DNA of 64,000 nucleotides, taken from contig NZ_CP017080.1 in the NCBI RefSeq assembly GCF_001645685.2, positions 2,036,001 through 2,100,000 on the forward strand, read 5' to 3'. Under the pieces are notes generated by a model, which saw only the letters and a program-made list of their open reading frames with translations, searched no databases and was not told the DNA's origin. This document shows, in pieces, positions 1 to 64,000 of this stretch. The position numbers were made by a program, and so were the translations under genes. Every line of letters begins with the position of its first letter. Position 1 is the first letter of the stretch. The stretch comes from Peribacillus muralis. GTDB lineage: Bacteria; Bacillota; Bacilli; Bacillales; DSM-1321.

Positions 1-445
1 AGGCTATTACTAGATTGAAAAAGAAGTTAATGATGGTTTTAATCATGGTTCCTCCCTTACTAGTTACATTCATAGTGCCGATGGACTGTCGTTCTAGTGA
101 TTGATATCGAATGCAATATGTTTACTAAACAGCAAATCACTAGGAATTCATGGGGGGGGGGCGGAGATGAATAAACCAGTTTTTGAGCAGGAGCATTCTA
201 GTATAACTTTTCTTTTTATTGTTTTTTGTTTTTAGATACGATATTCCATATGTAAAACCCATATAATTATTTGGCCAAGTAGCTAGTTATTCAATTGACT
301 TGTTTGAAGACATTCGCAATTTTAAGAATCGTTCCCATTTGTATAGGAAACAAAACGGAAATAGTGAATGGAAAATTAATCGATTTGTGTTTAAATACGC
401 AAAATTTCATTTCATTATTGAAACGGACCATTTCATCTTTGGAAC
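1..445. other. Gene-free left edge
   Basis: No supportable gene is visible. A run of ten G residues lies at 152-161. The only open frame (from 300) begins at a TTG without a ribosome site and runs into the DoxX terminator and gene on the other strand, so I leave it out. Confidence 0.6.
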
Positions 446-483
446 AGAAAAAACACGAAGTGGTTTAATCCAACTTCGTGTTT
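446..483 (-). terminator. Intrinsic terminator of the DoxX gene
   Basis: An 11-bp perfect inverted repeat (arms 451-461 and 473-483) is followed on the minus strand by six T residues. It lies 15 bp past the DoxX stop codon. Confidence 0.85.
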
Positions 484-497
484 ATGATAACGGTGAC

Positions 498-896
498 CTA
501 AAAAAGAATGGAATCAAGGGAGAAGGGGCCAGCTCCGATTAATGCTACACCAATCGCCACTGCAAGAATGGCAAGGTTGTATTCGTAACCATTTTGAGTC
601 GCCCAGTAGCCATTCGCTCCATGGACTTTAAAATTCGCTACGAGCATCGTAAGTGCAATCAATGTTCCAGCGAGAGGTGTAAGAAACCCTAACGCGAATA
701 AAGCACCGCCAATAAGTTCTGATAAACCAGCAAATAAGGCCATCGTAACTCCAGGCTTCATGCCGATTGAGTCAAACCAGCCTCCAGTTCCTTTTAAACC
801 GTGACCTCCAAACCAACCAAACAATTTTTGAGCGCCATGACCAACGAACGATAAACCGATAACTGCACGTATAACTAATAAACCTAAACCGATCAT
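498..896 (-). CDS. DoxX family membrane protein (MhqP/CatD-like)
   Basis: A 132-aa protein with about four hydrophobic helices. The N-terminal signature GHGAQKLFGWFGGHG is typical of the DoxX family. In Bacillus such proteins (MhqP, CatD, YfiD) are induced by quinones, catechols and thiol stress and often work with ring-cleavage dioxygenases; their exact biochemistry is not settled. The ATG at 896 is set by an AGGAGG eight bases upstream. The gene is monocistronic between its own terminator and an upstream inverted-repeat operator resembling the MhqR box, which suggests the same stress response. The family is certain; the MhqP assignment is inference. Confidence 0.88.
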   Translation of the reverse strand: MIGLGLLVIRAVIGLSFVGHGAQKLFGWFGGHGLKGTGGWFDSIGMKPGVTMALFAGLSELIGGALFALGFLTPLAGTLIALTMLVANFKVHGANGYWATQNGYEYNLAILAVAIGVALIGAGPFSLDSILF

Positions 897-931
897 TTAT
901 AATTCCTCCTGAATTTTGTATTGAATTTAGA

Positions 932-961
932 TATCTCTATTTCGAGGTAATATATCTCGAA
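932..961 (-). promoter_or_regulatory. Inverted-repeat operator upstream of doxX, MhqR-box-like
   Basis: Read on the minus strand, 949-932 is TACCTCGAAATAGAGATA. By my alignment this matches the published B. subtilis MhqR operator core (TATCTCGAATTCGAGATA) at 15 of 18 positions. A second, overlapping palindrome (TTCGAG, 9-base spacer, CTCGAA) spans 941-961. Both sit 36-65 bp before the DoxX start. The regulator itself is not in the window. Confidence 0.5.
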
Positions 962-1077
962 AGTATTTATCTTTAATTAAAGACAATTTATTTTACGTGT
1001 TATGTCAATAGAATTAATCAGTTTCATTTTATATTATTGCGGTAACATTCGTAACAGGAGGGCCATGCTCCGTACGT

Positions 1078-1114
1078 GTAAAAGAAGAGTTGTTGCTTAT
1101 AACACTTCTTTTAC
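1078..1114 (-). terminator. Hairpin downstream of the deacetylase gene
   Basis: Arms 1078-1090 and 1102-1114 pair over 13 positions with one mismatch around an 11-base loop. There is no long T tract after it on either strand, so termination is only plausible. It overlaps the micro-ORF at 1097-1135. Confidence 0.45.
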
Positions 1115-1135
1115 TCGAACGGCAATATACTTCAT
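1097..1135 (-). CDS. Possible 12-residue micro-ORF after the deacetylase
   Basis: ATG at 1135 is preceded by a full AAGGAGG eight bases upstream and encodes MKYIAVRVKEVL then TAA. It starts 22 bp past the deacetylase stop, so it would be read from the same mRNA. Its last codons lie inside the hairpin at 1078-1114, an arrangement that resembles a leader or attenuator peptide. Nothing else supports translation, and I do not recognise the peptide. Confidence 0.25.
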   Translation of the reverse strand: MKYIAVRVKEVL

Positions 1136-1157
1136 AATAAATTCCTCCTTAAGAGGC

Positions 1158-1913
1158 TCACTCAACAGGAAAGGTTCGGAAAAAACCGGGTGAACTTTGG
1201 TTGGATCTAAATAATAAATCAGAAACCGTCACGCACTTATATCCATTTTTATATAGATATTCCAAGGTCGGTTCCAAAGCCATAACCGTTTGCGGTCGGT
1301 CGCTCCAATCGTGGAGAAGGATGATATCACCCGCCCGTAACGAATTAATGATATGTGAGGAGATCTTATTAGGTGCCGGCCGTTTCCAGTCTTGCGGGTC
1401 TTGATGCCACGACCATAAAACGACCTTAAACCCCTTGTTTACTGCTGTATTAATGATGGTATCGTTATGGAGTCCACCTACAGGGCGATATAATGTCGGT
1501 TTGTATTTGGCAATATCCCAAATCACTTTGTCGGTTTTATCCAATTCGGAAGATAATAACTCAGCTGTCATATTTCTGTCATAATAATGATGATACGTGT
1601 GGTTCGCGATTTCATGGCCTTCTTTAATTTCTCTTATGAGGATGTCTGGATTGCTTTTCACTTTATTACCTGAAACAAAGAACGTGGCTTTAGCATTATA
1701 CTTAGCCAATATATCGAGAATTTGGGGTGTATAGGAAGGATGTGGTCCGTCATCAAAGGTGATCGCAACAATTTTTTCATTAGTTTTTCCATCCCAAATA
1801 ACGTTTCCTGTTTTTTCATATACCGCTCTGCTGGAAGTTATGGCGTCAATATGGTTAGCTTCACAGAAGAAAAGAAAAAAGAAAACGGTGAAAGTCATCA
1901 ATATGGTTTTCAA
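1158..1913 (-). CDS. Polysaccharide deacetylase (NodB/CE4), secreted
   Basis: From the TTG at 1913 (GGGGGG ribosome site just upstream) the protein is 251 aa with an N-terminal hydrophobic segment (residues 5-17) acting as signal or anchor. The NodB domain follows with its motifs in order: TFDDGPH at 52-58, HTYHH at 105-109 (metal-binding His), RPVGG at 143-147, DPQDW at 172-176 and LLHD near 200. Such enzymes remove N-acetyl groups from peptidoglycan or other amino-sugar polymers outside the membrane, and several act in spore cortex or wall modification. An in-frame ATG at 1988 would place 25 non-signal residues ahead and lacks a ribosome site, so I prefer 1913. The substrate cannot be told from sequence. 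Confidence 0.88.
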   Translation of the reverse strand: MKTILMTFTVFFFLFFCEANHIDAITSSRAVYEKTGNVIWDGKTNEKIVAITFDDGPHPSYTPQILDILAKYNAKATFFVSGNKVKSNPDILIREIKEGHEIANHTYHHYYDRNMTAELLSSELDKTDKVIWDIAKYKPTLYRPVGGLHNDTIINTAVNKGFKVVLWSWHQDPQDWKRPAPNKISSHIINSLRAGDIILLHDWSDRPQTVMALEPTLEYLYKNGYKCVTVSDLLFRSNQSSPGFFRTFPVE

Positions 1914-2010
1914 AATAGTCCCCCCTGTACTTGTGTTTATAAGAGTTAGTATATGGAGTTCCATTTTATTTATTATGCCGGTAACCATGTTGAGGATTTG
2001 TTACTGCTCT

Positions 2011-2370
2011 TTAGATAATGATTGTTTGTAAAATGATGGGAGTTCCTGTTATTGGGGCATCAACGGTATTCAAGGTAAGCTTCCCAGCTTCAACGGTGTA
2101 ATTATCATGGGGCTGCAAGACACCATTTATGAATAAATTCATATAAGATACCTTTGCTGGATCGGGTATGACCTGTTTCTCAATGTCTGTTATCCCATCT
2201 TCTTCAACAAAAACCCGTTGACAGCCATTTGCGACCGCATAAAATTCATATGCAACGACACGTTTCGGAATTTTCGTACGAACTTCCGTGAAAGAGCAAG
2301 CAGGGAAAAGCAACAAAGGTTTAGGGATTTCTTCTTCCTCTTTGATAAAACGGCAATATTTATTGTCCAT
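2011..2370 (-). CDS. DUF4183 protein (spore surface family)
   Basis: A 119-aa protein whose C-terminal half carries the DUF4183 pattern LFINGVLQP followed by a beta-rich stretch ending GTPIILQ. The family is common in spore-formers and often encoded near exosporium or coat genes; no enzymatic function is known. There is no signal peptide. The start ATG at 2370 has GGGGAG 11 bases upstream. It is divergent from a second DUF4183 gene at 2508, with 137 bp between, so the two may be switched together late in sporulation (inference). Confidence 0.8.
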   Translation of the reverse strand: MDNKYCRFIKEEEEIPKPLLLFPACSFTEVRTKIPKRVVAYEFYAVANGCQRVFVEEDGITDIEKQVIPDPAKVSYMNLFINGVLQPHDNYTVEAGKLTLNTVDAPITGTPIILQTIII

Positions 2371-2458
2371 TTTCTTAAATTCTCCCCTTTTTCTTATCTC
2401 CTACATATTTTATATAAAATACGAATTATCGTGAGGACCATTTTTGGAATTTGTCTAT

Positions 2459-2486
2459 ACACTTCGGTCAATGAAGTCATAGTTTA
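2459..2486 (+). promoter_or_regulatory. Possible sigma-K type promoter before the DUF4183 gene
   Basis: CATAGTTTA at 2478-2486 fits the sigma-K -10 pattern CATANNNTA, with an AC dinucleotide 15-17 bases upstream. The expected start lies only a few bases before the ribosome site, which weakens the call. Confidence 0.3.
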
Positions 2487-2507
2487 TAGAGAAGAGAGGT
2501 GAATATT

Positions 2508-2888
2508 TTGCCGTTAAAGATAATGAAATTAGCCATTGAGGCTACCTCGCTGATTAGTGTTAATCCATTGATCACTCGTTTATTTTATGAAGTGCCTGCA
2601 GCATTGGAAGGTCCAACGGAACTGTCAATCGATCCTGCAAGCTTTTGGACGGACACTGGTGGTCCCGCAACGGTACTGCCTGTATTAAGTGCAGAAAACA
2701 GCTCATATGAAGTGTTTATTAATGGTGTGCTGCAAATGGAGGATATATCGACATACACTGCAGGTGCAACTGGTGTCGGCAGCCTGGTGCTGACAATTCC
2801 TGATGGCTCATCCGTTTTGGCAGGGTCACCTGTCGTTCTTGTCGTGACGAACTACGCACCTACCTCGGATGTCGATATTGTAACGTAA
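2508..2888 (+). CDS. DUF4183 protein (spore surface family), divergent partner
   Basis: Starting at TTG 2508 (AGAGGTG seven bases upstream) the protein has 126 aa. It follows the longer DUF4183 architecture: N-terminal KIMKLAIEATS, then a TRLFYEVPA stretch, then VFINGVLQM, a STYTAG turn and a C-terminal AGSPVVLVVTNYAPTS. It has no cysteine and no signal peptide, consistent with assembly on the spore surface from the mother cell. It is paired head-to-head with the 2011-2370 paralogue and closed by its own terminator. The family is clear; the role is inferred. Confidence 0.82.
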   Translation: MPLKIMKLAIEATSLISVNPLITRLFYEVPAALEGPTELSIDPASFWTDTGGPATVLPVLSAENSSYEVFINGVLQMEDISTYTAGATGVGSLVLTIPDGSSVLAGSPVVLVVTNYAPTSDVDIVT

Positions 2889-2911
2889 ATCCATTTGACC
2901 TTCAAATCAAG

Positions 2912-2946
2912 AAAACAGGCAGCGCCGAAAGTGCTGCCTGTTTTTC
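2912..2946 (+). terminator. Terminator of the DUF4183 gene
   Basis: AAACAGGCAGC pairs with GCTGCCTGTTT around a short loop, followed by T residues, 24 bp after the stop. Confidence 0.9.
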
Positions 2947-3044
2947 TGGTAGGGGAACGTATATAAAAGGGGTTCAATCGGTAAAGAAAGCATATGATGT
3001 CAGGAGAAAATACCTATGGAGGTAAAGTAGGTTAAAATCCGCGA

Positions 3045-3218
3045 TCAAAAACCTGAACCGGTTTTATAAAAAAGTTCATCATATTTATTCAATAATTGAT
3101 CAAGCTGCTGGCTGTACTCCACGGCAATATTTGAGTTCAAACCATCTTCAGCGACGACTTTTATAAGTTCATTCCGCTTTAATTCGATTTGTTCGAGAAA
3201 TTCATCCTTTTTAGCCAT
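3045..3218 (-). CDS. ynzD: Spo0E-like aspartyl-phosphate phosphatase
   Basis: From the ATG at 3218 (AAAGGA upstream) this is a 57-aa helical-hairpin protein of the Spo0E family: an N-terminal IELKRNELIKVV helix and the family's C-terminal motif SQQLDQLL. Such proteins remove the phosphate from Spo0A-P (or other response regulators) and hold back sporulation. An in-frame upstream extension to 3362 lacks a ribosome site and family similarity. In B. subtilis ynzD sits directly upstream of ccdA, as here, although here it is divergent from it. The symbol rests on this context. Confidence 0.8.
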   Translation of the reverse strand: MAKKDEFLEQIELKRNELIKVVAEDGLNSNIAVEYSQQLDQLLNKYDELFYKTGSGF

Positions 3219-3471
3219 CTTATTTCCTTTCTGGCCCCAGCATTTTATAAGGTACCTGTTAATGTGTGTTAGTTGTAAAAACTGTATGAATATAACAATT
3301 ATATCGGCTTGGACCAGTGAATTCAAATATGTATGATACGGACATTGAAACAGTGCCGTCATTGGTGGGCTGTGTGTAGCTTGTCCACAAAATCTTCACA
3401 GCCCATAAATGTGTATTTTCATCTTATTTGTTACAATGTTTATAGGATGACATACATAGGAGTGAAGGTAA

Positions 3472-4179
3472 TTGAATGACATAAATCTATTTTTTGCCTT
3501 TGGCGCCGGTTTTTTAAGTTTTATTTCTCCGTGCTGTTTACCGCTATATCCAGCCTTTTTATCCTATATTACGGGTATGAGCGTCGGTGAAATAAAATCG
3601 GAGAACGCAATGCTTCAAAGAAGGAGTATGCTGCATACTTTGTTCTTCCTGCTAGGCTTCTCCTTGGTTTTCATTGCAATCGGGTTCAGTACTACCTATC
3701 TAGCCTCATTTTTCACCAATTTTAAAGAATTGATTCGTCAGATCGGTGCCATTCTGATCATCGTTTTTGGATTATTCATTGTAGGGATCTTTAAACCGAA
3801 ATCCTTAATGAAGGATAGCCGCTTTGAATTTAAAAACCGTCCGAGTGGATATATTGGTTCCATTCTAATCGGCTTGGCCTTTGCGGCTGGATGGACACCG
3901 TGTGCAGGTCCATTATTAGGGGCCGTCATTTCTTTGGCTGCAACGGAACCCACTGCTGCCATGAGCTATATAGCAGCTTATATATTAGGTTTTGCCATCC
4001 CATTTTTCATCTTATCCTTCTTTGTCGGAAAGCTGAAATGGATCAAAAAGTATAGCCAGTACATAATGAAGCTTGGCGGTTACCTCATGATTGTAATGGG
4101 TGTTATCTTGTTTTTTAATTGGATGACCCAAATAATTGCAGTCCTGTCTAGACTATTCGGAGGCTTTACGGGGTTTTAG
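3472..4179 (+). CDS. ccdA: Cytochrome c biogenesis protein CcdA
   Basis: A 235-aa protein with six hydrophobic helices that carries electrons across the membrane to keep extracytoplasmic apocytochrome and other thiols reduced (partners such as ResA and StoA). The redox cysteines are visible: SPCCLPLYP (C21, C22) in the first helix and TPCAGP (C144) in the fourth. The TTG at 3472 follows AGGAG at normal spacing; the nearby ATG at 3476 is out of frame. It heads ccdA-yneI-ccdC, the same order as in B. subtilis. Confidence 0.95.
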
Positions 4180-4366
4180 TCCATTAAAAGCTATTTTTTC
4201 AAAAATATTCAAACGAATATGACGAAAGTGGGACTTAGTACCCTTATATATTCGCTTTTAGACTAATTTATGAGGTTAATATTCTTGATTTTAGGCCTAA
4301 AGTTTTATATTCTATATATAAATCATTACATTTCTTTTGCAAGGAGGAAATGAGGGGGGAACGATC

Positions 4367-4726
4367 ATGGCCAGAATATTAATTGTTGATGATGCTAAGT
4401 TTATGAGGATGACGCTTTCGAATATTTTATCAAAAGCTGGACATGAAGTAATTGGCGAGGGTGAGAACGGCAAAGAAGCGATTGAATTGTACCGTAACCT
4501 TAAACCTGATTTAGTGACAATGGATATAACGATGCCACTCATGAGCGGGGTAGATGCAGTTAAAGAAATCAAGAAGGAATTTCAGGCTGCAAAGGTGATA
4601 ATGTGCTCTGCGATGGGTCAGCAAAAAATGGTAGTTGAAGCCATCGAAGCCGGTGCAAAGGATTTTATCGTCAAGCCCTTTGACGAGAGCAGAGTAGTGG
4701 ATGCCATCAATAGGGGGCTTAATTAA
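4367..4726 (+). CDS. yneI: CheY-like single-domain response regulator (YneI)
   Basis: From the ATG at 4367 (GAGGGGGG upstream) this is 119 aa, a stand-alone receiver domain. The acidic pocket D8-D9, the phosphoryl acceptor D53 in VTMDITMP, and K103 in FIVKPF are all present, and the sequence is very close in style to chemotaxis CheY (CSAMGQQ). In B. subtilis yneI (also ccdB) lies between ccdA and ccdC, and its partner kinase is not known. An upstream ATG at 4337 lies within the ribosome-site region and is less likely. Confidence 0.9.
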   Translation: MARILIVDDAKFMRMTLSNILSKAGHEVIGEGENGKEAIELYRNLKPDLVTMDITMPLMSGVDAVKEIKKEFQAAKVIMCSAMGQQKMVVEAIEAGAKDFIVKPFDESRVVDAINRGLN

Positions 4727-4840
4727 GTACCCACTCCTTGTTTATCTTTAATAGGTAATATATACTTTGTTTATTAATTGAAGTCATATATAATTTTTTA
4801 TGGTGCTTACCTATTTTTAGTTAAAAGGGATGGTTAAGAG

Positions 4841-5302
4841 ATGATATATATTTCAACAGGTATAGCGATCGTGATGGCTATGGGTGTTTTCATGTTACGG
4901 ATGAAGGAAACGAAAAAACCGGTGAATGAAAAGAAAATCATCTTGCCGCCGTTATTCATGAGTACAGGCGCCTTGATGTTCATTTTTCCTATGTTCCGGG
5001 TTTCTCGATACGAATTATTGGAGGCTATTGTCGCAGGGATGTTATTTTCCATCTTGTTAATTAAAACATCCAAATTCGAAGTGAGAAACGAAAAAATTTA
5101 CATTTTGCGTTCAAAAGCGTTTATATTCATACTGATCGGCCTTATGGTGGTCCGGCTCGTCGCGAAATTAATGCTCGGAAGCACAATTGAAATTGGCGTC
5201 TTGAGCGGAATGTTTTTCTTGCTTGCTTTTGCTATGATCGTCCCATGGAGGATTGCGATGCTATATCAATACAAAAAAGTTAAGGCAGCCAGTTTCATCT
5301 GA
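4841..5302 (+). CDS. ccdC: CcdC (YneJ) membrane protein
   Basis: A 153-aa protein with about five hydrophobic segments (for example residues 4-18, 38-52, 60-75, 90-110, 117-135), matching the CcdC family that accompanies ccdA in Bacillus. Its role in cytochrome c maturation is minor or uncertain. The ribosome site is weak (AAGGGA at some distance). It closes the ccd operon; a strong terminator follows. Confidence 0.85.
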   Translation: MIYISTGIAIVMAMGVFMLRMKETKKPVNEKKIILPPLFMSTGALMFIFPMFRVSRYELLEAIVAGMLFSILLIKTSKFEVRNEKIYILRSKAFIFILIGLMVVRLVAKLMLGSTIEIGVLSGMFFLLAFAMIVPWRIAMLYQYKKVKAASFI

Positions 5303-5350
5303 TTGACTGTGTAATTTTGATGGTGCAACTTAACTAATAATAGTCAAAGG

Positions 5351-5386
5351 ACCTGTGTCTACCTTCAAGGGGACCCAGGTTTTTTA
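5351..5386 (+). terminator. Terminator of the ccdA-yneI-ccdC operon
   Basis: Arms ACCTGTGTC (5351-5359) and GACCCAGGT (5372-5380) pair with one mismatch and are followed by T residues. Confidence 0.85.
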
Positions 5387-5539
5387 TTATTTTTGGAACA
5401 AAACGGAGCTTCAAAAAAAGAAATGTTGAAGATGGAAAAACGATGTTATAAAAGCCCTTAAAAACCGTAACCCTAGTAATTTCATCTGAATTATATTATA
5501 TTAATATTATTAGAATTTTACTAGAGGAGGGAACGGTTG

Positions 5540-6595
5540 ATGTTACAAATGATTGTATTAGGGATTATTTGTGGGCTAATGCTTGGATTTGTTCTTCAAC
5601 GGGGCCGTTTCTGTGTTGTTGGTGCATATCGTGATTTGATTTTAGCTAAAGATGGACGGATGTTTTTGGCTACGTTCGTTGTTATAGCGATACAAAGTAT
5701 TGGTGTTTATGCATTGAATGGCACAGGCGTCATTCAGTTTGGGAATGATGGGTTCCCATGGCTGGGGACAATTGTTGGAGGCTTTATATTTGGTATCGGT
5801 ATGGTTTTCGCGGGAGGTTGCGCTACAGGGACATGGTATCGTGCCGGAGAAGGGATGATTGGGAGTTGGATTGCCCTTTTTGGTTATATGCTTGGAGCGG
5901 CCATGACGAAGTACGGCGTATGGAAAGTGGCGGGGGACCAACTGCTATCCTATCGTACAAGCGACACTTATATTCACGAGACATTGAATGTTTCGCCATG
6001 GTTGCTGGTGATCGTTGTAGCCGTTTTGGTCGGCATCTTGGTGATGCGTGAATTAAGGAAGCCTAAACTGCCGATTTTTCAAATGAAACCAAAGAAAAAA
6101 GGTATCGCTCACCTTTTATTTGAAAAAAGGTGGCATCCATTCGTTACGGCATTATTGGTTGGACTGATTGCCATCATCGCCTGGCCGTTAAGTGCGATGA
6201 CAGGCAGGATGTTTGGTCTTGGAATTACAGCTCCTTCCGCGAACATCTTGACTTTCCTTATAACCGGCGATGATGCGTTAATTGATTGGGGAATGTTTTT
6301 AGTATTGGGGATTTTCCTCGGAGCTTTCATTGCGGCAAAAGGAAGCGGGGAATTCCGTTGGCGCTTGCCCGATATGAAAACGATACGTAACAATGCCTTT
6401 GGCGGTATAGTCATGGGATTCGGGGCGAGTGTTGCAGGAGGATGTACAATAGGGAATGGCTTGGTGAATTCGGCATTATTTGCTTGGCAAGGCTGGATTG
6501 CCATAATCTTTTTCCTGCTAGGAACTTGGGTGGCAACTTATTTTACGATTATCCGTAAGCAAAGGCAGACAGTGGGTACTTCCAAAGCTGCTTAA
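5540..6595 (+). CDS. tsuA: YeeE/YedE (TsuA-type) thiosulfate or sulfur transporter
   Basis: 351 aa, polytopic, with the paired YeeE/YedE repeats. The three cysteines that relay thiosulfate through the pore in the characterised YeeE are all in place: C25 in GRFCVVGAYRD, C94 in AGGCATGTWYR and the late one in AGGCTIGNG (near residue 306). ATG 5540 follows GAGGAGGG by eight bases. It is followed 36 bp later by a TusA-like protein, the standard TsuA-TsuB pairing, in which imported sulfur is passed to TusA. This two-gene unit lies inside what is a continuous ccd-yneK block in B. subtilis. Confidence 0.9.
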   Translation: MLQMIVLGIICGLMLGFVLQRGRFCVVGAYRDLILAKDGRMFLATFVVIAIQSIGVYALNGTGVIQFGNDGFPWLGTIVGGFIFGIGMVFAGGCATGTWYRAGEGMIGSWIALFGYMLGAAMTKYGVWKVAGDQLLSYRTSDTYIHETLNVSPWLLVIVVAVLVGILVMRELRKPKLPIFQMKPKKKGIAHLLFEKRWHPFVTALLVGLIAIIAWPLSAMTGRMFGLGITAPSANILTFLITGDDALIDWGMFLVLGIFLGAFIAAKGSGEFRWRLPDMKTIRNNAFGGIVMGFGASVAGGCTIGNGLVNSALFAWQGWIAIIFFLLGTWVATYFTIIRKQRQTVGTSKAA

Positions 6596-6631
6596 GGTTC
6601 TTCTAACATAATTAATCAAGGAGTGGATTAC

Positions 6632-6859
6632 ATGGCAAAAGTATTGGAGACGACTGGAATGGTTTGTCCGTTCCCTTTAGTGGAAGCGAAAGAAGCAATT
6701 GTGGATATGGCAAAAGGTGAGGAACTGATCATTAATTTCGATTGCACCCAAGCAACGGAGAGCATTCCGCGTTGGGCTGCTACTGAAGGTCACGAAATTA
6801 CGGAATTCGAACAGATTGATGATGCTAAATGGCGTATAATCGTCAAGAAAGGAAATTGA
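6632..6859 (+). CDS. TusA-like sulfur carrier protein
   Basis: A 75-aa protein with the TusA CPxP active site (CPFPL, Cys12) near the N-terminus. The cysteine carries sulfane sulfur as a persulfide. ATG 6632 is chosen over an in-frame upstream start because AAGGAG lies just ahead of it. It is co-transcribed with the YeeE-type transporter and is its likely sulfur acceptor (TsuB-like). Confidence 0.9.
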   Translation: MAKVLETTGMVCPFPLVEAKEAIVDMAKGEELIINFDCTQATESIPRWAATEGHEITEFEQIDDAKWRIIVKKGN

Positions 6860-6868
6860 TAGATGAAG

Positions 6869-6905
6869 AAACGTGCAGGGACATCCTTTGCACGTTTTTT
6901 TTATT
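6869..6905 (+). terminator. Terminator of the tsuA-tusA unit
   Basis: AAACGTGCA and TGCACGTTT pair around an 11-base loop and are followed by eight or more T residues. Confidence 0.93.
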
Positions 6906-6984
6906 TTTTCAAGGCTGAATCGTTGGCTAGGCCAGTTTCAAGTGATAACATGATTGAAAGAACATTTAAGGAGATGTGGATAAA

Positions 6985-7290
6985 ATGGTAGATGAGGTCA
7001 TTTTAAATGATGTTCCGCTGCATGTTACTGATTTTCTAACTGAAACTGTAGGAGATTCTGAAGGTATAGAAATCAGAAAAGTCAGTTTTAATTTCAAGGT
7101 TACGAATGAGGAATATCATGATATCACCACACTGCTTTATCAAATGGTATTCGATTTGAAAATTCCTCAGCTGAACGAGGAATTCCGAGCTGAAATCCAT
7201 AATTATGCAACTTCCGTCACCAATTTGTATGAAGAAAATGCAGTGGGAGATTTTTCACTAGTTTTATTGGAAGTGAACGAGCCGGAATGA
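6985..7290 (+). CDS. ykvR: DUF3219 protein, YkvR-like
   Basis: From ATG 6985 (AAGGAG upstream) the protein has 101 aa, soluble, with the YHDITTLLYQ and YATSVTNLYE stretches characteristic of B. subtilis YkvR (DUF3219). The function is unknown. A GTG at 6976 is in frame but would sit too close to the ribosome site. It stands alone between two terminated units. Confidence 0.82.
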   Translation: MVDEVILNDVPLHVTDFLTETVGDSEGIEIRKVSFNFKVTNEEYHDITTLLYQMVFDLKIPQLNEEFRAEIHNYATSVTNLYEENAVGDFSLVLLEVNEPE

Positions 7291-7367
7291 TTACTTTGCC
7301 AGTCTTGTAAAGATATGGGTTACTGTCTATAATAATAGTGACGATTCTATACTTATGAGGTGATACT

Positions 7368-7796
7368 TTGCTTAGTGGCTGGTTTTTATGGTTTATTCTA
7401 TTTTGGGTTATCCTTTTAATTATATTGATGAGTATTGGCGGCTTTTTCATGTTCCGGAAGTTCCTGAAAAGATTTCCTAAAGAGGACGGGAAGTCGGATA
7501 TGGATTGGGAAGAATACTATTTGGAGCAAACTAGGCACTTATGGTCAAAGCAGCAAAAGGAATTACTTGAAGATTTAGTTAGCCCTGTACCAGAACTTTT
7601 CCGGGATGTTGCTCGGCATAAAATTGCCGGAAAAATCGGTGAATTGGCCATAAAGGAAAAAGCGGGGGATATTTCGGAGGATCTTGTGATACGTGGCTAT
7701 ATCATCGCGACACCAAAGCGTGATCATAAATTCTTACAAAAAAAGTTGGCTGAACGAGAAGTGAATATGGGGCCCTATGAACATTTATTCAGTTAA
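7368..7796 (+). CDS. yneK: DUF2621 membrane protein YneK
   Basis: 142 aa: one N-terminal membrane helix (about residues 4-29) followed by a cytoplasmic domain with PVPELFRDVARHKIAG and IRGYIIATPKRD, hallmarks of YneK (DUF2621). The start is the TTG at 7368 after GAGGTG. In B. subtilis yneK directly follows ccdC; here three other genes intervene. No function is established. Confidence 0.85.
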   Translation: MLSGWFLWFILFWVILLIILMSIGGFFMFRKFLKRFPKEDGKSDMDWEEYYLEQTRHLWSKQQKELLEDLVSPVPELFRDVARHKIAGKIGELAIKEKAGDISEDLVIRGYIIATPKRDHKFLQKKLAEREVNMGPYEHLFS

Positions 7797-7811
7797 TGGC
7801 AAGGTGAACCG

Positions 7812-7855
7812 CTGCAGACAACCTCGATAGTTTGAGCTTGTCTGCAGTTTTTTTG
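7812..7855 (+). terminator. Terminator of yneK
   Basis: CTGCAGACAA (7812-7821) pairs with TTGTCTGCAG (7838-7847), followed by seven T residues. Confidence 0.92.
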
Positions 7856-8014
7856 CATCAGCCTGACTTTAGCATTGGCAGCAGTTGGATCCACTTGGAA
7901 CGCTAGTCCAAGGGAGACCTTGCACTGCCAGTGGAAAGCCAATATTTTTAGTGGAATGAACCGTAAAACGATAAACCCTTTAAACACTGGAGTTGTGTAA
8001 CAGTTTCAATTAAA

Positions 8015-8050
8015 GTGGATGGGAACGGGGGGCGAGACTTCTGTAGGAAT
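8015..8050 (+). repeat. Possible degenerate copy of a dispersed Bacillus repeat
   Basis: The stretch containing GGGGGGCGAGACTTCTGTAG resembles the GTGAGACTCCTGCGGGAG core of a repeat common between Bacillus genes. Only the core is recognisable. The comparison is from memory. Confidence 0.3.
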
Positions 8051-8112
8051 TCAAGAAATTACAGTGGAAAAGAACGGCTCTAACGGAAGGCTCCATGACT
8101 GCTACCAATCCA

Positions 8113-8166
8113 GCATAAATGAAAGAAGGGGTTCGGAGTAGTCCGAACCCCTTCTTTCATTTATGC
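8113..8166. terminator. 25-bp perfect hairpin with 4-base loop
   Basis: Arms 8113-8137 and 8142-8166 are perfect reverse complements with loop GTAG. The T-rich part lies inside the arms rather than after them. It may terminate stray transcription ahead of sbcD, or be a small mobile hairpin. Confidence 0.6.
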
Positions 8167-8274
8167 CGCAGATTAGGAAGAGTGGTAAAAATTAGAACGT
8201 TTGTGCCCAATCGATGCTATTCTATGAAATTTTGCTATAATAATAGTAAGTAAAAATGAGGACGGAGTGAAACT

Positions 8275-9420
8275 ATGAAATTTATCCATACGGCGGATTG
8301 GCATTTAGGGAAAATCGTTCACGGTGTACATATGACTGAGGATCAAAGGTATGCTCTGCTGCAATTCATAAATATAGTGGAGGAAGAAAAACCGGATGCG
8401 GTCGTGATTGCTGGGGACTTATATGATCGTTCGGTTCCGCCTATTGAAGCGGTGGAGCTACTCGATGAAATCCTTTATACGATTAATGTGAAAATGAACA
8501 TACCGATCGTTGCTATATCGGGAAACCATGATTCGGCACAACGGCTTTCCTTCGGTTCATCATGGTATCGCCATAGTCAATTATACATTCAGGGGAAATT
8601 AACAAAAACCTGTGAGCCGGTTCGCATCAAGGGCGTGAATTTTTATTGCGTTCCATATGCTGAACCTGGGACGGTTCGCCATCTATTTGAAGATGATAGC
8701 ATCCATTCGCATCAAGACGCCATGAAAAGGATAACCGGAAAGATAGCGGAGAATCTCAATAAGGATGAACCGAATGTCTTTGTAGGGCATGCCTTTGTTT
8801 TAGGCGGCAAAACGAGTGATTCGGAGCGTGTTTTGTCAGTAGGCGGATCAGGCTGCGTTACCTCGGACCTATTCGATGCGTTCGATTATACGGCACTCGG
8901 TCATTTGCATAGTCCAGATGCAATTCGTCATCCCAAAGTTTTTTACTCCGGGTCTCTGCTGAAATATTCATTCTCTGAGGCCAAGCAAAAAAAATCGCTT
9001 TCCATCGTCGACATGAATGAGGATGGTAGCTTTGAACTAAGCTATCGATCCTTGGCACCTAAGCTGGATATGAGGGAAATAGCAGGAACGATGGAGGAAC
9101 TGCTTGACCCTGCCTTTTATCAATTGCAACAACAGGATGACTACTTGAAAATAACCCTGAATGATGAGGGCTCGCTCATCGATCCGATTAATCGGTTACG
9201 CCAAATATACCCGAATGTACTTCACCTTGAGAGAAAATGGGATTTGACCGATCTGAGAAGAAAAAAAGCCTTCTCCTCTATCAAGGATGAACAGAAATCG
9301 GAGCTTGATCTGTTTGAATCGTTTTACCAGGAAATGACCGATCGCAATTTCGATTCCCAAAAACAAGATTTGATGGTTTCGGTAATCGAAGCCGTTAAGA
9401 AAGAGGAGGCCTTGAAATGA
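8275..9420 (+). CDS. sbcD: Exonuclease SbcD (Mre11-type nuclease subunit)
   Basis: 381 aa. The calcineurin-like phosphoesterase motifs occur in order: TADWHLGK (8-15), GDLYDRSVPP, GNHDS, and GHLHS, all binding the two catalytic metal ions. SbcD pairs with SbcC to cut hairpins and protein-blocked DNA ends. ATG 8275 follows GGAGTG. Its stop overlaps the sbcC start by four bases, implying translational coupling. Confidence 0.95.
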   Translation: MKFIHTADWHLGKIVHGVHMTEDQRYALLQFINIVEEEKPDAVVIAGDLYDRSVPPIEAVELLDEILYTINVKMNIPIVAISGNHDSAQRLSFGSSWYRHSQLYIQGKLTKTCEPVRIKGVNFYCVPYAEPGTVRHLFEDDSIHSHQDAMKRITGKIAENLNKDEPNVFVGHAFVLGGKTSDSERVLSVGGSGCVTSDLFDAFDYTALGHLHSPDAIRHPKVFYSGSLLKYSFSEAKQKKSLSIVDMNEDGSFELSYRSLAPKLDMREIAGTMEELLDPAFYQLQQQDDYLKITLNDEGSLIDPINRLRQIYPNVLHLERKWDLTDLRRKKAFSSIKDEQKSELDLFESFYQEMTDRNFDSQKQDLMVSVIEAVKKEEALK

Positions 9421-12400
9421 GACCACATATTTTAACGATGCAGGCATTCGGGCCTTATGCTGGAAGGGAAACCATTGATTTCAATTCCCTTGGGGAGCGG
9501 ACGATGTTTGTCATCTCTGGTAAGACAGGTGCAGGAAAAACAACCATATTTGATGGAATAAGCTTTGCGATATATGGAAAGGCAAGCGGAGAAGACCGTA
9601 GCGGTCAAGATTTGCGGAGCCAATTTGCCGAAGATGATATGTTGACGGAAGTCTCGCTGCAATTCACCTTGCGCGGGAAAACCTACTTAGTGATCCGGTC
9701 ACCACAGCAGGAACGGAAGAAAAAGGCTGGCGAAGGAACGACAACTGTCGGGGCGAAGGCTGAATTATATGAAATTTTGGCTGATGGGAATAAATTGCTT
9801 GGTGCAAATGTCCGTGAGGTTGAAGAGAAAATCAAATCACTCATTGGGCTTGATGCAAATCAATTTCGACAAATCCTGATGATTCCGCAGAATGAATTCC
9901 GAAAACTGCTAACTTCAGATAGCAAAGATAAGGAACAGATTCTTCAGAAGTTATTTCATACAGAGCTTTATAAACGGATAGAAGAAAAATTAAAAGAAGA
10001 AGCGTCCGTCCTTAAGCGGAAAAGCGAAAAAAGCGCGCAGCGGCGAATCGAATTGATGAAGGGAATCAAAGCGGGCATTCATGAAGAATTGCAGGCGCAG
10101 CTGCAAGGGGAAGAGCCTAACGAACAGCAAGTCCTTCCCCTTTTACAGGATGTCATAACGGACGCGAGTGAAAGAGGCAAACAATTAAAAGAACAAATCG
10201 AAGAAAAACAGAAGGCCCGTGATCAAGTAAATCAAGAGCTTTCAAAAGCGGCAGATTTGCTGAACAGTTTTTCGGACAAAGAGAAATTACGAAAAGAGAA
10301 GGAGGATCTTGAAGCTAGGCAGCCGGAAATGGAATTAGTGAAGCAGCGAATCAAAATGGCACAAAAAGCGGCGTCGCTTGAAAAGCAGGAACAATATTAT
10401 TTGCGGATCGGCAAGCAAGTGCATGATGCGAATGAAGAGCTGCAAAAGCTAGGCGAGCAGGCGGAGGGGCTGCAAGCAGAGCGCAAGGAGAAGCAGGATA
10501 CCTATGACAAGGAAATGCTGAAGGAAAATGAAAGGGAGCAGGCCATACGTAATGTGCACCAGCTTGAGCAGGTAAAAGGGGCCGTCATGACGTTTGCCAG
10601 TTTAACAGCCCAAGTCACTTTGGATGAAAAAGAATGGAAGTATAGTAAAGAGCTCCGTGAAAAAAATACGGCCGATTATCAGCAAGTTGAAGCGGACGCA
10701 GAGAAGGTGGCAGTTGAAAAAAACGAAGCGGAAAAAGCGGCGGTCCTCCATCGGGAGAAGGAAATGGAATCAGAAAAAGTGAATCGATCGTTAATGAAAA
10801 TGAAAAAGCTTCAAGAGGTATTCACCGAGATTCAAAATACGAAGCGGATTATGGATGATAAGAATAAAAGGTTCCAGGAGGTTCAACGAATCCTGGGTTT
10901 AGAGAAAGAGAAGCTGGAAGGACTCAATCATAGGTGGCGTTCAGGTCAGGCGGGCATGCTTGCTTCGATGTTGCATTCTGGGGAAAATTGTCCTGTTTGC
11001 GGCTCGGAAAGCCATCCAAAACCAGCACGGATGCATGAGGATATGCCGACGGATATGGAACTGAAAGAGCAGGAAAATAAGCTTAAAATGGCAGAACGAC
11101 AAAAAAGCCAAGCGGAAAGCGATTATTATCAGTCTGTATCCAAATATGATGCACTAGTCGCCTCCTCTCAGGAAAAATCACGGGACCTACAGGCTGACAT
11201 GCCCCAATTCAAACGTGAAGATATCGATCATCTTTTGAGTCAATTCATTAAAATAGGAGAAGCGCTCCATTCGCAACTAACGGTGTTGACGCAAAAAAAA
11301 TCCGGGGTGTCAGAGATGGAAACAAGGCTGCTTGCTTTAAAAGAAAAGGCAGCCAAGCTAAAAGATAATCTGGTCACCTTGGAAAGAAACGAAGACCAAG
11401 CTAAAACAAGATACATTGAAAACTCAACGAAATTAGCAGGCTTAACCGATTCGCTTCCAGATGGAATCCGGACTGAGGATGAATATGTTGCCAGCTATCG
11501 AATCGCCGTGAAAACACAGAAACAATTACAGACTGCCTTGGAAGATGCACAGAAAAACCTTCAATTGGTGAAGGAAAAAGAATCGGTCATCCAGGCAAAG
11601 AAAGAGTCCAGAAGCGGAAATATAGAGGCACTAAACGAAGAGTTGAAAGCCGAGCGGGAAAAGTTCATTGCGGATATGACTCATCAAGGCTTTTCCAATT
11701 ATAAAGAATATACCGCAGCGAAAAAATCGGAAGCGGCCCTCGGAAACCTGGAAGAGCAAGTACAGCAGTATAATCAAAATTGGCAAAGCATTTTAAGTTT
11801 ATTCCATGATCTGGAGATGAAATTAAAAGATGTCGTCAAACCGGATATGGAAGGATTGAGGAAGACCTTTGAATTCATAAATGAAGAACTGGAGTCATTG
11901 CGCCAAAATTTCAATCAATTACTTGCAGAAAAACAGACGAACGAAGAAATCGAGAGTAAATTGGCTCAAATCAGGGAAGATCAGAAAAGTCTCGATGAAA
12001 GGTATAGTATCGTCGGTCATTTATCAGAAATCTCCAAAGGTCAAAATTCCTTCAGGATCACGTTTGAACGATATGTTTTGGCAGCCTTTTTAGATGACAT
12101 TCTAAAAGAAGCCAATTCAAGATTGCTGAAAATGACCAGCGGCCGTTACCAGCTGCTGCGTAAGCTGGATCCTACACGCAGGAATATTCAGAGCGGGCTG
12201 GAATTATCTGTGTATGACCAATATACAGGGCAGGAGAGGCATGTCAAAACTCTATCTGGAGGAGAGAGCTTTAAGGCGTCGCTTGCGCTCGCTCTAGGTC
12301 TTGCGGATGTTGTCCAGCAGAATGCGGGCGGAATATCGCTTGAGACGATGTTCATCGATGAAGGATTTGGCACGCTCGATCCCGAATCACTGGAGCAGGC

Positions 12401-12548
12401 GATTGAAGCATTAATGGAGATACAAAGCACAGGGAGGTTAGTCGGAATCATATCGCACGTTCCTGAATTGAAGGAAAGGATCGATGCCCAGCTCCAAGTC
12501 ATTTCGACGCAAAAGGGCAGCCGCACGGCCTTTCACTTTGCTGGATAG
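9417..12548 (+). CDS. sbcC: Exonuclease SbcC (Rad50-type ATPase subunit)
   Basis: 1043 aa with the SMC/Rad50 layout: Walker A GKTGAGKTT (35-43), long coiled coils, a zinc hook CPVC (525-528), a second coiled coil, the ABC signature LSGGESFKA and Walker B MFIDEGFGTLD near the C-terminus. With SbcD it forms a DNA tether and ATP-driven nuclease. It overlaps sbcD by ATGA and ends before a strong terminator. All ATPase motifs look intact. Confidence 0.95.
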   Translation: MRPHILTMQAFGPYAGRETIDFNSLGERTMFVISGKTGAGKTTIFDGISFAIYGKASGEDRSGQDLRSQFAEDDMLTEVSLQFTLRGKTYLVIRSPQQERKKKAGEGTTTVGAKAELYEILADGNKLLGANVREVEEKIKSLIGLDANQFRQILMIPQNEFRKLLTSDSKDKEQILQKLFHTELYKRIEEKLKEEASVLKRKSEKSAQRRIELMKGIKAGIHEELQAQLQGEEPNEQQVLPLLQDVITDASERGKQLKEQIEEKQKARDQVNQELSKAADLLNSFSDKEKLRKEKEDLEARQPEMELVKQRIKMAQKAASLEKQEQYYLRIGKQVHDANEELQKLGEQAEGLQAERKEKQDTYDKEMLKENEREQAIRNVHQLEQVKGAVMTFASLTAQVTLDEKEWKYSKELREKNTADYQQVEADAEKVAVEKNEAEKAAVLHREKEMESEKVNRSLMKMKKLQEVFTEIQNTKRIMDDKNKRFQEVQRILGLEKEKLEGLNHRWRSGQAGMLASMLHSGENCPVCGSESHPKPARMHEDMPTDMELKEQENKLKMAERQKSQAESDYYQSVSKYDALVASSQEKSRDLQADMPQFKREDIDHLLSQFIKIGEALHSQLTVLTQKKSGVSEMETRLLALKEKAAKLKDNLVTLERNEDQAKTRYIENSTKLAGLTDSLPDGIRTEDEYVASYRIAVKTQKQLQTALEDAQKNLQLVKEKESVIQAKKESRSGNIEALNEELKAEREKFIADMTHQGFSNYKEYTAAKKSEAALGNLEEQVQQYNQNWQSILSLFHDLEMKLKDVVKPDMEGLRKTFEFINEELESLRQNFNQLLAEKQTNEEIESKLAQIREDQKSLDERYSIVGHLSEISKGQNSFRITFERYVLAAFLDDILKEANSRLLKMTSGRYQLLRKLDPTRRNIQSGLELSVYDQYTGQERHVKTLSGGESFKASLALALGLADVVQQNAGGISLETMFIDEGFGTLDPESLEQAIEALMEIQSTGRLVGIISHVPELKERIDAQLQVISTQKGSRTAFHFAG

Positions 12549-12556
12549 TTCAAGAT

Positions 12557-12607
12557 AAAAAGAATGGCCATGGAGCAAAAATACGCTCATGGCCATTCTT
12601 TTTTTTG
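12557..12607. terminator. Bidirectional terminator between sbcC and the Hsp20-like gene
   Basis: AAGAATGGCCATG and CATGGCCATTCTT pair and are flanked by A and T tracts on both sides, so the hairpin can serve both convergent genes. Confidence 0.9.
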
Positions 12608-12621
12608 TTATGATGAACGAA

Positions 12622-13029
12622 CTACTCAATATTAATATCCTCTGCTTTTTTTCCGGGGGAAAACTTATGGATGCGAATCACCAAAATGGGATTCGAGAAT
12701 TCAGCGGTAATCCTGCGTGTGCAAATCGAAAAGGGGAAGGGGATGTTTCTCTGTGAGGGAGTTGTATCCGCTTTATTATCAATAAAAGGCTTATGAGCTT
12801 CGTCCACGATGATCGATAGTTCATTATCACTTAAGCACACCTTAATATCCTCGACATCATGATTTTCCAAAACCGCCTCCACCATATACTCATCGTCATT
12901 TTCGTATATATCAATTGAAAAAAGCTGATGATCCAACGCACAAGTTTCCGGATCCAGAAAAAATTTTTTCACCCATTCATCAAACTTTTCAACCTCATTC
13001 ATTTGCGATCCATGTTGATAGTCTTGCAT
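12622..13029 (-). CDS. Hsp20/alpha-crystallin-like protein (possible spore coat type)
   Basis: Starting at ATG 13029 (GGGGGT nine bases upstream) the protein has 135 aa with an alpha-crystallin-like beta-sandwich: FSIDIYENDDEYMVEAVLE, then LSDNELSIIVDEA and a C-terminal LVIRIHK strand. The final IxI/V anchor of classical small heat-shock proteins is replaced by EDINIE. In B. subtilis the alpha-crystallin-like coat protein gene cotM lies just after yneK; here this gene is 5 kb away, so a CotM- or CotP-type role is only a suggestion. Confidence 0.7.
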   Translation of the reverse strand: MQDYQHGSQMNEVEKFDEWVKKFFLDPETCALDHQLFSIDIYENDDEYMVEAVLENHDVEDIKVCLSDNELSIIVDEAHKPFIDNKADTTPSQRNIPFPFSICTRRITAEFSNPILVIRIHKFSPGKKAEDINIE

Positions 13030-13354
13030 TTTTTGATACCCCCGGTTTTCCTTTGTTTGTATTATATGTCCGCAGGATGGTGATTGGTGATTGGAAAAGT
13101 GAAAATGAGTACATAAAAGAACCGAGCCCAAACTGTACTGCTTCTTGAAATTGTTCAAAGTGATGCATTAGGAAAGCATCTGCCATGCACCTCACTTTAT
13201 AATGCGCCGAGCTTTATATTTTGTAAGGCGGGTAGGACCTATATATACAAATGAGTTAGACCTTTCTTTAGTCATTTAATGGAAGGCTACAGTATGTATT
13301 CTTTAATAGCTTCGGACATCAGACAAAAGGGAAATGAAATGAAGCTGATCAATT

Positions 13355-13903
13355 TCAATTCTTATGTTTCAAAATTCCATAATGAACAAGGTCTTCATAT
13401 TGTTTTTCTTTCATGATATGTTCTCTTAAAACACCTTCTTTTCTCATTCCTATTTTCTCTAAAACTCTTCCTGAAGCCGGATTTGAGCTAAAGTGACGAG
13501 CAAATACTTTATGATATTGCTTATTGGTAAAGGCAAATTCGAGTATGGCTAATCCAGCCTCGGTAGCATAACCTTTTCCCCAAAATTCTTCTCCAAGCCA
13601 ATAAGCGATTTCACCATTGTTAAAGTTTTGATTGTAAGATAATGCTATTGCTCCAAATAGTTTTCCTGTAACTTTATCTGTAATAGCAAATTCATAGGAA
13701 CTATTATCATTAAAATTATGAAGGTGATTTTCTATCCAGGATAAAGCGTCCTCCATGGAATAGGGATAGGGCAGATATAAAGTATTTTTGTAAATATTAT
13801 AATTATTACATAGATTGGTAACCTCCATTGCATCTGATGTTTGAAACAGTCTTAACAATAATCTTTTAGTAGTAATCGTTTTATTTAGGCTATCATAAAT
13901 CAA
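13355..13903 (-). CDS. GNAT acetyltransferase, RimJ/RimL-like
   Basis: The TTG at 13903 has GGGGGG six bases upstream, giving 182 aa. It has the RimL-type start TTKRLLLRLF, the EIAYWLGEEFWGKGYATEA acetyl-CoA pocket (G-x-G-x-A), and NPASGRVLEKIGM near the C-terminus. Such enzymes acetylate ribosomal or other N-termini, or small amines. It is AT-rich compared with its neighbours and has no operon partner. The substrate is unknown. Confidence 0.85.
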   Translation of the reverse strand: MIYDSLNKTITTKRLLLRLFQTSDAMEVTNLCNNYNIYKNTLYLPYPYSMEDALSWIENHLHNFNDNSSYEFAITDKVTGKLFGAIALSYNQNFNNGEIAYWLGEEFWGKGYATEAGLAILEFAFTNKQYHKVFARHFSSNPASGRVLEKIGMRKEGVLREHIMKEKQYEDLVHYGILKHKN

Positions 13904-14003
13904 ATTAATCCCCCCTGTGTTTACTTTAACATAAATATCCAAATTGGTTAGTTATTTAATATACATTCACTTTCTTCTATGAAAATCCATCAACTATATT
14001 AAT

Positions 14004-14080
14004 TCAATAATGAATTATATGATTATCAATGAATCCCTTGCAGTGTTGCTTTTATAGGTAATTAAAGTCAATAATGAATT
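14004..14080 (+). repeat. Direct repeat upstream of the sigma-54 promoter
   Basis: TCAATAATGAATT occurs at 14004-14016 and again at 14068-14080. The copies lie 97 and 33 bp before the -24 box, where an enhancer-binding activator could bind. This role is inferred from position only. Confidence 0.4.
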
Positions 14081-14112
14081 CTTATTATAGGCTACAAATG
14101 CCTGGCTCTAGC

Positions 14113-14130
14113 TTGGCATGCAAGTTGCAT
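14113..14130 (+). promoter_or_regulatory. Sigma-54 (SigL) -24/-12 promoter
   Basis: TTGGCATGCAAGTTGCAT carries GG and GC dinucleotides with exactly ten bases between them, the invariant spacing of sigma-54 promoters, and the hexamers TTGGCA and TTGCAT fit the consensus. It lies 57 bp before the first acyl-CoA ligase start. Confidence 0.85.
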
Positions 14131-14186
14131 GATAAATACGTAATGAAGATGCTTGACAGGAGAATCGTTTATATATGGAGGGATGA

Positions 14187-15800
14187 ATGGTGCGAAATAC
14201 GATAAGTCGACCGTGGGAGCGATGGTATGTAGGGAGAATGAAATCTATGAAGCTACCGGAAGTATCCGTGTATTCCTTACTTGAAAGGACTGCAAGGGAA
14301 TTTCCTCACCATACAGCCATCATTTATGAAGATCAAACGTTGGATTATCGCAATCTTAAAATGCAGGTCGACAAGCTAGCGGGTAAATGGAGGGAAATGG
14401 GTTTTACAAAAGGAGAGAGAATTGGCCTGATGATGGCCAACCATCCTTATTTCATCATCAGCTATTATGCCGCCCAGGCGCTTGGCCTGATCGTCGTGCA
14501 GACGAATCCCCTGTATACTCCAAGGGAGCTATTGCAAATCCTGCTGGACTCTGGTGCTCAATATATTGTATTTGATGAAACTGCAGCCAATACAGTAGAT
14601 GAAACGAAAGCGATATATGAGTTTGCCGTCTGCATGAAGGCAGGAGCTGATCAAAATGGGACATGCTCGCTTCAAGCCATGATTCAATCCGGGGATGCCA
14701 TTCAGGCGGCTGAAAGCATCAGCCCATTTGAAGATATTGCGGTCATTCAATATACAGGGGGTACCACCGGGAAGATGAAGGGAGCCATGCTGACCCACCA
14801 TAATTTGACCTCCAACGTCATTCAGAGCTATGAAATGTATGGCGATTCCATGATACCAGGAAAAGAGATCGTTTTGGCCGCGACACCCCTCTATCACGTT
14901 TATGCCATGACAAGTGCGATGAATCTCGGAATCTTTCTCGGGGCAACGATTCTACTAATTCCGAAATTCGATCTCCAGCAGGTTCTAGCCAACATTAAAA
15001 AATATCGCCCAACCTTTTTTCCAGGAGTGCCGAAGATGTATAATGCGTTCGTTAACCATCCTGAAATCGAAACATATGGACTGGATTGTTTAAAAAGCTG
15101 CTCTTGCGGCTCTGCGCCCCTTCCGGTTGAAGTGATTAAGCGCTTTGAGATGTTGACCGGTGCCCAGATAGGAGAGGGGTTCGGTTTATCGGAAGCATCG
15201 CCCTCCACCCACCGTAATCCTCCTTTCGGGAAAAGGAAAGTCGGCAGCATCGGCATTCCATTTCCAGGTACGGATTGCCTGATCATTGATGATGATAATA
15301 ACGAAGTTCCCAACACAAGTGTCGGTGAATTGCTGATTAAAGGTCCCCAAATCATGAAGGGATACTGGAATAACGAGGGTGAAACAAAAAAAGCCCTACA
15401 GAATGGCTGGCTATACACCGGCGACCTAGCCGTCATGGATGATGAAGGGTATTTCTATATAGTCGGCAGGAAAAAGGAAATGATAATCGTTGGTGGATTC
15501 AACATTTACCCGCAAGAGTTGGAAGGGGTCCTGTATGAACATCCAGCGATTAAGGAAGCTGCCGTCGTGGGCATCCCCCATAAAGAAAAAGGCGAAGTCG
15601 TAAAAGCTTTCATCGTCCCGAAAGAAAACGCTTCCATTGACATTGAAGAAATAGAAGGATATTGCTATTCCCAGCTTACGCCATACAAGGTGCCGAAAGT
15701 GTTTGAAATAAGAAATGAACTGCCGCGAAACACCGTCGGTAAGCTATTGAAAAGATTATTAGTAAAAGAAGAGCTTGAAAGGGAGGGGAAAAATGATTGA
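14187..15800 (+). CDS. Acyl-CoA ligase (AMP-forming), first copy
   Basis: 537 aa of the ANL superfamily. Visible are the phosphate loop YTGGTTGKMKGAM, the adenylate motif GYWNN-WLYTGDLAVMDDEGYF, the hinge GRKKEMII, and the C-terminal catalytic lysine in NTVGKLLKR. It activates a fatty or other carboxylic acid to its CoA thioester in the cytoplasm, feeding the thiolases downstream. ATG 14187 or the adjacent in-frame GTG 14190 are both possible starts after GGAGGG. It is first in the operon under the sigma-54 promoter. Chain length preference cannot be read from sequence. Confidence 0.9.
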   Translation: MVRNTISRPWERWYVGRMKSMKLPEVSVYSLLERTAREFPHHTAIIYEDQTLDYRNLKMQVDKLAGKWREMGFTKGERIGLMMANHPYFIISYYAAQALGLIVVQTNPLYTPRELLQILLDSGAQYIVFDETAANTVDETKAIYEFAVCMKAGADQNGTCSLQAMIQSGDAIQAAESISPFEDIAVIQYTGGTTGKMKGAMLTHHNLTSNVIQSYEMYGDSMIPGKEIVLAATPLYHVYAMTSAMNLGIFLGATILLIPKFDLQQVLANIKKYRPTFFPGVPKMYNAFVNHPEIETYGLDCLKSCSCGSAPLPVEVIKRFEMLTGAQIGEGFGLSEASPSTHRNPPFGKRKVGSIGIPFPGTDCLIIDDDNNEVPNTSVGELLIKGPQIMKGYWNNEGETKKALQNGWLYTGDLAVMDDEGYFYIVGRKKEMIIVGGFNIYPQELEGVLYEHPAIKEAAVVGIPHKEKGEVVKAFIVPKENASIDIEEIEGYCYSQLTPYKVPKVFEIRNELPRNTVGKLLKRLLVKEELEREGKND

Positions 15801-15891
15801 GGAAAGAAACGGATGCCATATACCTGTCACCTCGATCCTTTCGAGAGGGAATGCGGGCTTGTGAAGGTAGATACAAAAAGGAGGGTTTGAT

Positions 15892-17166
15892 ATGCGTTGG
15901 GTTGTTCTCATTCTATTATTCTTTGGTGCTGTCATTAATTTTGCGGATAAATCGATAGTAGGGCTGGCAGCTGTTCCCATCATGAAGGAATTCAATCTTT
16001 CCTACGCGGAGTGGGGTCTTGTCGGAAGCAGTTATTATTGGCTCTATCCCGTAACGGGGGTTTTTGGAGCAGCATGGGCTGACAGACTTGGGGCAAAAAA
16101 AGTGCTTGGATTCATCATGTTGACATGGACTGTACTGCAATTCGGTGTTTTGGCCATAGCCGCGCTGCCATTTCTCATTCTTTACAGGATTTTACTGGGT
16201 GCATTCGAAGGGCCTTACAGTCCAATCGCATACAGCCATGCCGATAAGTGGTTTCCCCCGAAGCTAAAAGGGTTTGCCAATTCAGTGGTCGTTGGCGGGG
16301 GGACGGTCGGTGCGATGATCGTGGCGCCCATCCTCGTTTCCTTAATTACGATATTCGGATGGAAGGTTGCCTTTGCCGTACTTGGGGCAGCAAGCCTTGT
16401 TTGGTTCTTCCTTTTTCAATTTTTAACAAAGGAAAACCCAGTCGAAGTGCATGAACAGCAAAAGAAAAAGAAAGCAAAGCTGGAAAAAATCAAATGGAAG
16501 GACTTCTTGGTGCTACTGGGATCACCTACCGCTTTATTCACTACTCTCGCTTACTTTTCCACTTATATTTTAGTCGTCTGGTTTTCGGTTTGGCTCCCGA
16601 TTTATTTAGTGGAAGCCGTCAAAATGACTCCAGGGCAAATGGGGACGAGCGTAGCAGTAATCGGCGTCATTTCCGTATGTATTTATATGGGGGTTTCGAT
16701 GATATCCGATCATCTATTCAAGAAGAATCAAAACTGGCGATCGTCAAGGGTATTCGTCGTTGCGGGATCCATGATCCTAGGGGCCTTGTTTTTTTCATCG
16801 ATCATGATTTTTCAAAATCCGATCTGGGTGATCGGTGCCATGTGTTTAGCGAAAGGACTGACCTATGCCATTTTGCCGATCGGGCCAACGATCATGATCA
16901 ATGAAATGCAAGAGCGAGGTGGATTGATGACGAGCATCCTCACCTCATCAGGCAACATAGCAGGCATCATTGCCCCTCTTGTAACAGGGTATATCATAAG
17001 CTTGGCTGGAGGTAACCAGCTATTGGGCTATAATCTATCGATTTTGTTCATGGCGACGCTTGTCTTGGTCTTTGGCATCTTATTTGCCTTATTCGTAAAA
17101 CCTGTCAAGTCAACCAGGGATCGAACAAATGAACATACAGGGGACATGGACCTTAAGTCCTCATAA
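15892..17166 (+). CDS. MFS transporter, ACS (anion:cation symporter) type
   Basis: 424 aa with 12 predicted helices. The N-terminal INFADKSIVGLAAVPIMKEF and the loop AWADRLGAKK are typical of the ACS subfamily that takes up organic anions such as hexuronates, glucarate or aromatic acids by proton symport. ATG 15892 follows AAGGAGG. Its place between an acyl-CoA ligase and a thiolase suggests it imports the acid that the operon degrades (inference). Confidence 0.87.
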   Translation: MRWVVLILLFFGAVINFADKSIVGLAAVPIMKEFNLSYAEWGLVGSSYYWLYPVTGVFGAAWADRLGAKKVLGFIMLTWTVLQFGVLAIAALPFLILYRILLGAFEGPYSPIAYSHADKWFPPKLKGFANSVVVGGGTVGAMIVAPILVSLITIFGWKVAFAVLGAASLVWFFLFQFLTKENPVEVHEQQKKKKAKLEKIKWKDFLVLLGSPTALFTTLAYFSTYILVVWFSVWLPIYLVEAVKMTPGQMGTSVAVIGVISVCIYMGVSMISDHLFKKNQNWRSSRVFVVAGSMILGALFFSSIMIFQNPIWVIGAMCLAKGLTYAILPIGPTIMINEMQERGGLMTSILTSSGNIAGIIAPLVTGYIISLAGGNQLLGYNLSILFMATLVLVFGILFALFVKPVKSTRDRTNEHTGDMDLKSS

Positions 17167-17231
17167 GCAACGGAAAAGTGAGCAAGTTCCATAAGTTCGG
17201 TTGTGAGTTAAAAAAAGGGAGTGGATGAAAA

Positions 17232-18404
17232 ATGAAGAGAGATGCTGTCATTGTTTCAGCAGTACGTACAGCAATTGGCAAACAGGGCGGTGCACTTGCT
17301 TCTGTCCCGGCTCACGTATTTGGGGCGGAAGTGATGAAGGAAGCGATAAAAAGGGCGAAGGTAAACCCCGAAATGATTGATGATGTCATCATGGGGAATG
17401 TTTTGAGCGGTGGCGGCAACATAGCCAGATTGACGGCATTGGAAACAGGTCTGTCGATACAGCTTCCTGGTTTGACGGTAGACCGTCAGTGCGGTTCAGG
17501 AATCAATGCTGTCAATTTAGCGGCACAAGCGATTTATGCCAGTGAAGGGGAGATCTATATCGCCGGTGGCGTGGAGAGCATGAGCAGGGCCCCTTACTTG
17601 ATGGATCGTCCGGAAAAAGCATATAACGCAAAGCTTCCGCAGTTCAGGAAGTCACAGTTGTCCCCGAAAGAAATGGGCGATCCGCCAATGGGAATCACTG
17701 CTGAAAACTTAGCTGGAAAATATGAGGTCAGCAGGGAGGAACAAGATGAATTTGCGCTCCAAAGTCAAAAAAAGATGGCCAAAGCCATGGAAGAGGGCCG
17801 TTTTGATGAACAAATCATGCCAATGAGCATACTAGGCAGAAAGGGTGAAACACGCGAATTTAAGGTGGATGAACATCCTCGCCCGCAAATAACGAAAGAA
17901 GGGCTAGCCAACTTATCACCAGCGTTTTTGGAAGATGGGTCCGTGACGGCAGGCAATTGTTCAGGATTGAATGATGCCGCTTCTGCATTGGTCATCATGT
18001 CGAGGGAAAAAGCGGAAGAGTGGGGGATCAAGCCTCTAGCAACGATTAAAGCACAGGCTGTTGCCGGTGTCGATCCAAATTATATGGGCATCGGACCTGT
18101 TCCCGCGATTAAAAAAGTAATGGAAAAATTGAAGCTCACCCTGGCTGACATGGACATCGTTGAAATTAATGAAGCCTTTGCGGCACAAGTGATTGCCTGC
18201 AATAGGGAGCTTAATATGGATGCAGCCAAAATCAATGTGAATGGGGGAGCCATCGCCCACGGACACCCGCTTGGTGCGACAGGGGCCATCCTCATGACAA
18301 AGGCGGTTTACGAATTAAAGCGTATATCAGGAAGGTTCGCTCTTATAACGGCATGCATCGGCGGCGGTCAGGGAATTGCAACGATCATTGAGCGCGAAGC
18401 CTGA
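17232..18404 (+). CDS. Thiolase (acetyl-CoA C-acyltransferase), first copy
   Basis: 390 aa. The nucleophilic C87 in DRQCGSG, the NGGAIAHGHPLGATGA histidine loop and the second cysteine in ITACIGGGQG are intact. It cleaves 3-ketoacyl-CoA with CoA (or condenses two acetyl-CoA). It lies in the sigma-54 operon between the MFS carrier and the broken dehydrogenase, and duplicates the function of the thiolase at 19642. Confidence 0.93.
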   Translation: MKRDAVIVSAVRTAIGKQGGALASVPAHVFGAEVMKEAIKRAKVNPEMIDDVIMGNVLSGGGNIARLTALETGLSIQLPGLTVDRQCGSGINAVNLAAQAIYASEGEIYIAGGVESMSRAPYLMDRPEKAYNAKLPQFRKSQLSPKEMGDPPMGITAENLAGKYEVSREEQDEFALQSQKKMAKAMEEGRFDEQIMPMSILGRKGETREFKVDEHPRPQITKEGLANLSPAFLEDGSVTAGNCSGLNDAASALVIMSREKAEEWGIKPLATIKAQAVAGVDPNYMGIGPVPAIKKVMEKLKLTLADMDIVEINEAFAAQVIACNRELNMDAAKINVNGGAIAHGHPLGATGAILMTKAVYELKRISGRFALITACIGGGQGIATIIEREA

Positions 18405-18461
18405 TATCAAAACCAGGAAGCGAAACGTAATTCCAGGAAAAAATCAAAGGAAGAAATAATC

Positions 18462-19554
18462 ATGACAATTACGTTAACCTAGGAAATGCAGCAGATGAAG
18501 GACATGATCGGTCATTTCGTCGAAAGGGAAGTGGCGTCATTCGCGATACAGATTGAAGAAGAAGATGCCATTCCCGAGCATTTAGTGGAACAAGCAAAAA
18601 ACCTTGGTTTATTCGGAATCAGCATTCCCGAACAATACGGCGGAATTGGCTTGAATACAGTGGGCAAGGCTACCGGACGCATAATGGCTTTGTTTCATTG
18701 ATCAGCGCACATACCGGGATAGGCAGTACGGGGCTGGTCAAGCTTGCATCCGAACATTTGAAAGCGAAATCCTTGCCTGATATGGCAGCAGGCACAAAGA
18801 TAGCAGCCTTTGCATTATCTGAGCCCGGAGCAGGTTCGGATGCCACCAATTTGGCTACAAGTGCAGAAAAGAAGGGTAATTGCTGGGTGATGAACGGCAC
18901 GAAGCATTTCATCACCAACGGGCCGATAGCCGATGTTTTTACCGTATTCGCCTTAACGGATAAGAGTAAAGGTGCCAAAGGCGGGATTACTGCTTTTTTA
19001 GTAGAAAGAGATTTTCCTGGATTGACTGTCGGCAAAAAGGACAAAAAAAAGGGGCTGAGAGGATCGTATTGAAGAAAATGTTATTGGTGAGTTGGAATGG
19101 GATATATTTCAGCATTGACCATCTTGGGCGAGGGTCGTGTCGGCTTGGCGGCAAGGGCAGTGGGTTCATGCGGGAAGTTAATAGAAATATCAGTCAGTAT
19201 GCAAAGGAGCGCATTCAATTCGGCAAACCGATTGCCGACAACCAGGCGATTCAATGGATGCTGGCTGATATGGCGACGGAAACGGAAGCGGCAAGGGCCT
19301 TGACGATGATGGCGGCACAAAAAATCGATTAAGGCAAAAAGGAGATCAAGGAAGCGTCGATGGCAAAGCTATTCGCTTCTGACGTGTTCAACCGGGTGGC
19401 GGATAAAGCGGTCCAAATTCATGGCGGGATGGGCTATATGGCGGAATATCCAGTTGAACGTTTTTACCGTGATGCCCGCATTACGAAAATATATGAAGGA
19501 ACGAATGATATCCAACGTTTAATCATTGCAAGGAATGTGTTGGAAGAGTGTTGA
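18462..19554 (+). pseudogene. Decayed acyl-CoA dehydrogenase
   Basis: The pieces read as one FAD-dependent acyl-CoA dehydrogenase: an N-terminal helical part, ALSEPGAGSDATNL (flavin/substrate loop), ITNG, a middle part with [32 protein letters not shown] and a C-terminal [11 protein letters not shown]. The frame is broken repeatedly: TAG at codon 7 (18480-18482), a frameshift near 18680, a frameshift/deletion around 19060-19100, another near 19190-19200, and TAA at about 19330. With this many lesions it is surely inactive. It would have catalysed the first oxidation step of the operon's pathway. Confidence 0.92.
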
Positions 19555-19641
19555 CCGTTTAAGCATTGATGAGCGGTATGCCGATGCATGAAATGGCGTG
19601 AAGGCAAAAATAGTATCTGAACTTTGAGGGGGAGATGTGAA

Positions 19642-20826
19642 GTGAGCGAAGAAATTGTAATCGTGAGTGCTGTTCGAACACCGATCGGCCGCTATGGAGG
19701 GGCATTAAAGAATATAAGTTCGGGACATTTGGCAAGCATCGTCATCAACGAGGCGATTAAACGGGCCAATATTGCTGCTGAACAAGTGGATGAAGTCATT
19801 TTCGGGGAGGTAAGGCAAACGACCGAATCCTCGAATGTCGCTAGAGTGGCAGCTCTGCGTTCAGGGATTCCCGATTCTGCACCAGCTTTTACGGTAAACC
19901 GTTTATGTGCCTCAGGCATGCAGGCTATCGCTTCTGCCGCCCAGCAACTAAGCTCGGGACAAGCCAATATCGTCGTTGCCGGCGGTACGGAAAGCATGAG
20001 TCGTGCTCCACTTTATTTAAGAAGTGCCCGATTTGGCGGAGATCGGACCGAACTTGTAGACTCGAATACCGAAGCAGGGCAACAGCCTCAGGAGAAGTAT
20101 GGAAGCAGATTAGGAATGGGAATAACGGCTGAAAATGTCGCCCAGCGATACAACATTTCCAGGGAAGAGCAAGATGCCTTTTCGATTGAAAGCCAACGAA
20201 GAGCGGCACAGGCGATCGAAACAGGGATATTCAAGGAAGAGATCGTTCCTGTCCAGGTAAGTGAGAAAAAAGGGACAGTTACGATAGAAGTGGATGAATA
20301 TCCTCGTCCGGATACCACACTGGAAAGGCTTGCAGCTTTAAGACCGGCATTCAAGGAAAATGGAACCGTGACGGCAGGAAATGCTTGTGGCCGTAATGAC
20401 GGGGCTTCGGCATTGGTATTAATGAAAGCCAGTGAGGCAAAACGGTTGCATCTGAAGCCAATCGCGAAAATTGTAGATTGGGCGGTGGCTGGCGTTTCTC
20501 CTGATGTGATGGGGATTGGTCCTGTACCAGCCGTCGGAAAGCTTTTGGAGCGTACCGGTAAAAAGATTGAAGAAATCGGTCTTATTGAATTGAATGAAGC
20601 ATTCGCTTCACAAGCATTGGCGGTCATCAGGGAGCTAGCGCTTGATGAAAGCAAAGTGAATGTAAACGGCGGGGCGATTGCGCTCGGGCATCCAGTTGGA
20701 TCAACGGGTGCGCGGATCGTTACAACACTCATTCACGAATTGAATCGCCGGAAAGAGAGATACGGAATCGCTACACTTTGTGTCGGCGGGGGACAGGGAA
20801 TGGCGATCATGGTTGAAACCATATAA
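19642..20826 (+). CDS. Thiolase (acetyl-CoA C-acyltransferase), second copy
   Basis: 394 aa from GTG 19642 (GGGGGAG seven bases upstream). The catalytic C89 in NRLCASGM, the [15 protein letters not shown] loop and LCVGGGQG are present. It is only moderately similar to the first thiolase, so the pair was not a recent tandem duplication. It sits after the dehydrogenase pseudogene and is still intact, so the operon has not decayed as a whole. Confidence 0.92.
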
Positions 20827-20900
20827 GGAGTGGAGATCTGACGTGGTTCTGATCCAATTAAGATAGTATTCGAGTAGTTGGAAAAGGAAGGGGGGATAGT

Positions 20901-21305
20901 GTGTCTGTTGAAGTGGAGGATATTCGCAACCAATTCGAAAGCAGTGCGTTCTTTTCACATATCGGGTTTGAAATCACTCGCTTTGAGGAAGGAAATGTTA
21001 TGATCAAGTTAAACATTGAAGAGCATTTACTGAATGTTAATGGGACATTGCACGGAGGGATTCACGCTACCATGCTGGATACAATCTTGGGAATGGTGAC
21101 CCGTTCCGTGACCAGATCAAAAGTGGTGACGACAAGTTTGACCGTACATTACTTGGCGAGCATATCGAGCGGTGAATTATTTGCAGAAGCGAAAGTCCTG
21201 CAAAAAGGCCACAAAATCGCCTTTACTGAAGGAGAGATAAAAGATGCCAACGGTAATATCATTGCAAAGGGAACGGGGATATTCAAGATCATTCGAGAGA
21301 AATGA
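20901..21305 (+). CDS. PaaI-like hotdog thioesterase
   Basis: 134 aa single hotdog domain with the family motif GTLHGGIHATMLDT. Enzymes of this type hydrolyse acyl-CoA or phenylacetyl-CoA-like thioesters, often to recover CoA from dead-end intermediates. The GTG at 20901 follows a run of GGGGGG. It lies between thiolase and second ligase in the same orientation, consistent with an accessory role in the acyl-CoA pathway. Confidence 0.87.
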   Translation: MSVEVEDIRNQFESSAFFSHIGFEITRFEEGNVMIKLNIEEHLLNVNGTLHGGIHATMLDTILGMVTRSVTRSKVVTTSLTVHYLASISSGELFAEAKVLQKGHKIAFTEGEIKDANGNIIAKGTGIFKIIREK

Positions 21306-21378
21306 TGCGAGGATGAACGAGCGGTAAGCAAAACTTAAAGTTACGAGCATTTTAACGACAAGGAAGTGGGAGAGATTG

Positions 21379-22974
21379 ATGAAAACTTGGCAAAGATTTT
21401 ATCCAGAAGAAACCCCTCCTGAAATTGAGATTCCCTTATTGTCCCTATACGGACTATTAGAGCGCTCTGCCAACCTTTATCCATCAACGAAAGCCGTCAT
21501 CGACAGCGGGCGTGAGCTTACTTATTTGGAATTGAAGCTTGCCGCGGATCGATTTGCCGTGTATTTATTCAATAGTGGTTTTCAAATGAATGACCGGATA
21601 GCCATCATGCTGCCAAATTGTCTGGAATATATCATTGCTTACTATGCGATCCATCGTTTGGGAGGTGTGGTCGTTCAAGTGAATCCCTTGTATCAGTCCA
21701 ATGAATTAGATGAGATATTACGTGACTCCGAGGCAACGTGGTTCATTGGACGTGAGGAACAACAGGAGATATTGCGAGTGACAGGTTTTTCTGAATTGGT
21801 AACGTTCATTCCTGCCGATATATCACGGAAGGGGGGGCCCATTTCATCAACGATGGATAAGGAACTTCCTGAATTGGTTCTCGATCCGAAGAAAGCGGTG
21901 GCCTTGCTGCAATATACGGGTGGAACGACCGGGAAATCCAAGGGGGTCATGCTCACCCACTTCAATTTGATTGCCAACGTTTTTCAAGACTTTTCCTTTA
22001 CGGCGGAAGCTCTCGAACTCCAGAGTCCTGGCGAACGAATGCTTGGATTGACGCCATTATTTCATGTGTTTGGCAATGGACGATTGAATAGTGCCGTTTA
22101 TGCAGGGGCGACATATATCACATTAGAAAAATTTGAGATCGCTAAAGTGGTCGATTTGATCCGAAAACATCGACCAACCATATTTCCAGGTGTTCCGACG
22201 ATGTATATCGCCTTACTGAACCACCCGGGTTTAACGGCAGACGATTTAAGCTGCTTTAAATACTGCAGCTGCGGTTCAGCCCCGCTCCCGATAGAAATCA
22301 TTCGCCAATTCCAAACAAATTTCAGCCTTTCGATATCGGAGGGTTTCGGCATGTCTGAAACGTCACCCACCACACACAGAAACCCTGTTAATGGACAAAA
22401 GAAGCCAGGAAGCATTGGGATACCATATCCTAATACCGACGCCAGAATCGTAGATATGAAAACAGGGACAAAAGTTATGCCAACAGGCGATGCCGGTGAA
22501 TTGATCATTAAAGGCCCGCAAGTCATGAAGGGATATTGGAAAAATCCAATGGATACGGCAACAGCTTTGCGGGAGGGCTGGCTATACACCGGGGATATCG
22601 CGACGATGGACGAAGAAGGGTATTTTTATATTGTGGGCAGGAAGAAGGATATGATCATTGCAAGCGGCTATAATATCTATCCAACCGAAGTGGAGGACAT
22701 TATTTACCAGCATCCTGCCGTGAAAGAAACGTGTGTATATGGCGTGCCGGATACATATCGCGGGGAAACGGTTAAAGCGGCGGTAGTCATCAAGGAAGGA
22801 CGATCCGTCTCGGAAGCGGAAATCCGGGAGTTTTGCCTTCAGCGCTTGGCGCGTTATAAAGTACCACGAAAATTTGAGTTCACGAATCAACTCCCAAAAT
22901 CAGCGGTAGGGAAAATATTGCGCCGTATCTTATTGGAAGAAGAAATGCAGCGCCATACAGCAGGTGAAATATGA
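21379..22974 (+). CDS. Acyl-CoA ligase (AMP-forming), second copy
   Basis: 531 aa from ATG 21379. Motifs: YTGGTTGKSKGVMLTH, the acyl-pocket strand EGFGMSETSPTTHR, WLYTGDIATMDEEG, GRKKDMI, and the C-terminal lysine in SAVGKILRR. It is a clear paralogue of the first ligase (same length, same motif spacing) closing the operon before a strong terminator. Two ligases suggest two substrate ranges. Confidence 0.9.
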   Translation: MKTWQRFYPEETPPEIEIPLLSLYGLLERSANLYPSTKAVIDSGRELTYLELKLAADRFAVYLFNSGFQMNDRIAIMLPNCLEYIIAYYAIHRLGGVVVQVNPLYQSNELDEILRDSEATWFIGREEQQEILRVTGFSELVTFIPADISRKGGPISSTMDKELPELVLDPKKAVALLQYTGGTTGKSKGVMLTHFNLIANVFQDFSFTAEALELQSPGERMLGLTPLFHVFGNGRLNSAVYAGATYITLEKFEIAKVVDLIRKHRPTIFPGVPTMYIALLNHPGLTADDLSCFKYCSCGSAPLPIEIIRQFQTNFSLSISEGFGMSETSPTTHRNPVNGQKKPGSIGIPYPNTDARIVDMKTGTKVMPTGDAGELIIKGPQVMKGYWKNPMDTATALREGWLYTGDIATMDEEGYFYIVGRKKDMIIASGYNIYPTEVEDIIYQHPAVKETCVYGVPDTYRGETVKAAVVIKEGRSVSEAEIREFCLQRLARYKVPRKFEFTNQLPKSAVGKILRRILLEEEMQRHTAGEI

Positions 22975-23007
22975 GTTGCTGCATGGCAGCTGACACGAAA
23001 ATCAAAC

Positions 23008-23050
23008 AACCGCCAAATAAGAGAACATTCCCTTGTCTGGCGGTTTTATC
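23008..23050. terminator. Bidirectional terminator ending the acyl-CoA operon
   Basis: AACCGCCA (23008-23015) pairs with TGGCGGTT (23038-23045) and is followed by T residues. It can also serve the convergent gene at 23063. Confidence 0.8.
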
Positions 23051-23062
23051 ATAACTACTAAA

Positions 23063-23830
23063 CTATTCTCCTCTTAAGGGAACTTCAAACGAAGTGCCCC
23101 TCATCAATAATTCATGTGATTCGCCATCTGATATATCGTCTGTCGTGAATGAAAAGGAATCGAGCTCCCCCATGTGTTCCTCTGGATCGATCAATAAGCC
23201 AATTGTGCCCTCCCTCTTTTCGCCTGGTTGGTAATCCGAGCGGCTGACTTTTTTTGTCCCGATGAACGTATCACCGGAGTGGATGAAATTTTTAGTGGGC
23301 ACATCATATGTAAGGTTACCATTGAAGGTGACATGTTCCATGGCGAAGAACTGGAGCTCCTTCGAATCTTTATTTTCCACGGAATAAGTAATTTCCAGAT
23401 AAGAAACCTGTTCGCCGATATCCGCTTTGGACCAGGCGGCTTTTTGGTCGATTTCCTCCATGCTTAAGTTGTCTTTATAGTAAATGGAGTAGGCCTCTTC
23501 AAAACTCAAACCGGTATAAGACTCAAGCTCTGTCTCTGCTTCTTTTGATAGCGAGGATAATAGAATCCTGCGAATATCCTTGATCGTGATCTCCATGTGA
23601 GCTAATTCAAACGACTTATTAATTGGCATTGTCTCAAGCAAGGTAAGTGTTCCCCAACCTTTTTGACGGACCTTATCCCCGACTTTTTCAAGGTGGATCC
23701 CGCCAAATTCCTCTACTTCAGGAATATTGGCCTTCTCGATTTTTTTGCTTTCGTTTTTTTGTGGTTCGTTATCGCTGCCCAAATTATTGAAGGCCCAAAC
23801 ACCTAATGAAACGAGCAATAATCCAGCCAT
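23063..23830 (-). CDS. Membrane-anchored exported protein, unknown function
   Basis: 255 aa as read from ATG 23830: a hydrophobic N-terminus (LLLVSLGVWAF), a charged linker, then a domain of about 200 aa made mostly of beta strands, resembling the DUF4352/DUF5068-type extracellular domains of Bacillus. I do not recognise it further. A ribosome-site-linked ATG at 23861 would run into a stop after five codons. Removing one base there would join it in frame to this protein and lengthen the N-terminus by about ten residues, so a one-base insertion near the start is possible. Confidence 0.65.
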   Translation of the reverse strand: MAGLLLVSLGVWAFNNLGSDNEPQKNESKKIEKANIPEVEEFGGIHLEKVGDKVRQKGWGTLTLLETMPINKSFELAHMEITIKDIRRILLSSLSKEAETELESYTGLSFEEAYSIYYKDNLSMEEIDQKAAWSKADIGEQVSYLEITYSVENKDSKELQFFAMEHVTFNGNLTYDVPTKNFIHSGDTFIGTKKVSRSDYQPGEKREGTIGLLIDPEEHMGELDSFSFTTDDISDGESHELLMRGTSFEVPLRGE

Positions 23831-24051
23831 TGTTGATAGAATCCATCTATTCCGGATACTTCATCACTCCTTGTCTTAAACCATTATAGCTACAAACTAT
23901 CATATACCATTTTTTCGCTAAGGGAAGTATGGATACCTGGAATATTCCCAAAACTTAATTGGAATCTATAAAAATGTGTAAGCATTTCATGTAACCGCAT
24001 ACAAAAAAGCTTGCCATTATAAAATAATCCTGTTAATCTATTTTCAACAAT

Positions 24052-24071
24052 AATCTAAACGTTTACATTTT
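24052..24071 (+). promoter_or_regulatory. LacI-type operator O1 upstream of the deoxyribose operon
   Basis: The 20-mer AATCTAAACGTTTACATTTT has a perfect TAAACGTTTA core with the central CG step bound by LacI-family proteins. An identical 20-mer recurs 73 bp downstream. TTTACA within it could serve as -35. Confidence 0.8.
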
Positions 24072-24124
24072 ATTTTCCGTAATGTAATGATTATATCGTT
24101 GTTAATCAGGTGATTTGATTAAAA

Positions 24125-24144
24125 AATCTAAACGTTTACATTTT
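24125..24144 (+). promoter_or_regulatory. LacI-type operator O2
   Basis: Identical to the 20-mer at 24052. Its centre is 73 bp from the first, about seven helical turns, which suits looping by a tetramer. It lies immediately before the ribosome site of the regulator gene, pointing to autoregulation. Confidence 0.8.
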
Positions 24145-24157
24145 GAGGTGTGAAAAA

Positions 24158-25180
24158 ATGGAATCCAAACCGAATATTCAGGATGTTGCAAATCTAGCAA
24201 ACGTTTCTATTGCCACGGTATCCCGGGTCATCAATAACCAAGGGGGAGTTCGTAAAGTAACGGAGGAAAGGATTCTTAAGGCAATTAAGGAACTGGGCTA
24301 TATCCGCAGTGCAGCTGCAAGGACCATGAAGCTAAAAGAAACGAATACGATCGGCGTCATTGTACCTGATATCAAGAATCCGTTCTTTCCGCTAGTAATG
24401 GCAGGAATCGAACAAAAAGCACGTGAAAAAGAGTATTTCACCATTTTAAGCAGTACGAATGAATCTCCCAAGATTGAAGAAGAAATCGTGAAAAATTTCA
24501 TTGAGCGTGGTGTGGATGGCGTGATCATCACAACGGCAAATGAAAACGGCGATCACCTAAAGCTTCTTGAAGAACAGGGAATTCCCGTAGTGGCGGTTGA
24601 CCGAAGCATAAAAAAATTGGAAGTGGATACGGTTCTTGTAGATAACAAAAAGGGTGCGTATCAGGCAGTTCAGCAATTGATCCTGCAGGGTCATGAAAAG
24701 ATTTCGATCATATGCGGCCCATTGAATACGACTCCTGGGCTGGAGCGGTACTTGGGCTATCAACAAGCCTTGGCAGATTACAAAATCGATCTGGATGACC
24801 GCTATGTCATTCAAGGTGATTTCGGGGAACAAAGTGGCTATCAGTGTACAGAGAAGCTTTTTGGGCTTGATGAGAAGCCGACTGCCATCTTTTCTTCCAA
24901 TAATATGATGACCATCGGCTGTATGAAGGCGCTCGAGGATTTAAACTGGAGGCTTGGCAGTGAGGTATCGTTCATCGGCTTTGATGATGTCGATATCGCA
25001 ACATTTTTGAACCCAAAGCTTAGTGTAGTGGCAAGGCCAATGAATTCCATTGGAGAGATTGCCTTTTTACTGTTGCATGAGCGGATCGGTTTAAAGGGGA
25101 ATCTTCCAAAACGTGAGTATTCATTGGCTCCTGAGCTTAAAATCAGGCAGTCTTGCCGGTTGGTGAACCAAACATTTTGA
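24158..25180 (+). CDS. LacI-family transcriptional regulator of the deoxyribose operon
   Basis: 340 aa from ATG 24158 (GAGGTG upstream). It has an N-terminal LacI helix-turn-helix (NIQDVANLANVSIATVSRVI), the hinge region with RSAAARTMK, then a periplasmic-binding-protein-like sensor domain. It is the first gene of a co-directional set with deoC, permease, DUF4432 and kinase, and two identical operators precede it. The likely ligand is deoxyribose or deoxyribose 5-phosphate (inference). In Salmonella the corresponding regulator, DeoQ, belongs to a different family. Confidence 0.9.
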   Translation: MESKPNIQDVANLANVSIATVSRVINNQGGVRKVTEERILKAIKELGYIRSAAARTMKLKETNTIGVIVPDIKNPFFPLVMAGIEQKAREKEYFTILSSTNESPKIEEEIVKNFIERGVDGVIITTANENGDHLKLLEEQGIPVVAVDRSIKKLEVDTVLVDNKKGAYQAVQQLILQGHEKISIICGPLNTTPGLERYLGYQQALADYKIDLDDRYVIQGDFGEQSGYQCTEKLFGLDEKPTAIFSSNNMMTIGCMKALEDLNWRLGSEVSFIGFDDVDIATFLNPKLSVVARPMNSIGEIAFLLLHERIGLKGNLPKREYSLAPELKIRQSCRLVNQTF

Positions 25181-25241
25181 TTATATGAAAAGGGCACTGG
25201 ACAATTGAAACCATCTAGTAGCCCGGCTTCTTTTTATATAT

Positions 25242-25255
25242 TGAAAGCGCTTTAT
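25242..25255 (+). promoter_or_regulatory. cre-like site before deoC
   Basis: TGAAAGCGCTTTAT has a perfect AAAGCGCTTT centre and matches the CcpA cre pattern at 12 of 14 positions; only the final CA is missing. It lies about 30 bp before the deoC start, so catabolite repression of the operon is plausible. Confidence 0.5.
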
Positions 25256-25283
25256 AACAACAAAAGAAAGAGGAGAGTATAAA

Positions 25284-25949
25284 ATGAACTTGGCAAAAAT
25301 GATCGACCATACCTCACTAAAGGCGGAAGCAACAAAAGAACAAATCATGGCTCTTTGTGATGAAGCAAAAGAATATGGATTTGCCTCTGTATGTGTAAAC
25401 CCAGTTTGGGTGAAAACGGCAGCAGAAAAAATTAAAGGAAGTGATGTGAAGGTTTGCACGGTAATCGGCTTTCCGCTCGGTACCTCGACGACTGTTATAA
25501 AAGCGATGGAAACAGAGAATGCCATTCAAAATGGAGCGCAAGAAGTGGATATGGTTTTAGCGATTGGGTTATTGAAATCTGGTGAACATGAGGAGGTGGA
25601 GGCTGACATACAGGCTGTTGTTGAGGCTGCTGGCACCAAGGCGCTTGTGAAAGTGATCATTGAAACTTCTTTGCTTACGGAGGAAGAAAAGATATCCGCC
25701 TGCGAACTGTCCCTTCGTGCAGGTGCCGACTTCGTGAAAACATCGACTGGATTCTCGACAGGTGGAGCAACGGTTGGGGATGTAGCATTAATGCGCAAGG
25801 TTGTAGGTGATAAGGCTGGCATAAAAGCATCCGGTGGAATTCGTGACTTGAAAGATTTGAAAGCGATGGCTGGGGCTGGCGCCACTCGTATAGGGGCAAG
25901 CTCCGGGGTGGCGATCATGAAGGGAGAAGCAGTCGAAGGCGAATACTGA
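25284..25949 (+). CDS. deoC: Deoxyribose-phosphate aldolase
   Basis: 221 aa TIM-barrel class I aldolase that splits 2-deoxyribose 5-phosphate into acetaldehyde and glyceraldehyde 3-phosphate. The Schiff-base K152 in FVKTSTGF, the proton-relay lysine in IKASGGIRD and D89 in EVDMV are all present. ATG 25284 follows GAGGAG. In nucleoside operons deoC accompanies nupC and pdp; here it accompanies a permease and a deoxyribokinase, so the substrate enters as free deoxyribose. Confidence 0.96.
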
Positions 25950-26003
25950 AATGGCTTGTAAGGGGTTTTTCTAAACTAATGGACACAAGGGGATGTTAGA
26001 AAA

Positions 26004-27350
26004 ATGAATAAACAAAACTTAATTCAGCTGTCAGATGGTTATTTGAATCGTACGCCTATTTTTCAGTTTATCCTGTTGTCTCTGCTATTCCCATTATGGG
26101 CGGTTGCCGCCAGTTTGAACGATATCCTGATTGCACAGTTCAAACATGTATTTGAGCTGACTGATTTTGCGAGTGCTTTAGTGCAGAGCGCATTTTATGG
26201 CGGGTATTTCCTGATTGCGATACCAGCTTCAATGGTCATTAAGAAAACGAATTATAAGTTTGCCATCATTACCGGATTGCTTTTTTATATTATAGGATGC
26301 TCGTTGTTTTACCCAGCTTCGCATATGGCTACGTATACGATGTTTTTATTCGCGATTTTCTCCATCGCGATCGGACTGGGTTTTCTTGAGACAGCGGCAA
26401 ATACATATAGTTCGATGATTGGGCCGCGCAAGTATGCAATCCTTCGCTTGAATATAAGCCAAACCTTCTATCCTATCGGTGCGATTTCAGGGATTTTATT
26501 AGGGAAATACCTTGTATTCCAGGAAGGTGCAAGCCTTGAGGCAAGGATGGCGACCATGTCCCCAGCGGAGGCACAGGCCTTTGGGCTGAAAATGCTTGAA
26601 AACACGCTGGAACCATACAGATATATGATTTTCGTCTTGATTGGGATCCTGATATTGTTCATTTTGACCAAGTTTCCATCATGTAAGCCGGAAATGAAGA
26701 TCAACAATGCTTCAGGGAAGTCGCCCAGTATCATGAAAACGCTTAAATACCTCGGTGGACACAAACGATTCCGCAAAGGAGTGGCCGCACAATTTTTATA
26801 CGTGGGGATGCAGGTAACGGTTTGGTCCTTTACGATTCGCCTTGCGCTCGATTTAAATCCCGACATTAACGAGCGTACCGCTTCTACTTTTATGGTATAT
26901 AGCTTCAGTGCATTTTTTGCAGGAAAGTTCATTGCCAATTTCTTGATGACCCGCTTTTCACCAGCTAAAGTATTGGTTAGTTACTCCATCATTGGTTCAG
27001 TTCTTCTTGCCTATGTGGCATTCGTGCCGAATATGTCAGCCGTTTACGCAGCCGTTGCGGTCAGTATGCTGTTCGGGCCGTGCTGGGCAACGATTTATGC
27101 AGAAACGCTTGACGTCATTCAAGATAAGAAATATACCGAAACGGCAGGAGCGATCCTCGTCATGGCCATTGTCGGAGGTGCATTTATCCCTGCGCTACAA
27201 GGGTTTGCATCTGATTACTTAGGTTCGATGCAACTGGCATTCCTTGTATCGATGGCATGCTTTATCTACGTTGGACTCTATTTCTTCGGTGAGATGAAAA
27301 CGGAAAAGGTTACGATCGACCCTGCAGAAAAGTCGGCATCATCGCTGTGA
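26004..27350 (+). CDS. deoP: FucP-family sugar:proton symporter, probable deoxyribose permease
   Basis: 448 aa, 12 helices, of the fucose-galactose-glucose (FGHS) branch of the MFS: LLFPLWAVAASLNDILIAQF at the N-terminus and the FLETAANTYSSMIGP helix. Salmonella DeoP belongs to the same branch and imports 2-deoxyribose. The gene lies 54 bp after deoC and before the DUF4432 and kinase genes, matching the Salmonella deoK-deoP-deoX content. The substrate is inferred from context. Confidence 0.85.
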   Translation: MNKQNLIQLSDGYLNRTPIFQFILLSLLFPLWAVAASLNDILIAQFKHVFELTDFASALVQSAFYGGYFLIAIPASMVIKKTNYKFAIITGLLFYIIGCSLFYPASHMATYTMFLFAIFSIAIGLGFLETAANTYSSMIGPRKYAILRLNISQTFYPIGAISGILLGKYLVFQEGASLEARMATMSPAEAQAFGLKMLENTLEPYRYMIFVLIGILILFILTKFPSCKPEMKINNASGKSPSIMKTLKYLGGHKRFRKGVAAQFLYVGMQVTVWSFTIRLALDLNPDINERTASTFMVYSFSAFFAGKFIANFLMTRFSPAKVLVSYSIIGSVLLAYVAFVPNMSAVYAAVAVSMLFGPCWATIYAETLDVIQDKKYTETAGAILVMAIVGGAFIPALQGFASDYLGSMQLAFLVSMACFIYVGLYFFGEMKTEKVTIDPAEKSASSL

Positions 27351-27425
27351 GAAACGGAACTTCGGCACGGTGCACATTTCAAATGCTGCACCCTTGTGCG
27401 AAAATCATGAGAAAGGGTGGAAGGA

Positions 27426-28439
27426 ATGAAGGGAATAATCGGGCTGCAACGGAATTATTTTAAAGAAAGCCGTACAGCATTTTTTACTAACGAAGAATTC
27501 AGTGTTACCTTATTCCGCTATCAATCAGGAATTGAAGCGATTGAGGTAACCAATTCAAGGGGCAGGATGGTGGTTCTTCCATACATGGGCCAGATGATTT
27601 GGGATTTGGAGTTTGACGGTGTAGATCTTAAAATGAAGAGTATGTTTGACCAGCCCAAAAAAGCTGATAGCGTCATAGATACATATGGTTGCTTTGCTTT
27701 CCATTCAGGGCTAATCAGCAATGGCTGTCCGGGAGCTGATGATGACCATGAAATGCATGGAGAAATGCCCTGTGCAGAGATGGACAGTGCTTGGCTGGAA
27801 ATAACCGATACGTCCGTGAAAATTTGTGGACGGACCGAATATATAAAAGGTTTCGGCCACCATTATCTAGCTTCTCCGAGTGTTGAAATGTTCAAAGCGA
27901 AAGGGTCGATTCAAATGACCATGGCTGTGAAAAATCTATCGGGCGAAGTGATGCCTCTACAGTATATGTGCCATACAAACTATGCTTACTTGGATAATGC
28001 CGAAATGAAGCAGAATATCCCGAACAGCGCTTTCAAGCTAAGGGGGTCGATTCCGAAGCATGTTAAACCGACCGATAAATGGCTGGATTACAATAAGAAA
28101 CTATTAAATGGACAGGAATCAATTAACGCATTAAACGATCCTGGAATGTATGATCCCGAAATCGTGTTTTTTGCAGATGAGCTGAATCTTTATCAGGAAG
28201 TAGCGGTATTCGAGATGGCTTCTCCTGAGGGAATCACGTTTTTCACCAGCTTTTCGACAGCGGAATTGAACTACGCCACAAGGTGGTTATTGCATAACGC
28301 CAATCAGCATGTTGCTTCATTCGTGCTGCCTGCGACATGCCGTCCAGAAGGTTTCAGCGCCGCAGAAAACGCAGGAACGTTGATGATGTTAAGCGCTGGG
28401 GAAGAGAGGAATTTCACGATTGTAACCGGAAAGAAATAA
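27426..28439 (+). CDS. deoX: DUF4432 aldose-epimerase-like protein (DeoX-like)
   Basis: 337 aa, galactose-mutarotase-like beta sandwich of the DUF4432 type (VVLPYMGQMIWDLEFDGVDL, then CPGADDDHEMHGEMP). It may interconvert deoxyribose anomers before phosphorylation, but this is not proven for the family. ATG 27426 is used rather than the in-frame GTG at 27417. It lies directly before the kinase, 13 bp apart, in the deoxyribose operon; a protein of this kind accompanies deoK and deoP in Salmonella, as I recall. Confidence 0.78.
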   Translation: MKGIIGLQRNYFKESRTAFFTNEEFSVTLFRYQSGIEAIEVTNSRGRMVVLPYMGQMIWDLEFDGVDLKMKSMFDQPKKADSVIDTYGCFAFHSGLISNGCPGADDDHEMHGEMPCAEMDSAWLEITDTSVKICGRTEYIKGFGHHYLASPSVEMFKAKGSIQMTMAVKNLSGEVMPLQYMCHTNYAYLDNAEMKQNIPNSAFKLRGSIPKHVKPTDKWLDYNKKLLNGQESINALNDPGMYDPEIVFFADELNLYQEVAVFEMASPEGITFFTSFSTAELNYATRWLLHNANQHVASFVLPATCRPEGFSAAENAGTLMMLSAGEERNFTIVTGKK

Positions 28440-28452
28440 GGAGGAATAATAA

Positions 28453-29373
28453 ATGGACATAGCGGTAATTGGATCAAATATGGTGGATTTGATCGCCTAC
28501 ATCGATGACATGCCGAAAGAAGGGGAAACACTTGAGGCACCGGATTTCAAGATAGGCTGCGGAGGCAAAGGTGCGAACCAAGCGGTTGCCGCTGCCAAAA
28601 TGGGCTCAAAGGTGATGATGATAACGAAGGTCGGGGATGATCTTTTTGCGGATAACACCATTCAAAATCTTGAAAGCCATGGAATCGATACGGAATTCAC
28701 CAGTAAAGTGACTGGCACATCAAGCGGTGTGGCACCGATTTTTGTCGATCAAGAATCAAAAAACCGCATCCTGATTATTAAAGGAGCAAACCAGCACTTG
28801 CTGCCGGCGGATGTCGACCGTGCCGCTGAAAAGCTTAAGAAAGCTTCCTTGATCGTTCTTCAACTTGAAATTCCGCTTCCGACCGTTTACCGTGCGATTG
28901 ATTTTGGGTGCGAACATAATATTCCTGTCATCTTAAATCCTGCCCCTGCATCAAAAGAGCTTGATTTTGATTATGTATGCAAAAGTGACTTTTTTATTCC
29001 GAATGAGAGCGAACTGGAGATTTTAACGGGCATGCCTATTGCTACAGATGAACAAATTAAGGAAGCGGCGTCCATTCTACTGAATAAGGGCGTTAAAAAT
29101 GTAATCGTAACGATGGGAAACCGTGGCGTCATGTGGGTAACGAAGGAGAAAAACGTAAAGGTTCGGTCAGAAAAAGTGGCAGCGGTCGATACAACCGGAG
29201 CGGGAGATGCCTTCATAGGCTGCTTTGCCCACTTCATTGTGAAAAATGGTGACGTGCTCATGTCCATAAAAAAGGCTGCAGCCTTTGCCGGATTAAGTGT
29301 CACAAAAAGGGGAACACAGTCGTCTTATCCAACGAGAGAGGAATTAGAGGTGTTCATAACCTCGCGAACATGA
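28453..29373 (+). CDS. deoK: Deoxyribokinase (PfkB/ribokinase family)
   Basis: 306 aa PfkB-fold kinase with GCGGKGANQAVAAAKMG near the N-terminus and the anion-hole/catalytic base DTTGAGDAF. Residues 7-12 read GSNMVD. Met10 is the residue reported to set deoxyribose over ribose specificity in Salmonella DeoK (Asn14 in ribokinase), and the length (306 aa) is also the same. It phosphorylates 2-deoxyribose to the 5-phosphate, the substrate of DeoC. Last gene of the operon, with a strong terminator. Confidence 0.92.
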   Translation: MDIAVIGSNMVDLIAYIDDMPKEGETLEAPDFKIGCGGKGANQAVAAAKMGSKVMMITKVGDDLFADNTIQNLESHGIDTEFTSKVTGTSSGVAPIFVDQESKNRILIIKGANQHLLPADVDRAAEKLKKASLIVLQLEIPLPTVYRAIDFGCEHNIPVILNPAPASKELDFDYVCKSDFFIPNESELEILTGMPIATDEQIKEAASILLNKGVKNVIVTMGNRGVMWVTKEKNVKVRSEKVAAVDTTGAGDAFIGCFAHFIVKNGDVLMSIKKAAAFAGLSVTKRGTQSSYPTREELEVFITSRT

Positions 29374-29390
29374 AACAATAGATTGGGAGT

Positions 29391-29428
29391 ACAGGTGGCA
29401 TGGTTTTTGCCACCTGTCTTATTTTTTA
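29391..29428 (+). terminator. Terminator of the deoxyribose operon
   Basis: ACAGGTGGCA (29391-29400) pairs with TGCCACCTGT (29408-29417), followed by T-rich sequence. Confidence 0.92.
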
Positions 29429-29607
29429 TATGATTAATCAACTACATGAAGGAGCACTTCTAGGATTTTTTTATGATTGTACAAGCCATTTTCACTTAAA
29501 TCCATAGCATGTTAGTAAAGAAATACTTGATGAAAGGTTTCATTCACTTTCTGGGTTATATGAATTTCTTCATTACGACCTTCACCCACATATACAGTAA
29601 AAAGGAG

Positions 29608-29618
29608 ACGTTTACATT
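29608..29618 (+). promoter_or_regulatory. Half-operator match before the kinase-like gene
   Basis: ACGTTTACATT is identical to the right-hand part of both LacI-type operators and lies immediately before the ATG, as at the second operator. The left half is absent. Confidence 0.35.
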
Positions 29619-30191
29619 ATGTTGCTAAATAACAATGGAAATGAAAAAGGCCAACAGCTGAATAACGGTTCCATGCTGCTACGGGAAGAGATGCAAGCCA
29701 TTGACTCTTGGATAGCAAAAATGGGGAAACACCATTTTTTTGACACGACAGCACAAAGGATGATTTCCGTTACAACCACACTGAACCTCCAGTATGAAAT
29801 AGTGGGGCATGGCTTAAATCGAATCGTTTATGACCTGAATAATGGCTTTATATTGAAAGTTGCCCTGTCCGAAGTGGGACTGATGGCCAACGCAAATGAA
29901 GCTTATATCTATAACCATTGCAGGGAGGAAGTTAGAAAGTATATATGTCCAGTTAGTGAATTCGGTTCTGGCTGGATCATCATGAAGAAAATGGACACGA
30001 GCGTGCGGCATGCAGTCATTGATTATACGAAGCTGATCAAACTCGAGTTTATATTCCTGAAATACGGCATGCTCCCCATAGATTTGCGAATCGCAAATGT
30101 CGCCTTTTCCGAAGAAAATAAAATGGTGGTCATCGATTATGGCCTATTCACGATGGATCTCAAAAGCCCTGTGCTGCGCTGGTTCGTGTGA
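29619..30191 (+). CDS. Small protein-kinase-like protein
   Basis: 190 aa. I do not recognise a named family, but kinase-fold landmarks occur in the right order: a glycine-rich turn VGHGLNRIVYD, a lysine in FILKVAL, a glutamate in NEAYIYNH, a catalytic-loop-like PIDLRIANV (Asp and Asn spaced as in DxxxxN), and a metal-binding IDYGLF. It is about half the size of a normal kinase domain and lacks the C-terminal lobe extension. ATG 29619 follows AAAGGAG. It stands alone between the deoxyribose operon and the sulfur cluster. Confidence 0.6.
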   Translation: MLLNNNGNEKGQQLNNGSMLLREEMQAIDSWIAKMGKHHFFDTTAQRMISVTTTLNLQYEIVGHGLNRIVYDLNNGFILKVALSEVGLMANANEAYIYNHCREEVRKYICPVSEFGSGWIIMKKMDTSVRHAVIDYTKLIKLEFIFLKYGMLPIDLRIANVAFSEENKMVVIDYGLFTMDLKSPVLRWFV

Positions 30192-30431
30192 AGGTTTTGA
30201 AGGTTCACATCCTTCTGATTGAATGATGACCTTTGCGAGCTGTATGCATCTGGTCTTTTTATGAGCTTTCCCGCCTTACTTATAATTGGCCCGATAGCTG
30301 ATGATTATTAGAAAGGAAAATCTTTCTTAATAATGGGGAAATGTACAAGGTAAAATACTTACCACAAGCCGAATTCACGAGTAAATAGCTTTTACTTACG
30401 AGTAAAGTTATGGCACTTACTCTTTTGAGTG

Positions 30432-30476
30432 TTGACGTCCTATTTTTTTTAGCATAAAATATACCCGCAGGGGTAT
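30432..30476 (+). promoter_or_regulatory. Promoter with CstR/CsoR-type operator for the sulfane-sulfur cluster
   Basis: TTGACG (30432-30437) and TAAAAT (30455-30460) are 17 bp apart. Directly after the -10, ATACCCGCAGGGGTAT (30461-30476) is an inverted repeat of the ATACC-N-GGTAT kind bound by CsoR-family repressors, including the persulfide sensor CstR. Confidence 0.8.
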
Positions 30477-30503
30477 AAAATCAAGAGAGGAGACAAAACA
30501 TAT

Positions 30504-30983
30504 ATGACTGAGCAGAAAAAAACGACAATCATCTTATTTAGTGGTGATTATGATAAGACAATGGCAGCTTACATTATTGCAAATGGTGCCGCAGCCTACG
30601 ATCATGAAGTGACCATCTTCCATACATTCTGGGGATTGAATGCATTGAGGAAGGAAGAGCCGTTGAAGGTGAAAAAAGGGCGGCTTGAGAAAATGTTTGC
30701 CAAAATGATGCCGCGTGGTGCGGATAAGATGGGTTTATCCCAATTGAATTTTGCTGGGATGGGACCTAAAATGATCAAACATGTGATGAAAAAACATAAT
30801 GCGATGTCACTGCCGCATTTAATCGAGCTGGCTCAAGAACAAGAGGTGAAACTAATTGCCTGTACGATGACAATGGATTTGCTCGGGTTGCAACAAGAGG
30901 AATTATTGGATGGAATCGAGTATGCAGGTGTGGCAGCTTATTTAGCTGAAGCTGAGGATGGGAATGTAAACTTATTCATTTAA
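30504..30983 (+). CDS. yrkE: DsrE/DsrF-like sulfur-transfer protein (YrkE)
   Basis: 159 aa, DsrE-like fold: TTIILFSGDYDKTMAAYIIA at the N-terminus and a conserved CTMTMDLLG cysteine stretch near residue 120, the likely persulfide carrier. It matches B. subtilis YrkE in size and in position at the head of a yrkE-yrkF-yrkH-yrkI-yrkJ series. It probably receives or hands on sulfane sulfur in the cytoplasm. Expression is from the CstR-type promoter just upstream. Confidence 0.87.
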   Translation: MTEQKKTTIILFSGDYDKTMAAYIIANGAAAYDHEVTIFHTFWGLNALRKEEPLKVKKGRLEKMFAKMMPRGADKMGLSQLNFAGMGPKMIKHVMKKHNAMSLPHLIELAQEQEVKLIACTMTMDLLGLQQEELLDGIEYAGVAAYLAEAEDGNVNLFI

Positions 30984-31121
30984 GGGTTTCCATACGCGTA
31001 TAAAAAAGGGAGCAATCCGTTGATGTCCGTACTACGGATGAATATGAGCATAACAAAAGGGAAGAGCTATCGATGTAATAGCGCCAAGAGTTCCTGTCGT
31101 TAATTAGAGGAGGTATAAAAA

Positions 31122-31418
31122 ATGAGAGAAATATTGACCAATGAAGTGAATGATCTAATGAATGAGAACAAGCCAGTACATGTCATCGATGTGCGTGAAG
31201 TGGATGAGGTGAAGGCAGGGAAGATTCCCGGTGCGATGAACATCCCATTGGCTTTAGTGGAATTTACCATGCAAGACCTGGATAAATCAAAAGAGTACAT
31301 CTTAGTCTGTCGTTCGGGGGGCAGAAGTTCAAGGGCAGCACTGCTACTAGAGGAACGTGGATATAAAGTGCTGAACATGGTGGGGGGCATGGATGAATGG
31401 AAGGGTGCAACGGAATGA
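31122..31418 (+). CDS. Single-domain rhodanese
   Basis: 98 aa rhodanese with the active-site loop CRSGGRS (C63) and the closing GGMDEWKG helix. It moves sulfane sulfur between persulfides, thiosulfate and thiol acceptors. ATG 31122 has GAGGAGG nine bases upstream. This stand-alone rhodanese lies between the YrkE- and YrkF-like genes. Confidence 0.92.
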   Translation: MREILTNEVNDLMNENKPVHVIDVREVDEVKAGKIPGAMNIPLALVEFTMQDLDKSKEYILVCRSGGRSSRAALLLEERGYKVLNMVGGMDEWKGATE

Positions 31419-31470
31419 ATTTTTTGACCTTTTATATACCCCGACCCCTATTAACTGAACGAGGAGGAAA

Positions 31471-32046
31471 ATGATGATTACAACTAATTCCGTATGTGAT
31501 GCAAAAGGTTTGGCCTGTCCTATGCCCATCGTAAAAACGAAAAAAGCGATGAACAATCTGGAAGCTGGAGGCGTCCTTGAGGTTCAAGCGACTGATAAAG
31601 GATCAACGGCCGATTTGAAGGCATGGGCCGAAAGTACAGGTCATCAATATTTGGGAACGGTGGAAGAAGGGATGGTTTTGAAACATTATCTTCGCAAAGC
31701 TAGTGTTGAAGATCAACAAGAACAAATCCATGAAAAGATCATTACAAATGAAATGCTTCTGAAAAAAATCGAAGCAAAGAAAAACACGATCATCCTTGAT
31801 GTAAGAGAAAGGGCAGAGTATGCTTTCAATCATATCCCAACGGCTATATCCTTTCCAATAGGTGAGTTGGAACAACGTTTGGAGGAACTGGATAAAGAAG
31901 CTGAGCTTTTTGTCATTTGCCGTACTGGCAGCCGTAGTGACCTTGCTGCCCAAAAACTAACGGCAGCAGGATTTAAAGAAGTCATCAATGTTTTACCTGG
32001 CATGAACCAGTGGAGTGGTCCTTCACAAGAATCAATTCAAAAGTAA
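31471..32046 (+). CDS. yrkF: TusA-rhodanese fusion protein (YrkF)
   Basis: 191 aa with two domains: an N-terminal TusA domain (CPMPI, C16; residues 1-75) and a C-terminal rhodanese domain (residues 85-185) with C150 in VICRTGSRS. The fusion lets a persulfide pass directly from rhodanese to TusA. An imperfect half-site (TATACCCC, 31426-31433) lies before the gene. The layout is the same as B. subtilis YrkF. Confidence 0.92.
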   Translation: MMITTNSVCDAKGLACPMPIVKTKKAMNNLEAGGVLEVQATDKGSTADLKAWAESTGHQYLGTVEEGMVLKHYLRKASVEDQQEQIHEKIITNEMLLKKIEAKKNTIILDVRERAEYAFNHIPTAISFPIGELEQRLEELDKEAELFVICRTGSRSDLAAQKLTAAGFKEVINVLPGMNQWSGPSQESIQK

Positions 32047-32177
32047 TCGGACATTTAGTTGTGGAATGGCCTACTTCTTTACGATTGAGTGCATTTGTGT
32101 CAATCGTTTTCATGGAAAAAAGAACATTCGTCAACTCCCCGGACGCTAATGGAGGATAAAAAAATTTAATGTAAAAT

Positions 32178-32193
32178 ATACTATAGGGGGTAT
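32178..32193 (+). promoter_or_regulatory. Second CstR/CsoR-type operator
   Basis: ATACTATAGGGGGTAT keeps the ATAC/GTAT arms and the G-rich right half of the site at 30461 and overlaps a TATACT -10-like hexamer. It precedes the yrkH-like gene, suggesting a second promoter of the same regulon. Confidence 0.6.
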
Positions 32194-32198
32194 TTTAA

Positions 32199-33326
32199 AT
32201 GACCTTTAAATCGATGACTGCAGCGGAGGTTGCAAGGAAGGTAATCAATGAAGATGAATTATTCATTTTGGATGTTAGAAATGGAACGGACTTTTTCGAT
32301 TGGAAAATTGAAGGGGAAAAGTTTGAACTCCTTAATATTCCATACTTTGATTTATTGGAAGGTGTGGAAGGAATAATCGAACGAATTCCGGAAAACAAGG
32401 ACATTCTGGTGGTTTGTGCTAAGGAAGGCTCATCAATAATGGTGGCTGAGATGCTGTCTGAGGCTGGGCTTCATGTTGCTTATTTAAAGGGGGGCATGAA
32501 AGCGTGGAGTGAGCACTTGGAACCGGTGAAGATCGGAACATTGACTGATGGCGGAGAAATTTATCAATTTGTTCGTCACGGCAAAGGGTGTTTATCTTAC
32601 CTGGTCGTATCCAATGGCGAAGCTGCCGTAATTGATTCCACAAGAATGATCGATGTTTATCTCGATTTTGCCGAAAGCATAGGCGCAAAAATCAAGCATG
32701 TGTTTGATACACATCTACATGCTGACCATATTTCTGGGGGACGAAATATAGCAAAAAAGACAAATGCAACTTACTGGCTGCCAACAAAAGATGCAACGGA
32801 AGTAACGTTTGATTACGAGCCATTGGAGAGCGGAACAGTGATTACGATCGGTCATACCGCGATTGATATCCATGCCTTATATTCTCCAGGCCACACGATA
32901 GGCTCGACATCATTCGTCATCGATGAAAAATACCTGCTTTCGGGAGACATCCTATTCATTGGCTCCATCGGCAGACCGGACTTAGCAGGCTTGGGTGATG
33001 ATTGGGTAGTCGATTTGAGAGAAACGCTATATATACGTTATAGAGAACTATCAGAAGAGTTAATTGTATTACCCTCACATTTCATGATTCATGAAGAATT
33101 GAATGATGATGGTAGTGTCGCCAAAAAGCTAGGCTATTTATTTGCTGAGAATCATGGATTGAACATAACAGATGAGTCAGAGTTCAGAGCATTGGTAACG
33201 GGTAATTTACCGCCTCAACCAAATGCTTATCAAGAAATTCGAGAAACTAATATGGGCAAAATCCAACCGAATGATGAAAAACAGCGCGAAATGGAAATTG
33301 GACCAAATCGCTGTGCCGTTCGTTAA
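32199..33326 (+). CDS. yrkH: Rhodanese-metallo-beta-lactamase protein, persulfide dioxygenase-like (YrkH)
   Basis: 375 aa. Residues 1-105 form a rhodanese domain with C73 in VCAKEGSS. Residues 115-335 form an ETHE1/CstB-like metallo-beta-lactamase domain with [11 protein letters not shown] (H172, H174, D176, H177), SPGHTIGS and LPSHF metal ligands. Such proteins oxidise glutathione, bacillithiol or CoA persulfide to sulfite. The domain order (rhodanese first) differs from staphylococcal CstB and matches B. subtilis YrkH. It is the detoxifying step of the cluster. Confidence 0.9.
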
Positions 33327-33359
33327 GTAAAAATGATACTTGATAAGGAGAGATATGGG

Positions 33360-33587
33360 ATGATATCAGATAAAGTATTGGATGCCACAGGGCTTGCTTG
33401 CCCAATGCCGATCATTAAAACGAAAAAAGCGATGAATGAAATGGTGCAGGGGCACGTGCTGGAGATACATGTAACTGATAAAGGAGCTAAAGCCGACTTG
33501 GCCGCTTGGTCAAAATCAGGCGGTCATGAATTAATCGATACAGCGATGGATAATGATATACTGAAAGTTTGGATCAAAAAAGGTTAA
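33360..33587 (+). CDS. yrkI: TusA-like sulfur carrier (YrkI)
   Basis: 75 aa with the CPMPI motif (C14). ATG 33360 follows AAGGAGAG, so I reject the in-frame start at 33333. It is nearly the same as the N-terminal domain of the TusA-rhodanese fusion (shared CPMPI and KTKKAMN), indicating duplication within the cluster. It is distinct from the TusA beside the YeeE transporter, which has CPFPL. Confidence 0.92.
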   Translation: MISDKVLDATGLACPMPIIKTKKAMNEMVQGHVLEIHVTDKGAKADLAAWSKSGGHELIDTAMDNDILKVWIKKG

Positions 33588-33639
33588 AGAAGTGGAGGGG
33601 ACCTTGTAGGTTCCCTTATTTTTAAGGGAGGCAAGTAAT

Positions 33640-34419
33640 ATGGATATCGCTTTTATCATGACCATCTTTCTGATTGGATTCATAGGTTCATACATGTCCG
33701 GTATGCTCGGTATTGGCGGTGCGATCATTAATTACCCATTGCTTCTATTCGTTCCTCCCATTTTCGGTTTTGGGGCATTTAGTGCACATGATGTAACAGG
33801 TATAAGTGCTGTGCAAGTTTTGTTTGCTTCCATTGGAGGGGTTTGGAGCTATCGGAAAAGCGGACATGTAAATAAAACGCTCATTCTTTATATGGGAAGC
33901 AGCGTGTTGATCGGAAGCATGTTCGGAAGTTTCGGATCACGAGCGATGTCGGAAAACGGAGTGAATATTGTCTATGGTGTTTTGGCGGTGGTCGCTGCCT
34001 TCATGATGGTCATTCCGAGAAAAAGTATGGATGTTGTTACTGAGGAACATGTGAGCTTTAACAAATGGCTTGCGGCCGTCCTTGCTTTTGTCGTTGGTTT
34101 AGGGGCAGGAATAGTCGGGGCAGGAGGCGGTTTTTTATTAGTCCCGATCATGCTCATCGTGTTAAGGATCCCGACCAGGGTCACCATCGCGTCTTCACTG
34201 GCAATCACGCTCATCTCATCCATCGGTGCGACGGCAGGGAAAATCACGACTGGACAAGTTGCTTTCTATCCCGCCCTGATCATCATTGCAGCTAGTTTAA
34301 TAGCAGCACCACTTGGGGCGATGGCTGGCAAAAAAATGAATGTAAAAGTCCTGCAAGCCATACTGGCTCTCTTGATCTTAGCGACGGCTGTGAAAACCTG
34401 GCTGCAAATCATGTCATGA
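33640..34419 (+). CDS. yrkJ: TauE/SafE sulfite or sulfur-anion exporter (YrkJ)
   Basis: 259 aa, about eight helices, with the TauE/SafE twin motif: [15 protein letters not shown] in the N-terminal half and [17 protein letters not shown] in the C-terminal half. It likely exports sulfite or thiosulfate made by the dioxygenase and rhodanese upstream. Last gene of the sulfane-sulfur cluster; a terminator follows. Confidence 0.9.
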
Positions 34420-34547
34420 GATGACTTGGGGATATGGAAGGTGTCGAAAGAAAGTATGGGGGAATTGTACAACAGCTGCTGTTCATATTAAACGAACCTG
34501 AAATATTGGAGACACCCCCCATTAAAATGGAGGTTGTCTCCAGTCTG

Positions 34548-34578
34548 AAACCCCGTTTTCGTAAAACGGGGTTTTTTA
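34548..34578 (+). terminator. Terminator of the sulfane-sulfur cluster
   Basis: AAACCCCGTTTT and AAAACGGGGTTT pair around a three-base loop and lead into T residues. It touches the 3' end of the convergent XRE gene. Confidence 0.92.
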
Positions 34579-35130
34579 TTTTGGATAATATAAAATCATG
34601 CTTAACCGAGTCAACGTTCCGCCGCTATTAAGGTAGGCATGTGGCTTATCGGCCTTGAATCTGATGGAATCGCCATTTTTCAATATGTATTCATCATCAT
34701 TTAAGCGGACAGTCAGCTCACCTTCAAAAATAGTCAGAAATTCCTCGGTTCCTTCTTGATGTGAATCGGCACGATGATATCCACCTGCTTCGATCTCGAT
34801 CGAATAGACCTCAAAACGTTTATCAGCTTCGAAGGGAAAGTGAGGAAAAACGAGATATTTGCCGTCGTCTTCAGTTAAGGTTCGAATGTCACTTTTAAGA
34901 ACGACCGTTGTATCTGGCCGGGGATGATCGATTAGCGAAGAAAAGGAGATCTTTAAACCATTGGCAATTTTCCAGATCGTTGTGATGGTGGGACTCGATT
35001 CTCCTCGTTCAATTTGGCCTATCATGGTTTTGCTAACGCCCGTCAGCTCTGCAACCTTCTCAAGGCTTAACTTTTTACCTTCTCTAAAGGCTTTTAAGTT
35101 TTTCGCAAGTATAAAATTTATTTCTTCCAT
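34576..35130 (-). CDS. XRE-family regulator with cupin domain
   Basis: 184 aa: N-terminal helix-turn-helix (SLEKVAELTGVSKTMIGQIE, residues 22-41) and C-terminal cupin (GTEEFLTIFEGELTVRL, residues 126-142). Regulators of this design sense a small metabolite, often an amino acid, and repress a divergent transporter. It is divergent from a LysE exporter with 110 bp between containing a 9-bp inverted repeat. ATG 35130 follows AAAGGAG. Confidence 0.9.
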   Translation of the reverse strand: MEEINFILAKNLKAFREGKKLSLEKVAELTGVSKTMIGQIERGESSPTITTIWKIANGLKISFSSLIDHPRPDTTVVLKSDIRTLTEDDGKYLVFPHFPFEADKRFEVYSIEIEAGGYHRADSHQEGTEEFLTIFEGELTVRLNDDEYILKNGDSIRFKADKPHAYLNSGGTLTRLSMILYYPK

Positions 35131-35151
35131 GAGTGAACTCCTTTATATACA

Positions 35152-35193
35152 ATATAACGATCGTATTGTACAATAAAAAGTAAGTCGTTATAT
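35152..35193. promoter_or_regulatory. Inverted repeat in the XRE/LysE intergenic region
   Basis: ATATAACGA (35152-35160) and TCGTTATAT (35185-35193) are perfect reverse complements 24 bp apart, with the palindrome ATTGTACAAT (35165-35174) between. It probably binds the XRE-cupin protein and controls both genes. Confidence 0.6.
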
Positions 35194-35240
35194 CGTTCGT
35201 TTTAAACATTATAGCATACATTCAAAAGGGAGGCGCACCA

Positions 35241-35825
35241 ATGCCATTATTATCATTTTTACTTTATGTTTTTGTCACAAGTTTCACCCCAGGCCCCAAC
35301 AATATCATGGCCATGTTATTTGCTAACAAATACGGGTTTAAACGGACGCTGAAATTCTGTTTGGGAGTAGGAGCAGGTTTCTTTGTGATCATGATATTGT
35401 CTAGTTATTTTAATCTGCTGCTGAAAAATTTCATTCCAAAAATCGAATTTTTCATGACGATCCTCGCTGCCGTCTATATGCTGTATCTGGCAACGAAAAT
35501 AATCAAAAGTAAAAATAAAAATGAGGATGACGATGGAGATAAAAATAACCGTTTCGTTTCAGGCATGCTGCTGCAATTCATTAATCCGAAAGGGATCTTA
35601 TATGGCATAACGGCCGTTTCAACCTTTATCATTCCCTATCATTCTTCAAATGCCAGTCTGCTTTGTTTCTCCTTATTTCTAGCATTTATCGGTTTCCTGA
35701 GTACGATGAGCTGGAGTGTGTTTGGATCTCTGTTTCAAAAGTTCCTAACGAAATATAGCAGTCAGTTCAATATCGTCATGGCTTTGTTATTGGTCTATAG
35801 CGCCATATCCATTCTTGTAAGATGA
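35241..35825 (+). CDS. LysE/RhtB family amino acid exporter
   Basis: 194 aa, six helices. The family signature SFTPGPNNIMAMLFANKYGF is at the N-terminus and LLQFINPKGILYGI in the middle. It exports a basic, hydrophobic or homoserine-type amino acid. ATG 35241 follows GGGAGG. Controlled by the divergent XRE-cupin regulator (inference). Confidence 0.88.
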   Translation: MPLLSFLLYVFVTSFTPGPNNIMAMLFANKYGFKRTLKFCLGVGAGFFVIMILSSYFNLLLKNFIPKIEFFMTILAAVYMLYLATKIIKSKNKNEDDDGDKNNRFVSGMLLQFINPKGILYGITAVSTFIIPYHSSNASLLCFSLFLAFIGFLSTMSWSVFGSLFQKFLTKYSSQFNIVMALLLVYSAISILVR

Positions 35826-35860
35826 AAAGAACACTTTATATAGGAAAGAAATACGTAGAA

Positions 35861-35895
35861 AAGAAGCCTTTGAAAAATTCTAAAGGCTTCTTATT
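35861..35895. terminator. Bidirectional terminator between lysE and the membrane gene
   Basis: GAAGCCTTT pairs with AAAGGCTTC; T-rich sequence follows on both strands. Confidence 0.8.
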
Positions 35896-35908
35896 CGTTC
35901 GTCCTCTG

Positions 35909-36583
35909 TTAAATTCGCGACAAAGGCATGTGTTTTTGTGGTGTCAGTTTGTAATGGGTAAGCCATAATAAACATATGAAAATCATTTCAAATGCATTCG
36001 TGATTGCCGAACTCTTTATCGGTATGGGGATGGCGCTGCCGCCAATCATGATCATCACGGCCAAAAGCATCCAAATCCAACGGGTTCGCAGGAAGATGTT
36101 GACGCTTATCACCAATAGTACAAAGGTAACAATAAGCACCATGAGAGGTGGTCCAGAAGATCCCTCACTAACATATCTTAAAACGCCATACTCATCCACA
36201 GGTACAAAAGTTTTATGCATATTCTCTATACATTCATAGATGATAAGTCCTGATGTAAGGCAAAGGATAAAATAGAAAGCACCGATTTTATCCGTAAAGG
36301 GAATATGGATTCTTTTTGCCATTCCCCAACCGAACAGTATCAATGTAGGCGTGATAAATCCGTGAATCCAGAAACGAGATATATTCAACATTTCGAGTAA
36401 AGGTCCATCACCGATGAATTTTCCGGAGGCAATGATTATATTATCCAAAAACAGTGCAAACGTAACGAAGAGGAGAGTGCTTGAAAGGGAAAAAAGGTTA
36501 TCATCCCTTCGAATGAGCGTAATGCCCGTTAGAAAAAGAATCATGTAAATGAGTGAGTAACAAAAATACAGAATGGTATCCAA
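35909..36583 (-). CDS. Seven-helix membrane protein, unknown
   Basis: 224 aa, about seven hydrophobic segments with short loops and a YECIEN extracytoplasmic or loop motif; no known domain is recognised. The start is the TTG at 36583 behind AAAGGAG. It has its own unit, convergent with lysE. It is probably an integral membrane protein conserved in Bacillaceae, with no function I can assign. Confidence 0.65.
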   Translation of the reverse strand: MDTILYFCYSLIYMILFLTGITLIRRDDNLFSLSSTLLFVTFALFLDNIIIASGKFIGDGPLLEMLNISRFWIHGFITPTLILFGWGMAKRIHIPFTDKIGAFYFILCLTSGLIIYECIENMHKTFVPVDEYGVLRYVSEGSSGPPLMVLIVTFVLLVISVNIFLRTRWIWMLLAVMIMIGGSAIPIPIKSSAITNAFEMIFICLLWLTHYKLTPQKHMPLSRI

Positions 36584-36794
36584 CTATATGTCTCCTTTAC
36601 TGTTTTAGTCATTACATGCATTATAGCGAAATCCGCTTTCAGGAAAAAGGAAAATACCCTGTCTTGAAAATGATGATGAAGATGGGCCACTTAGTGAAAT
36701 GAAACAACTTCGCTCCTGATCGTATTAAAACGTTCAGGGATTTTTCACTCCTTCACGTTGCAGGAGAAGGATTAGAGGGATTCAAGCAAAAGTA

Positions 36795-36837
36795 TAAAAA
36801 AAGACTGATGAGCCAGCCATAGCTAGTTCATCAGTCG
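36795..36837 (-). terminator. Terminator of the MarR-nitroreductase-monooxygenase unit
   Basis: GACTGATGA (36803-36811) pairs with TCATCAGTC (36828-36836), followed on the minus strand by seven T residues. Confidence 0.85.
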
Positions 36838-36856
36838 GTCTTTGGATAGGGTAAGT

Positions 36857-37150
36857 TTATTTTAAAGGTTGTCCTTCAAAAGCTTTAACATCTAAAGGAG
36901 CAGTGAGGAAATCTTTAGCTTTACCGACAAATGAAGTGAAGTGCTCACTTGAATTATGGCTAGCAACAGCTTGCTTATCCTCCCAGATTTCAACCATTGT
37001 AAATTGATTGTCCTTCTCCGTGTCTTTATGAAGGTTGTAAGAAACATTACCGCTTTCCGCTCTTGACGAATCGATAAGCGGTTGAATCTCTGCTAGAAAT
37101 GCATCTTGTTTGGCTGGGTTGATATTGAATACGGCATGAATGATAATCAT
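36857..37150 (-). CDS. ABM-family monooxygenase (YgiN-like)
   Basis: 97 aa dimeric ferredoxin-like fold with MIIIHAVFNI, ESGNVSYNLH and FTMVEIWEDKQAVASH, the pattern of the antibiotic-biosynthesis monooxygenase family (quinol monooxygenases and related). It is 51 bp downstream of the nitroreductase in the same direction, so it is probably co-expressed. A role in quinone detoxification fits the neighbours but is inferred. Confidence 0.85.
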   Translation of the reverse strand: MIIIHAVFNINPAKQDAFLAEIQPLIDSSRAESGNVSYNLHKDTEKDNQFTMVEIWEDKQAVASHNSSEHFTSFVGKAKDFLTAPLDVKAFEGQPLK

Positions 37151-37201
37151 GTAAGTTCATCCTCTCTTTTGTTAAGCATCTAGTTGAAAAAATTCAATCC
37201 A

Positions 37202-37840
37202 TCACTTCCATTGAGCGACTTTATCAATCGGAAGGCGAACGGATGCGTGCCCGCCATCAGCTGCTTTTCCGATTGAGATAAGCATCACAGGAACATAACG
37301 GTCTTTATCCATTCCAAAGGCTTCCGCGATTTTGTCTTTTTCATATCCGCCAATTGGATTCGTATCGTATCCAAAGGCTCTTGCCGCTAGCATCAGTTGC
37401 ATGGAAACAAGACCGCCATCAATCAATACGACATCTTTCATTTCTTCAGTCGTAGTTCTTTCATAATATCCAGCAAATGACGCCAATATATTTTCTTTTA
37501 CTTCCATAGGCATATGTCCCATTTCAACAGCTTTACCGTAAATTTCCTCGGCATTTTCAAAATTGTTCAAATCACCAAAAACAGCAATGACTGCGGAAGA
37601 TGTTTCGACCTGAGTTTGGTTAAAGCGAGCAAGGGGAGCGAGTGTTGCTTTCCCCTCAGGGCTGTCTATAACCAACAAGCGCCACGGCTGCATATTTACT
37701 GAAGAAGGGGCAAGTGTCGCTATTGTCAGGATTTCCTCCATTTCAGCCCGGGTTATTTTGACGGTCGGATCGTATTTTTTTATCGAGCGGCGACCCGTCA
37801 GGATTTCCTTGAAGTCATTCGTAATTTGTGCAGTAGTCAT
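37202..37840 (-). CDS. NAD(P)H-dependent nitroreductase (FMN)
   Basis: 212 aa from ATG 37840 (AAGGAG upstream). It has the nitroreductase opening GRRSIKKYDP (FMN phosphate contact), APSSVNMQPWRLLV, and GYDTNPIGGYEKDKI near the C-terminus. It reduces nitro compounds, quinones or azo dyes. A MarR gene ends 49 bp upstream; marR, nitroreductase and ABM gene form one stress unit resembling B. subtilis YodB/HypR-controlled oxidoreductases. Confidence 0.9.
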   Translation of the reverse strand: MTTAQITNDFKEILTGRRSIKKYDPTVKITRAEMEEILTIATLAPSSVNMQPWRLLVIDSPEGKATLAPLARFNQTQVETSSAVIAVFGDLNNFENAEEIYGKAVEMGHMPMEVKENILASFAGYYERTTTEEMKDVVLIDGGLVSMQLMLAARAFGYDTNPIGGYEKDKIAEAFGMDKDRYVPVMLISIGKAADGGHASVRLPIDKVAQWK

Positions 37841-37889
37841 GGATGAAAATCTCCTTTTATTCGGTATATTTTTCATAGGGAAGCAGGCA

Positions 37890-38321
37890 TTATACTTCAC
37901 TTATATTTTTTTGAATCCGTATGAGCATCTCCGTTAACGCTTTCCGTTCCGTTTCATTGAAATCCTTAAGCATTAACGTGACGAAACGAGCCTTCTCAGC
38001 TTGGGAGGCAATGATTTGCTCACGACCGGGAGCTGAAAGGGAAACGAGCGTAAATCGATTATCATCCGGATCTTTACGTCTTATGATCATCCCATTCGCT
38101 TCAAGTTGCTTTAAATGCCGGGTAATCGCAGCACCGTCAATCTTAACCTCTTTTTGAAGAGCTGTTTGACTCATTTCATCCACTTGATAAAGCTGGTATA
38201 AAATATCATGTCTTGATTGACTGATGCCCATACAGCTCTCGAATTTTGAGCTTATCTGTTTGTTAAGGCAGTTCATTTTATATAAAATAAGCGATTCATT
38301 GGAGCATGATGAATTCGTCAA
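37890..38321 (-). CDS. MarR-family regulator
   Basis: 143 aa from TTG 38321 (AAGAGGA upstream): helical dimerisation ends and a winged helix (SQTALQKEVKIDGAAITRHL, then the wing RKDPDDNRFTLVSLS). It has five cysteines, four of them in the N-terminal third (for example NCLNK and SCMGIS), so thiol-based sensing as in YodB/HypR is possible. It probably represses its own promoter and the nitroreductase genes downstream. Confidence 0.88.
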   Translation of the reverse strand: MTNSSCSNESLILYKMNCLNKQISSKFESCMGISQSRHDILYQLYQVDEMSQTALQKEVKIDGAAITRHLKQLEANGMIIRRKDPDDNRFTLVSLSAPGREQIIASQAEKARFVTLMLKDFNETERKALTEMLIRIQKNISEV

Positions 38322-38356
38322 TAAACATCCTCTTTTCTTAATTGATAGGTCAATGA

Positions 38357-38399
38357 TTGATGCATCAACTAATATACTATAGGCAATAAAATAAAGCAA
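38357..38399 (-). promoter_or_regulatory. Promoter of the marR unit with palindromic operator
   Basis: On the minus strand TTGCTT (38399-38394), a 17-base spacer and TATATT (38376-38371) form a good housekeeping promoter. The perfect 12-bp palindrome TTGATGCATCAA (38357-38368) lies at the expected start point, a natural repressor site. Confidence 0.75.
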
Positions 38400-38458
38400 G
38401 TATTTGTGTTGTTACTATTTTTGCCTACAACGGCATCTTCTTATGTATCACCTGAAGA

Positions 38459-38510
38459 AGCGATGAAAAAGAGATTCTGCTTCAAAAGCAAAATCCCTTT
38501 TTCATCGCTA
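38459..38510 (-). terminator. Terminator of the chemoreceptor gene
   Basis: AGCGATGAAAAAG pairs with CTTTTTCATCGCT across an imperfectly paired inner stem. Located just past the chemoreceptor stop. Confidence 0.75.
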
Positions 38511-38533
38511 TAGGAGCATGCTGTTTCAATATA

Positions 38534-40270
38534 TTATGCGTTAAACTGTTCCACTGATTTTTCCAGCCCATTAGCGAGTTTTACCATCGAAGTCGTTGAG
38601 AATGAGATATCTTCCATGGACTTCGCTTGCTGATCGGTTGAATGTGCCACCTGCTGTGATGCCTCTGCCGTTTCCTTAGTTAAAGCAGCAAAATTTTCTA
38701 TTGAAGCATTGATTTCCTGAGACCCTGCTGCCATTTGCTCTGTAATGGAGGATATTTCCTGTATTTGGTCACTAACATGCTCATAAGATTTTATCGTCTC
38801 ATTAAAAGTTTCCCTCGTGTTCAGGACAACCTTCGTTCCTTCCTCAACCTCTTTCGTACCGGTTTCCATCATGGCCACTGATTTATTGATGATCGATTTA
38901 AAATTAAGCAACGATTCTTGGATATTGGTTGCAGATTCCTTTGTGCCCTCTGCCAATTTTCGCACCTCATTCGATACGACGGCAAAACCTTTCCCATGTT
39001 CACCCGCCCGAGCACTTTCAATGGCTGCATTTAGTGCCAGCAGGTTTGTTTGCTCTGCTATGCCTGTAATCAAATGGACGATATTTACAATTTCGTTTGC
39101 TTGTACGTCCAGTTTCTTGATTTCTGAACTTGTTTGCAGCATCACATCTTTTACTTGTAAGATTTGTTCGGAGAGTTCATTTAAATCTTTATTTCCATTG
39201 GACATTTGAATGGAGACATGATTTGTTTGTTCGCTGACCTCTGACGATGCTTCGGCAATTTTTTGAATTCCAATGGTCATTTCCTCAATAACTCTTGAAG
39301 ATTCTTCACTTCGGTGCAATTGCACTTCCGTGGCTCCTGCAACTTGTTGAATGCCTTTCACGATATATTGTGTGGATATGTCCATTTCATTAATTTTGTG
39401 TTCAATATCACTTGACGCTTCCAATAACTGTAGTGATGAGCTTTTCATCGAATGGACAATCGATATCGTGTTGTTGGTCATTTCTGCGAATGCTTTCACT
39501 AAAACGTTGATTTCGTCGTTCCCCTTAACCTTCGTATTGCTAATCAGTTCATTGGCTGCAATTAAATCACCATTGGCGATTTCCTTTGCAGCCATGCTGA
39601 CCTCACGGAGGGGTTTTAACTTTTTGGTCAAGTACCATATTAAAGCGCCGACTACAATTGCTATCAGAATTACATTGATGATGATCGTTAGAGGAAGGAT
39701 GCCGCCCAGAACCTTGCTGGCGGTAGAATCGACTTTGCTGGCATCTATATCCACCCCTAATATCCCAATGACCTCATTTCCTTGTTTTATTGGAACAAAA
39801 ACGGATAAATAGTCGCCATATTCTGGATCATGAACAATGGAAGTGGTAGAAACCTTCCCCTTCATAACATCTTTTACATCCGAATATGTCGTTGCTGTTG
39901 TAGTACTTAAAATGGAAACTGCTTTTTTCTCTTCCTTACTCATTCCATCTATTAGTATATGAACCTTTTCACTTTTAGCGTCAATCCCTAACGTATATAC
40001 ATATAACGCGCCGGTCTTTTGTTTATAATCGCTTAACTGTTCACGTATTTCCCAATATGTTGACGTTTCGGATTGGTTATTTAGAAACTCCGCATAAGCA
40101 GTTGGATTTATACCTTGAGCGATATGGCCTGCTAAGTCCAAACTGCTCATGGCTATTGTCTTCTCGACCGTATCATTTGTACTCTTATACATTAAAAGTA
40201 AACTTCCAATTAATGTAATGACCATTCCTGCTAACAGAACGAAACCTATTTTCGTACTAAGTTTATTCAT
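38534..40270 (-). CDS. Methyl-accepting chemotaxis protein
   Basis: 578 aa from ATG 40270 (GAAGGAG upstream). Layout: membrane helix about 7-27, an extracytoplasmic Cache-like sensor (about 28-190, with [11 protein letters not shown] and [20 protein letters not shown]), a second helix about 195-220, a HAMP segment, and a cytoplasmic coiled coil with the signaling tip [21 protein letters not shown]. It senses an external ligand and controls CheA. It is a single-gene unit with its own terminator. The ligand is unknown. Confidence 0.93.
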
Positions 40271-40306
40271 TTTTGTTACTCCTTCTCGAAGTGATAAGTT
40301 ATCCAT

Positions 40307-40831
40307 GTATATATCGGAAACAATGAAAGTGATTTAAAGAGAGGTTTGGAAAACAATTATACATTTTCCCAGTCGATTAACTTTAATTTAAATAGATGGG
40401 AGGGAGTGATGCCAATTGGAACGGGGGAAGATTTCTTACGTCCCATGAACGACAATCTTCATTATCGTTCAGGCAGCAAAACAGGAAAAGGAAAAATGAG
40501 CAAGCTCTAGGACCACCTCTAGATAAGTGAGTGACTGAAGAGGAAAATATTGCTTAAAGGACGTACACTCATAAAACGGTAAAACAAACTTCATATGATG
40601 AATTTTCTATGGGTGAAAGGAACATTTTAAACCCTAAACAGCTTCGTAAGCGTGGTTTTCATATACTTGAATGCTGATAAGCCTTAAAGCATTCATAGAA
40701 TGGACATTGTTTGTATCTGCTTGCATATAATCAAAGGGGAAAAGAAGGGATCTGCATTTTAAGATAGTTGAACTTGGAAAACATTTCCGTTAACATGTAA
40801 TTGTGAGAGTCATATTATAGGAGGTTGCCCA
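40307..40831. other. Gene-poor stretch upstream of yhaQ
   Basis: 525 bp with one possible short ORF (40409-40510) and the yhaQ leader. I see no RNA gene or hairpin here. Confidence 0.5.
40409..40510 (+). CDS. Possible 33-aa ORF, unknown
   Basis: ATG 40409 has GGGAGGGAG directly upstream and encodes a basic, glycine- and lysine-rich peptide ending TGKGKMSKL. I do not recognise it; it could be a remnant of a longer gene. No terminator follows. Confidence 0.3.
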   Translation: MPIGTGEDFLRPMNDNLHYRSGSKTGKGKMSKL

Positions 40832-41731
40832 TTGAGTCTGCAAATCAATGAAGTTACAAAAAAATTCGGGGAGTTCACGGCTGTCAATCAGCTTGATTTG
40901 ACGATTCCCGAGAAAGAAATGTTTGGTTTTTTAGGAGGTAACGGGGCCGGTAAAACGACCACGTTCCGGATGGTATTGGGATTGCTTGACCCCACCGAAG
41001 GAGAAGTGACCTGGAAGGGTAAGAACATTGATTATACGACCAGTTCATTGATTGGATACCTGCCAGAGGAACGCGGCTTATATCCAAAACTGAAGGTGCG
41101 CGATCAAATCGTCTATCTGGCAAGGTTAAGAGGAATGAACAAACGGGATGCAGTGAAAGAGTTGGAGTATTGGTTAGACCGCTTCATGGTTCCCGAGTAC
41201 ATCGATAAGCGGGTCGAGGAGCTTTCGAAGGGAAATCAGCAAAAAATCCAGCTGATTGCATCCATGATCCATAAGCCCGAGTTGCTTATCCTTGACGAAC
41301 CGTTTAGCGGACTGGACCCGGTGAATGTGGAAATATTGAAGAAGGCAGTCATCGATCTGAGGGATAATGGGACGACGATCGTATTCTCAAGCCATCGGAT
41401 GGAGCATGTTGAAGAGATGTGTGAGCATCTTTGCATCATGCATAAAGGATCTCCGGTCGTTGCCGGGAAACTAAAAGAAATCAAACGTTCTTTTGGTAAA
41501 AAGAATGTGTCAATCAAAGCTGATTTTGATTTATCTTTCCTTGATACGTACGCTGGCGTAACGAAAGTTAAAAACACGATGGAAGGAAAGGTCCTTCAGG
41601 TCACAGGGGAAGATATTGCTGAGAACATGATTCGTGACCTTGTTCCAAAAGGATTCGTTCGAAAGTTCGAATTGGAGGAACCATCGCTGACGGATATTTT
41701 CATTGAAAAAGTAGGTGCAGTCTATGAATAA
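40832..41731 (+). CDS. yhaQ: ABC transporter ATP-binding protein (YhaQ/NatA-like)
   Basis: 299 aa ATPase: Walker A GGNGAGKTTT (36-45), signature LSKGNQQKIQ, Walker B LLILDEPFSGLDP and the H-loop SSHRMEHVEE. After the ATPase there is a C-terminal domain of about 80 aa seen in NatA-type exporters. TTG 40832 follows GGAGG. It overlaps the permease gene by eight bases. The pair resembles B. subtilis YhaQ-YhaP and the sodium exporter NatAB. Confidence 0.9.
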   Translation: MSLQINEVTKKFGEFTAVNQLDLTIPEKEMFGFLGGNGAGKTTTFRMVLGLLDPTEGEVTWKGKNIDYTTSSLIGYLPEERGLYPKLKVRDQIVYLARLRGMNKRDAVKELEYWLDRFMVPEYIDKRVEELSKGNQQKIQLIASMIHKPELLILDEPFSGLDPVNVEILKKAVIDLRDNGTTIVFSSHRMEHVEEMCEHLCIMHKGSPVVAGKLKEIKRSFGKKNVSIKADFDLSFLDTYAGVTKVKNTMEGKVLQVTGEDIAENMIRDLVPKGFVRKFELEEPSLTDIFIEKVGAVYE

Positions 41732-42974
41732 ATTTTGGATTGTTCTTTCCCATACATATTTATCAAAATTAAAAACGAAATCATTTATCATTTCCACAAT
41801 CATCATGATGGCCCTGATTCTTGTCCTGTCGAATATTTCCAACCTTATTGATACATTCGGCGATGATGAAACGCAAAAGGTGGCCGTCATCGACCAGACT
41901 GAAGATCGCTTATTCGATCCTTATAAAAATGCTGTAAAAGGCGTGAACGAAGACCTTTCGATCATTTCCGCCCAAAGTGAGAAGGAAGCGGAGAAGCTGG
42001 TGAATGCAGATGAAATTGTAGGGTTTCTTTTAGTTGAAAAGGATGATCGCCTCGGCTTCAGGGGGACATATAAAGCGAATCAAATTTCAGATTCAAAGGT
42101 AAGCAATGATTTGCTTCTGGCACTTACCCAACTGAAAGGCCAAATAACTGCGGATGATTTGAAATTGACAGATCAGCAAATCAGCCAATTGAATACACCG
42201 CCTGCTTTCGAAACGATTGCGCTTCAGGAAAATGCAAAAACCGAAGAAGACCTAGATCAAGCCCGCGGTCTGGTTTATGTGCTCTTGTTCGTCATTTATT
42301 TCGGTGTACTGATGTATGCAACGATGATAGCAATGGAAGTGGCCACTGAAAAAACATCACGAGTCATGGAAATCCTGATTTCAAGTGTCCCGCCAGTGAC
42401 CCAGATGTTTGCCAAAATCATGGGCATCGCATTGCTTAGCCTTACCCAAATGATTTTATTTTTTGGCGTCGGTTATTTATCGATCAAACAAAACTTGGCA
42501 AGTATGGATGAAGGATACTTTTCCTTTTTTGGTTTTGGTAACACGAAAATCTCAACCATCATTTATGCAATCATCTTTGCTTTGCTCGGCTACCTTCTAT
42601 ACGCGACGCTTGCGGCATGTCTAGGATCGGTCGTCAGCAAAATAGAAGATGTTCAACAAATGATTTCACCAATGACCATGTTAGTCGTCATTGCCTTTTT
42701 GATTGCGATGTTCGGGCTCGGAAATCCATCGGCAAGTTATATCACAGTTACATCATTCATTCCATTTTTCACGCCGATGATCATGTTCCTGCGTGTAGGC
42801 ATGCTTGATGTACCATTCTGGGAAATTGCTCTAAGCATTGCCATGATGATCATCACCATTGTTCTGCTAGGTATCATCGGGGCAAAAATCTATCGTGGAG
42901 GCGTCTTGATGTACGGAAGCTCAAAATCTCTGAAAAGCATCAAAAATGCCCTGCAATTATCAAAGAAAAATTAA
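41724..42974 (+). CDS. yhaP: ABC transporter permease (YhaP/NatB-like)
   Basis: 416 aa from ATG 41724. One N-terminal helix, a large extracytoplasmic domain (about 45-190), then five or six helices including EVATEKTSRVMEILISSVPP, the ABC2-type permease motif. It overlaps the ATPase gene, so the two are translationally coupled. It probably exports sodium or a toxic compound; the substrate is not determined by sequence. Confidence 0.9.
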   Translation: MNKFWIVLSHTYLSKLKTKSFIISTIIMMALILVLSNISNLIDTFGDDETQKVAVIDQTEDRLFDPYKNAVKGVNEDLSIISAQSEKEAEKLVNADEIVGFLLVEKDDRLGFRGTYKANQISDSKVSNDLLLALTQLKGQITADDLKLTDQQISQLNTPPAFETIALQENAKTEEDLDQARGLVYVLLFVIYFGVLMYATMIAMEVATEKTSRVMEILISSVPPVTQMFAKIMGIALLSLTQMILFFGVGYLSIKQNLASMDEGYFSFFGFGNTKISTIIYAIIFALLGYLLYATLAACLGSVVSKIEDVQQMISPMTMLVVIAFLIAMFGLGNPSASYITVTSFIPFFTPMIMFLRVGMLDVPFWEIALSIAMMIITIVLLGIIGAKIYRGGVLMYGSSKSLKSIKNALQLSKKN

Positions 42975-43121
42975 CGGCAAGCCTGGATTTTTTGTTTTCT
43001 TCGCTTTAAATATAAGTGGCATAAGGAAAAAACTGTATATTTTATCGAAGCGTACTGACCACTATTTTTCGTATATATTAGGTAACGCCTGTAAATGCAA
43101 CCATGATGGGGAGTGTATTCT

Positions 43122-43427
43122 ATGAGTAATCTGATACCAATGGCAATCGTTTCAGAAGCCTTTCTTTTGCTATCCTTCTTCATCCTGTATTTATCAATCG
43201 GTAAATCCAGAAAGAATATCTTCTTGGCAGCCTTAGTCATCATTGGAGGAGGACCGCTTCTATATTTTGTCATAGACGATATGAACAGCAATTATGCGGA
43301 TGCAAATATAGGGCTCGGTCTTGCTTTCATGTTTACATGGGTGTATAGCGTCGTGACGTTTATCATTGCGATCATTCTACTCTTAGTAAAAATGAAAAGG
43401 GATCATGATAGCTCGAAAGAACCGTGA
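43122..43427 (+). CDS. Small three-helix membrane protein
   Basis: 101 aa from ATG 43122 (GGGGAG upstream) with three hydrophobic segments (about 4-24, 31-50, 63-88) and a charged C-terminus ending HDSSKEP. No domain is recognised. It lies 147 bp after yhaP with its own terminator. A fragment resembling its last codons appears at 54991-55017. Confidence 0.6.
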   Translation: MSNLIPMAIVSEAFLLLSFFILYLSIGKSRKNIFLAALVIIGGGPLLYFVIDDMNSNYADANIGLGLAFMFTWVYSVVTFIIAIILLLVKMKRDHDSSKEP

Positions 43428-43460
43428 TCAACGTTTATGGGAATTATACGTGTAATAAAA

Positions 43461-43498
43461 ATGCAGGGCTACTTGAAAGAAGTAGCCCTGCATTTTTT
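43461..43498 (+). terminator. Terminator of the small membrane gene
   Basis: ATGCAGGGCTACTT (43461-43474) and AAGTAGCCCTGCAT (43480-43493) pair around a five-base loop, followed by T residues. Confidence 0.93.
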
Positions 43499-44019
43499 CA
43501 TGCTTTAAGGAAGCAATAATATAAGGGAGATTGGCCATCGGAAGTGTAGACTTTCTGAACAAGCGACATTACGCTATTTAAGCTGATAAAATCGTTGCAT
43601 TGTTAAATGATGAACATGGTGTAAAGGTTTAAAAACCAATATCACATATGGAAGGTATGAAACCATTGTAAATAGCTATTTACTTAGGGCCCTTTAATTT
43701 CGAGTATACAGGCAGAAAAACCTATGAGGTTATTTCCTCCCAGTTTCTCGTTTTGCTGAATGTCATAAAAATAGCTTTCTCTCCCGTAATATAGGTAATT
43801 TAATTTCATCCAACGAGCTGGCATGTTCCACATAAAATATTTTTCAGTCACTTTTAATGTAAATTGCATTGCATTTTCCATTAGGAATATGAAGCTCTCG
43901 AATAGCTGCCGCAATCTTTTAATGGTTTTTAAATGATTGCTAATGATAATTAAATTGCCTTTTCGATAATTTCAAGTCAATATTATGTAAGCATGATTCG
44001 ATGGATAAGGAATGATTAA
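43499..44019. other. Gene-free stretch
   Basis: AT-rich, no supportable gene, RNA or repeat. A minus-strand frame at 43684-43914 lacks a ribosome site and was rejected. Confidence 0.55.
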
Positions 44020-45417
44020 ATGAAAAAAATGACATTAATTGCCCTTGCTGCAGCTGCTATCATGATTGGATTGTTCTTATATGATGTGATTGCCAAGAAG
44101 GATAAGGCCATATATGTTGCTGTCAATGGAGATGATCGAGGTGCTGGCACAAAAACAAAGCCGTTTCGCACATTGAACAAAGCCGCTGCTGAAGCGAAAG
44201 CAGGTACGACTGTCTACATACGAAAAGGAACTTACCATGAACAGCTTGTCGTAAAACATAGCGGAACGAAACTAAAACCAATCACTTTTACAGCTTACAA
44301 AAAGGATAAAGTGATCATTAGTGGAAAAAACCAAAGAGATGTCGAAGGTGATAGATCCTTAATTACGATTAACGATAAAAATTACCTTACCATAAGAGGT
44401 TTGAAGGTACAGGATTTAACGACCGGTTTATCGGCTGCAACTGTCATGGGGATTTATGTATCTGGATCAAGCAGTCATATCACGTTGGAACATAACCATG
44501 TGCATCGGATAAAAACACTAGCAGATGATGGCAATGGTCATGGGATCGCACTATACGGAACAGGTAAAATGAAGGATATGAATATCTTGAACAATACGGT
44601 GGAAGATTTAAAGCTTGGTTACAGTGAGTCTATTGTTCTTAATGGGAATATTGACGGCTTTAAAGTGGAAAACAACCTGGTCCGCCGGAATGACAATATC
44701 GGAATTGATTTGATTGGTTATGAAGGGACGTCCAATGATAAAAAAGTGGATTTTGTACGTAATGGAGTTGTGAAAAAAAATCGGGTTTATGAAATATCCT
44801 CTTTCGGAAATCCAGCATATGGGGAAGAGTATTCCGCGGCAGGAATTTATGTGGATGGCGGAAAAAATATAGCGATTGAAAAAAATACCGTTCATCAAAG
44901 CGATATTGGAATAGAATCGACTTCAGAGCATCCTAAAAAATATGCTGAAAATATAATCATCACAAATAATATTATTTATCATAACTTTTTCACTGGAATA
45001 TCAATTGGAGGGTATGATGAAAAACGGGGCGGAACTAAAAACTCCTTTATCTCCCAAAATATCATGTATCGTAATGATACAAAGGGTATCGAAGGGGGAC
45101 AGCTATTATTGCAGCATGATATAAGTAACAATGTGATCGAAAAAAATATTTTGACTGCCGGACCATCCCGAATATTCATTGCTAACTATTTTTCGACCAA
45201 TAAAGCAAATAAATTACTGAAGAATGTATTTCATGAAGAAAAAGGGAAAAAAGGGATATGGGTTTGGAAGGAAGAAGAATATACTTCTTTTTCAAAATTT
45301 AAAAAAGCTTCAAAAAGTGATGAGAAATCCAGTTATGTAGATCCCGAATATCAAAATCCAAACAAAGCTGATTTTAGGCTAAAAAGGGATTCACCTGCAA
45401 AAACAATTGCAAACTGA
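44020..45417 (+). CDS. Secreted right-handed beta-helix protein
   Basis: 465 aa: a hydrophobic N-terminus (residues 5-22) followed by IYVAVNGDDRGAGTKTKPFR, the DUF1565 entry strand of parallel beta-helix enzymes, then about 10 coils rich in N-N-I and G-I repeats (for example ITLEHNHVHRI, MNILNNTVEDL, IGIESTSEHP). Such folds belong to polysaccharide lyases, epimerases and hydrolases. Catalytic residues cannot be assigned, so the substrate is unknown. It is a single gene with no nearby partner. Confidence 0.82.
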   Translation: MKKMTLIALAAAAIMIGLFLYDVIAKKDKAIYVAVNGDDRGAGTKTKPFRTLNKAAAEAKAGTTVYIRKGTYHEQLVVKHSGTKLKPITFTAYKKDKVIISGKNQRDVEGDRSLITINDKNYLTIRGLKVQDLTTGLSAATVMGIYVSGSSSHITLEHNHVHRIKTLADDGNGHGIALYGTGKMKDMNILNNTVEDLKLGYSESIVLNGNIDGFKVENNLVRRNDNIGIDLIGYEGTSNDKKVDFVRNGVVKKNRVYEISSFGNPAYGEEYSAAGIYVDGGKNIAIEKNTVHQSDIGIESTSEHPKKYAENIIITNNIIYHNFFTGISIGGYDEKRGGTKNSFISQNIMYRNDTKGIEGGQLLLQHDISNNVIEKNILTAGPSRIFIANYFSTNKANKLLKNVFHEEKGKKGIWVWKEEEYTSFSKFKKASKSDEKSSYVDPEYQNPNKADFRLKRDSPAKTIAN

Positions 45418-45682
45418 CTTTCGATTAAAGAAATGGTGTACCTCCAAACTCACAATTGGCTCTTGTTGAATCATCAACATCGAAAATTGCACCTACCAAC
45501 CTGCGGGGGATCGTAAGCAAAAAAATGAATACATAATTTGTCCTAGTGGCAAAATATAGAATGTCCAAAGGCTTTCGTGATTCCTGGTGGAATTGGAGAG
45601 GTTTCCTGAACTCTGCTTGTAGTCCGGATATTCTCCATTTTCATTCTTGCATAATCTCATCCCGTGGAGGTGACATGATCAA

Positions 45683-47083
45683 ATGAAGTTTAACAAGAAA
45701 AAAATCAACGTTGTAGACATTCAAACGGCAAAGAAAAGTGTGTTTGCTACAGGGATAGGAAATGCGATGGAGTGGTTTGATTTTGGTTTGTATTCCTATT
45801 TAGCCGTTATTATTAGCGAGAACTTTTTTAGTGCTGTCAAGAATGATGAGCTAAAGTTAGTGTTTACCTTTGCAACCTTTGCGATCGCCTTTTTAATGCG
45901 CCCGATAGGCGGTATTATATTTGGTAAAATTGGCGATAAATTAGGAAGGAAAGTCGTTTTGACGACCACGATCATTTTGATGGCTTTTTCAACTTTACTG
46001 ATTGGGCTATTACCTACATATGATCAAATTGGTATATGGGCACCTATCCTCTTGTTGATAGCGAGAATCATTCAAGGTTTTTCAACTGGCGGGGAATACG
46101 CTGGCGCAATGGTTTATATTGCAGAATCCTCACCAGACAATAAACGCATCATGCTTGGCAGTGGGTTGGAAATTGGTACGCTCACTGGTTATATTTTGGC
46201 TTCGCTGCTTGCAAGTGCACTCTTTATCGTTCTATCTGATCAACAGATGGCCTCCTGGGGATGGAGAATCCCGTTTCTGCTTGGCTTGCCCTTAGGGCTT
46301 GTTGGGTTGTATTTAAGAAAAAGTTTAGAAGAATCACCGATTTTTGAAAATGAACTTTCTGGTGATGAGGTCCAAGAGGAAGGATTCCTATCCATTCTGA
46401 AAAATCACAAAAAAGATATTTTTGTATGCTTTGTAGCAGTTGCCTTCTTTAATATTACAAGCTATATGCTCTTATCGTACATGCCTTCTTATTTAGATAC
46501 GATCATTGGATTGTCCAGTACTGTAGGAACCGTACTCATAACGATTATTATGGTGATCATGGTGCCGCTGACTTTAATGTTTGGAAAACTCAGTGACAAT
46601 ATAGGAAACAAGACGGTTTTATTGATTGGGTTAGGCGGCTTGACACTGTTATCTGCCCTTGCCTTTTATTTGATAAACTTGAATGCTTTAGTATTTATTT
46701 CTTTAGGTATCCTGATTCTTGGTGTACTCCTGTCAACCTATGAAGGCACGATACCTGGTTCGTTGCCAACCATGTTTTATACTGACATTCGTTATCGGAC
46801 ACTGTCAGTAACCTTCAATGTCTCGGTGTCAATATTTGGCGGAACCACCCCATTGCTTTGTACCTGGCTAGTACACCGAACTGGTAATAACTTGGCACCC
46901 GGATTTTATTTAACGGCCGTAAGCATTATCGGGTTTTTAGTGATTTTATTCTTGTTCAATAGTACTTCAGGAAAATCCCTAAAAGGTTCTTACCCAACGG
47001 TTGCATCTAAATCCGATTTTCAAGAAGCTGTTGAAAATCCGAAAGATTCACTATGGTGGCAAAACGAACAAAGAGACAAATAA
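45683..47083 (+). CDS. MFS transporter, MHS/ProP-like
   Basis: 466 aa with 12 helices. [19 protein letters not shown] and [20 protein letters not shown] are the metabolite:proton symporter (MHS) signatures shared with ProP. It would take up proline, glycine betaine or a related osmolyte or organic acid. It lacks the long C-terminal coiled coil of E. coli ProP. ATG 45683 has GGAGGTG 12 bases upstream. It stands alone. Confidence 0.88.
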
Positions 47084-47111
47084 TTGTAGCATCCAAACAG
47101 TGGAATGCCTG

Positions 47112-47160
47112 CCCGAAATACAGACACTCAAACATGGGCGTCTGTATTTGGGTTTTTTGT
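47112..47160 (+). terminator. Terminator of the ProP-like gene
   Basis: CCCGAAATACAGAC pairs with GTCTGTATTTGGG and is followed by six T residues. Confidence 0.9.
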
Positions 47161-47390
47161 TTTATATTTGAGGAATTTGGAACCAGCATCCAGCTTGTAT
47201 TTGGCTCTTTTTCATAATTAAGTATTTTTTACATTAAATAAAATCCGCCCAAAATGATCCCTATCTAAGCGATGATATGCGGCGAGACTTGTATCCCAAG
47301 TATTGACGGAAGTAGTGAAAAAAGGTTTTTCCATATCAGTCTTGAATTAAATGAATAAGGAATGACAAATCATGATCAGAGGTGATATTT

Positions 47391-47852
47391 ATGAAAGTAC
47401 GCTTGAAATATGTTACGAGAGAAAATTGGGAAGAGGCCCTGGCACTGAAAGTGAAGGAACGGCAAAGTAACTTTGTACCGCCAGTAGCCGTATCACTTGC
47501 TAAAATTCATATAAAACCAGACGGGGATAATATCGTTTATTTGCCATTTGCCATCTATGACGAAGAGATGATGGTCGGGTTTATCATGCATGCATACGAT
47601 GAAAATACGGCGAATATGTATTGGATAAATGGATTCATGATTGATGAGAGTCATCAAGGTAGAGGATATGGCAGGGCGGCACTGTCTGAGATGGTTCATT
47701 GGATAACAAATAGGTTCACTGGCTGTAAAGAAATCCGTCTGACGGTATTCAAAGATAACGAAAAGGCCCAACAACTATATAAACGTTTTGGCTTCGTTCC
47801 TACAGGAGATGTATATGGAGAAGAAGATGTGTGGTTTTTTCCTATAAAATAA
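47391..47852 (+). CDS. GNAT acetyltransferase, BltD-like
   Basis: 153 aa from ATG 47391 (GAGGTG upstream). Features: MYWINGFMIDESHQGRGYGR (acetyl-CoA loop Q-x-x-G-x-G), LTVFKDNEKAQQLYKRFGF, the layout of B. subtilis BltD and other spermidine/spermine acetyltransferases. The substrate is likely a polyamine or similar amine (inference). Single gene. Confidence 0.82.
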   Translation: MKVRLKYVTRENWEEALALKVKERQSNFVPPVAVSLAKIHIKPDGDNIVYLPFAIYDEEMMVGFIMHAYDENTANMYWINGFMIDESHQGRGYGRAALSEMVHWITNRFTGCKEIRLTVFKDNEKAQQLYKRFGFVPTGDVYGEEDVWFFPIK

Positions 47853-48369
47853 CGAGTTTTCCATTTAACTGCAAGTCCCATTCTTAAAATTAGGAGAGCT
47901 GCTGTTAGTCACATCCTTTACATAACTTAGTAGGACAACATAGTTTGTGGGTATCACCGAAGTTGGCAAAACCATGACCCATTTAGCAGTAATTGAAAGT
48001 GAAAATGACTTGCCAACAGTTGAGGGGGGAGAATGCCACCAACCTGATAAGAGACGGGCAACTAATTCGTATCCATGGAATAGAAGGGGATAACTAAATA
48101 TCGAAATTGCTTAAATATTTAGGTTTTATTCAACAAATGGATGCTGTAGCTGAAGATTAGAGCTGTATCTAAAATAAACAGCTTTTTATTAGGCATTTAG
48201 AGAAGATGGTACCATAATAAAAAAAATTCGGTAAAAGGAGTTAAGGGTGAAAGGGGGAAGATGTATTGCGGGAAATTCTATTTAAATTCATGAGGAAGAA
48301 TTTGGAGGACGGAACTTATTGGTCAGATGGAGAATAATATTCAAAAGAGGGTAAAATCAGGAGGGGAAA
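47853..48369. other. Gene-free stretch
   Basis: No gene, RNA or terminator is supported. Frames are short and lack ribosome sites. Confidence 0.5.
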
Positions 48370-48657
48370 ATGGGGGTAAATGAACTTGAGAAACAACAGC
48401 TGAAGAAGCTTAGGACTTTTATTAATAATACACTAGCATTATTTTTTTTCATGGTATTTATTTTTGTTAGCATGTTAATTTTATACTTTCCGATGATAAA
48501 CATTCTAGATTTTTCATATTTTCCACCAAAGCTCGCAATTTTATCATTCTTGATTTCTCTTGTATTTTCTATTTTGGCGATAAAAAATCTCATTGGTAAA
48601 ATATTGTTAGCAGTAAACATAGTTCTTATGCTATTCATGATTATTTATGCATCCTGA
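48370..48657 (+). CDS. Small three-helix membrane protein, unknown
   Basis: 95 aa with a short charged N-terminus (KQQLKKLRTF) and three hydrophobic helices (about 22-42, 50-67, 70-93). AT-rich relative to neighbours. ATG 48370 follows AGGAGG. I do not recognise it. Confidence 0.6.
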   Translation: MGVNELEKQQLKKLRTFINNTLALFFFMVFIFVSMLILYFPMINILDFSYFPPKLAILSFLISLVFSILAIKNLIGKILLAVNIVLMLFMIIYAS

Positions 48658-48786
48658 ATAATACAAAAAAATGAACTTTAATGATCACAATGTAAGTTGG
48701 AAAAAACCTTTTTTCACCTCATTTTTTAACCAAAATTGTGTTAGTTCCATAGAGCCTGAGGAGAGACGGCAATAAGTAGCTTCATG

Positions 48787-48828
48787 CGGCAAGCGGGGGA
48801 AGTGTTAATACACTTGCCTTGCTTGCCG
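48787..48828. other. Two-tier hairpin of unknown role
   Basis: Outer arms CGGCAAGC and GCTTGCCG and inner arms AAGTGT and ACACTT pair around a TAAT loop with an unpaired bulge between tiers. No T tract follows, so it is not a usual terminator. Confidence 0.5.
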
Positions 48829-48891
48829 TTCAGTGATTGGTCCATCTAACTAGCGTTAAACGCTGCCCTCTTTTTTATAATATAGTTCAAT

Positions 48892-48945
48892 TACTGAAAT
48901 AATTATTTCAGTATTGTTGAAATGACAACAAAAACTACATATAAT
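48892..48945 (+). promoter_or_regulatory. Perfect 22-bp palindrome and promoter of marR
   Basis: 48892-48913 is a perfect palindrome with half-site TACTGAAATAA. Four bases later TTGAAA (48917-48922), 17 bases and TATAAT (48940-48945) form a near-consensus promoter for the MarR gene. Confidence 0.85.
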
Positions 48946-48979
48946 ATTGTTAATGCACTAACGGGCGGGAGGACAAGCC

Positions 48980-49450
48980 ATGACCAAAGAGGAACAGTTC
49001 TTGATGGGTTTCAGGAATTTATATAACAAGATGGTTCGTCTTAATAAGGATAAGATGGAAGATAGTCTTAAAGGCTATAAGGCTTCAGAGGTACATTGCA
49101 TAGAATACATTGAAAAGAATTTGGATTCCAACGTGACAATACTTGCGGAGTTTTTTTATATGACTCGCGGTGCCATAAGTAGATTAACTAAGAAGCTTAT
49201 AAAAAAAGGCCTTATTGAAAGCTACCAGAAGTGGGATAATAAGAAAGAAATCTATTTTAGGCTTACTGAGCAAGGGAAGGAAATTTATAAAATTCATGAG
49301 GACCTGCACAAGGAATTTCAAGAGCGGGACAAAGCCGTATTTGAACAGGTAACCGACGAACAATTTGACAGTATGCTTAGCTTTTTGGAAACGTATAACA
49401 GTCATTTGGATGCAGAAATGAAGAAACAGGAAATTGGTATTAAGTCTTGA
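48980..49450 (+). CDS. MarR-family regulator linked to an efflux pump
   Basis: 156 aa, winged helix with NVTILAEFFYMTRGAISRL as recognition region and a wing KWDNKKEIYFRLTEQ. ATG 48980 follows GGGAGG. It is followed by a terminator and then by a TetA-like MFS gene whose promoter carries two copies of a likely operator, so it is probably the repressor of that pump and perhaps of itself. Confidence 0.88.
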   Translation: MTKEEQFLMGFRNLYNKMVRLNKDKMEDSLKGYKASEVHCIEYIEKNLDSNVTILAEFFYMTRGAISRLTKKLIKKGLIESYQKWDNKKEIYFRLTEQGKEIYKIHEDLHKEFQERDKAVFEQVTDEQFDSMLSFLETYNSHLDAEMKKQEIGIKS

Positions 49451-49478
49451 TGATTTCGAATGATGACATGAAATCTAA

Positions 49479-49516
49479 GGCAGCCCCACTCTAATGAGAA
49501 CGGGCTGCCTTTTTTT
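49479..49516 (+). terminator. Terminator of marR
   Basis: GGCAGCCC (49479-49486) and GGGCTGCC (49502-49509), followed by seven T residues. Confidence 0.92.
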
Positions 49517-49523
49517 ACAATAT

Positions 49524-49578
49524 TTTTGTTGACAAGGAAACAAAATAACGATAATGTTTTGTTGACGAGGAAACAAAA
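49524..49578 (+). promoter_or_regulatory. MFS pump promoter with twin operators
   Basis: The 22-mer TTTTGTTGAC-(A/G)-AGGAAACAAAA occurs at 49524-49545 and 49557-49578. The copies are 33 bp (about three helical turns) apart and differ at one base. The first contains the -35 TTGACA (49529-49534), with TAATGT (49552-49557) 17 bp on; the second lies over the start region. Confidence 0.85.
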
Positions 49579-49603
49579 CAATATCGTTTGAGGAGAAAAT
49601 TCA

Positions 49604-50839
49604 ATGTCAAAATTTAGATCACACAATGAACAGAACACAAAACATTCCATAGATAAACATGCTTTAATATTCGGTCTTATCTCTGTGTTTCTTTGCGGAA
49701 TAGGCTTCAGTATCATAATGCCCGTCGTCCCATTTTTAGTGCAGCCTTATACAAGCAATCCGGGAGAACAGGCTATAGTCGTTACGCTGCTGACCTCTGT
49801 TTATGCAGTTTGCGTGTTTTTCGCGGCCCCGGTACTTGGAGCCTTAAGTGACAAATATGGTCGTCGTCCATTGCTATTGCTTTGCCTTTTGGGTTCTGCA
49901 ATCGGGTATATCGTTTTTGGCTTAGGTGGAGCTTTATGGGTACTATTTGCTGGGCGCATAATAGAAGGCATAACGGGCGGGAGCATAAGCACGATCTTCG
50001 CCTATTTTGCAGACATCATTCCTGCAGAACAGAGAACCAAATATTTTGGCTGGGTAAGTGCCGTTGTAGGTGTCGGCACTGTCATTGGTCCGACTCTAGG
50101 CGGATTGCTTGCCGAGTTCGGTAATTCTGTACCTCTGTATTTCGGTGCAGCAATAACATTATTGAATGTTGTTTATGGAACCCTATATATGCCTGAGAGC
50201 CTCGACAAAAATGATAGACTGAAAGAGATGACCTTTGTTAGACTGAATCCTTTTACACAGCTTGCAAACGTACTTTCCATGAAAAACTTGAAAAGGCTGC
50301 TTGTCTCAGCGTTCTTACTTTGGATACCCAACGGATCTTTACAGGCAGTTTTTTCACAATTTACAATGGATACCTTCAGCTGGAAGCCTGCACTAATCGG
50401 ACTAATGTTTTCGATCATGGGCTTCCAAGACATCATTTCACAAGGTTTCATCATGCCTAAGCTTTTAATGAAACTTAGTGATAAACAGATAGCGATACTT
50501 GGAATGGTTTCAGAGATTATAGGCTACAGTCTTATAGCACTATCTGCTTTGTTTTCATTTTATCCTCTTTTTATCGCGGGGATGTTTATATTTGGATTTG
50601 GGGATTCGATCTTTGGGCCTTCATTCAATGGGATGCTCTCCAAGTCTGTCGATTCTAGTGAACAAGGAAGGATCCAAGGAGGTAGCCAATCCATTCAGGC
50701 TTTAGCAAGAATGATTGGACCCCTCATTGGTGGGCAATTGTATGTAACAATTGGGCATGCAGCACCCGCTTTTATGGGAATGATCCTTATAACAGCGGCA
50801 ATCGTGGTTTTGCATAAGGGTTTCTATATTAGTGGGTAA
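49604..50839 (+). CDS. MFS drug efflux pump, TetA-like
   Basis: 411 aa, 12 helices. GALSDKYGRRPLLLLCLLGS is the DHA1 loop 2-3 motif, and FGWVSAVVGVGTVIGPTLGG is the antiporter motif C (export direction). It resembles TCR/Tet-type pumps that expel tetracycline or other drugs by proton antiport. The spectrum is not predictable. It is preceded by twin operators and a MarR regulator. Confidence 0.87.
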   Translation: MSKFRSHNEQNTKHSIDKHALIFGLISVFLCGIGFSIIMPVVPFLVQPYTSNPGEQAIVVTLLTSVYAVCVFFAAPVLGALSDKYGRRPLLLLCLLGSAIGYIVFGLGGALWVLFAGRIIEGITGGSISTIFAYFADIIPAEQRTKYFGWVSAVVGVGTVIGPTLGGLLAEFGNSVPLYFGAAITLLNVVYGTLYMPESLDKNDRLKEMTFVRLNPFTQLANVLSMKNLKRLLVSAFLLWIPNGSLQAVFSQFTMDTFSWKPALIGLMFSIMGFQDIISQGFIMPKLLMKLSDKQIAILGMVSEIIGYSLIALSALFSFYPLFIAGMFIFGFGDSIFGPSFNGMLSKSVDSSEQGRIQGGSQSIQALARMIGPLIGGQLYVTIGHAAPAFMGMILITAAIVVLHKGFYISG

Positions 50840-50887
50840 ATGCCTACTATCAACTATCAAAGTGTCTGAGCGAAATTGGGCAACCAA

Positions 50888-50927
50888 ATAAAGAGCAAGG
50901 AGATACATCTCCATGCTCTTATTATGT
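50888..50927 (+). terminator. Terminator of the MFS pump gene
   Basis: Arms around AAGAGCA-AGGAGA and TCTCCA-TGCTCTT pair with a small internal loop and are followed by a TATTAT tail. Confidence 0.65.
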
Positions 50928-51037
50928 AAATGAATTGATGAATACGGGTGATTTCATATTAGAGATATCTGTAATTTTAGAAGGGGCGTTAAAAGTCTCA
51001 ATGGATCTATCCTTCATTTTTAACTGATAAGTACAGC

Positions 51038-51244
51038 ATGAAATTTGATACCACAATCGGAGAAAAAGAAAATGTGATGAGCTTTGAAAAAAACAGAAGA
51101 TACATTAGAGGAATTAACAGGGCATGGCACTTAATTTCACTGCCATATCAAGATCAGGTCAGTACATATCGACCAATACAAAGATTAATGTACACTGGTG
51201 TCAAAAGAGGCTGGATAGATCTTGTTAAGGTAATCAATGAATAG
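51038..51244 (+). CDS. Hypothetical 55-68 aa ORF
   Basis: From ATG 51038 (68 aa) or the in-frame ATG 51077 (55 aa). Both have poor ribosome sites. The C-terminal part is basic and aromatic (RAWHLISLPYQ, GVKRGWIDL). No family is recognised. It may be a remnant of a larger gene. Confidence 0.3.
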   Translation: MKFDTTIGEKENVMSFEKNRRYIRGINRAWHLISLPYQDQVSTYRPIQRLMYTGVKRGWIDLVKVINE

Positions 51245-51361
51245 TGGCAAAATCTTATTGTTTTTGATAAAAATACAATCGTGAGAAACAATAACATTTT
51301 CTGGACTTTTTGAGAAGGATCATGCTAATGGCAAAGTAAAGTGAAAAAGAAGTTGAAAGGC

Positions 51362-51401
51362 AAAAAAAAAACAATTCACGCTTTAGTGTTGTGAATTGTT
51401 T
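51362..51401 (-). terminator. Terminator of the 33-aa peptide gene
   Basis: AAACAATTCAC (51369-51379) and GTGAATTGTTT (51391-51401) pair perfectly and are followed on the minus strand by T residues (ten including arm end). The gene's stop codon lies in the loop. Confidence 0.9.
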
Positions 51402-51484
51402 CTGACTGGTTCAGAAAGATCGAATGGTACAAATTCACCGAATTCTTCCATTTTGTAAACTAAGGAAAGTAAAAGATTTTTCAT
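51383..51484 (-). CDS. 33-aa peptide, unknown, probably expressed
   Basis: ATG 51484 has GGGAGG seven bases upstream. The peptide starts MKNLLLSLVYKMEEFGEF and continues to a polar C-terminus (33 aa in all). The first 11 residues are hydrophobic or basic, and there is no cysteine. It has its own promoter-like elements, a perfect cre site upstream and a strong terminator, so this is a complete small transcription unit of about 140 nt. I do not recognise the peptide. A signaling peptide, a membrane micro-protein or a dual-function small RNA are all possible. Confidence 0.65.
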   Translation of the reverse strand: MKNLLLSLVYKMEEFGEFVPFDLSEPVRNNSQH

Positions 51485-51514
51485 AATATCGCCTCCCGTA
51501 GATATGTTTCCTTT

Positions 51515-51563
51515 ATTATTAACTAATGGATCATTTTGAGCAACACCAATGAAAACGATAACA
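51515..51563 (-). promoter_or_regulatory. cre site and promoter of the 33-aa peptide gene
   Basis: On the minus strand TGTTATCGTTTTCA (51563-51550) fits the cre consensus TGWNANCGNTNWCA at every position. Downstream TTGCTC (51543-51538), 17 bases and AATAAT (51520-51515) form a plausible promoter. The cre lies just upstream of the -35, a position known for CcpA activation as well as repression. Confidence 0.7.
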
Positions 51564-51854
51564 ACCTTCATGAAACCGTACATCATTCCTAAATTACGCT
51601 ATTATACTTCATTATTCTTTCTCTTTCATAATGGATTGTTTGCACTTATCTGAAAATATATTTTAAGGTTCGATATCAATAAAATAGTGCAGGGAAGCTT
51701 AGCTGACCAAAAGAGTGCCGCCCATTACCTCGGAATACAAAAAAACGGTTTATTTTTACGAGTAAGACAACCACTTAAGACCACCCAATCCAGGGCTTAC
51801 AATCAGGTCGAATGCTTGAAAACTTCCTTTCTTCTCCGCACTACACTCCCATAG

Positions 51855-51908
51855 AAAAACACCCCAAAATCATATCGTAATCATACGATATGATTTTGGG
51901 GTGTTTTT
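51855..51908. terminator. 25-bp perfect hairpin terminator of the diguanylate cyclase
   Basis: Arms 51855-51879 and 51884-51908 pair perfectly around a four-base loop, with A5 and T6 tracts at the ends, so it works on either strand. Same size as the hairpin at 8113-8166 but a different sequence. Confidence 0.9.
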
Positions 51909-51919
51909 TCTTGTCTCAT

Positions 51920-53443
51920 TTAGATAGGTCTCTCCAGAATGGTGGGGGCACTTTCTTTATATACATGTACTTGGTTGCGACCAGCTCGTTTTGCAGAGTA
52001 TAAAGCTTCATCCGCTTTATGTAAAAGCTGATATAATGTTTCCCCTATCCCAATTATTGCCTCGGATACCCCGCAGCTTATTGTAACGGAAATGACTTCT
52101 GCAGCCGTACTTAAAGCCTGTGTCTCGATATACCTGCATAACTGATTTGCTAAGCTTTCAGCCTCGGATACCGTGCCCTTCAGTGCGAGGACAAACTCTT
52201 CACCGCCATAACGAGCAAATAGAGTACCTTCCTTCAGTTGCGTTTGACAAGCACGTACCACATGCTTTAGTAATTGATCGCCAATATGATGACCATAAGT
52301 ATCATTCACTCTTTTAAAATGGTCTATATCCATTAAAATGATCGTAAATGGCAGCGAACCCTCTTTTGCTAGAGGAAACTCTTTTTCGCATTTTTCAAAA
52401 AATGCTCGGCGATTATAAATTTGTGTGAGCTCATCATGATAAGCTAGATGCTCCAACTTCACCTGTAGTCTTTTTAGCTCCGTGATATCAGTGAAAATGA
52501 TCAACACACCTTTAATATTTGCATGATGCAATGAAGAAGCGCGAACTTGATAAATATGCTTTGAATGATCGATCGCTAATTCAATTTCACAAGTGGACTC
52601 ACTATTATCTAATTTTAAAGGAAAGGTATCTCCTGATGTAAGTATGAACCAAATCTTTTCAAAGTCCATGCCAAACAAGAGTTTATTCATTTTTGGAAAC
52701 ATGCTTTTACATGCTTGGTTAAACTCTATTAATCGATAAGATTCATCCAATACGATTACACCATCTTTGATACTATTGAAAATCGTATCTTTAGCGATGG
52801 GCATAAGAGTGAACATACGTGATGAGCTAATGGACCATAAATATAAAAGTGAAGAAAGCCATAAAACCATTGGCACTGGATCGAATCCTGGGGGAGTATA
52901 TCCAAGTAAGTATATAAAGGCTGTTAGCATAGGGAAAAATTGCCCGCAAATTAACGAGAATATTTGCAGTCGATAAATCTTGGCTGTCTCTTTCCAGTGA
53001 GAGAGTAATAGTAAAAAAGCTACAAACATGCAAGCAAATGTGAAAACACCATGGAACATATACCAAATGCCTATTTCTTGGTGAATATATGGAGCCCCTA
53101 AAGCAGGGTCAATTTCAAATACTCTGTAATGTAAATGATGTAAATCATTTGTAGCCACCATTAGTAAACTAATGGAAGGGATAGTGATAAGAAAAATACC
53201 TAATTTTCTTGTGATTTTCATTCCAAGATAATGCATGATAAACATTAAACCTAAAGGTGGAGAAAAGGGCATGCCAATATATTCAATGATTGTCCAAAAC
53301 TTAATTTGTTCAAGCGTTGTTGCCATTAAGCAAAAGGCAGAAGCGAAACAATAAATGGTAATGAAAGCAGAGTAAAGAACAAAAAAATTAGCAATATTGG
53401 TATAGTTATAGCGCTTGACAAAAACGTATAGGCATAAATACAA
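51920..53443 (-). CDS. Membrane diguanylate cyclase (7TM-PAS-GGDEF)
   Basis: With TTG 53443 as start (AGGAG eight bases upstream) the protein has 507 aa: seven hydrophobic helices (histidine-kinase N-terminal 7TM type, to about residue 210), a PAS domain (about 230-335), and a GGDEF domain (about 350-500) with DHFKRVNDTYGH and the active site RYGGEEF. It makes cyclic di-GMP. The inhibitory RxxD site five residues before RYGGEEF reads QLKE, so product inhibition is probably absent. An ATG at 53527 lies inside the IS element and would add 28 residues of IS sequence at the N-terminus. The gene is cut off from its native upstream region by the IS. Confidence 0.87.
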   Translation of the reverse strand: MYLCLYVFVKRYNYTNIANFFVLYSAFITIYCFASAFCLMATTLEQIKFWTIIEYIGMPFSPPLGLMFIMHYLGMKITRKLGIFLITIPSISLLMVATNDLHHLHYRVFEIDPALGAPYIHQEIGIWYMFHGVFTFACMFVAFLLLLSHWKETAKIYRLQIFSLICGQFFPMLTAFIYLLGYTPPGFDPVPMVLWLSSLLYLWSISSSRMFTLMPIAKDTIFNSIKDGVIVLDESYRLIEFNQACKSMFPKMNKLLFGMDFEKIWFILTSGDTFPLKLDNSESTCEIELAIDHSKHIYQVRASSLHHANIKGVLIIFTDITELKRLQVKLEHLAYHDELTQIYNRRAFFEKCEKEFPLAKEGSLPFTIILMDIDHFKRVNDTYGHHIGDQLLKHVVRACQTQLKEGTLFARYGGEEFVLALKGTVSEAESLANQLCRYIETQALSTAAEVISVTISCGVSEAIIGIGETLYQLLHKADEALYSAKRAGRNQVHVYKESAPTILERPI

Positions 53444-53465
53444 ATTAAGTACTCCTGAGGTACAG

Positions 53466-53494
53466 ATTACAGTTATAAAAGCATGGACTGTCAA
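53466..53494 (-). promoter_or_regulatory. Hybrid promoter: IS-end -35 with host -10
   Basis: On the minus strand TTGACA (53494-53489) is the outermost part of the IS end, and TGTAAT (53471-53466) lies in flanking host DNA exactly 17 bases on. The expected start is near 53459, just before the ribosome site of the cyclase TTG start. Confidence 0.7.
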
Positions 53495-53501
53495 CACTAA
53501 A

Positions 53502-54335
53502 CTAGACAACTTTTTTAAGGTGTTCAAGTTTGTAATTAATCGGACTTACATAACCAAGTGTCCCATGAATTCGTATATGATTAAACCAGTGGACATAGTC
53601 ATGTAATTCCCTTGTTAATTCTTCTAAGCTATCAAAATGTTGACCTTTCACAAACTCTGTTTTGATGATTTTGAACGTTGCTTCAGCTACTGCATTATCA
53701 TAGGGGCAGCCCTTCGTGCTTAAAGACCGCTGAATATGAAAAGTCTCTAATGCATCGTCAATCAGTTTATTCTTAAACTCATTTCCACGATCCGTATGGA
53801 ACAACTGTATTTTACGTAGGTCGACCTTGATGGAGGCAAATGCACGATAAACGAGGAAGGCATCTTTGTTTGGGCCTGTACTGAAGCCTACGATTTCTCG
53901 ATTAAAGAGATCGACAAATACACATACGTAATGCCATTGTTGATTGACTCTTACGTACGTCAAATCGCTTACAATCACCGTCATTTCTTCCTCCTGGTCA
54001 AACGCACGGTTTAGTTCATTTTTCTGTTTTGATTCATTACATGATTTCATATGTGGCTTAAATTGAGCTACGGTGTAAGTAGAGACAAGACCCTGCTCTT
54101 GCATAATACGTCCAATTCTTCGCCGCGAGGCGATGAGTCCGCGCTTTTTTAATTCTACTTTGATTTTACGTGTCCCATAATTTTGACGGCTTGCCAAAAA
54201 TATGTCGATCACATCGGATGTAATGTCATCCTCTTTTTCTCTTTCCTTCGCTTCATAATAATAGGTGCTTCTCGGTAGTTGAAGGACTTTGCACATTGCT
54301 GATATCGAGTATTTATGTTGATTATTCTGAATCAC
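53502..54335 (-). CDS. IS3-family transposase OrfB (DDE integrase core)
   Basis: 277 aa. It has an HTH_21-type N-terminus (SISAMCKVLQLPRSTYYY) and an rve integrase domain with the DDE triad in VIVSDLTYV, FHTDRGNEF and AVAEATFK. It is normally made as an OrfA-OrfB fusion by -1 frameshifting. The frame is intact, but orfA upstream is shifted. The stop lies within the left terminal repeat region. Confidence 0.9.
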   Translation of the reverse strand: MIQNNQHKYSISAMCKVLQLPRSTYYYEAKEREKEDDITSDVIDIFLASRQNYGTRKIKVELKKRGLIASRRRIGRIMQEQGLVSTYTVAQFKPHMKSCNESKQKNELNRAFDQEEEMTVIVSDLTYVRVNQQWHYVCVFVDLFNREIVGFSTGPNKDAFLVYRAFASIKVDLRKIQLFHTDRGNEFKNKLIDDALETFHIQRSLSTKGCPYDNAVAEATFKIIKTEFVKGQHFDSLEELTRELHDYVHWFNHIRIHGTLGYVSPINYKLEHLKKVV

Positions 54336-54337
54336 AT

Positions 54338-54623
54338 TTACTTTCGTCCTAGTATCAGCGCAGCTTGCTTTAAAATGTCATTTTCCATTTCAAGTTGTTT
54401 ATTTCGTTTTCGGAGTTCGATCAGTTCCTTTTGTTCATCTGTTAGATTCTCTTTTTCCTTAAAGGAACCAGAGTTCTGACTTTGACTCACCCACTTATCC
54501 AAAGACGAAGGCGTAAGGTCATACTCACGAATAATCTCTTTTCTTGGTTTCCCGTTTTGGTACAGCTGTACCATCTGTTGTTTGAAATCTTCCCGTAAAT
54601 GTTCTGCGTTCTCTTTTGGTCAT
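54338..54623 (-). pseudogene. IS3-family OrfA with a one-base insertion
   Basis: ATG 54623 with GAGGAG at the right distance begins MTKRERRTFT, the usual OrfA start. A run of three C (54592-54594, plus strand) appears to be one base too long: deleting one restores TEDFKQQMVQLY and joins it to the remaining 78-aa frame (leucine-rich C-terminus QLEMENDILKQAALIL). As it stands, OrfA from its own start stops early. Confidence 0.7.
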
Positions 54624-54694
54624 GTAGATTCTCCTCGAATATATTATCTGTAGTCTACTTGACCTTAAAAATTCTGTCCAACTAAGTGTAGCCT

Positions 54695-55264
54695 ATCCAA
54701 GCAGTTAATTGCGAATTCACGATATTAAACCCCATTTTGAAAAAACTTTATCATTAATGTAGCATACATGAAAATAAATGGGGAGATTTTGTAGAACAAC
54801 TTTTTTAGGGTTTAACTATTAAAAAAGAGGTATTGAAAGACTTAGCCAACACTTAATGGATAGCTTTATAAACCTTTTTAATAGGGCTCCATACTTCTTG
54901 TAATAATCCGGGTATTGAATCATCAAGAGACTGCCAATCAAATTGGAATCAGATGGATGCGATGATCAAACTTTCAATAAAAAGAATGGAGGTCATGATA
55001 TTTCAAAAGAACCGTGACTTTTTTTGGGGGGATTTGCACTAAACATTCAAACGGTATTTAAAGCTGCAGGGGGTACATGACAAAATGTATCCCCTGCAGC
55101 TTTATATTTGGAAAGTGAAAATTGGCTTTCTATAAAATATTCCTTGCAAGCCACTAAAATCATGATTGTTGGTTCAATGGTGATTGTGATATTCCTGTAA
55201 CAATCATTCTCTACAATACATGTGAAGTGAAAGGCTTCAAAAAACATGTTTAGGAGCGAACTAA
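54695..55264. other. Stretch between the IS element and the GH5 gene
   Basis: No intact gene. It holds a C-terminal gene remnant (54991-55017) resembling the end of the gene at 43122, and a 20-bp hairpin (55059-55104). Confidence 0.5.
55059..55104. terminator. Strong hairpin upstream of the GH5 gene
   Basis: Arms 55059-55078 and 55085-55104 pair over 20 bp with a single G-T pair around a six-base loop. With no intact gene ahead, it is probably the terminator of a lost gene. It may insulate the GH5 gene. Confidence 0.6.
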
Positions 55265-56548
55265 ATGAAAACCATGAAAATTTTGCTAGCCATTATATTG
55301 ACATTGATGGTACTATTCGTCTCGGGCTGCAGTGGGATGCATAAGGAGAAAGACGATGAAGCACAATTAATTGCTGACAACTCAAGTGAAAAGATTGGGT
55401 TTTGGAATAAACAGAAAAGAGGTGCGAATTTCATGAATTCCAAATCTTTACCGGAAAACTATAAAGCGGCAAAGCAATATAATATAGAATTTATTCGTTT
55501 GGCTCCGGATAAATGGGCAAAGGATCATGATTTCCTGTTTAATGACAAACCTGATGTTCAACCTGAAAGAGATTTTCTGATAGGCAGTGCAAATGATTAC
55601 AAAGGCATCGATGAGGAGGATTTTGCAGAGTTAAAGGCAGATCTCGATGCTGCGTATGAACGGGGATCAAAAGTTGTCCTGACAGTTCTTAGTCTGCCCG
55701 GCAACCGATGGCGACAGTTCAATCATTATGAAAATGATGATCGGATTTGGAAGGATACTAAATATCATGAACAATCCGCAGCATTTTGGAGAGATTTAGC
55801 GCAAAGGTTGAAGAATCACCCGGCTGTGATCGGGTATAATTTGATTAATGAGCCACATCCCGAAACAGCTTCTGGATTCAAGGATTTCTGGACGGAAGAT
55901 TACCGTGAATGGTATAACAAAGTGGAAAATACAGCAGCCGATTTAAATGCATTATATAAAACCATTGTCAATTCCGTTCGTACGGTGGATAAAGAAACAC
56001 CCATAATCCTAAATTCAGGACTATATGCCACACCATGGGCATTTGAATATTTAAAACCAATTAACGATGATAAGGTTCTTTATGCATTCCATATGTATGA
56101 ACCATATGAAATGACAAGTCAAAATAAGAGAAAAGGATTTACCTATAAATATCCAGGTACGGTGGTAGTTGGAGAACGGAAAACGGAGAAATTGTTTAAT
56201 AAAAATGCATTAGAGGAGTTCTTAGAACCTGTATTGAAATGGTCAAAACAAAACAACATACCAGCTAATCGAATCATCGTTGAAGAATTTGGCATAAATC
56301 GTTTAGTGGAAGGCTCAGATAGATATATGGCTGACCTAATCTCCATTTTCAATAAACATGGATGGCATTGGGCCTTTTATGCATTCCGTGAAGATACTTG
56401 GGAGGGAATGGATTATCAACTCGGGAATAAGGCACCAAAATGGGAATATTGGGAAGCTCTGGAGAATGGAGAAAAGCAAAACCGAGAAGAAATAGAAGTG
56501 AAAAATCCGATTTGGGATGTGTTGGAAAAAGAACTGAGGCGGGAATAA
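55265..56548 (+). CDS. Glycoside hydrolase family 5 lipoprotein
   Basis: 427 aa. Lipobox FVSGC puts the lipidated cysteine at 22, so the enzyme is anchored outside the membrane. The TIM-barrel shows RGANF at the strand-1 end, the acid/base E196 in LINEPHP and the nucleophile E341 in VEEFGINR. GH5 enzymes cut cellulose, mannan or other beta-glucans; subfamily and substrate are undetermined. ATG 55265 follows AGGAG. A two-component system follows directly. Confidence 0.88.
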   Translation: MKTMKILLAIILTLMVLFVSGCSGMHKEKDDEAQLIADNSSEKIGFWNKQKRGANFMNSKSLPENYKAAKQYNIEFIRLAPDKWAKDHDFLFNDKPDVQPERDFLIGSANDYKGIDEEDFAELKADLDAAYERGSKVVLTVLSLPGNRWRQFNHYENDDRIWKDTKYHEQSAAFWRDLAQRLKNHPAVIGYNLINEPHPETASGFKDFWTEDYREWYNKVENTAADLNALYKTIVNSVRTVDKETPIILNSGLYATPWAFEYLKPINDDKVLYAFHMYEPYEMTSQNKRKGFTYKYPGTVVVGERKTEKLFNKNALEEFLEPVLKWSKQNNIPANRIIVEEFGINRLVEGSDRYMADLISIFNKHGWHWAFYAFREDTWEGMDYQLGNKAPKWEYWEALENGEKQNREEIEVKNPIWDVLEKELRRE

Positions 56549-56632
56549 GACTATATTGTTATAAAACATGAATAAGAAGTGAAGTCTTATATTTAGGTTT
56601 CACTTTTTAGGATATTTAAGGAGAGTTTATCC

Positions 56633-57280
56633 ATGAAAATTTTGATAGCTGATGATGAGAAGGGATTGACAGCCATATTGAAGACTTATTTTGAGAAGGA
56701 AGGATTCAATGTGTATGTTGCATACGATGGTGAACAGGCTTTGAATCTCTTCTTCTCCAATAAAATCGATTTGGTTGTGTTGGATTGGATGATGCCAAAA
56801 TTAAACGGTATGGAAGTCTGCGCCGAAATAAAGAAAATGAGTTTAGTGAAGGTTGTGATGCTTACAGCAAGATCATCCAATGATGATGAATTCCGTGCAC
56901 TGGATATTGGTGCCGATGAGTATATACGGAAACCATTTGACCCAAGAATTTTGATGATTAGAGTTAAAAAAATGCTTGGTCTGGAAAAAACAGTCGCGAT
57001 CAGGGATTTAAAAATGGATTTCCCAAGAATGAAAGTATACAGAAATGGTAATGAGGTCAAGCTTTACAAAAAAGAGTTTGAATTGCTGACATTTTTGTAT
57101 AAGAATAAAGGTCGGATTTTGTCCCGTGATACGCTGTTAACGATGGTATGGGGAATGAGCTATATAGGGGAAGAGAGAACGGTCGACACACACATTAATA
57201 GATTGCGTGACAAGATTGGTGCTGATAATATCCTCACGCATAGGGGATTGGGGTATAGCTTTCATGATAAAGAGCAATAA
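56633..57280 (+). CDS. OmpR/PhoB-type response regulator
   Basis: 215 aa: receiver domain with D7-D8, acceptor D51 in VVLDWMMP and lysine in YIRKPFD; C-terminal winged helix with RTVDTHINRLRDKIG. Transcription factor paired with the kinase that overlaps its 3' end by 17 bases. The GH5 gene 85 bp upstream may be a target (inference). Confidence 0.92.
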   Translation: MKILIADDEKGLTAILKTYFEKEGFNVYVAYDGEQALNLFFSNKIDLVVLDWMMPKLNGMEVCAEIKKMSLVKVVMLTARSSNDDEFRALDIGADEYIRKPFDPRILMIRVKKMLGLEKTVAIRDLKMDFPRMKVYRNGNEVKLYKKEFELLTFLYKNKGRILSRDTLLTMVWGMSYIGEERTVDTHINRLRDKIGADNILTHRGLGYSFHDKEQ

Positions 57281-58655
57281 AATAAGCATGAAGCTATTAT
57301 CAATGGTCACCATCATCATGGTTATCGTTTTCGGTGCATCCTATTTATTGAACAACTATTTCCTTTCTGATTATTATTTGTATAAGATGAAACAAAAAAT
57401 CACATCGACTTATGATGAAATAAATGAACGGAGTATCAGTGAAATAAAGGAGAGTAAAAGTTCCACTGAAAATACTAACAATGTCACGATTGTCATCATC
57501 GAAAACAAAGGGAATATCGATGATTTGAATGAGCGTATGCAATTTAGTCTATATAAAGAGAAAATTCCATTGAACAAGTTTTGGATGACCGAAGATACTT
57601 TGAAAAAAGTAAGCGAGGGCATTCCAGTCAAACAGCTTTATAACCAAGGGAAAATTAAATCCAGTTTACTTACCCTATTATATGAGCAGGAAGGGCATCT
57701 GGTTTTAATCGGGTCAGTGATTGCCCATAATTCCGATGCCATGAAAATTATCAATCAATTGTATTTTTACTCCATCGTTTTCGGGACCATCATAACTTTA
57801 TTGTTGGTTGCTTATTATTCCAAAAAAATCATTACTCCATTGGAAAAGCTGAAAAGCGTGGCAAAAGATATTGCCAATTTGGACTTTAAACAAGTAAATA
57901 TAAGGTCAGGTGATGAAATAGAGGATTTATCTCACAGTATCAATGAAATGAGCTCTCGCTTAAAAAATGCTCATCTGCAATTGGAACAGAAAAATCAACA
58001 GTTAAATTCATTGGTATCTAACATATCCCATGAAGTGAAAACTCCTTTATCCTTAATACAAGCCTATACAGTCGGTATAAAGGATGGGCTTGATGATGGT
58101 ACATATACGAATGTAATTCTAGAGCAGGTGAAGAATACTTCTGATATGGTAGATCACTTAATAATGCTTGCTAAAGTGCAGGCACTGGATATTAACACGG
58201 AAACTTTTGATCTAAGAGCGTTTATTCAGCAGCTAATTGTTCATTATAAAATCTTATTGAGTAATAAAGGCATGGAAGTACGCGATGATTTGGCCTCAGC
58301 CGAGAAATGCATGGTAAAAGCGGATAAAAGCCAAATGGACATCGTGTTCAACAACCTCATTGGTAATGCGATCAAGTATGGGGAAGGAGCCTTTTTTTTC
58401 TTAACACTGAACAATGAAACAGACGGCAGCTTGAGGTTTGAAATTATCAATAAAACGACGGTAGTAAAAGCTGAACATTTACATAATATTTGGGATTCTT
58501 TTTATGTGATAGAAGAATCGAGGAATAAGGAAATGTCCGGAACGGGTCTGGGCCTGGCAATCGTCGCCAATATATTGGATAAAAATGATTTAAGATACGA
58601 AGCAACTTTAAAAGGGGAGAATATTCACTTTACGATCTGGTTTGAAACACAGTAA
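57264..58655 (+). CDS. Sensor histidine kinase
   Basis: 463 aa from ATG 57264, inside the end of the regulator gene. Two membrane helices (about 10-30 and 160-185) flank a 130-residue extracytoplasmic sensor, then HAMP, a HisKA helix with H256 in NISHEVKTPL, the N box NNLIGNAIKYG and the G box GTGLGLAIV. It autophosphorylates and passes phosphate to D51 of the neighbour. The signal is unknown. Confidence 0.92.
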   Translation: MIKSNKISMKLLSMVTIIMVIVFGASYLLNNYFLSDYYLYKMKQKITSTYDEINERSISEIKESKSSTENTNNVTIVIIENKGNIDDLNERMQFSLYKEKIPLNKFWMTEDTLKKVSEGIPVKQLYNQGKIKSSLLTLLYEQEGHLVLIGSVIAHNSDAMKIINQLYFYSIVFGTIITLLLVAYYSKKIITPLEKLKSVAKDIANLDFKQVNIRSGDEIEDLSHSINEMSSRLKNAHLQLEQKNQQLNSLVSNISHEVKTPLSLIQAYTVGIKDGLDDGTYTNVILEQVKNTSDMVDHLIMLAKVQALDINTETFDLRAFIQQLIVHYKILLSNKGMEVRDDLASAEKCMVKADKSQMDIVFNNLIGNAIKYGEGAFFFLTLNNETDGSLRFEIINKTTVVKAEHLHNIWDSFYVIEESRNKEMSGTGLGLAIVANILDKNDLRYEATLKGENIHFTIWFETQ

Positions 58656-58744
58656 AGCATTACCGTGTTTTTTTGGTGTTCATTATTTGAAAGTTGTGTT
58701 TCACTTTGCATTAAGCTCAAAAACACCGCCTTCCTATAGGGATG

Positions 58745-58870
58745 GAGGGGGGATTGGCCGTTACATTCCAGTCTGCATGACTCGGCTTTCCGTTGGTCCG
58801 TCCGTGAGATTCTTCGACGCTCTTTCTGTGGATGCGTATCTCCTAAGCGGGAGAGGCTCACACACTTGAT
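58745..58870 (-). repeat. Degenerate copy of a dispersed Bacillus repeat
   Basis: Read on the plus strand, ATTCCAGTCTGCATGACTCG and, later, CGACGCTCTTTCTGTGG follow the order of the complement of a GC-rich repeat widespread in Bacillaceae intergenic regions (pieces TTCCAGC-ATG-CTCGCTTTCCG, then GGCGCTTACGCGCCTGCGG). It is heavily mutated. Comparison from memory only. Confidence 0.4.
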
Positions 58871-58957
58871 TTCCCTCTAAACAAATAGATGTTGCCGCAG
58901 ATGATGCAGTTTACAAAGCATACAGCTTTTACAAACTACCCGTTGTCTACAAATTGA

Positions 58958-58987
58958 GGCGTCACCACATTGGTGATGCCTTTTTTG
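58958..58987 (+). terminator. Terminator downstream of the histidine kinase gene
   Basis: GGCGTCACCA (58958-58967) pairs with TGGTGATGCC (58971-58980) allowing one G-T pair; six T residues follow. Confidence 0.88.
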
Positions 58988-59074
58988 TCATACTGCTGTG
59001 ACTTTCGGAAGATATGATATGAATTAAGGATGGCTTCAGTTGACTACTAAAAAGACATGAAAAGGGGAAGAACA

Positions 59075-59962
59075 ATGACGCGAGCAAATATGGGTAAGAT
59101 GATTTTGGCTACATTGATATTGGTAACTGCACTAAAATTAATGGAATTCTTTGATACCACCTACATTTCCACAGAAAAAATGGAAGAAATCCAACAGCTG
59201 GTTGATGAATCGAGTGTCGGGAAAATTCAGGTGAACTGGAAAGACGTAACTGCAATAGCAAGTGTCGAATATACATTGGACACAGTGACGACAGAAGAAT
59301 TAGTAAAAACGACAAGTCTTTTCATGGAGAAGAAAGGAGAGCGATATCGCTTGAAAGAAATGGCTGAAGTCACAGAAGCATTAGCTTATGATGAAAAACA
59401 AGTTAAAGAAGTAAAAGCTTTTAGAAAATATTTAAATGAGGGTGGTATTTTCTCGAAAATGGAAAGAGGCGATAGTGTGCAAAGAAGTTTTATTTCTAGC
59501 CTAAAGGGGGAGGCCATTGAAAATTATAAAATTTATGGCATCCTTCCCTCTATAACAATAGCCCAAGCCATATTGGAATCGGGTTGGGGGAAGTCGGAGC
59601 TCTCAAGGAAGTATAATAATTTATTTGGCATAAAAAGCTATAATTGGGATGGTGAGTCGGCCCATATTCGTACGAGTGAATTTCATGATGAGCATGTCCA
59701 AGCTGATTTTAGAGTATATGAAACGGTTTCCGATTCACTTCGTGACCACTCCGTGTTTTTAACTGAAAACCCGAGGTACGAGAGACATGGTTTATTTGCT
59801 GCCAAAACTTATATGGAGCAGGCTGCCGCATTACAGGAAGCCGGGTATAGTACGAAGGAAAATGAAGCCGGTGAGAAAATTTATAGTGAGCTATTAATGG
59901 AATTAATCAGGCAATATCAATTACAATTGATTGATAGTGAAGCTCATCTTGAATATGGGTAA
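59075..59962 (+). CDS. Membrane-anchored glucosaminidase (GH73, LytG-like)
   Basis: 295 aa from ATG 59075 (AAGGGGA upstream; ATG 59057 has none). One N-terminal hydrophobic helix, a linker domain of about 120 aa, then a GH73 domain with the catalytic glutamate in IAQAILESGWGKSEL and the NNLFGIK loop. It cleaves peptidoglycan between GlcNAc and MurNAc. It has no C-terminal wall-binding repeat, unlike many autolysins. Single gene. Confidence 0.88.
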   Translation: MTRANMGKMILATLILVTALKLMEFFDTTYISTEKMEEIQQLVDESSVGKIQVNWKDVTAIASVEYTLDTVTTEELVKTTSLFMEKKGERYRLKEMAEVTEALAYDEKQVKEVKAFRKYLNEGGIFSKMERGDSVQRSFISSLKGEAIENYKIYGILPSITIAQAILESGWGKSELSRKYNNLFGIKSYNWDGESAHIRTSEFHDEHVQADFRVYETVSDSLRDHSVFLTENPRYERHGLFAAKTYMEQAAALQEAGYSTKENEAGEKIYSELLMELIRQYQLQLIDSEAHLEYG

Positions 59963-60063
59963 GGTTCTGATTAAGATACATTCCAAAAATAAATTTCAAT
60001 AACTTTTGAATCAGAAAAAGGTGAAAAGTGAATAGTAAGTGCTAAGAACAGAAATCATTTCCT

Positions 60064-60092
60064 TTGCATAGGGTAGGAGGGTATGGTATATT
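60064..60092 (+). promoter_or_regulatory. csoR promoter with G-rich site in the spacer
   Basis: TTGCAT (60064-60069) and TATATT (60087-60092) are 17 bp apart. The spacer is GGGTAGGAGGGTATGG, which resembles one strand of a CsoR operator (TACC-C-rich). Autoregulation is likely. Confidence 0.6.
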
Positions 60093-60114
60093 AAAGTGCG
60101 AGGAGGGATGAGCA

Positions 60115-60462
60115 ATGGATGAATTGGTAAATGGCCCGGATTCAATGATTGAAGAAGAATGCTGCACGACCTCTTCCAATGGCCGTAAAAGTCATCACTC
60201 AGATGCAGTAAAAAAGAATTTAACGACCCGGTTAAATCGGATTGAAGGTCAAATTCGAGGTATTAAGGGTCTGATCGAAAAAGATACGTACTGTGATGAT
60301 GTAATTACCCAGATAGCTGCCACTCAAAGCGCAATGAATAGTGTTGCCAAGATATTATTGGAGGGGCATTTAAGGAATTGCGTCGTGGAGCGGCTGAATG
60401 AAGGCGATACAGAGGTCATAGATGAAGTGCTTGTTACGATACAAAAATTAATGAAGAAATAA
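60115..60462 (+). CDS. csoR: Copper-sensing repressor CsoR
   Basis: 115 aa, all-helical. The Cu(I) ligands C60, H85 and C89 have exactly the 25- and 4-residue spacing of M. tuberculosis CsoR (C36, H61, C65), so it senses copper and not persulfide (CstR lacks the histidine). An extra Cys pair (C16, C17) lies in the N-terminal tail. ATG 60115 follows GAGGAGG. First gene of csoR-copZ-copA. Confidence 0.95.
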   Translation: MDELVNGPDSMIEEECCTTSSNGRKSHHSDAVKKNLTTRLNRIEGQIRGIKGLIEKDTYCDDVITQIAATQSAMNSVAKILLEGHLRNCVVERLNEGDTEVIDEVLVTIQKLMKK

Positions 60463-60478
60463 GGAGTGTCGATCTGTC

Positions 60479-60685
60479 ATGGAAAAAGTAACATTGAATG
60501 TAAGTGGAATGTCTTGTGGTCATTGTGTCAACGCTGTTGAAGGGAATGTAGGAAAACTGGATGGTGTGGAAAGTGTGAACGTGCATTTGGATTCGGGTAA
60601 AGTGGATATAGCGTTTGATCTTGATAAAGTATCACTTGGAAAAATTAAAGAAACGATTGATGATCAGGGTTATGATGTCGAGTAA
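60479..60685 (+). CDS. copZ: Copper chaperone CopZ
   Basis: 68 aa single HMA domain with GMSCGHC (C13, C16) binding Cu(I). It delivers copper to the CopA ATPase. ATG 60479 lies 16 bp past the csoR stop, with AAGGAG 12 bases upstream. Confidence 0.95.
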   Translation: MEKVTLNVSGMSCGHCVNAVEGNVGKLDGVESVNVHLDSGKVDIAFDLDKVSLGKIKETIDDQGYDVE

Positions 60686-60691
60686 GTCATG

Positions 60692-60718
60692 AGAGTGCTT
60701 TTAGGGCACTTCTTTTTT
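60692..60718 (+). terminator. Weak hairpin with T tract between copZ and copA
   Basis: AGTGC and GCACT pair, followed by C and six T residues. It may let part of the transcripts stop after copZ. Confidence 0.55.
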
Positions 60719-60727
60719 ACAAAAAAA

Positions 60728-60746
60728 TATACCCCTTAGCGGTATA
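60728..60746 (+). promoter_or_regulatory. CsoR operator upstream of copA
   Basis: TATACCCCTTAGCGGTATA has perfect TATACC/GGTATA arms, the CsoR-type operator. It lies 17 bp before the copA start, so copA has control separate from csoR-copZ. Confidence 0.82.
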
Positions 60747-60762
60747 GGGAGGCGAGGCTGGT

Positions 60763-63177
60763 ATGAGCGATTCCATGAAGGAAACGAGTATGCAAATTTC
60801 AGGGATGACTTGCGCTGCTTGTGCTAACCGAATTGAAAAAGGGTTAAACAGGCTGGAAGGCGTTAAGGAAGCTACCGTTAATTTGGCTTTGGAGAAGTCA
60901 GTCGTTAAATACGACGCTGAAATGATAAGCGATACCGATATTGAAATGAAAATCCAAGATCTTGGCTACGATGTCGTAAAAGAGAAAAGGGAATTCACGA
61001 TTACAGGCATGACCTGTGCTGCCTGTGCAACGCGAATAGAAAAAGGGTTGAATAAATTGGACGGCGTGAGCAAGGCCAATGTGAACTTGGCGCTCGAACA
61101 TGCCACCGTTGAATATGCTCCTTCAGAAATCACTCCGGCTGATATCATACAAAGAGTCGAAAAGCTTGGGTATGGAGCGATCATAAAGGAAGATTATAGG
61201 GAATCAGCTGATTTCCGCCAAAAGGAAATTCAAAGGCAAAAGAAAAGGTTCATCTTTTCGATCATGTTATCGTTTCCGTTGTTATGGGCAATGGTGAGTC
61301 ATTTCAGGCTTACTTCGTTTATCTATATGCCTGATTTCCTCATGAATCCATGGGTGCAAATGGCATTCGCCACACCTGTACAATTCATCATAGGAAAGCA
61401 GTTTTATGTAGGGGCGTATAAGGCATTGAAAAATAAAAGTGCCAATATGGATGTTTTAGTCGCAATGGGTACATCGGCAGCTTATTTTTTTAGTGTCTAT
61501 CAGGCCATCATTTCAGTTGGGTCCCATCACCATGCGGCACAGCTTTATTTTGAAACAAGTTCCATTCTGATTACCCTCATTCTATTAGGGAAGCTTTTCG
61601 AAGCAAAAGCAAAAGGCCGTTCCTCCGAGGCTATCAAAAAGCTGATGGGTCTCCAGGCAAAGACGGCTTTGGTGCTAAGGAATGGAGAGGAGCGGGAAAT
61701 TCCCCTTGAAGAAGTGCTCGTAGGTGATCTCGTTTTGGTGAAGCCAGGTGAAAAAATCCCTGTGGATGGGGAAGTCGTCGAAGGGAACTCAGCCGTCGAT
61801 GAATCCATGTTAACGGGAGAAAGCATTCCAGTCGATAAAACGATCGGTGCTATAGTGATTGGTTCTACCTTGAATAAAAATGGTTATTTGAAAATGAAAG
61901 CAACAAAGATCGGCAAGGATACAGCTCTTTCCCAAATCATTAAAGTCGTTGAAGATGCTCAAGGTTCGAAAGCTCCCATTCAGAGGCTTGCTGACAGAAT
62001 TTCCGGAGTGTTTGTTCCTATCGTTGTCGGGATAGCCCTTATAACTTTCCTCGTATGGATCATTTGGGTGAATCCTGGCGTCTTTACATCAGCTTTTGAA
62101 GCGATGATTGCGGTGCTCGTCATAGCCTGTCCCTGTGCTTTAGGTTTGGCAACGCCAACTTCCATCATGGCTGGATCAGGGCGGGCTGCAGAATTCGGAA
62201 TCCTCTTTAAAGCAGGGGAGCATCTGGAAACGACGCATCGTATCGATACGGTCATTTTGGATAAGACGGGTACGGTAACGAATGGAACCCCGGTGCTGAC
62301 TAATGTCATCGTCGGGAATGGCATGGAGGAAGAAGAATTCCTCTCACTTATCGGTGCAGCTGAAAAGCAATCTGAACATCCACTTGCCGAAGCAATCGTC
62401 CAAGGAGTTCAAGCAAGAAAGATAGCACTTTCCGACGTTAGGGAGTTTGAAGCAATACCTGGTTATGGGGTAAAAGCGGTCGTGAAGCAAAATATGCTAT
62501 TGGTTGGAACGCGTAAACTGATGAAGCGAAATAATGTGGATATCGCTTCGGCGGAAGCGGTTATGGAAGAACTTGAAGCGCAAGGAAAAACAGCCATGAT
62601 CGCCAGCATCGAAGGAGAATATGCTGGAATCATAGCTGTTGCGGATACAATTAAGGAAACTTCCTTAGATGCGATCGCCAGGTTAAAAGCGATGGATATC
62701 GAGGTCATCATGATAACCGGAGATAATCAACGGACGGCTAATGCCATCGGCAATCAAGTGGGCATTGACCAAGTAATTGCCGAGGTCCTTCCTGAAGGGA
62801 AGGCGGAAGAAGTGAAAAAACTCCAGAATTCCGGTAAAAAAGTCGCGATGGTCGGTGATGGCATAAATGATGCACCTGCACTTGCCCTGGCTGATATCGG
62901 CATGGCTATCGGAACCGGCACGGATATAGCGATGGAAGCAGCGGACATCACCCTGATCCGCGGTGATTTAAACAGTATTGCCGACGCAATTCTCATGAGC
63001 AGGAAAACGATGCGGAATATTAAACAAAACCTGTTTTGGGCCTTTGCTTATAACGTAATCGGAATACCGATCGCGGCAATCGGGCTGCTTGCCCCTTGGT
63101 TAGCTGGAGCTGCAATGGCCTTCAGTTCTGTTTCAGTCGTATTGAATGCGCTCCGCCTTCAAAGGGTGAAGCTCTAA
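60763..63177 (+). CDS. copA: Copper-exporting P-type ATPase CopA
   Basis: 804 aa. Two HMA domains with GMTCAAC (C17/C20, C85/C88), eight membrane helices, the ion-channel CPC motif (C456-P-C458), DKTGT with the phosphorylated D500, SEHPLA and [11 protein letters not shown]. It pumps Cu(I) out of the cell. Same layout as B. subtilis CopA. ATG 60763 follows GGGAGG. A strong terminator follows. Confidence 0.96.
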
Positions 63178-63198
63178 AGGCTCGTTTTTTACAATGAA

Positions 63199-63228
63199 GG
63201 CATTGGTACTCGTACCAATGCCTTTTTT
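63199..63228. terminator. Terminator of copA
   Basis: GGCATTGGTAC and GTACCAATGCC pair and lead into six T residues. The convergent gene ends 14 bp beyond. Confidence 0.92.
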
Positions 63229-63241
63229 CCTATTTGCTCAA

Positions 63242-63781
63242 TTAACTTTCTGGAATAATGGTAACGGCAATCGTCCTTACAGGTGCATCTTTTTCTTTTC
63301 CAGAGGAGTGGTAGTATTTAGTCATCAAATCATTTAATTCATTTTGAAATTGCATAAATCGATCCTCAGCAAGCTTTAATTCCACTATAGAGAAGGTTGC
63401 ACCATCTTCCTTACCGTTTCGTTCTTCCATTTTCGTCAAATAACTTTGGTATTGGGTCATAAGTGATAATTGATAAAGGGAAACATAATCCAGCTTCTTC
63501 TCAGCGGAAGCTTTTTTCCAATCTTCCACATTGATTGTAGCTTCCATTTCATTTAATGCGTAATATTTTTCCGAAACGGATTTGACCTTTTTTTCTTTAA
63601 TGATGCGGATAATGCCAGCATCCAGCATAGCTTGTATATGTCTATATAGAGTTGCTTGAGGCACTCCTTCAATGGTTTTTACCATTTCCAATGGAGTCAT
63701 GCCATGTTCTTTATTCCTCATCAGGACCTGTGAAATTTTCATTCGTACCGGATGCATTAAAACTTCAGCTTTATTGGCCAT
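63242..63781 (-). CDS. ArsR-like winged-helix regulator
   Basis: 179 aa. N-terminal winged helix (VLMHPVRMKISQVLMRNKEHGMTP, in two pieces, then GVPQATLYRHIQAMLDAGIIRI) and a C-terminal helical region of about 100 aa, as in HTH_20/ArsR-type regulators related to YdfF-like proteins. ATG 63781 follows GAGGAG. No metal-binding cysteines are present. It is divergent from the partial gene at 63915, with a large palindrome between. Ligand unknown. Confidence 0.8.
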   Translation of the reverse strand: MANKAEVLMHPVRMKISQVLMRNKEHGMTPLEMVKTIEGVPQATLYRHIQAMLDAGIIRIIKEKKVKSVSEKYYALNEMEATINVEDWKKASAEKKLDYVSLYQLSLMTQYQSYLTKMEERNGKEDGATFSIVELKLAEDRFMQFQNELNDLMTKYYHSSGKEKDAPVRTIAVTIIPES

Positions 63782-63864
63782 ACGTTTCTCCTCGTTAGTA
63801 GTTTAATCGTATTCTTATTATAAATAATGAGAATGGGTATTGCAATATTTCGTACCGGCAGTTA

Positions 63865-63892
63865 TTATTATCATTATCGATAATGATAATAA
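63865..63892. promoter_or_regulatory. 28-bp perfect palindrome of GATAAT hexamers, Fur-family-like
   Basis: The sequence is symmetric about 63878/63879 over 14 bp on each side. Its core is ATTATC-ATTATC-GATAAT-GATAAT, hexamers used in Fur/PerR-type boxes but in outward order. It lies 84 bp before the regulator start and 23 bp before the partial gene. Confidence 0.7.
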
Positions 63893-63914
63893 ACTTCGGG
63901 GGGAAGTGTAAGAA

Positions 63915-64000
63915 ATGCAGGTGCATTATGGAATAGAAGATATAGGAAGTATGGATGTAATGGCTTATCTTCCTTTGATTTTGCCGTTTATGGCTGTGGC
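63915..64000 (+). CDS. Truncated membrane protein gene (3' end outside window)
   Basis: ATG 63915 follows GGGGGG and opens a frame running to the end of the window (28 codons). It ends with a hydrophobic YLPLILPFMAVA, suggestive of a PLD-nuclease N-terminal-type short membrane protein. Too little is present to name it. An alternative ATG lies at 63951. Confidence 0.55.
   Translation, partial: MQVHYGIEDIGSMDVMAYLPLILPFMAV

Follow-up and report, generated by a model that had tools for sequence, protein, structure and literature searches.

A probable operon for free 2-deoxy-D-ribose in Peribacillus muralis, with an RbsR-like repressor and an operator common to ribose operons

In this study, we have analyzed a 64,000-nucleotide stretch of Peribacillus muralis DNA (here called the window) and conclude, with a probability of roughly 0.8, that five of its genes form a complete kinase/aldolase operon for free 2-deoxy-D-ribose, equipped with a LacI-family, RbsR-like repressor on two operators and with a cre-like site. 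The pathway is of a known kind; what is added is a regulatory variant, namely an RbsR-like repressor whose operator is common to ribose and deoxyribose operons. The genes and sites, in window coordinates, are as follows.

24052..24068, + strand: operator copy 1, AATCTAAACGTTTACAT, an imperfect palindrome centered on CG; exact, and conserved 5' of orthologous regulators
24125..24141, + strand: operator copy 2, the identical 17 bases, exact, 73 bp downstream of copy 1
24158..25180, + strand: LacI-family, RbsR-like repressor (PF00356); the ATG at 24158, behind GAGGTG, is a likelier start than the TTG at 24143 given in the open reading frame list
25242..25255, + strand: cre-like site TGAAAGCGCTTTAT in the regulator-deoC gap, a probable CcpA target
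25284..25949, + strand: deoC, deoxyribose-phosphate aldolase, 221 amino acids (TIGR00126)
26004..27350, + strand: FucP-type major facilitator permease, DeoP-like, 448 amino acids (TIGR00885; 67% identical to the permease of E. coli locus L024; a relative of PDB 3o7q)
27426..28439, + strand: DUF4432 protein, DeoX-like, 337 amino acids, galactose-mutarotase fold; the ATG at 27426 is likelier than the GTG at 27417 of the open reading frame list
28453..29373, + strand: deoK-like PfkB sugar kinase, 306 amino acids, GSNMVD (TIGR02152; kinase tree)
29391..29417, + strand: probable intrinsic terminator, 10-pair stem and T-run, by consensus match only

The sequence-only reading of this region described five codirectional genes, and this held: all five reading frames run uninterrupted on the + strand between 24158 and 29373, and the curated models agree. 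The scores were 65.7 bits for the regulator (LacI, PF00356; cutoff, 27), 294.5 bits for DeoC (TIGR00126; cutoff, 117.3), 313.5 bits for the permease (FucP, TIGR00885; cutoff, 280.4), 58.4 bits for the DUF4432 protein (PF14486; cutoff, 32.5), and 376.5 bits for the kinase (ribokinase, TIGR02152; cutoff, 299.65). The same five genes, with order and strand kept, are found in another Peribacillus locus (L010), two Bacillus loci (L011 and L012), Metabacillus (L013), Shimazuella (L014), and a Peribacillus plasmid (L025); this recurrence argues that the block is not a product of chance. Since the kinase passes the NCBI ribokinase model and the permease passes the L-fucose permease model, TIGR02152 and TIGR00885 do not separate deoxyribokinase from ribokinase or deoxyribose permease from fucose permease.

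A tree of PfkB kinases groups the window kinase with the enterobacterial deoxyribose-locus kinase and apart from RbsK. It lies in a 35-row clade (support, 100/99; 66 rows in the tree) that includes the locus kinases of E. coli, Proteus, Pantoea, Vibrio, Burkholderia, and Agrobacterium; E. coli RbsK, S. aureus RbsK, human ribokinase, and the genome's own RbsK fall outside the clade, each on a long branch that the tree places only with uncertainty. The set started at 66 rows, from which seven contig duplicates (L052, L059, L061, L062, L064, L066, and L067) and two truncated kinases (L016 and L098_6247), nine rows in all, were dropped, and the addition of six rbs-type kinases and three PDB rows brought it back to 66. 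L015 and L058, although nearly identical, each kept a row, the distant partial matches L022 and L023 were never in the set, and the truncated locus L016/L059 is absent from both the tree and the table of neighboring genes. That table records tblastn matches at 1e-8 within 7 kb; the locus context is shortened by contig ends in several rows (to 4.3 kb in L108), and the decayed deoC copies of L009 and L065 were scored as present. A kinase of the deoxyribokinase clade and DeoC, the pair by which the kinase/aldolase pathway is recognized, thus occur together in one genome, and several bacillar orthologues of the kinase are already named Deoxyribokinase in UniRef. The best match with a species name is a kinase from Peribacillus muralis, at 98% identity, in agreement with a Peribacillus origin of the window.

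Deoxyribose catabolism and a parallel with Salmonella deoK-deoP-deoX had also been proposed, and both are well supported by the clade membership of the kinase and by its neighbors. The locus of E. coli strain 200164 (L024), which we take to be a deoQ-deoK-deoP-deoX locus and whose record labels read DeoR family, rbsK, fucP, and aldose 1-epimerase family, encodes in one run a kinase 66%, a FucP-type permease 67%, and a DUF4432 protein 53% identical to those of the window; the Salmonella DUF4432 protein (P0220) is 57% identical. In L024, the regulator is of the DeoR family and divergently oriented, and the 12.6 kb shown contains no annotated deoC, whereas the window has a LacI-type regulator and deoC within the run, in the order regulator-deoC-permease-DUF4432-kinase. 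The Burkholderia cluster L026 is likewise similar in its kinase (57%), permease (53%), DUF4432 protein (48%), and deoC product (55%); however, its DeoR-type regulator lies on the other strand, between the DUF4432 gene and deoC. Within the genus of the window, L050 carries the permease-DUF4432-kinase module beside a SorC-type DeoR (NF053881, 498.6 bits; cutoff, 420). One enzyme module is therefore found with three kinds of regulator: DeoR-family proteins (L024 and L026), a SorC-type DeoR (L050), and the LacI-type protein of the window.

Published genetic work is in keeping with this assignment. S. Typhimurium no longer grows on deoxyribose once deoK is deleted (PMC13432705), and Price et al. 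(2019; PMC6365646) describe fitness losses on deoxyribose for the kinase/aldolase genes of Burkholderia other than that of L026, whose kinase may be orthologous to the one in L026. The dra-nupC-pdp operon of B. subtilis, as described in PMC11229326, resembles the window in placing deoC (dra) under a local repressor, DeoR, which answers to deoxyribose 5-phosphate, but differs in its SorC-type regulator, its nucleoside transporter and phosphorylase, and its lack of a sugar kinase in the named operon. In literature searches we recognized no account of a bacillar deoxyribose operon under a LacI-type regulator; PMC4052901 does not contain the term deoC, and deoxyribose appears 0 times in the listed extract, which does not imply that such an operon is unpublished.

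The kinase has 306 amino acids and reads GSNMVD at residues 7 to 12, with Met at position 10, just as the sequence-only reading had it. That reading treated Met10 as a deoxyribokinase signature; in mutagenesis of Salmonella DeoK by Tourneux et al. in 2000, Met10 reportedly favors deoxyribose over ribose. The importance of the position was upheld, but the residue proved a poor marker alone, since it is shared by human ribokinase and by kinases outside the GSNM group. Across the 66 rows, column 10 holds Met in 38, Asn in 19, Val in 8, and Ser in 1, and deoC lies within 7 kb in 20 of the 38 Met rows (37 with a locus; two of the 20 copies, in L009 and L065, are decayed), in none of the 19 Asn rows (17 with a locus), and in 1 of the 8 Val rows. 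Thirty-two rows carry the extended motif GSNM[VM]D, and 31 of these have deoC or a DUF4432 gene within 7 kb (L054 is the exception), and both Met10 and this motif are invariant in 29/29 close homologues chosen among the 120 matches listed. Six rows have Met without GSNM[VM]D, namely human ribokinase, L106, L110, L111, L112, and L113; Met10 is therefore not diagnostic.

At the seven ribose-contact positions of E. coli RbsK (as listed in PMC9604405), six residues are identical in the window kinase, and Asn14, which corresponds to Met10, is the sole difference; human ribokinase equals the window kinase at all seven, Met included. That the residue at RbsK position 14, or DeoK position 10, probably matters for sugar use is independently supported by E. 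coli selected on deoxyribose, in which 15 of the 16 sequenced colonies carried RbsK N14D or N14S (PMC6452873). E. coli ribokinase, with its Asn14, is stated to use deoxyribose well, as it does ribose (PMC9604405). This, together with the six Met rows listed above, rules out Met10 as a stand-alone marker, and the data caution that Met10 by itself should not be used to name a kinase a deoxyribokinase. Within the DeoK clade, the kinases of L110 and L111 have Met and lie beside rbsD, and their sister L098, also rbsD linked, has Asn; these three operons may represent a return to ribose use.

It could be argued from these data that the operon serves mainly ribose, or both pentoses, with the kinase acting as a broad ribokinase and deoC clearing a by-product or serving nucleoside breakdown. 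The regulator clade and the operator (see below) belong to rbsD operons, the NCBIfam model names the kinase a ribokinase, its contact residues are those of human ribokinase, and kinases of its own clade (L098, L110, and L111) sit with rbsD; in addition, ribose is a substrate of Salmonella DeoK too, and S. Typhimurium could grow on ribose with deoK alone (PMC13432705). The same paper, however, gives a kcat/Km of Salmonella DeoK for ribose that is approximately 100-fold below that of RbsK (0.1 versus 11.2). Moreover, the genome of the window carries an rbs operon apart from this one (L069), whose regulator and kinase are only 30% and 38% identical to those of the window (RbsD was assigned by model, the regulator and kinase by tblastn, and the ABC genes by eye), so ribose need not depend on the window operon. 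No rbsD is present in the window operon, where a DUF4432 gene takes its place; deoC accompanies about half of the Met rows and none of the Asn rows; and the same module also occurs with other, deoxyribose-type regulators. We regard a ribose operon as unlikely and favor free deoxyribose as the probable substrate.

The aldolase gene bears on a further alternative, in which the operon is chiefly for deoxyribonucleoside salvage, the central enzyme being the deoC product and the kinase playing a lesser part. This would agree with the presence of deoC in the operon and of deoB elsewhere in the genome, but among the five genes there is no nucleoside phosphorylase, phosphopentomutase, or nucleoside transporter. 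In two Peribacillus simplex relatives, furthermore, the operon copy of deoC has decayed (L065:5148-5568 and L009:5121-5490), with in-frame stops in L065 and the inner part missing in both, while the regulator, permease, DUF4432 protein, and kinase match over their full length at 90 to 96% identity to those of the window; both genomes have a stop-free deoC elsewhere. Because the other four genes stay full length where deoC has decayed, it is the free-sugar part that is kept, and nucleoside salvage appears very improbable as the main role. The operon had been called complete, and complete it is; its deoC nevertheless need not be essential: a deoC without internal stops was found, in the operon or elsewhere, in 18/18 other kinase-bearing genomes checked, and the window genome itself has a second copy.

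The permease, for its part, passes the fucose model, and DeoC enzymes accept related aldehydes; both points would fit a pathway for a different sugar, for instance a 2-deoxy or methyl pentose, that enters through a permease of the fucose kind and whose phosphate DeoC would cleave. We give this reading little credence, given that the kinase and permease are as close as reported above to those of an E. coli locus of the DeoK/DeoP/DeoX kind and that the five genes include neither an isomerase nor a second aldolase. A sequence search of the DUF4432 protein against the PDB gave 0 matches at an E value of 0.01, so a structure model was used, and this model has a galactose-mutarotase fold, in addition to the PF14486 match above cutoff. 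DUF4432 and RbsD are mutually exclusive in the kinase set, occurring in 29 and 19 of the 66 rows, with none carrying both, and an exchange of RbsD for DeoX is likely. On the strength of its modeled fold, the DUF4432 protein (DeoX) is a candidate pentose mutarotase acting on deoxyribose; one Fictibacillus relative is already named DeoX.

The regulator had been described as LacI-type and not DeoQ. It is indeed a LacI-family protein and not one of the DeoR/GlpR family, nor does it reach the SorC-type DeoR model NF053881; the description was incomplete, however, in that the protein is RbsR-like, although it scores below the curated RbsR cutoff (255 versus 382 bits; NF047341). By sequence comparison, it belongs to the same clade and has the same operator as the regulators of rbsD operons. 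In the regulator tree, from which L103 was omitted as too short, the 15 deoK-linked regulators form one clade (100/98) within a 22-row clade (100/100) that also holds six rbsD-operon regulators and L102. The tree does not fix the root of the 22-row clade, and either sugar may have come first.

The operator follows the regulator closely. All 16 loci scanned have at least one exact copy, and in 13 of them two copies stand 72 to 75 bp apart upstream of the regulator; none was found in 16/16 scanned deoK loci that lack this regulator. Among 397 genomes of the order, the exact 17-bp operator occurs in 15 (the reversed-pattern control gave 0), of which nine carry deoK operons and six carry ribose operons, and all 29/29 sites adjoin a regulator orthologue. 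In the six ribose-type genomes (G012, G110, G169, G321, G322, and G341), the regulator is accompanied by rbsD, genes for an ABC transporter, and a GSYV-type kinase, which together look like a ribose operon. Conversely, 5 of the 14 kinase-bearing genomes in this sample (kinase at an E value of 1e-90) are without the operator (G039, G082, G141, G163, and G298), and they have no regulator orthologue near the kinase. A search for a wider regulon in the window's own genome returned only the two operon sites at up to 1 mismatch in the 14-base core, a looseness at which the reversed control gave 3 matches. Part of the operator, ACGTTTACAT, is also seen at 29604-29618, just 5' of a 190-amino-acid open reading frame at 29619; this frame follows the operon in several Peribacillus genomes and has no Pfam family match at an E value of 0.01.

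Comparison with the ribose operons L164 to L169 sharpens this picture. Their regulators are 51 to 71% identical to that of the window and they share the exact 17-bp operator; in contrast, they have RbsD where the window has DUF4432, an RbsA/RbsB-like ABC transporter where it has a FucP-type permease, a GSYV-type kinase, and no deoC match within 7 kb (the RbsA, RbsB, and RbsC-like genes of L069 and L164 to L168 were named by eye from the starts of the reading frames). L102, from another genome of the phylum, resembles the window in its regulator (61%), its operator, and the deoC behind its kinase, but has an RbsD match, a ribose-type ABC transporter, and a GSYVVD kinase; it is possibly a mixed ribose/deoxyribose operon. 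The binding proteins of L102 and L169 both score below the RbsB cutoff, RbsB being the best match of the former. L102, with deoC in its operon, had first suggested that the regulator is a dedicated deoxyribose sensor, a reading that was withdrawn when the operator search reached rbsD operons.

Since the window has its repressor and 17-bp operator in common with rbsD-ABC-kinase ribose operons of related bacteria, it appears that one enzyme cassette replaced another while the repressor/operator pair stayed, possibly with ribose as the earlier sugar. The motifs NPFF, SSNN, and GFDD, which we take to mark the sugar pocket by analogy with ribose-binding proteins, hardly differ between the deoK and rbsD regulator groups; 12 of 334 ungapped columns are disjoint between the groups, none of them in these motifs. 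A bolder proposal, which we offer tentatively and hold to be possible rather than probable, is that the exchange beneath a retained ribose repressor and its exact operator took in all of the enzymes, with DeoX in place of RbsD, the FucP-type permease in place of RbsABC, DeoK in place of RbsK, and deoC added. The repressor might then still answer to ribose, which would be a gratuitous inducer, and DeoX would do for deoxyribose what the pyranase RbsD does for ribose.

It can be envisioned that the repressor acts on its own gene and on the operon through the two identical operators, that a pentose releases it, and that the cre-like site adds catabolite repression. In 15 of the 16 loci, L102 being the exception, the gap that separates the regulator from the following gene contains a cre-like match of at least 11/14 bases; the window site matches at 12/14, a match equaled in 1 of 5,000 mononucleotide shuffles of the 103-bp gap (the window gap only), and we infer that CcpA may act there. 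The terminator scan as a whole gave 2 terminator-like sites versus 2.3 in shuffles, and the promoter scan gave 6 sites versus 4.2 (standard deviation, 2.1), no excess over chance.

The kinase is patchily distributed: it is found in 6/36 genomes of the genus, including the window's own, in 7/43 when other genera of the family are added, and in 14/397 genomes of the order. In a sample of the phylum, 28/398 genomes have matches at an E value of 1e-60; the majority of these resemble ribokinases, and the identity values leave a gap from 52% down to 45%. On the Peribacillus plasmid L025 the operon is present in full, with a regulator that clusters with the Metabacillus idriensis one (99/90), a grouping that points to transfer. 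At L043 and L059 (G298), a DeoK-like kinase match begins at residue 36 or 37 with a stop flagged, and the 16 kb looked at hold no partner genes; it appears to be a decaying remnant. Separately, window positions 30504-34419 hold a sulfur-handling cluster that encodes a DsrE-like protein, a rhodanese, a TusA-rhodanese, a metallo-beta-lactamase-fold protein with a rhodanese domain (presumably persulfide dioxygenase-like), and a TauE exporter.

In conclusion, the enzymes of this operon are known, so it mostly extends a known map. The DUF4432 protein gains from it a testable role as a pentose mutarotase. One clade of LacI-type repressors with a fixed operator stands in Bacilli at the head of ribose as well as deoxyribose operons, and these operons provide a natural experiment in which effector specificity changes, or does not, while DNA recognition stays the same.
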